IMG/VR virus record: IMGVR_UViG_3300031227_000340
Location: 1 to 27,021 of that record
Reading direction: 5' to 3' (one strand)
DNA length: 27,021 nucleotides
Origin: a virus
In this document: piece after piece, positions 1 to 27,021 of the stretch
Position numbering within the stretch: position 1 is the first letter of the stretch
Layout of the letters: each line of letters begins with the position of its first letter
Program-made: the position numbers and the translations under genes
Notes under the pieces: generated by a model
The model's database searches: none
What the model was told of the DNA's origin: nothing
What the model saw: only the letters and a program-made list of their open reading frames with translations

Positions 1-681
1 ACCGTTGCGCACAAACTGCATTGGTTGACCGTCAATCGCGTAATCAGAAACACCTTGCATGGATGAGGTAAAGATCAGATTGCCCTCTGTGTCTCTAAGG
101 TTACGAAGTCTGCCGCGCATTTCAGTTAATGCTAAATGCCCGGTTGGTAAATATCCATCAGCTTCAACTAGGCTAATAATGCCTGTCTCAGCCATTACTT
201 CTTCGTAAAGGTCAGCGCCGGATCCGAGTGTTACATCATTTCCTGCAGCTACAAGACCTGTTAGAATGTCATCCGGCCAAGAAGCAGGGGCGTTAGTTCC
301 TACAAGAACGGCTGCATCAATCGCAACACCAAATGCTTCCATTAACAACGGTTTTACTTCGGCCCAAATTGGGTATTTACTATCGTCCAAAATGCTTTGT
401 GGAATAGGAACGATCACCGCAAGTTCTTCGGCGGTAATGGTCTTGTCTTCCCAGCACATTCTAGTTGTGTTCTTTAATCCAGTCCTGCCATTAACAAAAT
501 AGGCAGTTGGTAAAGATGAGATTACCGGCATTGTCTTTGTTGCGCTAGACATATTGGGTAATCTTTTGGCCATGCTCAAAACATGTGAAAGTTGTGGCAC
601 GCCTTTAATTATTTCATTCGCCTCTTCTACGGGAATAAGTGAATCCGCGCAATCGGCATCAATTATGCTATTGTATGGCAT
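1..681 (-). CDS. HK97-type major capsid protein (partial, 3' end outside window)
   Basis: The frame stays open for 227 codons from the ATG at 681 to the left edge, so the C-terminus is missing. The start MPYNSIIDADCADSLIPVEE has AGGAG five bases upstream. The reading VPQLSHVLSMAKRLPNMSS, then TMPVISSLPTAYFVNG, ITAEELAVIVPIPQSILDD and AFGVAIDAAVLVGTNAP follows the usual order of phage HK97-fold major capsid proteins: N-arm, then E-loop/P-domain with the (I/V)PIP element. It would form the icosahedral shell. It lies 11 bases after the scaffold gene, the normal scaffold-capsid order. The assignment rests on residue patterns read by eye, not a search. Confidence 0.85.
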   Translation of the reverse strand, partial: MPYNSIIDADCADSLIPVEEANEIIKGVPQLSHVLSMAKRLPNMSSATKTMPVISSLPTAYFVNGRTGLKNTTRMCWEDKTITAEELAVIVPIPQSILDDSKYPIWAEVKPLLMEAFGVAIDAAVLVGTNAPASWPDDILTGLVAAGNDVTLGSGADLYEEVMAETGIISLVEADGYLPTGHLALTEMRGRLRNLRDTEGNLIFTSSMQGVSDYAIDGQPMQFVRNG

Positions 682-692
682 ATTATCTCCTG

Positions 693-1256
693 TTATCTAT
701 GAGCCGCCTTTCTGATCCTATCATCGACTGACTCCCCAGCGATTCCGGTATTTCTACCAGCTCCAGCATCAGCGGTCGGCTTTGGTGTTACTCCAAATAG
801 TTCCGGGTAACTCTCTTTGAGAGCTGTCCAGTTTACGTTACCGCGCTTGTCAAATAGATCATCTGCAAGTGCGAGTGTGAAGGCTGCTTTTGTGCTACGG
901 CACCCGATCTCCGGCTTTGCCGCTTCTTGGAAGAAGTCAGCCCTCTTTGTTTCTGTTACCAGTTTGTCAGCAATCTCAGTTAATTGCTTTTGTGCATCAC
1001 TTCCAGCTTCTGCTTGTTTCGCTAAATCTCTTAACGATTTCTCCTGATCCTTTCGAGCATCACGCTCTTTGTCAAGTGCGCTGGTTAATCCGCTAGTATG
1101 ATCCTGGTACAGTGTCTTAGCCTCGTCTGTGAGGCCCGCTAGCACGGCCTCCCAAGTTATGGCGTCTGGTGTTGGTGTATCTGGTGTTGGTGGTGTTCCT
1201 TCATCGGCTGAACTTCCCGCTCCGCCTTTGTCGGCTTCATAAACTTTGCGTAACAT
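693..1256 (-). CDS. Phage head scaffolding protein
   Basis: 187 residues from ATG 1256, preceded by AAGGAG with 7-base spacing. An upstream ATG at 1304 lies inside a terminator hairpin and has no ribosome binding site, so it was rejected. The protein has an acidic, low-complexity N-terminus (GGAGSSADEGTPPTPDTP), a long charged helical/coiled-coil centre (about residues 55-115) and a C-terminal part ending GESVDDRIRKAAHR. This is the usual build of GP20-like scaffolds placed directly before the capsid gene. It would direct procapsid assembly and then be removed. No protease motif is visible in it. Confidence 0.75.
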   Translation of the reverse strand: MLRKVYEADKGGAGSSADEGTPPTPDTPTPDAITWEAVLAGLTDEAKTLYQDHTSGLTSALDKERDARKDQEKSLRDLAKQAEAGSDAQKQLTEIADKLVTETKRADFFQEAAKPEIGCRSTKAAFTLALADDLFDKRGNVNWTALKESYPELFGVTPKPTADAGAGRNTGIAGESVDDRIRKAAHR

Positions 1257-1290
1257 CTCGTTACTCCTTTTTGGCTTCTCGCCATATAAT

Positions 1291-1347
1291 AAAAAAAGCG
1301 ACATATTGATAAATCACTGATTTCTCGGTGACTTATTAATATGCCGC
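1291..1347 (-). terminator. Strong intrinsic terminator between the tiny-gene block and the scaffold gene
   Basis: On the minus strand a 20-bp stem (arms 1347-1328 and 1317-1298, with two G.U pairs and one A.C mismatch) closes a 10-base loop and is followed at once by seven T residues (1297-1291). This is a textbook rho-independent terminator. It would stop transcription coming from the genes at 1376-2272, and partly transcription from the MuF gene. Only about 35 bases separate it from the scaffold start, so scaffold and capsid must depend on read-through, antitermination or an unseen promoter. Confidence 0.85.
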
Positions 1348-1375
1348 AGGTTTCCCGGGGACTGTTATTTAATTG

Positions 1376-1519
1376 TTATCTTTTACGCTTTGGTACTATT
1401 GACCTATCCATTCCCAACATATCCTCTATTGCGCCTAAAATCATTATTAACGCTCGTCTAATTATAACCCAGAAGTTGCGATCTGGGGAATAGCTACGCT
1501 TGATTGGTGTCGGCAACAT
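1376..1519 (-). CDS. Small basic phage protein, 47 aa
   Basis: ORF from ATG 1519 to TAA, overlapping the 3' end of the upstream 51-aa ORF by 26 bases. It reads MLPTPIKRSYSPDRNFW, then a short hydrophobic stretch (VIIRRALIMILGAIEDMLGM) and a basic end (VPKRKR). Small proteins with an RNFW...RR...AIED core occur in tailed phages, but no function is known to me. The ribosome binding site is poor, so translation is probably coupled to the upstream gene. Confidence 0.5.
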   Translation of the reverse strand: MLPTPIKRSYSPDRNFWVIIRRALIMILGAIEDMLGMDRSIVPKRKR

Positions 1520-1649
1520 CTTCAAATATTATCCCTAATATATCCCTGATAAGCTGGTACTGTGTTTCGGTTGCTTCGTTATGCGTTAGCAGTCGAAAAC
1601 TGATCTCGTTAGCCTTGTCGTCTAGTTCTTCTCTCAGCTCATCGTTCAT
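1494..1649 (-). CDS. Small acidic hypothetical protein, 51 aa
   Basis: ATG 1649 overlaps the TGA of the preceding gene (ATGA), with GGGGAT 8 bases upstream. It is charged and helical, beginning MNDELREELDDKANEIS. It has no transmembrane segment, unlike its three upstream neighbours. No family recognised. Confidence 0.55.
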   Translation of the reverse strand: MNDELREELDDKANEISFRLLTHNEATETQYQLIRDILGIIFEDVADTNQA

Positions 1650-1747
1650 TTAGAAAGATCCCCTATAATCCACGCATATAAAAGCATCCCGTAGCATAAA
1701 CCCTGCAACCAAAAAAATAAACATGCCCCTGCTGAAACTTTATTCAT
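1646..1747 (-). CDS. Tiny single-pass membrane protein, 33 aa
   Basis: ORF ATG 1747 to TGA 1646, starting one base after the stop of the previous gene. After MNKVSAGA it is almost entirely one hydrophobic helix (CLFFWLQGLCYGMLLYAWII). No clear ribosome binding site of its own. It sits in a run of three tiny transmembrane ORFs. Function unknown; holin-like or superinfection-related roles are possible but unproven. Confidence 0.45.
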   Translation of the reverse strand: MNKVSAGACLFFWLQGLCYGMLLYAWIIGDLSK

Positions 1748-1748
1748 A

Positions 1749-1859
1749 TCAATACACACACAATGACGCTGCAATAATGTATAATCCCACGACCAGGCCG
1801 AACAAGAAGCATCCGCCTGCGATTGCGAATATCCCGCCGTACTCTTTTATTTTAGTCAT
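1749..1859 (-). CDS. Tiny single-pass membrane protein, 36 aa
   Basis: ATG 1859 with AAAGGG 7 bases upstream, stop TGA 1749. It starts MTKIKEYGG and continues as one glycine-rich hydrophobic segment (FAIAGGCFLFGLVVGLYIIA). The good ribosome binding site and tight packing make it a likely real gene. No family recognised. Confidence 0.55.
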   Translation of the reverse strand: MTKIKEYGGIFAIAGGCFLFGLVVGLYIIAASLCVY

Positions 1860-1874
1860 ATTGTTACCCTTTCA

Positions 1875-1979
1875 CTAATAAACACCTAATAATCCTGCTA
1901 TCATAAACACCGCAAAGCATAACCCTACCATTACCATGATTATCGCTATTATTGATGGTAAACTACCTGATGTGTTCAT
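1875..1979 (-). CDS. Tiny single-pass membrane protein, 34 aa
   Basis: ATG 1979 overlaps the TGA of the 98-aa gene upstream (ATGA), so translation is coupled. It begins MNTSGSLPS and then is one hydrophobic helix (IIAIIMVMVGLCFAVFMIAG). First of three consecutive tiny membrane ORFs. Function unknown. Confidence 0.55.
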   Translation of the reverse strand: MNTSGSLPSIIAIIMVMVGLCFAVFMIAGLLGVY

Positions 1980-2272
1980 GGGTAAGCCTTTCTAACTAAT
2001 GCATCTATAACCATATCTTTTACCGTATCTGTCAAGTGACTGTAACTCATAAATCTAAACAACAGACATTTACTATCTTTACACAAAACATCATTACGTT
2101 GACCATTACCGAAGTTAAAATGTTTGCAATCTGCACAAAACACGCCGTACATAATGTCTACCCGTTCTTTTTCTACAGCAAGCATCCTTTCGCATTCAGC
2201 AATGGTTTTGTCTGTTTCTCTTATGTTCTCAATGACATCTTCGCAACACTGCCCTACAAATCGCCTAAACAT
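1976..2272 (-). CDS. Cysteine-rich hypothetical protein, first gene of the tiny-gene block
   Basis: 98 residues from ATG 2272 with AAAGGA upstream. The N-terminal half is helical and charged (about residues 8-40). The middle has CADCKHF at about 45-51 and C-x4-C (VLCKDSKC) near 63-69, a pattern that could bind zinc. It follows a sigma70-type promoter at 2297-2325 and appears to head a small transcription unit ending at the terminator at 1291. No family recognised. Confidence 0.65.
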   Translation of the reverse strand: MFRRFVGQCCEDVIENIRETDKTIAECERMLAVEKERVDIMYGVFCADCKHFNFGNGQRNDVLCKDSKCLLFRFMSYSHLTDTVKDMVIDALVRKAYP

Positions 2273-2296
2273 CTTCTTATCCTTTCCTATGCTGTC

Positions 2297-2325
2297 ATTG
2301 TAGCATAATAGATGCGATTATTCAA
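2297..2325 (-). promoter_or_regulatory. Sigma70-type promoter for the tiny-gene block
   Basis: Minus-strand -35 TTGAAT (2325-2320), 17-base spacer, -10 TACAAT (2302-2297). The start site would fall about 15-20 bases before the ATG at 2272. The -10 is identical to the -10 of two promoters near 22.1 and 22.5 kb. Confidence 0.65.
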
Positions 2326-2485
2326 CTACATCTTTACTATCTTCTTCTGAGAATATAGAATCGTTTAGCGTTTCTGAATATGGTATATAAACTTTATCCT
2401 TGCCAATTAATACATATATGCCTTTGGCTGTACGTTTGATTAATTCGTATTCTCCAGCAGGTAAAAGGTTTAAAGTTTGAGTCAT
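2318..2485 (-). CDS. Small acidic hypothetical protein, 55 aa
   Basis: ATG 2485 with AAGGA six bases upstream, TAA at 2318. It begins MTQTLNLLPAGEYELIKRT and ends with an acidic tail (FSEEDSKDVVE). The beta-strand-like centre (GIYVLIGKDKVYIPYSE) suggests a small folded domain. It lies between MuF and the promoter of the next unit. No family recognised. Confidence 0.6.
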   Translation of the reverse strand: MTQTLNLLPAGEYELIKRTAKGIYVLIGKDKVYIPYSETLNDSIFSEEDSKDVVE

Positions 2486-2568
2486 TTTACATCCTTATTT
2501 GTGTGGGGTTTCAGCCTTTATTATTATTTTTATGATCTCAATAAACGACAATTTGGAATAGTCAACTT

Positions 2569-5223
2569 TTACCATAACCCTGTACCTCTTAATAACCGCT
2601 CAACTTCTAACACCTGTGATTCTGCATCTACAAGACCAAGTGTTCTATCATCTATTTTTATAATGTCATAGATATTATCAATCCACCCTTTTCTATTTTC
2701 TGAATATCCAGACATTGTCATTGTAAATTGCTCGCTCATTTTTCGCCCGGCCGTTTTTGCGTGCCCGTACAAAAAAGGTGGTTTATAATTATCTTCAACT
2801 GCTGTAAATAATATTCGATTTCTGTCTACCAAAGAATGTATATATTCATGGTCTTGTATCATTGTTCCAACAAATTCTTCGCTAATATATACACCTTTTC
2901 TGTTAAACGCACTGCCATATGGCGATAATTTTGCATCTTTAACAATGCCGAAACTTAACGTATCGTCTGATTGAATTGTAGAAAACTCGCCATGAGATAA
3001 CCTTCGATATTCTCTAAATTTACCCTCTACGGGTTCAAGATTTCTTATTGCAGGTGGCATAGACTTTACTCTTTCTCCAAATCTTAATATTTCTTCATCC
3101 GTTACCGTTCTTGTTCCTAGATAAGGATTATTCGTTGTTATTCTGGGCAGATAATCCTTATTAACATTACTCACTTTGTTCAATTTATTTTTGATCGAAT
3201 CCCCTACCGGGGCCGGTATAACGCTATCACCCCAAACAGGGTCACGCTTGATAACGCTGAAGCTCTTGAAACTAGCTCCATCCTTCCACTGATTATAACG
3301 ACCATCGCCCAAAATTGAACGCTGCATTTCTTCCGGCTGTGTCTTCAGCCAACTTTCGCCACCCTGCCATTTTATCTCTTTCATTCCCTTGACAATAGGA
3401 ACGCCGGTACAGTTATGTGATATAATATGGTTACTGCTGTACCATTCCTCTTGATTTTGGAGACTATAAACATGACAAGAAAAGCACCTGACATCAACAT
3501 TAGTAACGCGATCAAAGATTATATTTCCGGCGATAGCATTGAGGATGCTGCCTCTAAATGGCACACTTCTTATAAGCGACTCGCGAATCAAATCAAGGCT
3601 CAAGGACACTTTAGGAATGAATCCGAAAGAGCCAAGATTAAGAGTATCAAAATATCCGCTAACTCTACTTGTAAACTTTCTCTTCCTGAAAGCGATATTG
3701 TTTCCAGGTACATTTCCGGCGATTCTGAAAAGGCTATCTCTATTGCTTATAATGTTTCCAGATCCGTTATAAGACGTATTCTTATTGAAAACAATATCGT
3801 TAGAAGATCCATTACTGAATCCAATAGATTGCGCGCTAGCAGAATGTCTGACTCCGAGAAAAGAACCATTATGCTCAATGCTCAAGAGTGGTGGCGCGGT
3901 AAAAAACAATCCTTTGAACATAGATGTAAGATTGCCAAAACTCGTGAGGAAAGACAATCCTGTATGTCCGCTACCGAAAAAGTGCTTTATGATATGCTCG
4001 CGATCAAAGGCATCGCAACTGTTCCACAAAAAGCTATTGATAAATATAACATCGACCTTGCCATCTATCCTGTCGCGATAGAGATTTTTGGTGGATTCTG
4101 GCACGCTTCCAAGACTGGTCATATTGAAAGAACTCGGTATATTCTCAACAAGGGTTGGAACATGGTTTTTGTTTGGACTCATTCCAGTAGAAGTCCGCTC
4201 TCCGATGTTGTCGTTGAGTACATCATCACCTTTCTTGATGAACTTAGCAGGAATCCATCCACGCTGAGTCAATATAGGGTGGTTCGGGGTGACGGGAAGG
4301 AACTTTCCAGAGGCAGTGTTAATGACGACAATATCTCCATTGTAGCTAATGGTTTCGAAGGCAGTCGGTGAAGAGGATGCTATTAAGTTGCCTTCAACCT
4401 CTGCTCTTCCGTTAGGATGATCCGGTATAGGTTCTGTAACTGGATAAACTGTACCCTCATCAGCCAGGCACCCAACGCACACCCTGCTATCATGTGCCGT
4501 TAGTCTCTTGTGACCCTTGACCAATCCTGACTGTTCATAACTCTGTGCGCTTACTTCCCTGTATACTCTCAATTGCTCAGTTCGCGCTATTGTCATTGCC
4601 TTATTCAATCCACCAGTCAGATCTGCTTTCATCAAGCCAGCCGTTACAGATGGATTACGACCTAACGCAGTACCATCTATTAGCGTGTTGGTCAATCGAT
4701 TCATTACGTCCCATGATGTATCTTTACTAACTACGTTCACGGTTAATCGTTCTTTTAGTAAGTTGCCAAGCGGTTTACCGTTCCCAGCAATACCGGCCAT
4801 GTTCTGGACCGCCTCAATCGGCAACCTTTCAAAATATGGCATTATAGATCCAACATCAGAATAGACCGCGCTCATTGCCTGATATGATTGATCCATTCCT
4901 AACTTAGCCATTTGCGCTTGACCTGTTGTCGTGAAGTCTGTAGCCCATACAGCGTACTTCTGGTATTCAACCTGCGTTTGCGATAATAGCGATCTATACC
5001 TATCCATATTATACAATTTAGACCGTGACAGCGTTTTACCTGCCAATGATAAATCATAGGCTTCTTGAGCCAGCAATCCAATCTTGTCCCGCAATGTGCG
5101 CTCGACCTGTAACCACGCCTGAGCCATCTCTTGCATTTGACGGTGTTCACGGGCCAGCAGTTCGATCTTGAATAGCCGCATTGTTTGAACAACTACGGGA
5201 TCATCTATTGGATATTCGGGCAT
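2569..5223 (-). CDS. MuF-type head morphogenesis protein interrupted by an intein, with a C-terminal zincin-like domain
   Basis: 884 residues. Residues 1-273 are the N-extein: a helical MuF/SPP1-gp7-type region ending in ARTEQLR, THx-like TAHDSRVCVGC and DHPNGR. Residues 274-604 are an intein (separate entry). The C-extein restarts CTGVPIVKG, so splicing would rebuild HPNGRC, the counterpart of the conserved HPNCRC of MuF proteins. The C-extein (605-884) is longer than a plain MuF tail and holds HEYIH at 792-796 with a later SEQF (E831), a zinc-metallopeptidase (HExxH...E) signature. It follows the portal gene by three bases. MuF proteins are minor head components, and some carry C-terminal effector domains. 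The metallopeptidase call is inference from the motif. Confidence 0.85.
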   Translation of the reverse strand: MPEYPIDDPVVVQTMRLFKIELLAREHRQMQEMAQAWLQVERTLRDKIGLLAQEAYDLSLAGKTLSRSKLYNMDRYRSLLSQTQVEYQKYAVWATDFTTTGQAQMAKLGMDQSYQAMSAVYSDVGSIMPYFERLPIEAVQNMAGIAGNGKPLGNLLKERLTVNVVSKDTSWDVMNRLTNTLIDGTALGRNPSVTAGLMKADLTGGLNKAMTIARTEQLRVYREVSAQSYEQSGLVKGHKRLTAHDSRVCVGCLADEGTVYPVTEPIPDHPNGRAEVEGNLIASSSPTAFETISYNGDIVVINTASGKFLPVTPNHPILTQRGWIPAKFIKKGDDVLNDNIGERTSTGMSPNKNHVPTLVENIPSSFNMTSLGSVPESTKNLYRDRIDGKVDVIFINSFLWNSCDAFDREHIIKHFFGSGHTGLSFLTSFGNLTSMFKGLFFTAPPLLSIEHNGSFLGVRHSASAQSIGFSNGSSNDIVFNKNTSYNGSGNIISNRDSLFRIAGNVPGNNIAFRKRKFTSRVSGYFDTLNLGSFGFIPKVSLSLDLIRESLIRSVPFRGSILNAIAGNIIFDRVTNVDVRCFSCHVYSLQNQEEWYSSNHIISHNCTGVPIVKGMKEIKWQGGESWLKTQPEEMQRSILGDGRYNQWKDGASFKSFSVIKRDPVWGDSVIPAPVGDSIKNKLNKVSNVNKDYLPRITTNNPYLGTRTVTDEEILRFGERVKSMPPAIRNLEPVEGKFREYRRLSHGEFSTIQSDDTLSFGIVKDAKLSPYGSAFNRKGVYISEEFVGTMIQDHEYIHSLVDRNRILFTAVEDNYKPPFLYGHAKTAGRKMSEQFTMTMSGYSENRKGWIDNIYDIIKIDDRTLGLVDAESQVLEVERLLRGTGLW
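3418..3426 (+). promoter_or_regulatory. Extended -10 promoter candidate for the antisense endonuclease
   Basis: Plus-strand TGATATAAT is a perfect -10 with a TGn extension. It lies 45 bases before the ATG at 3472. A TTGACA at 3389-3394 is 26 bases upstream, too far for a normal -35, so the site would act as an extended -10 promoter. It overlaps the end of the intein coding sequence. Confidence 0.45.
3472..4371 (+). CDS. Vsr-like homing endonuclease encoded antisense inside the intein
   Basis: The only convincing plus-strand gene: 299 residues from ATG 3472, with GGAG nine bases upstream. Residues about 8-45 and 72-112 hold two resolvase-type helix-turn-helix units (DYISGDSIEDAASKW and RYISGDSEKAISIAYNVS). 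The C-terminal nuclease has SATEKVLYDML (E169), NIDLAIY (D195), AIEIFGGFWH (E204, H211), then R220 and a GWNMVFVW strand. This is the Vsr/EDxHD homing-nuclease arrangement. The gene lies entirely within the intein coding sequence on the opposite strand, with codons in exact antisense register. Its roughly 15 Leu and 37 Ser codons never use TTA, CTA or TCA, which would be stops in the intein frame. It probably spreads the intein by cutting intein-free alleles. Confidence 0.85.
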   Translation: MTRKAPDINISNAIKDYISGDSIEDAASKWHTSYKRLANQIKAQGHFRNESERAKIKSIKISANSTCKLSLPESDIVSRYISGDSEKAISIAYNVSRSVIRRILIENNIVRRSITESNRLRASRMSDSEKRTIMLNAQEWWRGKKQSFEHRCKIAKTREERQSCMSATEKVLYDMLAIKGIATVPQKAIDKYNIDLAIYPVAIEIFGGFWHASKTGHIERTRYILNKGWNMVFVWTHSSRSPLSDVVVEYIITFLDELSRNPSTLSQYRVVRGDGKELSRGSVNDDNISIVANGFEGSR

Positions 5224-5226
5224 TTA

Positions 5227-6528
5227 TTATTCTTCATCCTCGTTGCTATTCCTACGCGCCTGGTCCATGTAAGCAGCAGCTAATTCAGCGTTTGCCATTT
5301 GTTCGGCGGCCTTATCCTTCTCATACTGTTTTATCTCTGCATCTGTCCAACCATGATTACGTAACACGGTTACAACAGGCAATCCGATACCTACTTCTGC
5401 TTGCATTATCTCGGATTCTGTTTTCGGTTGTATTGTTTCAGGTGGTACGAACACTGGTGTAATATTCTCTACGTCAATATTCAGGTTATCAATAACCGCC
5501 ATGAAACCAACTACATCACGCCAGTATTCTATAAGTGACTTGATGTAATTATCGCACTTCTTGTTGAGAGGAGCCTCCATAGCAATCAAGGCCTCCCCAG
5601 AGGGATCACCTCCTTTGTTGAAAAAGTAATGTTTAGGTGTCTTACTAATTGTGCTGATAGTCGTTCTAATATCAGTCATGCCACCGATAAAGTTGCTCAA
5701 CTCTGTTACTCCGAACTCCCCAACATTCGCGTCTGTGTCTGGAATAGTCCATATCTCATTTGGTGAATTCTTTAGTGTGCTAACATCTGATTCTGTAAGG
5801 ATGTATCGCTGCCTAAATGATCCAAACTCGCTTGAGATCATCATATCTGAAAAGAGTTTATTTACTGCAGCCTGCAACGGTATGATGTTCTTCAGCTCGC
5901 TTTTCTTGCCGAATTTGAACATTGGGATCAATCCGTATTCATTCTGTATTACCGGCTCATCTATGAACTCTTTGAATTCTTTGTAAGAATCTGGATAAGC
6001 CTTATCACTGCGCGACTTTGTTGCATACTTTTCAATTCTATCTGAATAATACAAGTTTAGCCGCCAGGCATTCGCTTCAGTTATCCATATTTTAGCGCCC
6101 CATGATGGTATTTTAGGGTTTTCTGCGTCCATCTGCATATAACACTTGCGCGGATCATTATAGAACGCCTGGGCCTTATTTTCTTCATCTGGCCACACTA
6201 TTAAATATCCTTCTCCAGTCACCAACATGGATTCATGCAATCTGTCAGCCTCGTCATTCATCTGGCCCTGCATCCATAGGTCATTTAGCGCCTTAGTTTC
6301 TGCGTCCGACTTTCCTGAAAAGTTCTGCAATTCGATCCGGTCAAGAACGCTGTCGATTACAACTGAGCACCAGTTCTCCGAGAACTTGAGTTCTGAATTA
6401 GGAAATATAGTCTTAAGTCGTTTAGATGAGAACACAAGCGGATGATCACCGTTGTAATAATTTATGTATTCTGTAAACTTAGGCTGCTTATTCTTTATCG
6501 CATTAAATGCAGTTTCAATATCTGACAT
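5227..6528 (-). CDS. Portal protein, SPP1 gp6-type
   Basis: 433 residues from ATG 6528 (MSDIETAFNAIKNKQ), with AAGGAT upstream. Typical SPP1-like portal features are YINYYNGDHP near the N-terminus, NWCSVVIDSVLDRI, GEGYLIVWPDEENKA, IPMFKFGKKSEL, and GGDPSGEALIAMEAPLNKK followed by the long helix region. The C-terminus is a charged, Ala-rich helix ending NEDEE. It would form the dodecameric DNA entry channel at the head vertex. It lies between the methyltransferase and MuF genes, consistent with the terminase-portal-MuF order. Confidence 0.88.
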   Translation of the reverse strand: MSDIETAFNAIKNKQPKFTEYINYYNGDHPLVFSSKRLKTIFPNSELKFSENWCSVVIDSVLDRIELQNFSGKSDAETKALNDLWMQGQMNDEADRLHESMLVTGEGYLIVWPDEENKAQAFYNDPRKCYMQMDAENPKIPSWGAKIWITEANAWRLNLYYSDRIEKYATKSRSDKAYPDSYKEFKEFIDEPVIQNEYGLIPMFKFGKKSELKNIIPLQAAVNKLFSDMMISSEFGSFRQRYILTESDVSTLKNSPNEIWTIPDTDANVGEFGVTELSNFIGGMTDIRTTISTISKTPKHYFFNKGGDPSGEALIAMEAPLNKKCDNYIKSLIEYWRDVVGFMAVIDNLNIDVENITPVFVPPETIQPKTESEIMQAEVGIGLPVVTVLRNHGWTDAEIKQYEKDKAAEQMANAELAAAYMDQARRNSNEDEE

Positions 6529-6531
6529 AAA

Positions 6532-7200
6532 TTATCCTTGTGACACTTTGTCACTAATAAACAGATTAGGTTGCATCTGCGCTTCGGCTATTCGCTTCTC
6601 GGCTATCTTGAAATATTGTTCATCTATCTCAATCCCGATGAAGTTTCTACCTGTCTGCACGCAAGCCACGCCGGTTGTTCCCGAACCCATGAATGGGTCA
6701 AGGATGGTATCGCCTGGTTGCGTGTAATTTTGAATAACCCAAGTCATTAGTTCTGATGGTTTTTGTGTTGGATGGTATTTTATATCTTTACTGTCCTTTA
6801 TAAAACCTCTGTTTCGTAAAGTGAATTTTCTGGCAACTTTATTAAGAGAACACCATGCCATCTCCACATCAGCAAAAGGCGCTCCATCTTTCATTGAGCC
6901 TAACTTATCCCAAACTAGCCAGCAGTTAGTTGGCGGCAAATAATCTGTAAAATAGTTACCGCCCCAAATAACCTGCATATTTGATAATCTTTGTAATTCA
7001 TAGAAATATTCTTTTGATGGGCGGTTGTCCCATGATACGCTTTCTGCTTTAACGCCGTTTTGAGGGATTGTTCCAAAACTGTTTGAGCCACGCGCCCACT
7101 TTTTCCCATACGGCGGGTCAGTTACCACAGCGTCCACACTCTTGTCAGCCATGCCCTTCATCACTTCTAGGCAATCACCTTGTATTAGTTCAACAGTCAT
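6532..7200 (-). CDS. DNA methyltransferase (N6-adenine or N4-cytosine, beta-type motif order)
   Basis: 222 residues from ATG 7200, which overlaps the terL stop as ATGA, with AAGGAG upstream. Catalytic motif IV DPPY is at 28-31. HPTQKP lies at 143-148, and the AdoMet-binding DPFMGSGTT at 168-176. The order catalytic motif then AdoMet motif is that of the beta class. It modifies phage DNA, probably as protection from host restriction; the target site cannot be read from sequence. A 25-bp stretch of its 3' end (6565-6589) recurs exactly at 18727-18751. Confidence 0.9.
6540..6554. repeat. Palindrome GTGACA-N3-TGTCAC before the portal gene
   Basis: GTGACACTTTGTCAC lies inside the last codons of the methyltransferase, just ahead of the portal ribosome binding site. 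The same 6-base arms occur at 23518-23536, extended there to 8-bp arms. It could form a small RNA hairpin or be a protein site. Confidence 0.4.
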
Positions 7201-8435
7201 CCTTGATAGCTCCTTGCTACCTGCTTCTGTTTCCATTCACGGTTATAGGCATATCGCAACCCGTCAATTAGATGATTAACCTTGTCTACCGGCTTCTTAA
7301 TACTGTTGCCGTCCTTATCTTTTTGCCATTGGTACTGTTGAAACTCCATGATCATATTCACGCAGTTCTTGTCTACAAATATCTTGTTCTGCTGCAACCA
7401 TTGGATCCCATGTAAGATACTATCTGCGCCCTTCTCGGTTGCCAACGCTCTAACGCCATGATTCTTTAATTCTTGTATCGATTTTGGTTCAGCAGAATCG
7501 CAATAGATGTAATCCTGGTCGATCATCCTAATAACTTCTTCTGCAAGTATATCATTTGTCAATCCACGCTCGTATAACTCATCGAAGATATATATTTCCT
7601 TCTTTGCAGCATTCCTAGCTGTTACGAGTACTGCAGCCGGGTCAGCAGCGAATCCGAAGTCAAGGCCATTATGGAATGTGTCATATCGTTTCCTGGTATC
7701 GGATAAGTCAACAACTTTCCAATTCTTGAAGATGACATCACCGAGCGTCCCCCACAGTCCCAAAGTATAAACATTGTAGAAATATTCATCTGTCTCATTC
7801 TCAAGGTCTGCAATGTCCTCTGTTGTCAGATATTCATTATCTTTATAGGTCGTTTTCAGGACGAGTAGTTTGTCAGTATCTTTTACTGTCTGCTCATCGT
7901 CCCAATTCTTGAAATAAGTAGAATAGATCCAATGTGTTTGCAGTATAGGGTTGAAACTCATCGTCAACCGTTTAGGCTTTTCACTCTTACCACGTTGCCG
8001 CTTATATAGTTGCTTTACAGCGTCGTGGTTTGTCTCTGTAGCTTCTTCCACCCATATATCAGTTATAACGCCATTCTCAGGCGTCATTGATTTCACCTTC
8101 TCTACATCATCAAGCCCTGAGAACATAATCTGATAACCATTCGCACAAGTGATTATTAACTCGGACTTATTGATATTGAAGAACTCGCTCAGGCCCCAAT
8201 CACGAATAACCTTGACTATCTCGTTATACACTGAGCGTCTGATAGTTCTGCCAACAGCCCTGCATACCAGGTAATTACGACCACCTGCAAGAACATCCTC
8301 TACTGTACGCTGTGCAAGAAACACTGACTTACCTGAAGACGATCCACCAAAGAATATCTGCGTTCTTTGTGAATCCTTTATGTGCGAGTAATATATTTTA
8401 TTATAAAGGCCAGGATCAATCGTTATCTTTTGCAT
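7197..8435 (-). CDS. terL: Terminase large subunit, PBSX-type
   Basis: 412 residues. ATPase: Walker A GGSSSGKS at residues 30-37 and Walker [10 protein letters not shown] at about 126-134. Nuclease: acidic residues in [12 protein letters not shown] (D259), IYCDSAEP (D313) and HLIDGLRYA (D391). It packages DNA into the head with the portal. It overlaps the small-terminase gene by 20 bases and hands over to the methyltransferase by an ATGA overlap. Complete in length and motifs. Confidence 0.93.
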
Positions 8436-8772
8436 CTTCTATCCCGTGTCCTACAACAAATATTGTTTTATCGCCTTTGATTGCGAAATCTGTTTCTTGT
8501 CTCTCTACGTATCCTCTCGATTTACCCTTAGTTGATAATTGGTACTTTATTGCCCATTCTCTTTTAGCTATTACAGATTCACGCAATCCTAATTCTGCAA
8601 TATCGTTGACCTCTTCGTCATAATCTTCTTTTATCTCGCGCAAATCATCATATTTATTTATATAGTTGTAAATAGTTTTTGGGGTACAGTTAATATGTTT
8701 AGCTGCAAGATACGCAGCACCCTTGTACTTGTGCAATGCGTCTTTTACTCTCTTTTTGTTTATTCTTGCCAT
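8416..8772 (-). CDS. terS: Terminase small subunit (HTH DNA-binding)
   Basis: 118 residues from ATG 8772. The N-terminal HTH reads YLAAKHINCTPKTIYNYINK (about 21-40), followed by an acidic helix (DLREIKEDYDEEVNDIAELG) and a C-terminal segment with LSTKGKSRGYVERQE, as in many small terminases. It would recognise the packaging site. It precedes terL with an overlap. The 96-base leader holds an 8-bp inverted repeat (8841-8865). Confidence 0.8.
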   Translation of the reverse strand: MARINKKRVKDALHKYKGAAYLAAKHINCTPKTIYNYINKYDDLREIKEDYDEEVNDIAELGLRESVIAKREWAIKYQLSTKGKSRGYVERQETDFAIKGDKTIFVVGHGIEDAKDND

Positions 8773-8840
8773 GCCTCACCAATGTGAAATTTGTGAATAA
8801 TTACTCTATTCTTTGCCTTATTTTACACGCTTTTGTTGCA

Positions 8841-8865
8841 TTTTATGCGCTATTTCTGCATAAAA
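8841..8865. repeat. Perfect inverted repeat in the small-terminase leader
   Basis: TTTTATGC and GCATAAAA, separated by nine bases, lie between the ParB-methyltransferase stop (8869) and the terS start (8772). In phages this is a usual place for a packaging-site or operator element. No T-run follows on the minus strand, so it does not look like a terminator. Confidence 0.5.
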
Positions 8866-8868
8866 CAG

Positions 8869-10125
8869 TCACTTTTCTATCAATTCCGGCTCTAATCCTG
8901 TCACATTCGCCCATCTTTGTATCGCTACTGCAACGTATGCAGGGCTAATTTCGATTGCTCGACATTTGCGGTGCAGGCGTTCGCAGGCAATGAGGGTGGT
9001 GCCGGAGCCGAGGAATGGGTCAAATATAACTTCGCCTGACTTTGAACTATTACCAATCGCCTTGTTCGGTAACTCAACAGGCTTCATCGTTGGATGATCC
9101 TTGGAGACTTTCGGACGCTCATACTCCCACACAGTATCTTGTTTTCTGTCATCTATAAAATAATGCGCAGCCCCATCTTTCCATCCATAAAGGATGCTTT
9201 CGTGTCTCCAGTGATAATCTTGTCTACCAAATACAAACACGTCTTTTATCCATACAATGCATTCTCTTAACTGTAGCCCAGAGACACTGTTAAGCGCAAT
9301 TCTGAACTGTGTCTCTGGGCGCCCCGGCGGGGCGCACAGGTAATATGCGCCTCCGTTCTTTAGTGGCAATACAGACAAGAACGCAATCAGAAAGGCGTCA
9401 AACTCATCGTCTGTCATCGAATCATTGCTAACCACCAATCCGTCTGTTCTGCGGTTTCGCGCCTTTAAGGACTCTATACTTTCGTTGTCTTGATACGAAA
9501 CGTTATATGGCGGGTCAGTGAATACCATATCCGCCTTCTCTCCGCCCATCACCCTATCAACCACCAACTTATCCGTGCAATCCCCACACACAATCCGATG
9601 CTCACCTAACTGCCACATCTGCCCCGTTTCAACACCCCACTTCTCGCGCAGTTCTTCTGCCTTGTCAATCTGCGGCTCGGCGTCCTCCGGTACTTCTTCC
9701 TCACCAAAGTACAGCCCATTATCCTCCGCCAGCCCGCTCAACATCTCCTGCAATCCAGCCTCGCCAGTCTGGATATTCTGCATCAGGCCGTCAAGCTGCT
9801 GTTTATCAGCCGCTGCCATTGCAGCAATCGGGTCAAGCGTAGTTAGCGCAAGATGTTCCTCTTCTTGTGTTAAGTCAACATATTTCACGGGTACCGGCGT
9901 ATCTTCACCTTCTCGCATTGCAAGCGTTACACGTAAATGCCCGTCAATCATGTTGCCGGTGTTCTGGTTGACTATGACCTCCTGAATCCATCCTATCTCG
10001 TTTAGCGCGCCTTTCATCGCTTCCTGTTGCGGCTTGGGATGAATGCGCCAGTTCATCGGGTTCGCCAGGAACTCGGATGCTGGCAACTCTCCAGATCCTA
10101 TTATTCTATTCTTCCAGTTGGTCAC
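8869..10125 (-). CDS. ParB-domain / DNA methyltransferase fusion
   Basis: 418 residues from GTG 10125, which overlaps the HNH stop and has AGAGAGG five bases upstream; ORF extensions to 10167 lack such a site. An N-terminal ParB/Srx-like domain (about 1-130) has ANPMNWRIHP and the MIDGHLRV box (about 59-66). An acidic linker follows, then a beta-class methyltransferase with DPPYN at 204-208, HPTMKP at about 344-349 and DPFLGSGTT at 369-377. Such fusions are common next to phage terminases and methylate phage DNA. The ParB part may aid DNA recognition. This is the second methyltransferase within 3.5 kb. Confidence 0.9.
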   Translation of the reverse strand: MTNWKNRIIGSGELPASEFLANPMNWRIHPKPQQEAMKGALNEIGWIQEVIVNQNTGNMIDGHLRVTLAMREGEDTPVPVKYVDLTQEEEHLALTTLDPIAAMAAADKQQLDGLMQNIQTGEAGLQEMLSGLAEDNGLYFGEEEVPEDAEPQIDKAEELREKWGVETGQMWQLGEHRIVCGDCTDKLVVDRVMGGEKADMVFTDPPYNVSYQDNESIESLKARNRRTDGLVVSNDSMTDDEFDAFLIAFLSVLPLKNGGAYYLCAPPGRPETQFRIALNSVSGLQLRECIVWIKDVFVFGRQDYHWRHESILYGWKDGAAHYFIDDRKQDTVWEYERPKVSKDHPTMKPVELPNKAIGNSSKSGEVIFDPFLGSGTTLIACERLHRKCRAIEISPAYVAVAIQRWANVTGLEPELIEK

Positions 10126-10419
10126 CACATCCTCTCTTTCGTTATCAGATCCAATCCCTCGTACCACTCCATCATGTTATCCTTGCCGTACCGCTTGCAA
10201 TTCATCTGGAACGCTATCCGCCTGCCCTCGTAACCTTTTGAGTGGAACCAGCGATGACACGAGTTGCAGAGGTGTACCAGGTTGAAACATGCCATTCAGC
10301 TCAGGCTTCCTCCGCATTCTTCTCACAACGGCGTGATGCCAATGTTCGGCTATGTGTCCGCAATTCTCGCAGTCCTCACCCTCGCGGGCTTGCATTGCCT
10401 TGTTATCGTAGCCGTTCAT
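10122..10419 (-). pseudogene. HNH endonuclease with a one-base frameshift
   Basis: ATG 10419 has GGGAG four bases upstream. The first frame reads MNGYDNKAMQAREGEDCENC, then EHWHHAVVRRMRRKPELN. The conserved continuation CFNLVHLCNSCHRWFHSKGY...MNCKRYGKDNMMEWYEG lies in the next frame and ends at TGA 10122. Removing one G from the GG at 10292-10293 joins both into a 98-residue HNH protein with all parts: CxxC, HH, N, CNSCHRWFH. In the frame as given, the ORF instead runs out of the family after PELNG and stops at 10177. Either a sequencing error, a dead gene or a slippage site. Such HNH proteins sit beside terminases and are needed for DNA packaging in some phages. Confidence 0.8.
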
Positions 10420-10500
10420 CCTACTCCCTTCCGTAAACACCCATAACCGCACCTCCGTTTGTGTTGCGCTACACGCGCCAGTGTGAGGTCGGTTATGAGG

Positions 10501-10662
10501 TCAATTCTGCGACTCGCTCAGCCGCATAAAAATTGCCATAAAATGTTGGTACTCTGTTGCCCAGTTATCATTTAGCTTATGTGTCTCTATCTCCGTCTTA
10601 TCTAATATCGTTTCCCATGTCCAGTTGACAAATTCATCCGCTTTCGGCTCGGGGTTGATCAC
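10501..10662 (-). CDS. Small hypothetical protein, 53 aa
   Basis: GTG 10662 overlaps the stop of the upstream membrane-protein gene (GTGA); TGA at 10501. It reads MINPEPKADEFVNWTWETIL, and the rest is polar and helical, ending MRLSESQN. No strong ribosome binding site, so translation would be coupled. No family recognised. Confidence 0.5.
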   Translation of the reverse strand: MINPEPKADEFVNWTWETILDKTEIETHKLNDNWATEYQHFMAIFMRLSESQN

Positions 10663-10952
10663 ATGAATAACTTTTCAAATAATGGCTGTAGTGCAATGAT
10701 TATCGTCAATACCAGGACTACACAGAATATGGTCGATTTCGGCTTGTGAACAATTAGCCAGGTCAATGAAGGGTAATCGTGGTGACATTTTCGAATGGCA
10801 GCAACTTCACCGCGCAACTTCTCCACATCCTCAAATTTATTATACAATTCGATTACTCCCGCAAGTATCAATCTATTTGTTACTTTTGGGGGTATTGAAT
10901 CCCCCTCGTCTACTGCATTTTGAATAGTGTGAAGTAAGTCGCCATTGCTCAT
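10659..10952 (-). CDS. C-terminally anchored membrane protein, 97 aa
   Basis: Residues 1-70 are soluble and partly coiled-coil (KFEDVEKLRGEVAAIRK at about 40-56). A single transmembrane segment (TIFCVVLVLTIIIALQPLF) spans about 74-92. The gene is six bases downstream of the LL-H-type holin gene, so a lysis-accessory role resembling XhlA-type proteins is plausible. That role is inference; only the membrane topology is seen. Confidence 0.65.
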   Translation of the reverse strand: MSNGDLLHTIQNAVDEGDSIPPKVTNRLILAGVIELYNKFEDVEKLRGEVAAIRKCHHDYPSLTWLIVHKPKSTIFCVVLVLTIIIALQPLFEKLFM

Positions 10953-10958
10953 TGATGT

Positions 10959-11321
10959 TTATCCCTCTGCGTGTGGAAAGTTTGCTTTCTTTATTTCGGC
11001 CTCAATGGCTGCTCGTAATAGATCTAAATCAATATGTTTTAAGCCTTTTGAAACTAAGTATTTTTTAGCGATGTCGGTTGCATAATCCAGTTTACTGTCA
11101 GCAAGTTCAGCCAACGCCCCTGTCAACCCAACCTGTTCAGCAGCGTTTACAGCAAACTCAGCAGCGTCTTCAATGTACATTGCAATATTTGGCTGCCACA
11201 TCTTCAACTCTGTCCATGCACTAACAACCATCTTGCCAGCCCAAACCACTACCAGCGGGACTAACAGGTAGACAAGTTGTAACAATATCTCCTGTGCGAA
11301 TTCTTGCAATACTTGATCCAT
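10959..11321 (-). CDS. Holin, LL-H family-like
   Basis: 120 residues with an N-terminal membrane segment (LLQLVYLLVPLVVVWAGKMV, about 13-32). A soluble helical domain follows: EDAAEFAVNAAEQVGLTGAL, KLDYATDIAKKYL and LDLLRAAIEAEIKKA. This is the build of the LL-H phage holin family (AV.AAEQ...K...A...L...IEA). It would make membrane lesions that time lysis. It lies far from the lysozyme gene at 23.6-24.3 kb, so the lysis functions are split on this map. Confidence 0.75.
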   Translation of the reverse strand: MDQVLQEFAQEILLQLVYLLVPLVVVWAGKMVVSAWTELKMWQPNIAMYIEDAAEFAVNAAEQVGLTGALAELADSKLDYATDIAKKYLVSKGLKHIDLDLLRAAIEAEIKKANFPHAEG

Positions 11322-11409
11322 ATCTTACTCCTATATTCTTGATAACATTTGAACTCGATCTTTTTTTAGTTGCATATCGAGCAGCAACAAACATTTGATT
11401 TAGTCTCTA

Positions 11410-11655
11410 CTAACATATGATCCGACCACGCATCTTTCTCGCGGTCTCAGAATCTATACTCTCTTCGCCGTCTAAACGGGTAATGTCTAGCTCATAGTGA
11501 TTGCATTCGTATTCAACTTCCCTACGTATATCCGCAACCATAAATCTCAACCACTCCGGCCACCCTTTTCTATCTTTGCCATATATAGACAAGCACTCTC
11601 TACAAAGATTATGGTTTGGGTGGATTTCTTTTCCGCAAGGGCAATATCTATTCAC
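11410..11655 (-). CDS. Small zinc-finger protein, 81 aa
   Basis: Starts MNRYCPCGKEIHPNHNLCRE: a C-x-C...C-x2-C zinc cluster in residues 5-21. A helical region then has WPEWLRFMVADIRREVEYE. The start overlaps the stop of the sigma-like gene by four bases (ATGA). No function known; probably nucleic-acid or protein binding. Confidence 0.65.
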   Translation of the reverse strand: MNRYCPCGKEIHPNHNLCRECLSIYGKDRKGWPEWLRFMVADIRREVEYECNHYELDITRLDGEESIDSETARKMRGRIIC

Positions 11656-11885
11656 GCTAGTATAACCTTTAGTTTTGATTTTGCGCGGTGCAATGTTCGT
11701 CCAGCATGGCGCTGTGATATTCCTAGAAACTCTCCAATCTCACGTTGCGTATATCCCCAATGACCCAATACCACCGCACGCTGTTCATTATGCGTTAGTT
11801 CGCGCAACGCAATATTAATATCAACGCCCATTAAGGCTGTTTCCTCTAATGTTGGTGATAAATCTTCTACGCGATTATTTCCCAT
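11652..11885 (-). CDS. Sigma-70 region-4-like HTH transcription regulator
   Basis: 77 residues; ATG 11885 with GGGA seven bases upstream. After a short acidic N-terminus, LTHNEQRAVVLGHWGYTQ and REIGEFLGISQRHAGRTLHR form the helices of a sigma region-4/LuxR-type HTH, ending RAKSKLKVILA. It lacks region 2, so it cannot be a full sigma factor. Small region-4 proteins at the end of the early region often act as late-gene activators (ArpU-like role). Its position just before lysis and packaging genes fits that, but this is inference. Confidence 0.75.
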   Translation of the reverse strand: MGNNRVEDLSPTLEETALMGVDINIALRELTHNEQRAVVLGHWGYTQREIGEFLGISQRHAGRTLHRAKSKLKVILA

Positions 11886-11938
11886 AAAATAGTCCCTATA
11901 TATACTACACGTCTGAGAGGGTGCTTTTTAGACATTAA

Positions 11939-12298
11939 TTAATAATCGACTTTATCAGCAGCCAGGCAGATTGCTTCGGATGGGGTGTCAGCTTCAGCGC
12001 TATTTTCTAAACTAGTAGTACCACGCGGGACAAATATAGCAAACCAGCCGATACGATCCTGCTGAAGATCTAAGTAATATTCATCGCTCAACCTCTCTAC
12101 CACCTTAAACGTGTCAGCTATGTCATGGACGGGATCAAACGATTCCAGCCAGAACCTAGCCTCTTTTATACTTCCATACCCCATCAGATTCGCCATCCGG
12201 CGGTTGAGGTCAGTCATCTTGTCTATTTTCATCTTGCGCAATATCTCGCCACCTTGTTTCACACTTTCGATAAGTTCGTCAAACATCTCATCGTCCAT
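11939..12298 (-). CDS. ABA-sandwich-type phage protein
   Basis: 119 residues. It starts MDDEMFDELIESVKQGGEIL, a common N-terminal helix in small phage and antitoxin-like proteins. The C-terminal half has KVVERLSDEYYLDLQ, then WFAIFVP and ADTPSEAICLAADKV. That strand-helix pattern resembles the phage ABA-sandwich domain. Role unknown. A second protein with the same C-terminal hallmark lies at 16375-16737. Confidence 0.55.
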   Translation of the reverse strand: MDDEMFDELIESVKQGGEILRKMKIDKMTDLNRRMANLMGYGSIKEARFWLESFDPVHDIADTFKVVERLSDEYYLDLQQDRIGWFAIFVPRGTTSLENSAEADTPSEAICLAADKVDY

Positions 12299-12302
12299 AA
12301 TC

Positions 12303-12566
12303 CTACTCCTTTCCCATCACCCGCAACGCCTCATCAACGCTACGGACTAAGGCCTTCTGCCCTCTCCACGTGTCGAAGAACTCAATCTCGGCGGGGGTCA
12401 GCTTACCTTTCTCACTCTTGATTTCCATAAGGTAGTTAGCGCCACGGATCCCAACTATTATGTCAGGAAACCCTTTGCCTACTTCGTGGAGAAGGAAAAC
12501 ATCTGCGCCACACTCGCGCAACGCCTTGACGATTTCGCGCTGGTTATCGTCTACTCGGCGGGGCAT
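12303..12566 (-). CDS. VRR-NUC (PD-(D/E)XK) nuclease
   Basis: 87 residues from ATG 12566, with GGGGAGGAACC directly upstream; longer ORF starts run into the preceding gene. The core reads EVGKGFPDIIVGIRGANYLM then EIKSEKGKLTPAE. Catalytic residues are D35 and E48-x-K50. VRR-NUC proteins are structure-specific nucleases, and stand-alone phage forms often act as Holliday-junction or flap nucleases in recombination and replication. Length is normal for the stand-alone type. Confidence 0.88.
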   Translation of the reverse strand: MPRRVDDNQREIVKALRECGADVFLLHEVGKGFPDIIVGIRGANYLMEIKSEKGKLTPAEIEFFDTWRGQKALVRSVDEALRVMGKE

Positions 12567-12877
12567 GGTTCCTCCCCGCGTTCGTTCCGGCCCCACATGG
12601 CAAAGAAGCGCGTCCATACAATATCTCTGTAATCTTTATTATATATAAAAAAATTGGTGGTGCTCATCATTTTACGTAATGCGTTCTTTTGCCCTATATA
12701 AGTGTCCGGAGAATCTGAAGGATTGCGAATTGTCGCAGCAAAATCATCCTCATATAGACAATATGTTATATCCTTCTCACGCCTGTCACGCCTGTCCCAT
12801 ACGGTTGTATACGCAAATATAAACTCATTATATTCATCGTTACATCTCACTCTAAAACTATTCTTATTCTTGTTCAT
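12551..12877 (-). CDS. Hypothetical protein, 108 aa
   Basis: ATG 12877 with GAGGAGAG seven bases upstream. Polar, aromatic-rich sequence (DEYNEFIFAYTTVWDRRDRR, then ITYCLYEDDFAATI, then NFFIYNKDYRDIVWTRFFAM). The start overlaps the 38-aa ORF upstream and the end overlaps the VRR-NUC start. No family recognised. Confidence 0.6.
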   Translation of the reverse strand: MNKNKNSFRVRCNDEYNEFIFAYTTVWDRRDRREKDITYCLYEDDFAATIRNPSDSPDTYIGQKNALRKMMSTTNFFIYNKDYRDIVWTRFFAMWGRNERGEEPCPAE

Positions 12878-12980
12878 AATCTCTCCTCTCTACTGTAACC
12901 ATCGGCCACGTCCACCATCGGGACAGCATCAGCACGTAATGGCCTATTATCCACTCGTAACAATTCGCGCGTTTATTCAT
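12864..12980 (-). CDS. Small Trp-rich hypothetical protein, 38 aa
   Basis: ATG 12980 has GGAGAGACG directly upstream, a strong ribosome binding site. It reads MNKRANCYEWIIGHYVLMLS and then RWWTWPMVTVERRDYEQE, with a short hydrophobic centre. It fills the gap between two larger genes and overlaps both slightly. Confidence 0.5.
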   Translation of the reverse strand: MNKRANCYEWIIGHYVLMLSRWWTWPMVTVERRDYEQE

Positions 12981-13336
12981 CGTCTCTCCTTTATCACCCT
13001 ATACTTCCTCGTTTTCGTGTGTCTAAACATGCTACCAGGTGCTATCACGCCCTGCCGCTCCATCTCGTCAATGTCATACTCTGTGAACTTCGCGCCCTTG
13101 CGCAAACGAATATTCTCATCATGCTCCTTGTCATAGACAACTGACCAGTAACGATGTGCCTTGGCATTGATGGGACGGTTACTCTTTGGCAGCGGGTTGG
13201 CTATACATTGCGGACACTTCTCCCTAGCATTGAAAGTATTGACCATATGATGCAGTCCGCACTCATAGCAAGTTGCTTGTGTCCAATACTGGTCGTCAGA
13301 TGTACGTCCCTTTGCGCGGTGTTCAGGCATCCTCAT
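12977..13336 (-). CDS. Zinc-ribbon protein, 119 aa
   Basis: Residues about 22-45 contain TCYECGLHHMVN...KCPQC, two CxxC pairs about 17 residues apart, a classic zinc ribbon. The rest is basic (HRYWSVVYDKEHDENIRLRK, C-terminal RKYRVIKERR). ATG 13336 overlaps the TGA of a 24-codon ORF (ATGA). Probably nucleic-acid binding; role unknown. Confidence 0.65.
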   Translation of the reverse strand: MRMPEHRAKGRTSDDQYWTQATCYECGLHHMVNTFNAREKCPQCIANPLPKSNRPINAKAHRYWSVVYDKEHDENIRLRKGAKFTEYDIDEMERQGVIAPGSMFRHTKTRKYRVIKERR

Positions 13337-13407
13337 TCAAAACCTACCTCACCTAGCTTAGAAAACCGGTTTTCTGCGATTATATATCCTATTGTGTAAT
13401 ATTTCAC
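13333..13407 (-). CDS. Very small ORF, 24 aa, coupled to both neighbours
   Basis: GTG 13407 overlaps the stop of the preceding ORF (GTGA) and has AGGAG at 8-base spacing. The stop overlaps the next ATG (ATGA). It reads MKYYTIGYIIAENRFSK then LGEVGFE. A perfect 14-bp palindrome, GAAAACCGGTTTTC (13361-13374), lies inside it. It may be a real micro-gene or a translational coupling leader. Confidence 0.4.
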   Translation of the reverse strand: MKYYTIGYIIAENRFSKLGEVGFE

Positions 13408-13553
13408 CTGCGACACTCCTTACACGTCCTCTTGTGTATCTCACGCGCAATCTGCCACAGCCAGCACAGCGGCCAGTTGTTCAGCCTATCGTATAACTTC
13501 CAGTAAGCGAGGCAGTATCTCACGGGGCGGGTTTTAGAACGGTATGTCATCAT
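13404..13553 (-). CDS. Small basic Trp/Cys-rich protein, 49 aa
   Basis: Starts at the ATG-ATG inside the last codons of ssb (13553) in the +1 frame and ends TGA 13404. It reads MMTYRSKTRPVRYCLAYWKL, then DRLNNWPLCWLWQIAREIHK and RTCKECRR. The terminal CxxC and basic charge suggest zinc or nucleic-acid binding. The ribosome binding site is weak; coupling to ssb is likely. Confidence 0.5.
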   Translation of the reverse strand: MMTYRSKTRPVRYCLAYWKLYDRLNNWPLCWLWQIAREIHKRTCKECRR

Positions 13554-13926
13554 TACTCAACCGCTCAACTGATTCACTCTGCGCCTTCCCACTCAGGAAC
13601 TTGACCACGCCAGCCGTCACCTCGAATGATGCGTGCGTCACGCCGTCGCTACCTTCCCATGTGCGGGGGTTGCCGCTGGGATCCGGTTGCAGTCTACCCT
13701 CGACAAGAACCTTGCTACCCTTCTTCAGGTAGGTATTACATGACTCGGCCTGCTTGCCCCAGACGGATACTTTGAACCAGGTTGTCTCGTCAATCTTGTT
13801 ACCTTCGCTCCCAGTGTATGATCTCGATGATGCCACGCTCATGTTAGTGACGGCCTGACCGTTGGGGGTAAAACGCATTTCGGGGTCGCGGCCTAAATTA
13901 CCTACGATTATTATTGTGTGGAACAT
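13534..13926 (-). CDS. ssb: Single-stranded DNA-binding protein
   Basis: 130 residues. OB-fold landmarks: MFHTIIIVGNLGRDPEMRF, VASSRSYTGSEG, TTWFKVSVWGKQAES, YLKKGSKVLVEGRL. The C-terminus ends NDDIPF, the acidic tip that binds partner proteins of replication and repair. A complete, canonical bacterial/phage SSB with a short linker. It lies in the early replication region. Confidence 0.96.
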   Translation of the reverse strand: MFHTIIIVGNLGRDPEMRFTPNGQAVTNMSVASSRSYTGSEGNKIDETTWFKVSVWGKQAESCNTYLKKGSKVLVEGRLQPDPSGNPRTWEGSDGVTHASFEVTAGVVKFLSGKAQSESVERLSNDDIPF

Positions 13927-13929
13927 TTG

Positions 13930-14403
13930 TTATCCTTCCTTCGCTATCTCTAGCAACGACAGCACACGATCTGCGATGTCATTGGCATAAATTGTGGTAT
14001 CTCCATAATCGGCGCGATCTTTTTCAGGCATGTTTTTGTCATACCGTTCAAACATATAATTTTCTTTGACGTAGCGATACAGTTCCCAATAATCCTTATT
14101 GGCGAGGCGTTCATTTTCCACCGCTTTGGTTAATTTTGATATGATTGCGCTTGCCCATTCTGCAATAATTGATCCCATGTGTTCTGTTATTAGTTTTTGC
14201 CTCAGATCAAATATTTTGCTATTGAAATTAGGTGTACTCAATCCGGTAGAAATTTGATCTTCTAATTCCTCGAATATGATTGTTTGTCTTGACATATCCC
14301 GCAACAATATTTCCTGATCTTCGGATGTCAATAACTCAAATAAATTATAGGCATTTATAACAAGTTGTCCTGATTTGTTTCCTTGTTCTACTTTTAATTC
14401 CAT
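13930..14403 (-). CDS. Hypothetical helical protein, 157 aa
   Basis: ATG 14403 with a purine-rich GATAGAGAG upstream, three bases upstream of ssb. Mostly helical and charged (ELLTSEDQEILLRDMSRQ, ISKLTKAVENERLANKDYWE), ending DIADRVLSLLEIAKEG. No motif recognised. Its position beside ssb suggests an early function, but nothing more can be said. Confidence 0.65.
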   Translation of the reverse strand: MELKVEQGNKSGQLVINAYNLFELLTSEDQEILLRDMSRQTIIFEELEDQISTGLSTPNFNSKIFDLRQKLITEHMGSIIAEWASAIISKLTKAVENERLANKDYWELYRYVKENYMFERYDKNMPEKDRADYGDTTIYANDIADRVLSLLEIAKEG

Positions 14404-14407
14404 CTCT

Positions 14408-14776
14408 CTATCCTTTCTCTAGTCCCGCATCGGCGGGTTGGTTACCGAAGAACTCATCTTGCGTAACTTCAACTTCTGTGCCGTCGTCGTCAACGATGAT
14501 GTAACTTCGCGTTCCATTTACGATCCGAATAAACTTGTCGGTTCCGTGTACTTCTATGCTGATGGCATCCGGTGGTGGTAGGAGGGGCATCCAGTGGGTG
14601 ACTGCGTCAGTTTCTATCCTGTCAATATCGTCACGGTACCACTCTCCGTTTCCGACATAAAGCCAGATAGCATGTTTAGCCCAAAAACTATTTTCAAGAT
14701 ATACATAATACGACTGTGAATCTTCTCTGTTTTCCCATTTTGGTAACCTATCCTCTACGCTAATCCATTCAGCCAT
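14408..14776 (-). CDS. DUF551-type protein
   Basis: 122 residues from ATG 14776, which overlaps the upstream stop as TGATG with GGGAGG ahead. It starts MAEWISVEDRLPKWENRED and contains AIWLYVGNGEWYRDD and VTHWMPLLPPPDA. The W.S.E..LP ... ITHWMPLP..P pattern is the DUF551 signature. Function of the family is unknown; it is common in phage early regions. The C-terminal extension (residues 75-122) is outside the usual domain. Confidence 0.75.
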   Translation of the reverse strand: MAEWISVEDRLPKWENREDSQSYYVYLENSFWAKHAIWLYVGNGEWYRDDIDRIETDAVTHWMPLLPPPDAISIEVHGTDKFIRIVNGTRSYIIVDDDGTEVEVTQDEFFGNQPADAGLEKG

Positions 14777-15030
14777 CACTCCTCCCTTCCCACCGGCAAG
14801 TCCCACACCTCGTCACCGATAACCTTCTCGTATATGTCATCGTCGGGCATGATCACGTTGCGCACGTCGCAGTTCTCGACGTGCGCCCAATATAGCCCGG
14901 CGGAGTCTACGGTGCTTACATTCCACTCACTTATACTCGCGTATAATAAAAACGTATCATAATACGCTTGTGCTATCGGACATCGACCGGCGGGGGACTT
15001 CTCGAATAGTGTCTGCTGGATGCTAATCAT
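14776..15030 (-). CDS. Hypothetical protein, 84 aa
   Basis: Start ATG 15030 (MISIQQTLFEKSPAGRCPIA) is preceded by GGGAGG at six bases; the upstream in-frame start lies deep in the preceding gene. It has an acidic C-terminus (VIMPDDDIYEKVIGDEVWDL). No family recognised. Confidence 0.6.
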   Translation of the reverse strand: MISIQQTLFEKSPAGRCPIAQAYYDTFLLYASISEWNVSTVDSAGLYWAHVENCDVRNVIMPDDDIYEKVIGDEVWDLPVGREE

Positions 15031-15220
15031 GGGAGGCCTCCCTATCGTAGAAATATACCTCTCCGATCTTACTGGAAAACACAAATCTATCTCTCGGCGC
15101 TAATTTAGAAGTATCACCTCCGATGACTATCACAGTATTATCTTTTGGTATTTCTATAACCGGCATGAAACAATCTGTAACTATTTCGATACCATCTAAA
15201 ACACAAAGATATTTACTCAT
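15023..15220 (-). CDS. Hypothetical beta-rich protein, 65 aa
   Basis: Start ATG 15220 (MSKYLCVLDGIEIVTD), with AGGTGG about five bases upstream, inside the end of the preceding gene. Predominantly short beta strands (CFMPVIEIPKDNTVIVIGGD). No family recognised. Confidence 0.6.
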   Translation of the reverse strand: MSKYLCVLDGIEIVTDCFMPVIEIPKDNTVIVIGGDTSKLAPRDRFVFSSKIGEVYFYDREASHD

Positions 15221-15680
15221 CATTTCCACCTTTCATCGTCATCTTTTTAACTAACCGTTCAATCTCAATCCTCATCTCTTCAGACATTTCAGTTTTAGGA
15301 CGGGCATTTTTAGCGCGTACCATGTCCTGACGTGCAGATTCAACGAGGGATTGACCGCCGTACCATTCATAACCTGCGATAATTTCTAACCAGCGTTTCT
15401 CGTTATACACTTCAGCGAATTTCAGCTCTGCATGTTCATTCTGTAAAGCCTGTACCCGCGCCGCATTCAACTGGTTACATGCGACAATAACCTCATTCAG
15501 CGAGGGGAACCATTTAGCGGTCTTGATAAGCATATCCACCGAATCTTTAACAACCTCATCCGTGAACTCCGACAATATCTCAAGCCACAAGTCGGACATG
15601 GCCTCGGGGTCGCTGGTCCGCGCTGCTGAATAGGCGACGGATAGGCGATATAACAATTTTGTTATAAGTTGTTTATTCAT
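15213..15680 (-). CDS. Replicative helicase loader-like protein (G39P-like)
   Basis: 155 residues. The N-terminal half fits phage helicase-loader proteins: MNKQLITKLLYRLSVAYSAA, then DLWLEILSEFTDEVVKDSVD, then KTAKWFPSLNEVIVACNQL, matching the pattern W...L.....(x)A......FPS..E. The rest is helical and charged, with a basic C-terminus. It would load the host or phage DnaB-type helicase. It lies near a wHTH replication protein. The first 11 codons are duplicated at 16382 in a chimeric ORF. Family call is by pattern only. Confidence 0.65.
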   Translation of the reverse strand: MNKQLITKLLYRLSVAYSAARTSDPEAMSDLWLEILSEFTDEVVKDSVDMLIKTAKWFPSLNEVIVACNQLNAARVQALQNEHAELKFAEVYNEKRWLEIIAGYEWYGGQSLVESARQDMVRAKNARPKTEMSEEMRIEIERLVKKMTMKGGNDE

Positions 15681-15681
15681 T
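15649..15681. repeat. 33-bp direct repeat, copy at the helicase-loader start
   Basis: Covers the start codon region of the 15213-15680 gene. An exact copy lies at 16351-16383. Flanks differ on both sides. Confidence 0.9.
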
Positions 15682-15694
15682 CTTAATCCTCTCT

Positions 15695-16312
15695 CTAAAA
15701 ATATATTCCATTCATCATTTCGTGCAGTTTCACGACAAGGTTTACGTCATTTTCTACGTACTTCCGTAATGTCTCTGCGTCCATGTCTTTCACTTGAGAA
15801 CCTTCCAAATCAGGAAGTGGGTTGTCGATACCGTAACGCTTGCATACCCATTTAAGCCCCTTAGCCTGTCCCCAGTTATAAAGTATTCCCATTAAGTCAC
15901 ATGTTGGCTCTGTCTGATATTTAGCCAGGTGTGGCCTAATCGGGACCTCGATACCCAATGCGAATGAACGGCGGAGAAGAAATGGCAAGTCAAAACCAAT
16001 GATGTTGTACCCGCATGAATGGGCGTTTGTTTCGGCAAACCTATTCCAAAAGAATATAATGACATCTCTTTCCGTTGCCTCGTTTCTGTTAATAGAAATA
16101 ATTTCTTTTCCAGAAACCGACAATCCAATAGCCGCAACTTTGCCAGTGTCCGGGTCGAGTGCTGCCTTCTCCGCTTGCTCTATTCTTTTGGTTACGATGT
16201 ATGCTGCTATCTTTTCCGCGTCCTTATAATTGGCTGGCGCGGTTGGTTCAGGAAGCATGTCAATGGCCTCCTGGTTCGCTGTTGTCTCAATATCGAAAAA
16301 TAATGTGTCCAT
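15695..16312 (-). CDS. DEDDy 3'-5' exonuclease (copy 2)
   Basis: 205 residues. Exonuclease motifs: FDIETT (D7, E9), GYNIIGFDLPFLLRR (D108) and YVENDV (Y185, D189), giving a DEDDy active site as in the PolB-type exonuclease family. No polymerase domain is attached. It is clearly paralogous to the gene at 20723-21334, with near-identical blocks such as NKRIEQ/TKRIEQAEKAALDPDTG and LKWVCKRYGIDNPLP, but differs in the 68-90 region. It sits between two recombination repeats (16316-16383 and 15649-15681), so it may have arrived by module exchange. Confidence 0.85.
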   Translation of the reverse strand: MDTLFFDIETTANQEAIDMLPEPTAPANYKDAEKIAAYIVTKRIEQAEKAALDPDTGKVAAIGLSVSGKEIISINRNEATERDVIIFFWNRFAETNAHSCGYNIIGFDLPFLLRRSFALGIEVPIRPHLAKYQTEPTCDLMGILYNWGQAKGLKWVCKRYGIDNPLPDLEGSQVKDMDAETLRKYVENDVNLVVKLHEMMNGIYF

Positions 16313-16315
16313 AAC

Positions 16316-16351
16316 CTTACTCCTCTCTCTCTAATAATGCCTTGAATGGGT
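16316..16351. repeat. 36-bp direct repeat, copy in the chimeric ORF
   Basis: Exact copy of 16946-16981, which encodes the last codons and stop of the wHTH replication protein. Here it is fused to the helicase-loader start. Confidence 0.9.
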
Positions 16352-16382
16352 ATAACAATTTTGTTATAAGTTGTTTATTCAT
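16317..16382 (-). pseudogene. Chimeric mini-ORF: helicase-loader start fused to replication-protein end
   Basis: 21 codons from ATG 16382 to TAA 16317. The first part, MNKQLITKLLY, is identical to the first 11 residues of the gene at 15213-15680. The second part, PFKALLEREE, is identical to the last 10 residues of the gene at 16947-17696. Both halves are also identical at DNA level (33 and 36 bp). It looks like the junction left when two related module arrangements were joined. It may be translated but is unlikely to have a function of its own. Confidence 0.8.
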
Positions 16383-16383
16383 T
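16351..16383. repeat. 33-bp direct repeat, copy in the chimeric ORF
   Basis: Exact copy of 15649-15681. It shares its first base with the end of the 36-bp repeat, so the two meet at a single base, which marks the recombination point. Confidence 0.9.
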
Positions 16384-16737
16384 TAGTACCGTCACTAACA
16401 TCGCCTTACACTTCTGCGCACATGTGGCGTGGACAAGGTCGAAAATGTAATCCTCTGGCCAGCCGTCACCTCGAACAGTCTCGAGCAAGTTATCTATATA
16501 TTCTTCAGTCAGCCCAAATTCTTTTATCCTTTCTTCCGCAATGGAACAGTGAGTATAATTATTGGCTGGGGAAAAATCATCAACGATGTTGCCATTCCAA
16601 TCCCTCCATACTTTCCACGTTGGCCATCCTTCGTATGCTGACGGATACTCGCATTTTTTCCACTCCATCACCTTCAGCGCAATACCATTGCTCAGTTCGG
16701 CGGGGGTCATCTCGCTAATAACTAATGACTTATTCAT
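16375..16737 (-). CDS. ABA-sandwich-like phage protein, 120 aa
   Basis: Starts MNKSLVISEMTPAELSNGIA. It has a Trp-rich centre (EYPSAYEGWPTWKVWRDWNG), then NNYTHCSIAEERIKEFGLT and a C-terminal ATCAQKCKAMLVTVLNE that matches the end of phage ABA-sandwich domains (AT...RC.A.L..L). Function unknown. The stop lies within the 33-bp repeat. It belongs to the module that occupies this slot in one of the two parental arrangements. Confidence 0.6.
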   Translation of the reverse strand: MNKSLVISEMTPAELSNGIALKVMEWKKCEYPSAYEGWPTWKVWRDWNGNIVDDFSPANNYTHCSIAEERIKEFGLTEEYIDNLLETVRGDGWPEDYIFDLVHATCAQKCKAMLVTVLNE

Positions 16738-16943
16738 CGTTTAACGCCGGTTCTTATTTCATGTTGTTCGGCCACTTCAAACGCGCATTCAAAATATTTC
16801 TCTGGCGCTTCTTCGTTGTTTGAATCCGGCTCAAGAGTCCAGAAAGTATCTTCGGCCAACGATGTTGAGTTGACTTCTCCGGTTAATGGATCAATATGAT
16901 CTTCAATATTTTTTCGCATATATTGTCTAATTTTAATACTCAT
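16734..16943 (-). CDS. Small acidic hypothetical protein, 69 aa
   Basis: Starts MSIKIRQYMRKNIEDHIDPL. Acidic, with LEPDSNNEEAPEKYFECAFE and a polar end EQHEIRTGVKR. Its stop overlaps the next gene's ATG by four bases. No family recognised. Confidence 0.6.
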   Translation of the reverse strand: MSIKIRQYMRKNIEDHIDPLTGEVNSTSLAEDTFWTLEPDSNNEEAPEKYFECAFEVAEQHEIRTGVKR

Positions 16944-16945
16944 CT

Positions 16946-16981
16946 CTTACTCCTCTCTCTCTAATAATGCCTTGAATGGGT
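16946..16981. repeat. 36-bp direct repeat, copy at the replication-protein end
   Basis: Encodes the last ten residues and stop of the 16947-17696 gene. An exact copy lies at 16316-16351. Confidence 0.9.
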
Positions 16982-17696
16982 TGGCGTCCTTCTTGGGTGA
17001 TGCGCGGCCCCAGTTCGGCAGGGCTTTACTCAGCGCTGATATGGTGTTGCCCATTGTCATTCCCTTTTCGGCTGCCCATTCCACAGCCTGGTATATTATC
17101 TTATCATCAAAATCATCCCGGAATGATAAGACTTTTTTTATCTGCGTATGATTCTTATAAGGTTGCTCCAACTTATCCGAGATAGTTTTTAGGTACGTTT
17201 CTATTTCTGGAGTACGGTTGGGAAGTGAATCTGCGTTATTTTCGGTGATTATCTTCTTATTATTATTAGACTTAATATTAGTATTCTCTTCTATTAACTT
17301 AACAGTGATTTCATCTTGCATTACTCTAGCATTACTCTGGATAACTTCTAGAGTAGGGTCAGGAATAATCGAGGGGGTTTCCCTTTCCTTTTGTAACCCT
17401 ACTTGGTTCTTCTCAAAACCAGGAAAATAAATAAACTTATCCCCGTCAGCTTCATACAAAACTATAAGACCAGCATCATGCCAGGCTTTTATATATCTTT
17501 CTATTTGGTCGATTGTTACGTCGGTTCTTCTAGGAAATACTTTCGATCTTACAATAGCCGGATCTCCATAAGTTCTACCTTCACGGTCTGCGTGTGTGAC
17601 CAACCATGTAAAGGCTAGTATCGACCAGGGATCGTCAAGGTCATTTACCACCTTGTCTAAACATATTGAGTTTGATATAAACCTACCTTTTGCCAT
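16947..17696 (-). CDS. Winged-helix phage replication initiation-like protein
   Basis: 249 residues. The N-terminal domain is typical of phage replication proteins of the DnaD/O type: MAKGRFISNSICLDKVVNDL, then WSILAFTWLVTHADREGRTYG, IVRSKVFPRRTDVTIDQIER, WHDAGLIVLYEADGDKFIYF and PGFEKNQVGLQKERE. A poor-complexity linker (about 130-165, Asn/Lys-rich) leads to a small C-terminal domain with YQAVEWAAEKGMTMGNTISA. It would bind the origin and recruit the helicase loader. The start lies within the end of the upstream HNH gene, where GGAAATAGGATTT gives a ribosome site. Confidence 0.75.
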   Translation of the reverse strand: MAKGRFISNSICLDKVVNDLDDPWSILAFTWLVTHADREGRTYGDPAIVRSKVFPRRTDVTIDQIERYIKAWHDAGLIVLYEADGDKFIYFPGFEKNQVGLQKERETPSIIPDPTLEVIQSNARVMQDEITVKLIEENTNIKSNNNKKIITENNADSLPNRTPEIETYLKTISDKLEQPYKNHTQIKKVLSFRDDFDDKIIYQAVEWAAEKGMTMGNTISALSKALPNWGRASPKKDANPFKALLEREE

Positions 17697-18552
17697 AAAT
17701 CCTATTTCCTTTACTCAAGTTTTCCTCTGCTGTTATTACCTGCAAATTCCATGGTACATGAAAGCCGCTAACTTTCTCGCCTTGCAATGGTACGATGTGG
17801 TCTACATGATACTGAATGCCGGTCTCTTTTGTTAGACAGTCTCTTTCTGTGTAGAATGCTTCTATCTCTTCTTTATACTTATTGTCAAAAGGTCTATTTA
17901 GTTTTAATGCGCGGCGTTTTGCACAAAGAGCTGCATACTTGTCAGAATTGTTTTGTTTATATTTTTTATTAGTAGCTGCCCTCATTTCCTTATTAACTTG
18001 TTGGTATTTTCTTATATCTTCTTTATGTTCTTGGTAGTATTTTTTCTTACGATCCGCAATCTGACCAATGTGTGCTTGTCGATATTTTTTCTCACGTGCT
18101 TCTATCTTTTCTTTATTATCCTGGTAATATTTTTTATTATAAAATGCTATATCATCTTTACATTCTTGATAGTATTTCCTCATGCGCACTGATATGTATT
18201 CTTTGTTTTCTTGTCTGTATATCCTTCCACTAATCGCGCGCGCTTCTTTATGTTCTTGATAATATTTCGCTATCTTCTCTTTATTATCTTGTAGATATTT
18301 TTTAATTTCTTCTTTATGTCCTTGTCTGTATTTCTTGGCATAAGCTATTTTATTTTCTTTATTTTCATGGTAATATCTATTTTTAGAAACTAATATTTCT
18401 TCTCTATGTTCTTTGTAGTATTTCTTATTATGCGCTACTATTTCTTTTTTATTGTCTTGTCGGTATTTATTCTGATATGCTGCTAATTCTTCTTTATGTT
18501 CTTGCGCATACTTTTTGTTATATTCTGCCTTCTCATCTTTGCTGTATGTCAT
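17683..18552 (-). CDS. HNH endonuclease with tandem Tyr/Lys-rich N-terminal repeats
   Basis: 289 residues from ATG 18552, with AAGGA eight bases upstream; a TTG further up is not needed. Residues about 5-225 are roughly a dozen degenerate units of about 15 residues, such as KKYYQEHKEEI and KYRQDNKEKI, forming a long charged helical repeat. The C-terminus has the HNH motif YHVDHIVPLQG, then HVPWNLQVI and a final NLSKGNR, at about 248-282. It is probably a free-standing mobile endonuclease. It has its own consensus promoter and a structured leader, unlike its neighbours. DNA of the repeats is very AT-rich. Confidence 0.88.
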   Translation of the reverse strand: MTYSKDEKAEYNKKYAQEHKEELAAYQNKYRQDNKKEIVAHNKKYYKEHREEILVSKNRYYHENKENKIAYAKKYRQGHKEEIKKYLQDNKEKIAKYYQEHKEARAISGRIYRQENKEYISVRMRKYYQECKDDIAFYNKKYYQDNKEKIEAREKKYRQAHIGQIADRKKKYYQEHKEDIRKYQQVNKEMRAATNKKYKQNNSDKYAALCAKRRALKLNRPFDNKYKEEIEAFYTERDCLTKETGIQYHVDHIVPLQGEKVSGFHVPWNLQVITAEENLSKGNRIYGKR

Positions 18553-18572
18553 CTTGTTGATCCTTGTAACAA

Positions 18573-18668
18573 AATAGAGCTGTCTATTGTTTTTGAGTTT
18601 TGGCAAACATCAAACGCATTATAGACAACTCTACTTTATCAAAAACAAAATGCGTTACAATGTTTGCC
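18573..18668 (-). promoter_or_regulatory. Structured 5' leader of the HNH gene with two competing inverted repeats
   Basis: GGCAAACAT (18602-18610) pairs with ATGTTTGCC (18660-18668), and ACGCATT (18614-18620) with AATGCGT (18649-18655), giving a long interrupted hairpin. A second pair, TAGAGCTGTCTAT (18575-18587) with ATAGACAACTCTA (18621-18633, one mismatch), uses bases in the loop of the first. The two folds could coexist as a pseudoknot or compete. The second lies just before the ribosome binding site, as an attenuator would. Confidence 0.55.
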
Positions 18669-18670
18669 AT
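18584..18670 (-). CDS. Leader ORF, 28 aa, near the 5' end of the HNH transcript
   Basis: ATG 18670 lies eight bases after the -10 box, so the mRNA would be nearly leaderless. It reads MANIVTHFVFDKVELSIMRL then MFAKTQKQ and ends inside the second inverted repeat. Translation through it would open the leader structure. No coding evidence beyond position, so confidence is low. Confidence 0.3.
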   Translation of the reverse strand: MANIVTHFVFDKVELSIMRLMFAKTQKQ

Positions 18671-18677
18671 GAATACC

Positions 18678-18706
18678 ATAATAACACATCTTGTTTCCTG
18701 TGTCAA
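18678..18706 (-). promoter_or_regulatory. Consensus sigma70 promoter for the HNH gene
   Basis: Minus-strand TTGACA (18706-18701), 17-base spacer, TATTAT (18683-18678). A perfect -35 and near-perfect -10, just upstream of the structured leader. Confidence 0.85.
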
Positions 18707-18708
18707 GT

Positions 18709-18751
18709 CTACTCCTTATCCCACAAATTAGGTTGCATCTGCGCTTCGGCT
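18709..18751 (-). pseudogene. 3'-terminal remnant of a DNA methyltransferase gene
   Basis: Read in the right frame, this piece encodes [13 protein letters not shown] and a stop. The first eight residues equal the C-terminal AEAQMQPN of the methyltransferase at 6532-7200, and 25 bp (18727-18751) are identical to 6565-6589. An in-frame TAA lies immediately upstream, so nothing more of the methyltransferase remains. It is a recombination scar placed between the Cys-rich gene and the HNH promoter. Confidence 0.7.
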
Positions 18752-18964
18752 TACAATATATGGTTTCGTTGCGCCGTGTCCACAACAAGCTGATTCGACA
18801 TTATCCAAATGACCTAAACATGCGTCATATCCTTCTATTGTCGGCATTTTGCCACATCTAGCGCACATGCGATCAATTGTTGCATCATCTCCATTGTCCT
18901 TATACACCCACTTTGAATTTATAAACACGATTGGATAACCTCTTGTATATGACTTAGCTGTCAT
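18728..18964 (-). CDS. Cys-rich CCGHG-motif phage protein
   Basis: 78 residues from ATG 18964; longer ORF starts overlap the preceding gene. It contains RMCARCGKMPT, then YDACLGHL and VESACCGHGATKPYIV, a cysteine pattern seen in many small phage proteins (CxxCGxxPT...CLG...ACCGHG) and probably binding zinc. After YIV the frame enters the methyltransferase remnant and adds SRSADAT before stopping, so the natural C-terminus was probably replaced. Function unknown. The ribosome binding site is weak. Confidence 0.65.
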   Translation of the reverse strand: MTAKSYTRGYPIVFINSKWVYKDNGDDATIDRMCARCGKMPTIEGYDACLGHLDNVESACCGHGATKPYIVSRSADAT

Positions 18965-19127
18965 TGTAATGCCAAGTATCTTCAGTTTTCTCTTCGATGG
19001 AACCGCCATATTTGCAAAATATTTCAAAAAAATCACGCTCAATCTCTTCATCAGATTTACTGCCAAATACAGCCTCCCATGCAAATTCCCTCCAATCCTT
19101 ACGTTCAACATCTAGCTCATCCATCAT
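18954..19127 (-). CDS. Small acidic hypothetical protein, 57 aa
   Basis: Start ATG 19127 overlaps the upstream TGA (ATGA) and has GAGGAGAAGGA just before it; it reads MMDELDVERKDWREFAWEAV. Helical and acidic with SDEEIERDFFEIFCKYG. No family recognised. Confidence 0.6.
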   Translation of the reverse strand: MMDELDVERKDWREFAWEAVFGSKSDEEIERDFFEIFCKYGGSIEEKTEDTWHYNDS

Positions 19128-19345
19128 TCCTTCTCCTCTATCACCTCGAAATAATATGACTTGCACATTGAGTTCTCATAAACGTAACATTTCTCCGGCT
19201 CATAATCGTGACGTTGCCGGAACGTGTCCAGCGCGATCTCGTCAGTCTTAGCCAGGACGCCGATGAATGTCGTGTGGGAGGGGAGGTCGCATGGTCTATC
19301 GACGATGATGAACTCGGTGGATCCGATGTAATATGGCTCAGTCAT
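19124..19345 (-). CDS. Hypothetical protein, 73 aa
   Basis: Starts MTEPYYIGSTEFIIVDRPCD. It has a mixed strand/helix pattern with FRQRHDYEPEKCYVYENSM and an acidic end EVIEEKE. ATG overlaps the preceding stop by four bases. No family recognised. Confidence 0.6.
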   Translation of the reverse strand: MTEPYYIGSTEFIIVDRPCDLPSHTTFIGVLAKTDEIALDTFRQRHDYEPEKCYVYENSMCKSYYFEVIEEKE

Positions 19346-19677
19346 GGTCGGCTTCCGTATTTCATAAGAAGTTTCCCATACATAATATCTAATTTATTGT
19401 CAAGATAGTTCATTCGTGATCGCTGTTCAAACACATATGATCTCCACGCATCCCGTTCCTCTGTCATGCGAGCGAGGTCGGCTCGCAGGTCAGCGTTCAA
19501 CCCTTCCTCGTGTTTGAATAGTGACTTGTAGCGCAGCATACCTGCCCATAACGCGTGTGCGTCGTTGAGTAGCGTCTGCTGTTGCGCGTCACGCAATCCA
19601 GCCTCACCGATAAAGCCATAGTTGCGGAAATGAGCAAGACGCTGCTCAATCTCTCTTAATTCTAATTCATCCATCAT
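19342..19677 (-). CDS. Coiled-coil hypothetical protein, 111 aa
   Basis: ATG 19677 with AAGGG five bases upstream. Helical throughout: ELREIEQRLAHFRN, then RDAQQQTLLNDAHALWAGM and NADLRADLARMTEERDAWRS, likely a coiled coil. A short GC hairpin (GGGAG-TCG-CTCCC) lies just upstream, in the 49-base gap after the 19726-20709 gene. No known function. Confidence 0.6.
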   Translation of the reverse strand: MMDELELREIEQRLAHFRNYGFIGEAGLRDAQQQTLLNDAHALWAGMLRYKSLFKHEEGLNADLRADLARMTEERDAWRSYVFEQRSRMNYLDNKLDIMYGKLLMKYGSRP

Positions 19678-19725
19678 CTCATCCCTTCCGGGAGCGACTC
19701 CCTGAGAACCGCCCCCGATATGTTA

Positions 19726-20709
19726 TTAGCTGTTGCGGTGTTTCAGTATCACTTCGATACCGTCCCGTTTCATTTGCAGATCTTCGCGCCTATTAGTGTC
19801 TCGCTCGTCCTTCAGCGACTTGATTATACTGTTGATACGCACGGATAAATCTTTCGTGTCCAGATCACCGTACCTAGAGCCGTCTGTGTTGCCGACCAAA
19901 CCCTCTGCAAATTCCAGCGTCATCTTGTCGGGAACTACTTGCTCTACTTTCTGAGGTGGCGATTGCGTTACTTTTGGCGGGGTGGTTGTAGTCTTTGGTT
20001 CAGGTGGGGGCTCTACAAACTCACCCTCGACAATACCGCCAAAGTCAGCCATATCCTCAATATCCTGCGTGAAGTAATCCGACGCGTTACAGGCTAAGAG
20101 AACTGCGCCAACGATTGCCCGTTTCTGCCCCATCTTTTGAATGGTGTTTACTTGTTCGGCGGGATCTTGATTGTTTATCTGTCCAATCTCTTGGCCCGTA
20201 ATTTTAACATCGTTATTATTGAACTTGGCACCACAGCCGCCTTTCTTAGCAAAACATAACCAACCGCCGCCATATTCCTCTTTACCCTTGATGATAAACT
20301 TGCCGCCACAACTAGGACACACCCTCGAAGCATTGCGGTATCTATACTTCTTTTCCCATGAGTTACACGATCCCTCACATTCTGCTATCAGTAGATCTTT
20401 GTGCCATGATTGCGCTTTATATCGATAGTAAAAGAATGGCTCATTATTGTGGTCTTTACCTGTCCAATCCTCTACCTTGTCAGCGAGATCTATCAATAAC
20501 CGTAAGCCGAAGAACTTTGCCAACTTTTCAGCTCCCGGTTTTAGTAAGGTTGGTTTGTCGCCGGTGCCAGGCACCTTTCCATAATCCAACCCTTGTTTAA
20601 GTACCTTGCTTATAAACGTTCCCATTTGTTCGTATACTGCTACTGCTGTTTCAATGTCTGCAACGGGGGATATCATTTCGTTGTGTACTACTATTGCATT
20701 CTCTGTCAT
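19726..20709 (-). CDS. KPGAEKL-family phage protein with zinc-ribbon insertion (putative recombination/ssDNA protein)
   Basis: 327 residues from ATG 20709, with AGAGGA five bases upstream; an ORF start at 20739 overlaps the exonuclease. The N-terminal hallmark is LDYGKVPGTGDKPTLLKPGA then EKLAKFFGL. A middle insertion has CEGSCNSW...CPSCGG...CFAKKGGCGAKF, a zinc cluster. MGQKRAIVGAVLLACNASDY follows, then a Pro/Thr-rich linker (PPPEPKTTTTPPKVTQSPP) and a C-terminal helical region. Proteins with DYG.IPGT..KPTL.KPGAEK occur in phage recombination regions and are often annotated as ssDNA-related. The placement beside an exonuclease fits a recombination pair, but this is inference. Confidence 0.7.
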   Translation of the reverse strand: MTENAIVVHNEMISPVADIETAVAVYEQMGTFISKVLKQGLDYGKVPGTGDKPTLLKPGAEKLAKFFGLRLLIDLADKVEDWTGKDHNNEPFFYYRYKAQSWHKDLLIAECEGSCNSWEKKYRYRNASRVCPSCGGKFIIKGKEEYGGGWLCFAKKGGCGAKFNNNDVKITGQEIGQINNQDPAEQVNTIQKMGQKRAIVGAVLLACNASDYFTQDIEDMADFGGIVEGEFVEPPPEPKTTTTPPKVTQSPPQKVEQVVPDKMTLEFAEGLVGNTDGSRYGDLDTKDLSVRINSIIKSLKDERDTNRREDLQMKRDGIEVILKHRNS

Positions 20710-20722
20710 TTCTATCCTCTCA

Positions 20723-21334
20723 CTAAAAATATATTCCATTCATGCGCTCATATAACTGTACGCACAAGTTAACGTCGTTCTCTACATATGCCTTCAGTGT
20801 ACCAGCGTCCATACCCGAAACCTGCGAACCTTCCAAACCAGGAAGTGGGTTGTCGATACCGTACCGTTTACATACCCATTTCAACGATTTCGCCTGTCCC
20901 CAGTTATAGAGTATCGCCATCAGGTCGCAGGTTGGATCTGTGCGGTATTTTGCTAACACTGGACGTAATGGAACTGCGATTCCTAAATCGAACGACCTGC
21001 GGAGTAAGAATGGAAGATCAAATCCGATAATGTTGTATCCGCATGATTGCCCGTTAGATTCTGCAAACAAATCCCAAAACAGCTCGATAATATACTTTTC
21101 AGAATATGTGGCGTTGACAATTCCCGAGTGTAGTTTTCCCGCATCCATAAACCCAATAGCAACCACCGTGCCTGTATCTGGGTCTAGCGCAGCTTTCTCT
21201 GCTTGCTCAATTCGCTTGTTTGCTATACATGCCAAAATCTTGTCCTCGTCTTTATAATTGGACGGGGCTGCTGGTTCTGGCAACATTTGTATCGCCGTTG
21301 GATCTGCTGTTGTCTCAATATCGAAAAATAACAT
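20723..21334 (-). CDS. DEDDy 3'-5' exonuclease (copy 1)
   Basis: 203 residues; ATG 21334 with GAGAGGAG upstream. Motifs: FDIETT (D5, E7), GYNIIGFDLPFLLRR (D106) and YVENDV (Y183, D187). It belongs to the same stand-alone PolB-type exonuclease family as the gene at 15695-16312 and shares long identical blocks with it. Likely role: DNA end processing for recombination or proofreading in trans. The gene following it encodes the KPGAEKL protein. Confidence 0.85.
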   Translation of the reverse strand: MLFFDIETTADPTAIQMLPEPAAPSNYKDEDKILACIANKRIEQAEKAALDPDTGTVVAIGFMDAGKLHSGIVNATYSEKYIIELFWDLFAESNGQSCGYNIIGFDLPFLLRRSFDLGIAVPLRPVLAKYRTDPTCDLMAILYNWGQAKSLKWVCKRYGIDNPLPGLEGSQVSGMDAGTLKAYVENDVNLCVQLYERMNGIYF

Positions 21335-21349
21335 ATCATACTCCTCTCA

Positions 21350-21541
21350 CTATTTAATAATTATATCACTAGCCTTTACAACGATTGCCTCAACTGCATA
21401 CTCGATAACGTGTCCTGCGATAAATGGCTTGCCTTCCTTCGCGCAGATGTCGGCCATCATAACGCCGTTTATAATTCTCTCTGCGAGGACTTCCACCTCA
21501 ACTAACTTTCCATCCCATCCTGGATAATATGATTTCATCAT
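21350..21541 (-). CDS. Small hypothetical protein, 63 aa
   Basis: Start ATG 21541 overlaps the upstream TGA as ATGA; a GTG at 21568 was rejected for lack of a ribosome binding site. It reads MMKSYYPGWDGKLVEVEVLA, then GVMMADICAKEGKPFIAGHV. Beta-rich and small. No family recognised. Confidence 0.6.
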   Translation of the reverse strand: MMKSYYPGWDGKLVEVEVLAERIINGVMMADICAKEGKPFIAGHVIEYAVEAIVVKASDIIIK

Positions 21542-21732
21542 GCGAATATAACCTCGTGTTTTCTGCACCTATCGAACGCTCTTTCCATTTTCTGTGAACA
21601 CTTTTCGTGTTCTAAATCAGCATCGACGAATTCAATATAAGTTGATATTGGATCATCTTCCACCTGGAACAAGTGTTGACGTGCTGCAAGTTCTTCTGCT
21701 TCTGCAATTCTCAAACTCTTAAGGTAATTCAT
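21538..21732 (-). CDS. Small acidic helical protein, 64 aa
   Basis: Starts MNYLKSLRIAEAEELAARQH, preceded by AGGAGAG. Acidic helix, then DADLEHEKCSQKMERAFDRC. No family recognised. It lies nine bases after the zinc-ribbon gene. Confidence 0.6.
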   Translation of the reverse strand: MNYLKSLRIAEAEELAARQHLFQVEDDPISTYIEFVDADLEHEKCSQKMERAFDRCRKHEVIFA

Positions 21733-21741
21733 CTCACTCTC

Positions 21742-21903
21742 CTAGAACGGAATATCGCCGTCCTGATAATCTTTAATCATCACCCACCCGCATTCGTGAC
21801 ACTCTCTCGGGCGGTCACTGTCATCGTCATACTCTCCGCGTGATGCGAAGATACGACATGACTCGTCAATTTCGGCCCCGCAGATGGGGCAATAGTCAGG
21901 CAT
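21742..21903 (-). CDS. Zinc-ribbon protein with an SSB-like C-terminal tip, 53 aa
   Basis: ATG 21903 overlaps the stop of the RHH gene (TAATG). It reads MPDYCPICGAEIDESCRIFA, with CPIC and CHEC pairs about 30 residues apart, forming one zinc ribbon. The last residues, DYQDGDIPF, match the acidic DxDIPF tip of the SSB in this window (NDDIPF). It may bind the same partner proteins. The tip parallel is seen; function is inference. Confidence 0.65.
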   Translation of the reverse strand: MPDYCPICGAEIDESCRIFASRGEYDDDSDRPRECHECGWVMIKDYQDGDIPF

Positions 21904-22061
21904 TATCTCAGCCTCTCGACTTCCTGCTCAATGGCTTCGTCAATCCACCTGCGCAGCAACTCGGCCATCATAAGACCCCTTGATGTTGCGATTGCCTCAA
22001 CTTGCAACTTACGTTCTGCACCTGCTTGAAAATTGATTACTCCCTTATCTTCTTCGTCCAT
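21903..22061 (-). CDS. Ribbon-helix-helix regulator, first gene of the early operon
   Basis: 52 residues; ATG 22061 with GGGAG five bases upstream. One strand (GVINFQAGAERK) is followed by two helices (LQVEAIATSRGLMMAELLRR and WIDEAIEQEVERLR), the fold of RHH/Arc-type repressors. It sits directly behind a consensus promoter whose -10 overlaps a perfect palindrome, so autorepression is likely. No other typical repressor (CI/Cro) is visible. Confidence 0.7.
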   Translation of the reverse strand: MDEEDKGVINFQAGAERKLQVEAIATSRGLMMAELLRRWIDEAIEQEVERLR

Positions 22062-22091
22062 ATTTACTCCCTTTGTATTATTTATTTATCA

Positions 22092-22106
22092 CTACAATCA
22101 TTGTAG
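22092..22106. promoter_or_regulatory. Palindromic operator over the early -10
   Basis: CTACAATCATTGTAG, a perfect 7-bp inverted repeat around one base. It covers the -10 (TACAAT) and the region just downstream, where a repressor would block initiation. The RHH protein encoded next is the obvious candidate binder. Confidence 0.65.
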
Positions 22107-22128
22107 CAAGTTTATACAACAATGTCAA
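22100..22128 (-). promoter_or_regulatory. Consensus early promoter
   Basis: Minus-strand TTGACA (22128-22123), 17-base spacer, TACAAT (22105-22100), about 39 bases before the RHH start. The boxes and spacing equal those of the ncRNA promoter at 22538-22566. Confidence 0.9.
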
Positions 22129-22160
22129 GTAATTGGGCAACTGTTTCCATAATGGACATA

Positions 22161-22323
22161 GTTCAATGTGAACTAACTTGCCTATTAGTATACATTTGAG
22201 GGGTCAATAGGTAATAATTTGCGTATTGTGTAAATGCTTGTTTACACTTTCACCATCCGGTGAAACATCGGTATTCAGTGAAATTGGTGTATTTTATATA
22301 GGGAAAGTGGTATATTTTGCATA
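22161..22323. promoter_or_regulatory. Gene-free AT-rich control region with clustered palindromes and repeats
   Basis: No gene is supported here. It holds GTTCA-ATG-TGAAC (22161-22173), GTGTAAATGCTTGTTTACAC (about 22228-22247, 7-bp arms) and TTTCACCATCCGGTGAAA (22248-22265, 7-bp arms). Two direct repeats of the form GGTRTATTTTRYATA lie at 22286-22300 and 22309-22323. Such clustering is typical of operators or a replication origin. Which one cannot be decided from sequence. Confidence 0.5.
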
Positions 22324-22344
22324 TTATCAGATATGAAAAGTACA

Positions 22345-22531
22345 TTAAACGCAACCACCGCCCCGAAGGACGGCGATTGGACCAGCTTTATAATAGACCT
22401 GGTCACTACATGCCCTACCATATAGGCAGGGGGTTGAAACCGGCAGGCGGGATTTGAACCCGCTTGAATTTGTGTGTTCCCACCACACCGCTGCCGGCGG
22501 TCTGGATCGCCAGACCTATCACTTGCTGGTC
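22345..22531 (-). ncRNA. Promoter-driven structured RNA of about 185 nt containing a tRNA-like element
   Basis: Starts about seven bases after a perfect promoter -10. In order it folds as: hairpin 22516-22499 (GGTCTGG/CCAGACC, 4-base loop); tRNA-like element 22497-22440; hairpin 22431-22413 (7 bp with one G.U); hairpin 22404-22380 (GACCAG/CTGGTC); and hairpin 22375-22356 (8 bp with two G.U, TTCG tetraloop). No open frame with a ribosome binding site runs through it. The last hairpin may end transcription, though the T-run after it is weak. Confidence 0.65.
22440..22497 (-). tRNA. tRNA-like element lacking a D-arm, anticodon-loop GGG
   Basis: 58 nt. Acceptor CCGGCAG (22497-22491) pairs perfectly with CTGCCGG (22446-22440). 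Two bases (CG) then lead straight to a 5-bp anticodon stem GTGTG/CACAC (22488-22472) with a 7-base loop GTGGGAA: T at the U33 position, GGG as anticodon (Pro), A at 37. An 8-base variable stretch follows. The T-arm GCGGG-TTCAAAT-CCCGC (22463-22447) is fully conserved. No D-arm can be formed, position 32 is G, and no CCA is encoded. It may be a degenerate tRNA or a tRNA mimic; aminoacylation is doubtful. Confidence 0.65.
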
Positions 22532-22537
22532 AAATTC

Positions 22538-22566
22538 ATTGTACTCTACCTCCCCTCCCGTGTCAA
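22538..22566 (-). promoter_or_regulatory. Consensus promoter of the tRNA-like RNA
   Basis: Minus-strand TTGACA (22566-22561), 17-base spacer, TACAAT (22543-22538). One of the strongest promoters in the window and not followed by a protein gene. Confidence 0.9.
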
Positions 22567-22569
22567 GTC

Positions 22570-22597
22570 GGTTGCCCCAGCCGAAGCCAGGGCAACC
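22570..22597 (-). terminator. Stable hairpin with TTCG tetraloop after the metallophosphoesterase gene
   Basis: A 12-bp stem (GGTTGCCCTGGC with GCTGGGGCAACC, two G.U pairs) closes a TTCG loop, 23 bases after the stop at 22621 and three bases before the next -35. No T-run follows, so it may be a weak terminator, an RNA 3'-end stabiliser or a Rho-assisted end. Confidence 0.6.
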
Positions 22598-22620
22598 ATA
22601 GGGAGAGGAAAGGATGATGG

Positions 22621-23496
22621 CTAAATAATATTCTCCCAATCCGTGAATGGCCACTTACCGAACGGATGCGCAACGCCATTCTGTAACATCGTGAATCCGT
22701 TGGTCATATTAGGCATTTTATTATCATCTAGCATAACGTAGGCAAGCTTTTTGGAATCGACCATTGCGCCGTTATCTACGACAACAAACCTCTTATACTT
22801 ATCCCAGCCAATCGCTAGATGGTGTTGGTGGTGACTAATAATATTCATCTGGAATTTGTTAGCTAGTTCTCCAGCAGCTGTCAACTGATTAACGCTGTAA
22901 TTAGATGAGTGCGTTACCCGCCAGGGATACTCGGCTGGTGTATCAATCACGCACCATCCCCAATTTGAGTAATGGCACTTATCAGACGAGGTTATCATGC
23001 CGAATATGTCAGCTTCGTCAAACTCTCCGCCTGCCCATTTCTGCATCCGGCGGTCGTGGTTGCCCATGATGAAGCGTATCTCGTCGAACCATTCTACCCA
23101 CTCGCTAATTACAACTCTAGCAGCGTCACGTTCCTGTGCCCATGTTATCGGCTTGATAACCTGTTCATACTTACTGAAGCTGTCCAGCGTGAATGTATCA
23201 CCAGCCACAATTAATTTCTTGACATTTTGTTTTCGTGCTACCGTCAATAACAGGTGCATGAAGTCATAATCTGTGCATGGTAGGTGAACATCACCTGTTA
23301 TCATCCAATCACCTGATAATCGCCAGGGATCACCGAAATCAATCTCAAACAAATTGCGATGTTTGTTCTCTTTTTTATAACGGGCAATAAGCCCAGCTAC
23401 TTTACCTCTTGTTAATCCGTGCTTGCGTGCTAAATCACTGTATGAATATCCAGCGTGGTTAAGTGATAGTAATAGTTCGCCTGTTATATTGTTCAG
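22621..23496 (-). CDS. HTH-metallophosphoesterase fusion with a non-ATG start
   Basis: Residues 49-291 are a calcineurin-type metallophosphoesterase: GDVHLP, VAGDTF, MGNHDRR, and SHHQHH near residue 222, all metal ligands present. The frame continues upstream of the TTG at 23352 for 48 more codons without a stop and encodes an HTH of resolvase type (LNHAGYSYSDLARKHGLTRG then KVAGLIARYKK). The first possible start in this frame is CTG 23496, eight bases after GGAGG. The ATG at 23500 is in another frame and stops after 13 codons. So either CTG initiation or a frameshift is needed. An HTH-linked phosphoesterase may be a DNA-guided nuclease or phosphatase. Own promoter at 23555-23583. Confidence 0.75.
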   Translation of the reverse strand: MNNITGELLLSLNHAGYSYSDLARKHGLTRGKVAGLIARYKKENKHRNLFEIDFGDPWRLSGDWMITGDVHLPCTDYDFMHLLLTVARKQNVKKLIVAGDTFTLDSFSKYEQVIKPITWAQERDAARVVISEWVEWFDEIRFIMGNHDRRMQKWAGGEFDEADIFGMITSSDKCHYSNWGWCVIDTPAEYPWRVTHSSNYSVNQLTAAGELANKFQMNIISHHQHHLAIGWDKYKRFVVVDNGAMVDSKKLAYVMLDDNKMPNMTNGFTMLQNGVAHPFGKWPFTDWENII

Positions 23497-23517
23497 TCAT
23501 CTACCCTCCACTCTGTA

Positions 23518-23536
23518 CCGTGACAGTTTGTCACGG
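23518..23536 (-). repeat. Perfect 8-bp hairpin in the metallophosphoesterase leader
   Basis: CCGTGACA and TGTCACGG separated by three bases, lying between the promoter and the ribosome binding site. Core arms GTGACA/TGTCAC are the same as at 6540-6554. It could stabilise the mRNA or be a binding site. Confidence 0.55.
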
Positions 23537-23554
23537 GTTGTACTAATATAATTG

Positions 23555-23583
23555 GTTATATCACCAACATAATTAGTTTACAA
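23555..23583 (-). promoter_or_regulatory. Promoter for the HTH-metallophosphoesterase gene
   Basis: Minus-strand TTGTAA (23583-23578), 17-base spacer, TATAAC (23560-23555). The -35 uses the stop codon of the lysozyme gene. Same -35 and spacing as the promoter at 25309-25337. Confidence 0.6.
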
Positions 23584-24330
23584 CAACGGCTTAACATCAC
23601 GTTGCAATATCTCGTACACCTTCTGCTCGTTGGTCAACTGTCCGGTGTCATCGGACGGATCGGGGTCTTTGCCAAGATATGCGTACAGGCTAGACAAATC
23701 ACCCTGCCAGCGGTTATAGTCTAACATCTTACTCTCAACGCCAAATCCGAGAGTATGGTCGCCTGTCTGATGAATGATGCAACGATCCCGATCAACACCT
23801 TTGGGATAATCGTGGTCCCTGGTTCCTGGCGCCCAAGTCAATCCGGTGTGCTCTTGCCCATTTGAGAAATATTGAGCAAGCCACCAATCATAATTGTTGT
23901 ACTCTACATCATACGTACAATAATCATCAATAATGTTTGCTCTGCTGTAATTTATTGGTTTTCTTCCAGTTTTAGATTCAATGTATCCATCTGCTGAAAG
24001 TAAAGAGTCTCGCATCTGATTCTTACTACAACCGTGCACCAGCTCGAAATCTAAGGTTAGTGGCATCTCTCCCAAGTCATCACCGACTATGGTTAGCCAT
24101 CTATCCATCTGTGCTTTGATAGGTTGCGCCGGATATAAAACATGGTAAGCTGTTCTTGCAATACCGACCCGCTTTGCTTCTGTCCAATTCCTGTTGAACC
24201 ACTTATCTGTGTAGCCCCATGAAATACCGGAACGAATGCCGATGAACTCTACCTTCGGCTCATGCGCTGCGATAACGTCAAAGTCTACCTTACCCTGATA
24301 AGATGATATGTCAAGCCCGAATGGTAACAT
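23578..24330 (-). CDS. GH25 lysozyme (endolysin)
   Basis: 250 residues from ATG 24330, which overlaps the upstream stop as TGATG with GGAGG eight bases ahead; a GTG at 24345 is less likely. GH25 landmarks are GLDISSYQGKVDFD (D7), FIGIRSG, ARTAYHVLYP and the catalytic LTLDFEL (D94, E96). NYDWWLAQY and IIHQTGD near the C-terminus are the usual closing strands. It cleaves peptidoglycan between MurNAc and GlcNAc to release phage. The tail (about 220-250) could hold a small linker-binding segment but no recognised repeat. Confidence 0.92.
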   Translation of the reverse strand: MLPFGLDISSYQGKVDFDVIAAHEPKVEFIGIRSGISWGYTDKWFNRNWTEAKRVGIARTAYHVLYPAQPIKAQMDRWLTIVGDDLGEMPLTLDFELVHGCSKNQMRDSLLSADGYIESKTGRKPINYSRANIIDDYCTYDVEYNNYDWWLAQYFSNGQEHTGLTWAPGTRDHDYPKGVDRDRCIIHQTGDHTLGFGVESKMLDYNRWQGDLSSLYAYLGKDPDPSDDTGQLTNEQKVYEILQRDVKPLL

Positions 24331-25283
24331 CAGTCCAACCTCCACGCCTCGCAGATGTTCGCATTTATCTCTGTTAATTCAAGGCATATATCGTCTAACG
24401 CCGAGATCAGTTCATCATATGATGCTGCGGGCGGGGTAATGGGGTCGGGGATTACGGGGGGATCTTCGGGGCCGGGTGGATCAACGGGGGGAACTATAAC
24501 GGGGGCAGCGTCCCAATGTTTAGGCGTGCCGAACCGTTCTAATAATTGTCCCTCATTCCCCAGATAAACAATCCTGATTGACGCCATGCCATTAGTTGAA
24601 TAATCAAGGAAATATTTATGCGCCCACATAATAGATTCGTTACCCGCTAAACTACCTGGTCTTGGCGGTTTCGTTCTACCTTCCGGTTCTTCAGGCGTTG
24701 GCACGCCTTGAATTGCATCCATGACAAGAACGATGTGCGGGAAGTCAGGTTGTCCGATAATGTTACCAACCGAACCGCTTCCGTACTCCCAGAACTTTGA
24801 ACTCATAGCAATAACTTTTGGTTGGTCTACGCCCATAATGGATAACACGGTCATAAAACCCCGCAATGCTTCGGCGTGATTGCCGTCTGTGTCATCATTT
24901 ATATGTCGCATTGCTATTGCCACACCTTGCACGGAACTTTTTAGCATATGCGCCAATGACCTATATTGTAATCCTGCGCCTGGTGTTTTCCAGTCCACCG
25001 AGTAGGTGTCGGGTTTACTTCTCAACCCGTGCCAGAATATCGGTATCAATCCATTGTCATAAGCCTTCTGCAAATTAGCGTGTGCTGAAGGGTCGCCGTA
25101 TTTTCTAGGGTCATTGAATGCGCCCTCTTGTATCTGCGCTGCGTCAGACGCCCTGATGACAACGAAACTTGCACCGTCATCCTTTGCCCTTGCGAAGTCT
25201 ACTTCAATCTTTCCGCTACCATTGATGTTATTCCCCTGTACGTAAAAGCCCCAGGGATTATTAGGGTATGCTATTGGTGCCAT
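24330..25283 (-). CDS. GH25-like fold protein without the catalytic pair
   Basis: 317 residues from ATG 25283, with GAGAGGAG upstream. Residues 1-230 follow a GH25-like barrel: WGFYVQGNN, VDFARAKDDGASFVVIRASD, YDNGLIPIFWHGLR, then VQGVAIAMRHIND where an active enzyme would have DxE. A Pro-rich linker (VIVPPVDPPGPEDPPVIPDP) and a helical tail (LDDICLELTEINANICEA) follow. The lost DxE suggests a binding or structural protein rather than a lysozyme. It is paired and translationally coupled with the true lysozyme. The fold call is by eye and moderate. Confidence 0.55.
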   Translation of the reverse strand: MAPIAYPNNPWGFYVQGNNINGSGKIEVDFARAKDDGASFVVIRASDAAQIQEGAFNDPRKYGDPSAHANLQKAYDNGLIPIFWHGLRSKPDTYSVDWKTPGAGLQYRSLAHMLKSSVQGVAIAMRHINDDTDGNHAEALRGFMTVLSIMGVDQPKVIAMSSKFWEYGSGSVGNIIGQPDFPHIVLVMDAIQGVPTPEEPEGRTKPPRPGSLAGNESIMWAHKYFLDYSTNGMASIRIVYLGNEGQLLERFGTPKHWDAAPVIVPPVDPPGPEDPPVIPDPITPPAASYDELISALDDICLELTEINANICEAWRLD

Positions 25284-25308
25284 ATAAAACTCCTCTCACT
25301 ATGTAATT

Positions 25309-25337
25309 ATTATACAATATCTTAAGTATATTTACAA
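25309..25337 (-). promoter_or_regulatory. Promoter for the GH25-like / lysozyme pair
   Basis: Minus-strand TTGTAA (25337-25332), 17-base spacer, TATAAT (25314-25309), about 26 bases before the ATG. Perfect -10. It lets the lysis pair be transcribed apart from the tail genes. Confidence 0.75.
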
Positions 25338-25390
25338 CTAGGCAATAAGAAGATTTATCACCCCAACTATCAAGGTTTCATAAACTACTT

Positions 25391-26173
25391 CTATGTTAAT
25401 CCTTGAATTGATTTAATGTCAGCAACCGCTACTCCGTTGATTGTTTTTATATCTGCCATTGCAACTCCGTTTACCGTCTTGATGCCAGGAATGCCAGATA
25501 CAGAAGAATATCCTCTACCATTCCCACTGTTGTATAGCCAAGTTCGTTCATCAGCAGTTAAAACTCTTTTATAAATAAATGCTTCATCAACAAGTCCATC
25601 CATATCGTAATAATCTTCACCGGACCAACCACCTACGCTAAAATCACTGTTGCTATCGTATATGCCATATGTGTGAGCGACACTATCGACTGTGCCATTA
25701 TTAATCTGTATATTAATTGTATTTGCTGTATGGTCATGCCATCCTAAAACAAAATACCATGTTGCAGTAGATGGTGAGCCTAATGTTGTAGCATATACAG
25801 TCCCATTAGTCGTTGAAAATATTGTTAAAGCTAATTCATCATTGTTTGTATGATAATACAAAACATACTCACTATTTGTACCATACAACTTACTTATAAT
25901 AGCTCTGGATGTAGCAAACGATTCAATGTTTACCCAACATCCCCACGTAATATCAATGTCACCAGCACTCAGCGCAGGATTATCAACATGAGACAAATAT
26001 TCGCTGTTGGCAACTTCAAATTTAGCTGCGTTGCCAACCTTGCCAGTGTCGTACAATACAGTATTAATATCCGTTAACGTATTGCTTCCATGACTATCAG
26101 CACGATTACCGCTTGTTTCGTCAAGAGACCACCATGAGATCAAATTAGTTGTTCCTGGATTTGTTGCTGTCAT
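25391..26173 (-). CDS. LamG/concanavalin-like domain tail fibre protein
   Basis: 260 residues; ATG 26173 follows directly on the TAA of the collagen-like gene. The LamG-like jelly roll covers about 8-220: ISWWSLDETSGNRADSHGSN, then GKVGNAAKFEVANSEYL, ITWGCWVNIE, WYFVLGWHDHTANTINIQIN, and GLVDEAFIYKRVLTADERTW. The C-terminus repeats a short strand three times (IKTVNGVAMADIKTINGV then AVADIKSIQGLT), as seen at the ends of phage tail proteins. It probably binds cell-surface glycans. Confidence 0.82.
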   Translation of the reverse strand: MTATNPGTTNLISWWSLDETSGNRADSHGSNTLTDINTVLYDTGKVGNAAKFEVANSEYLSHVDNPALSAGDIDITWGCWVNIESFATSRAIISKLYGTNSEYVLYYHTNNDELALTIFSTTNGTVYATTLGSPSTATWYFVLGWHDHTANTINIQINNGTVDSVAHTYGIYDSNSDFSVGGWSGEDYYDMDGLVDEAFIYKRVLTADERTWLYNSGNGRGYSSVSGIPGIKTVNGVAMADIKTINGVAVADIKSIQGLT

Positions 26174-27021
26174 TTATGCCCCGTGTGTAATAAATATCAT
26201 AGATGGTTGGAAGTATAAACAATCATCGCTCATAGCCCATCCGACTGGTTGAGTTACGCTATCTTCTCCGGTTGGAGGTGTTTGTGTCAATGTGCCTACT
26301 GTTGCCGAAACGTATACAAGCGTACTTTTACCCGGGCCAATAGTCCAATTCCAAGCATCAACCCTCATAACTCCAAGAAGCAATACTTCCTTGCTACCTG
26401 TCCCAGTCTCCATAGCTAAAGCAACGCAAGGCGCTGTTGTAACTCCATCAGCATCAGCCGTATCTAAATGACCATCGGCTGCCATGAATAACGGTGCGCC
26501 AATACCTTCTGCATTTGTGTCTACTGTCATTGTTGCGATGATTCCTGAAGCATTTAGATTAGATGTTGGCTCAAATGATACCTCAATATTAAAATCGTTT
26601 AGATCAAGATTGCCGCCTAATTGCGGAGAAGTATCACCTACAATCGCGGTTGGTCCGGTGGCGCCATCTGCTCCCGTCGGACCAGTGGCAGTTGCATCGC
26701 TTCCTGTTGGGCCTGTTTTTCCGTCGCTTCCGCTAGGTCCCGTTGGACCTGTTTTTCCATCTGCGCCCGTCGGCCCGGTGGCAGTTGCATCGCTTCCTGT
26801 CGGGCCTGTTTTTCCGTCGCTTCCGCTAGGTCCCGTTGGACCTGTTTTTCCATCTGCGCCCGTCGGCCCGGTGGCAGTTGCATCGCTTCCTGTCGGGCCT
26901 GTTTTTCCGTCGCTTCCGCTAGGTCCCGTTGGACCTGTTTTTCCATCTGCGCCCGTCGGCCCGGTGGCAGTTGCATCGCTTCCTGTCGGGCCTGTTTTTC
27001 CGTCGCTTCCGCTAGGTCCCG
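26174..27021 (-). CDS. Collagen-like tail fibre protein (partial, 5' end outside window)
   Basis: Open from the right edge to TAA 26174, 281 codons. The right part is G-X-Y collagen repeat ([16 protein letters not shown] and similar) built from 93-bp units. It then passes in the same frame through [18 protein letters not shown], a common phage tail motif, and a C-terminal domain of about 140 residues ([30 protein letters not shown]-like end). An ATG at 26530 is inside this frame and is not the start. It would form a trimeric fibre shaft and head. Confidence 0.85.
26668..27021. repeat. 93-bp tandem repeat in the collagen-like gene
   Basis: Units start at 26668, 26761, 26854 and 26947; the last runs off the window. 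Units 2, 3 and the visible part of 4 are identical; unit 1 differs at a handful of bases. Each encodes 31 residues: nine G-X-Y triplets plus a four-residue ATAT break. 31 is not a multiple of three, so each unit shifts the triplet register once. Confidence 0.95.

Follow-up and report, generated by a model that had tools for sequence, protein, structure and literature searches.

Duplicated gene ends set back to back between two groups of cargo genes: a probable recombination scar in a virus of bacteria

Introduction

The addition of genes to phage genomes has usually been argued from boundaries that are old and eroded. The closest precedent for the locus described here, and a closely similar one, is that of the near-identical mycobacteriophages Island3 and Brujita; gene 68 of Island3 is present in one of the two phages and lies beside a short duplicated gene end of 18 residues, about 50-60 bp, and addition of the gene could not be distinguished from its deletion (PMC3029335). 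Two other described systems are related in part. In temperate phages, relaxed homologous recombination of the Rad52-like kind produces mosaics that share little sequence, and the work on it is reported to favor recombination at diverged homology (PMC3945230). The PeSL cassettes of T4-type phages consist of a conserved short stem-loop sequence between genes that is tied to the shuffling of cargo (PMC4503421).

Here we analyze a 27,021-base virus record (IMGVR_UViG_3300031227_000340), referred to below as the window, in which short exact duplications of flanking gene ends, of 33 and 36 bp, lie beside added genes much as in Island3 and Brujita. In the mycobacteriophages one flank is duplicated and both phages are known; whereas in the window both flanks are duplicated, the copies stand back to back, two different cargos are kept, and neither parent was found. 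Like the Rad52-type mosaics the window has a join with little shared sequence, but that join shares a single base rather than diverged homology; and unlike the PeSL cassettes as described, the sequences involved are the ends and starts of genes, and the associated palindrome has two copies only. We found no published scar with both flanks duplicated and both cargos kept in the open-access literature searched, which cannot prove absence. If the junction is real, the flanks of both donors can be read to the base, and because they are still readable a one-step non-homologous join in coding sequence becomes visible before it decays. Such joins would be tolerable because the last codons of the replication-initiation gene (rep) hold a ribosome-binding site, so that whichever gene comes next is ready for translation. 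The junction would then be an ordinary outcome of gene shuffling among phages, though an instructive one.

Results and discussion

The genes concerned all lie on the minus strand, in the order HNH gene, rep, SG1, SG2, a chimeric mini-ORF, EXO2, and loader. The rep gene (16947-17696) encodes 249 amino acids, and its product matches PHROG replication-initiation families (PHROG 1408, E 4.5e-12). The loader gene (15213-15680) encodes a 155-residue helicase loader of the G39P type (PF11417, 25.4 bits against a cut-off of 22). Between them lie cargo A, consisting of SG1 (16734-16943; 69 residues) and SG2 (16375-16737; 120 residues), neither of which gave a Pfam, PHROG, or NCBIfam match at E<=0.05, and cargo B, consisting of EXO2 (15695-16312; 205 residues), a PolB-type 3'-5' exonuclease (PF10108, E 4.1e-9). 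A second exonuclease of this type, EXO1 (20723-21334, minus strand), was identified by Pfam and PHROG searches and by sequence comparison. The G+C contents of SG2, EXO2, loader, and EXO1 are similar (44-45%) and those of SG1 and rep are lower (39-40%), so composition is not informative. The ORF preceding rep (17683-18606, minus strand) is HNH/endonuclease VII-like and contains many short degenerate repeats.

Two exact direct repeats link these genes, one of 33 bp (15649-15681 and 16351-16383) and one of 36 bp (16316-16351 and 16946-16981). The sequence-only reading had held that the two repeats meet at one base and there join the start of the loader gene to the end of rep, and this was confirmed: base 16351 is common to both. 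Among exact direct repeats of the window they are surpassed in length only by an array of 93-bp tandem units at the contig end (26649-27020), which lies within a repetitive ORF; 100 dinucleotide shuffles gave none longer than 17. There are no differences between repeat copies over 69 positions. Where they meet, the copied loader start and the copied rep end form an ORF of 21 codons (16317-16382, minus strand) with the translation MNKQLITKLLYPFKALLEREE*, in which loader residues 1-11 are followed, in frame, by the last 10 residues of rep and a stop codon.

The boundaries of the repeats coincide with functional features of the genes. The 36-bp sequence begins inside the last codons of rep and extends through GAGAGAGAGGAGTAAG, which is the predicted ribosome-binding site of SG1 at one copy and of EXO2 at the other; thus the true rep end (16946-16981, minus strand) carries GAGAGAGAGGAG, the ribosome-binding site of SG1, and the copied end (16316-16351, minus strand) supplies that of EXO2, so that SG1 and EXO2 each begin directly behind an identical rep end. 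The 33-bp sequence spans one base before the loader ATG to codon 11. Its true copy (15649-15681, minus strand) opens the loader gene; its second copy (16351-16383, minus strand) contains the last codons and stop of SG2, and its end coincides exactly with the edge of an 18-nt palindrome. SG2 can be aligned end to end with a protein of Paenibacillus phage PG1 (29%, full-length) with coincident C-termini, and therefore was not cut by the join but has its natural end. The palindrome occurs at two sites in the window only, and was accordingly rejected as a widespread site. Exact inverted repeats of its class number five in the window versus 0 to 4 in ten shuffles, which we take as no more than a hint that the palindrome may have been involved in the break.

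The sole close relative found (IMGVR_UViG_3300018080_001892; G001) has largely the same gene order and resembles the window at 82% in TerL, 72% in portal, 54% in loader, and just 37% in rep; it likewise has an HNH gene immediately before rep. Its rep-loader joint is occupied by a DNA methyltransferase gene of the N6/N4 type (Pfam), each flank being present once, which bears out the earlier proposal that this joint holds differing cargo. It has one exonuclease, located upstream in the place of EXO1, and a shortened SG2 homologue elsewhere, and its loader start does not conserve the 18-nt palindrome. The methyltransferase ends within the loader start, as SG2 does, which makes SG2 a plausible original neighbor of loader. 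No near-identical relative with single flanks and without the added genes was found. The same relative contains a 75-bp exact duplication (locus L023, 4698-4772 and 5960-6034), nearly exact over about 120 bp; the duplicated unit is a 41-codon gene ending in a ribosome-binding site and stands on both sides of a stretch containing a putative cytosine-methyltransferase-like ORF. This parallel and independent case indicates that duplication of a flank around cargo is not unique to the window within the group.

We searched 93 loci using models derived from these very proteins, whose own records therefore match by construction. Both rep and loader were present in six records: Moorella phage MCACPph1, the relative just described, a further contig (L013), and three near-identical contigs (L010, L011, and L012). 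In the five more distant records nothing lies between the two genes, and in the sixth (G001) the methyltransferase does; neither an exonuclease nor SG1-SG2 occupied the joint in any of the six. The loader assignments in Moorella phage, L010, and L013 are probable ones that draw on position and weak similarity (for Moorella, 27.6%, E 8e-3). In L010 to L013 an exonuclease follows 0.7 to 1.1 kb after loader, so that exonucleases flank the module on either side in different lineages.

Wider searches yielded the same relative or nothing. Single-protein searches with rep and with loader gave no viral-contig relative, and two-row alignment searches with each matched G001 only. The loader alignment found nothing in 396 genomes of one class, nor did TerL at E<=1e-60 in the 396, although an empty result of this kind proves nothing unless a positive control accompanies it; a DNA search of phage records with positions 14800-18000 gave no match. 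Among the matches listed in one genome scan and three viral-contig scans, no exonuclease lay between rep and loader. The search for relatives with one copy of each flank, which the sequence-only reading had suggested, thus produced G001 and none with the exonuclease or SG1-SG2 in the joint. Exonucleases 63-65% identical to EXO2 occur, among the matches listed, on contigs titled Chloroflexi, Leptolinea, and Ornatilinea (L032-L039), which also include one contig from a Micrarchaeota MAG, probably stray. An Anaerolineae host was considered because of these exonucleases and rejected; since loader and TerL were not found in the genomes searched, we claim no host.

The join had also been offered as an explanation for the duplicated exonuclease. 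EXO1, EXO2, and the exonuclease of the relative show 72% amino acid identity in every pair, and a DNA difference of 31% separates EXO1 from EXO2, with a third-position identity of 48%; on these values we rejected a recent duplication of EXO1 as the source of EXO2. As EXO1 and EXO2 are 31% apart whereas the scar shows 0 differences in 69, EXO2 had already diverged when it arrived; the explanation holds to the extent that a diverged EXO2 came with the join, but not as a recent copying of EXO1. In the protein tree EXO1 and the exonuclease of the relative are sisters with support of 86/89; the AU test gave p 0.16 against pairing EXO1 with EXO2, and the codon tree was undecided. EXO1 and EXO2 are identical over 26 nt near the start (16278-16303 and 21306-21331), versus 69% overall, and over 21 nt at the end (15695-15715 and 20723-20743), nearly so beyond the stop, possibly a mark of local gene conversion. 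A 34-bp leader (88%) containing a TATAAT-like box and a ribosome-binding site occurs in two places only, before EXO1 (21332-21365) and before the ORF at 24330-25283 (25281-25314).

The most economical account, to which we give a probability of about 0.6, is that two near-identical phages, or two copies of a single genome, with different cargo in the joint were recently joined by a non-homologous event, which left as its scar the 68 bp now separating SG2 from EXO2. Parent A would have had the order rep-SG1-SG2-loader and parent B the order rep-EXO2-loader. The loader of A would have broken within its codon 11, where the palindrome has its edge, and the broken end would have been attached to B's rep roughly ten codons before the end of that gene. 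No more than one base would have been shared, and the product would hold both cargos in series with one intact copy of each flank. The two molecules, with their different cargo, might have met, for example, in a mixed infection. We infer the two parents, the single step, and any role of the palindrome. Because the break shares one base only, the join was non-homologous and not a crossover at homology; the term unequal crossover, which the sequence-only reading had used, fits the outcome but not the mechanism. Of the two relatives which that reading had postulated, sharing both flanks and differing in cargo, the copying of both flanks and the anatomy fit a join of A to B; neither parental arrangement, however, was found in the collections searched. 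Given 0 differences over 69 positions the parents, if there were two, must have been near-identical at rep and loader, and by the rule of three the divergence of the scar is bounded at about 4%, a dating that would be less secure if the copied stretches were under selection. The near-equal lengths of the repeats (33 and 36) count against the exchange model, which leaves them to coincidence.

An extension of this origin, which we consider unlikely, is that the joint between rep and loader is a cargo slot, allelic within one phage species, and that the genome is a reversible double-loaded state. If so, annealing across the 33-bp repeat would remove EXO2 and exactly restore rep-SG1-SG2-loader, and annealing across the 36-bp repeat would exactly restore rep-EXO2-loader; all three forms would coexist, and either gene set could be dropped without damage to the flanking genes, allowing added genes to be tested.

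The same two scraps would also be yielded without a second parent by tandem duplication within one lineage, from the end of rep to the start of loader, followed by replacement of the cargo in one copy, and for copies within one genome the 0/69 differences would be natural. This course requires at least two steps plus exact removal of the duplicate cargo, and the repeat search showed no SG1-SG2 remnant beside EXO2 and no EXO2 remnant beside SG1-SG2; we therefore think it rather improbable. Somewhat less probable again is an assembly artefact, in which the assembler placed end to end two strain variants with alternative cargo that had formed a bubble in its graph, each branch retaining shared flank of similar length; in that case the two parental forms would both exist, and the junction and mini-ORF would be spurious. 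Near-equal repeat lengths with one shared base are the pattern expected of overlapping graph branches set end to end, and the record is a virus contig for whose junction no second, independent record was found. However, assigning the shared base either way gives 33+35 or 32+36, and hence no common overlap length, and a join made by a graph assembler would have to be covered by reads. That the fusion is in frame weighs neither way, as 1 in 3 would be so by chance.

Had EXO2 arrived as a circular or mobile cassette that inserted at the loader start, duplicating the flank and using the palindrome as a special site, the break would fall where it is seen, at the edge of a palindrome present at these two places only. 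We hold this to be very improbable: no end repeats were seen, no recombinase was recognized among the families searched in a subset of the window ORFs, the palindrome is missing from the loader start of the relative, and the end of rep is also duplicated, so that the two repeats belong to two different genes, unlike a simple target duplication. The view of the mini-ORF as a functional gene of long standing, or as a leader controlling EXO2, has least of all to commend it, for although it is in frame and well placed between its neighbors, every codon derives from loader or rep unchanged, homologues with substitutions of their own, which the sequence-only reading had named in advance as what would refute the exchange, were absent from the 93 fetched loci (the best match, 9 of 21 residues, being the loader start of G001 itself), and the surrounding RNA is predicted to fold no more stably than shuffled sequence (z 0.55). 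The mini-ORF is most likely a by-product of the join. Since its start overlaps the SG2 stop and its stop adjoins the EXO2 ribosome-binding site, it could serve as a small bridge for translation into EXO2, its tail providing what is predicted to be a strong ribosome-binding site.

Several further features of the window were observed. A Mu F-like head gene (2569-5223, minus strand) contains an intein (PF14890 and PF04233, both below curated cut-offs); the corresponding gene of the relative has no intein. Antisense within the head gene, and so leaving both strands open, lies a 314-residue ORF (3427-4371, plus strand) whose matches, to restriction-endonuclease-like and HTH families, are weak. The 3' end of a methyltransferase gene (6532-7236), positions 6561-6589, is copied at 18723-18751 (25 bp exact, 29 bp at 97%), where it sits in another frame at the end of the ORF at 18728-19111 and is possibly another recombination scrap.

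Follow-up and report, generated by a model that had tools for sequence, protein, structure and literature searches.

A phage RNA gene with a tRNA-like core and its relatives in mobile DNA: a tRNA-elbow RNA family

The RNA locus and its surroundings

The window analysed here, a virus record of 27,021 bases, carries its main genes on the minus strand. The RNA gene described below is surrounded by phage genes for an endolysin (GH25), terminase, portal and head protein; genes for a single-strand-binding protein, a replication initiator, DNA methyltransferases and 3'-5' exonucleases were also annotated. Two DNA methyltransferase genes lie near the terminase gene (6532-7236 and 8869-10167, minus strand), the second with a ParB-like part, and the PolB-like 3'-5' exonuclease gene is present in two copies that are 72% identical (15695-16312 and 20723-21334, minus strand). 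Relatives of the exonuclease occur in IMG/VR phages and in Chloroflexota/Anaerolineae MAGs, and on this basis the phage probably infects an anaerobic Chloroflexota bacterium. The metallophosphoesterase gene directly upstream of the RNA gene found no relatives among viral contigs when used as a query. The RNA gene is located just upstream of the early operon promoter (22128..22100, minus strand), the hexamers and spacing of which are identical to those of its own promoter. The features of the locus, all on the minus strand, are listed below; L002 denotes a related contig.

22621..23352, minus: metallophosphoesterase gene directly upstream of the RNA gene (Pfam PF00149, PHROG 221/7339)
22570..22597, minus: TTCG-tetraloop hairpin (GGTTGCCCTGGC TTCG GCTGGGGCAACC) after the metallophosphoesterase gene, from sequence; 88% identical at the L002 counterpart
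22538..22566, minus: promoter TTGACA-17-TACAAT, from sequence; spacing kept in L002 (TTGCAT-17-TATATT)
22352..22531, minus: predicted RNA of ~180 nt, from the inferred start to the terminator hairpin (promoter position and fold)
22525..22531, minus: 5' strand of the closing stem, GACCAGC, 7 bp (fold)
22499..22516, minus: hairpin 1, GGTCTGG CGAT CCAGACC (fold)
22440..22497, minus: tRNA-like core with acceptor of 7 bp, CG, D-like hairpin, 8-nt linker and T arm, lacking anticodon arm and CCA (fold; match of model R2)
22472..22488, minus: D-like hairpin GTGTG GTGGGAA CACAC, originally read as an anticodon arm (18-nt exact match to contig L118, where it has the D-arm position)
22464..22471, minus: 8-nt linker AAATTCAA, at the place of the relatives' hypervariable domain (comparison with relatives)
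22447..22463, minus: T arm GCGGG TTCAAAT CCCGC (canonical T-loop; stem covaries in relatives)
22413..22431, minus: hairpin 3, CCCTGCC TATAT GGTAGGG (fold)
22380..22386, minus: 3' strand of the closing stem, GCTGGTC (fold)
22352..22379, minus: terminator-like TTCG hairpin, from sequence; 93% identical in L002

The original prediction placed here a stand-alone gene for a structured RNA containing a tRNA-like core, and this was borne out by the promoter, the fold and the lack of a protein gene. The promoter was found on the minus strand (22566..22538, 11/12). No convincing protein gene was present across 22345-22540, where two ORFs of 79 and 56 amino acids overlap the hairpins. The row of hairpins was recovered as described, with a TTCG hairpin on each side of the block (22570-22597 and 22352-22379). 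The 196-nt fold, at −89.4 kcal/mol, was more stable than shuffled sequences, which averaged −63.9 (z −5.49; 0/200 shuffles reached the native value), and its 7-bp closing stem GACCAGC/GCTGGTC begins at the predicted transcription start. A pairing of GAATTTG, near the promoter, with CAAATTC in the linker was dropped, as GAATTT precedes this start. In the window phage the hairpin at 22352-22379 has no clean U-tract (GCGTTTAATG), and its equivalent downstream hairpin in L002 precedes CTTTTTAT; termination at this hairpin in the window phage is plausible but weak.

L002 is the sole syntenic relative of the window locus and the only match obtained with alignment A3 as query. Both TTCG hairpins (88% and 93%) and the promoter spacing are kept there, with a metallophosphoesterase gene before the RNA and an integrase gene after it, and the RNA between the hairpins is unrelated to that of the window. 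This other structured RNA (L002 6466-6620) has a z of −3.2 and no Rfam match. The two metallophosphoesterases, each encoded directly before the RNA cassette (window 22621-23352, L002 5486-6376), showed no significant BLASTP similarity. Compared in this way, the locus behaves like a moron, a promoter-gene-terminator cassette the contents of which are swapped. Since L002 holds a different RNA inside the same hairpins, function may belong to the locus and not to the core. A tRNA or tRNA 3'-half, probably an attP, was also found in L002 (8025-8114, minus strand), adjoining the integrase gene, and in contig L003 (4511-4527, minus strand).

A family of RNAs with acceptor, D-like hairpin and T arm

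Folded alone, the 58-nt core had an energy of −26.2 kcal/mol (z −3.1). Its three arms agree with the original prediction, which named them acceptor, anticodon and T arm and called the element D-armless; the names of the arms were changed by comparison with relatives. An exact 18-mer, GCGGTGTGGTGGGAACAC, is common to the core and to L118, an Anaerolineaceae MAG contig that is 99.98% identical to the viral contig L144 across 9,375 bases. In L118 an acceptor strand precedes it, and further arms, a T arm and then the other acceptor strand come after it. In viral contigs, a scan for the 15-mer GTGTGGTGGGAACAC returned 43 loci, and the full strict architecture of acceptor and T arm was found at 8 of 42 testable hits, against 0.016 expected from resampled flanks. 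Four further members (L139, L163, L164 and L165) were recovered by a covariance model. Model R2, built without the window, detected the window core with 50 bits (E 9.5e-11); with the family models, members scored 43-107 bits and ordinary tRNAs at most ~33 bits.

At least 15 relatives were identified in this way, in contigs of other phages and of Anaerolineae MAGs, and in one element that is probably integrative. Their common architecture consists of a 7-bp acceptor, CG, the hairpin GTGTG-GTGGGAA-CACRC, a variable domain, a 5-bp T stem and a TTCRAAT-type loop, and no CCA. The hairpin begins 2 nt after the acceptor, and variable sequence, in the place of an anticodon arm, separates it from the T arm in at least 15 relatives; by position it is therefore a D arm, and the presumed anticodon GGG is no anticodon. 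Hence a decoy for anticodon-cutting nucleases, as once suggested, falls, while the more general idea of a tRNA mimic survives. The hairpin loop is GTGGGAA in nearly all relatives, and its near-invariance in the viral ones is partly a product of the exact-match seed. Members found by model in MAGs (G216 twice, G100 and G341) are free of this bias and include hairpin variants such as GCGTG/CACGC; the model-found MAG members L187, L188, L168 and L199 likewise show hairpin variants together with covariation. Three contigs were left out of the member count, namely L130 (28-30 bits, acceptor unpaired), L132 and L176 (hairpin only). L132 carries at 8199-8227 (minus strand) a 9-bp hairpin, GCCTGTGTG-GTGGGAA-CACACAGGC, with the family loop and neither acceptor nor T arm, and L189 carries at 999-1158 (minus strand) a copy of the L118-type RNA that has lost its 5' half and kept the variable arm and T arm.

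The window core has the 7-bp acceptor directly stacked on the 5-bp T stem, the TTCRAAT-type loop, the CG linker and the exact GTGTG-GTGGGAA-CACRC hairpin. It departs from the usual family form in its central domain, which measures 41-150 nt in the relatives and is reduced to the 8-nt linker in the window. The hypervariable domain is a usual and non-defining feature of the family, and the window copy is an extreme, minimal member: the sole one with an 8-nt linker and the sole one seen inside a larger closed structure. That the RNA is real and belongs to this family is very likely. The core has C8-G9 in place of U8-A9, so its elbow may not pack as in tRNA.

Compensatory changes, which the original prediction had named as a check, were found in the acceptor, D-like and T stems. 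Members were selected partly by pairing. In alignment A4, 98.5% of cells were paired and 29 were double-changed, a result obtained in 0/500 shuffles; alignment A5, without the window, contained 49 double-changed cells. The RNAs of L144 and L188 are ~91% identical, and their 10-13 kb stretches do not match elsewhere; the differences comprise three compensatory T-stem pairs and a change of U.G to C-G, and the central domain differs at one position. L188 adjoins FtsK-like and MarR/HTH genes and may, judging from these neighbours, be an integrative element. Conversely, the flanks of L187 and L144 are 88-97% identical and their RNAs are different. The RNAs of L139 and L164 are 94% identical, more than the DNA on either side of them (70-88%), and differ by one compensatory acceptor pair. 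From these comparisons of sequence, the family RNA is under selection, mobile between elements and located in accessory regions. Most relatives start a few to ~150 nt behind an ORF.

No shared protein gene adjoining all members and no PADLOC defence family common to their neighbourhoods were found, and encoded CCA follows no member. The cellular genomes sampled covered the class Anaerolineae, Chloroflexota, and the phyla to which two genomes of Verrucomicrobia and Bacteroidota type belong; at E 1e-6, model searches found no member in the phylum of the Puniceicoccaceae locus (241 genomes) or in that of the Rhodothermaceae locus (247 genomes). The locus DNA matched nothing in the phage collection, no member was recognised among isolate phages with two members as queries, and exact patterns based on the anticodon-arm reading gave no match. 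A relaxed TGGGAA-N17-T-arm pattern was rejected, none of its 57 hits being a relative. No description of a tRNA-elbow RNA family was found in the open-access subset of the literature. The family, which moves between phages and other mobile DNA, is apparently unrecognised.

Other tRNA-like sequences were met during the searches. Four contigs (L059 14305, L068 3540, L087 7777 on the minus strand and L101 5172) contain an extra tRNA-like RNA that ARAGORN did not call, with ordinary tRNA genes nearby; in these RNAs a conserved AAGGGCCC.CAC ... GGTGGGAAT hairpin replaces the anticodon region, and they may form a second group of tRNA mimics devoid of an anticodon. L008 contains at 8076-8152 (plus strand) a tRNA-like sequence with an ACCA end and an oversized loop in the anticodon region, also uncalled by ARAGORN.

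Possible roles of the RNA

By sequence comparison, the core is part of a mobile-element RNA family with an acceptor, a nearly fixed D-like hairpin and a T arm, together the "elbow", and with a hypervariable domain for the anticodon arm; architecture, covariation, membership and exchange in accessory regions are established at this level. In tRNA biology, an intact 12-bp acceptor-T stack and the T loop form the recognition target of bacterial RNase P and of elbow-binding factors. This stack is present in the window core, and by analogy the RNA would likely be a substrate of host RNase P and of 3' processing, and its elbow a likely ligand for elbow-binding tRNA factors. Having no anticodon arm, the core is unable to decode, and variation in the discriminator base and in the acceptor pairs, together with the missing CCA, argues against one common charged tRNA or amino acid.

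We tentatively favour, with a probability of roughly 0.4, a moron-type accessory RNA that acts as a tRNA-elbow mimic. Such a mimic would occupy or mislead a tRNA-binding factor of the host or of a rival element, and the exchangeable central domain, where present, would add a second specificity differing between phages; as no shared partner protein was found, host factors are the likely targets. In a bolder form of this proposal, which we hold to be rather unlikely, the fixed elbow would be a handle for host factors and the exchangeable domains would serve as RNA weapons or shields in anti-defence and inter-element competition, the window copy being a minimal, self-transcribed form.

The data are almost as compatible with a role in regulation or RNA processing as with elbow mimicry. 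In a tRNA-scaffolded regulatory RNA, the elbow would serve only 5'/3' processing and stability, and the central domain or outer hairpins would regulate mRNAs. The position of most relatives a few to ~150 nt behind an ORF is expected of excised RNAs, the central domain of L144 and L188 is almost unchanged while the T stem changes, and in the window the early promoter comes shortly after the RNA. However, central domains showed no long complementarity to their own contigs when examined as antisense, and the window copy has no central domain; we regard this role as rather unlikely. The conserved 12-bp stack, the location right behind ORFs and the absence of identity elements would also suit a simpler element, a punctuation signal at which RNase P cuts phage transcripts, the remainder being passive. 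This would leave unexplained the fixed D-like hairpin, the near-constant central domain across unrelated elements and the window RNA's own promoter, and it appears improbable.

Two readings that start from an ordinary tRNA have very little probability. A D-armless tRNA-Pro(GGG) active in translation, the anatomy first proposed, is favoured by the 7-nt loop, in which T33 and GGG are correctly spaced, and the metazoan-mitochondrial mode of ARAGORN gave an overlapping D-replacement tRNA-Pro(ggg), with a different acceptor. Nevertheless, the loop is kept across diverse acceptor stems and discriminator bases with extra sequence following it, a pattern that fits a D arm, and A73 and CCA are absent. 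Equally improbable is a degenerate tRNA gene or an attP copy of the 3' end of a host tRNA. Temperate relatives do carry tRNAs or tRNA 3' halves that are likely attP sites (L002 8025-8114, L003 4511-4527), but the acceptor is intact on both strands, as are the D-like arm and the T arm, and these elements covary among the relatives; none of the relatives carries a normal tRNA here, and the D-arm motif (≤1 mismatch) was absent from four related host assemblies and in G013 was found only at the RNA itself.

Anticodon-less tRNA-shaped RNAs escape tRNA finders, and the window RNA has no Rfam family. Even so, its family shows covariation, is present in at least 15 mobile elements and is exchanged in the manner of an arms-race gene. 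Were the function confirmed, phages would exploit the tRNA elbow itself and not decoding, and the targets would be indicated by the central domains that are exchanged.

Comparison with known RNA classes

ARAGORN and Rfam at curated thresholds, including the RF00005 cloverleaf, yielded nothing in the window, and a low Rfam threshold gave only weak matches, all below gathering scores; folds from the mitochondrial modes of ARAGORN were inconsistent and were set aside. The core ends in the tail TTTCAACC and has no CCA, a weak criterion by itself as just 13 of 34 host tRNAs end in CCA, and the tails of the relatives vary. With G3-U70 and a tag reading frame also lacking, the RNA belongs neither to the canonical tRNAs nor to the tmRNAs, as had been predicted.

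The tRNA-like domain of tmRNA (RF00023) resembles the core in having an acceptor and T arm with an insert replacing the anticodon arm, although its match in the window was limited to 17 nt of the T arm (15.5 bits, far below the gathering score). Unlike tmRNA, which has a stemless D region, the window core has a 5-bp D-like stem, and its third pair is G-C instead of G3-U70; the family RNA, moreover, has no reading frame, an insert of 8-150 nt (8 in the window) and a predicted transcript of its own. The mascRNA/menRNA class (RF01684; 19.5 bits, E 0.35) also consists of tRNA-like RNAs, of the 56-nt class, without a proper anticodon arm, but these are eukaryotic and cut from a long RNA, and no sequence kinship with the window core was shown. 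YrlA-type bacterial Y RNA carries a tRNA-like module; the window core differs in having a real acceptor stem, no Ro60/TROVE protein was present among the annotated window genes, and no Rfam match reached the gathering score.

Evasion of tRNA-cutting defence has been described for phage tRNAs that are complete and decode, some of them with changes in the anticodon loop (PMC10264068, PMC11555353). The window RNA is likewise tRNA-shaped, phage-borne and possibly involved in conflict with the host, but its core has no anticodon. Noncanonical tRNAs lacking a D or T arm still decode (reviewed in PMC7609411); they too miss an arm of the cloverleaf, and in the window core the missing arm is the decoding arm.
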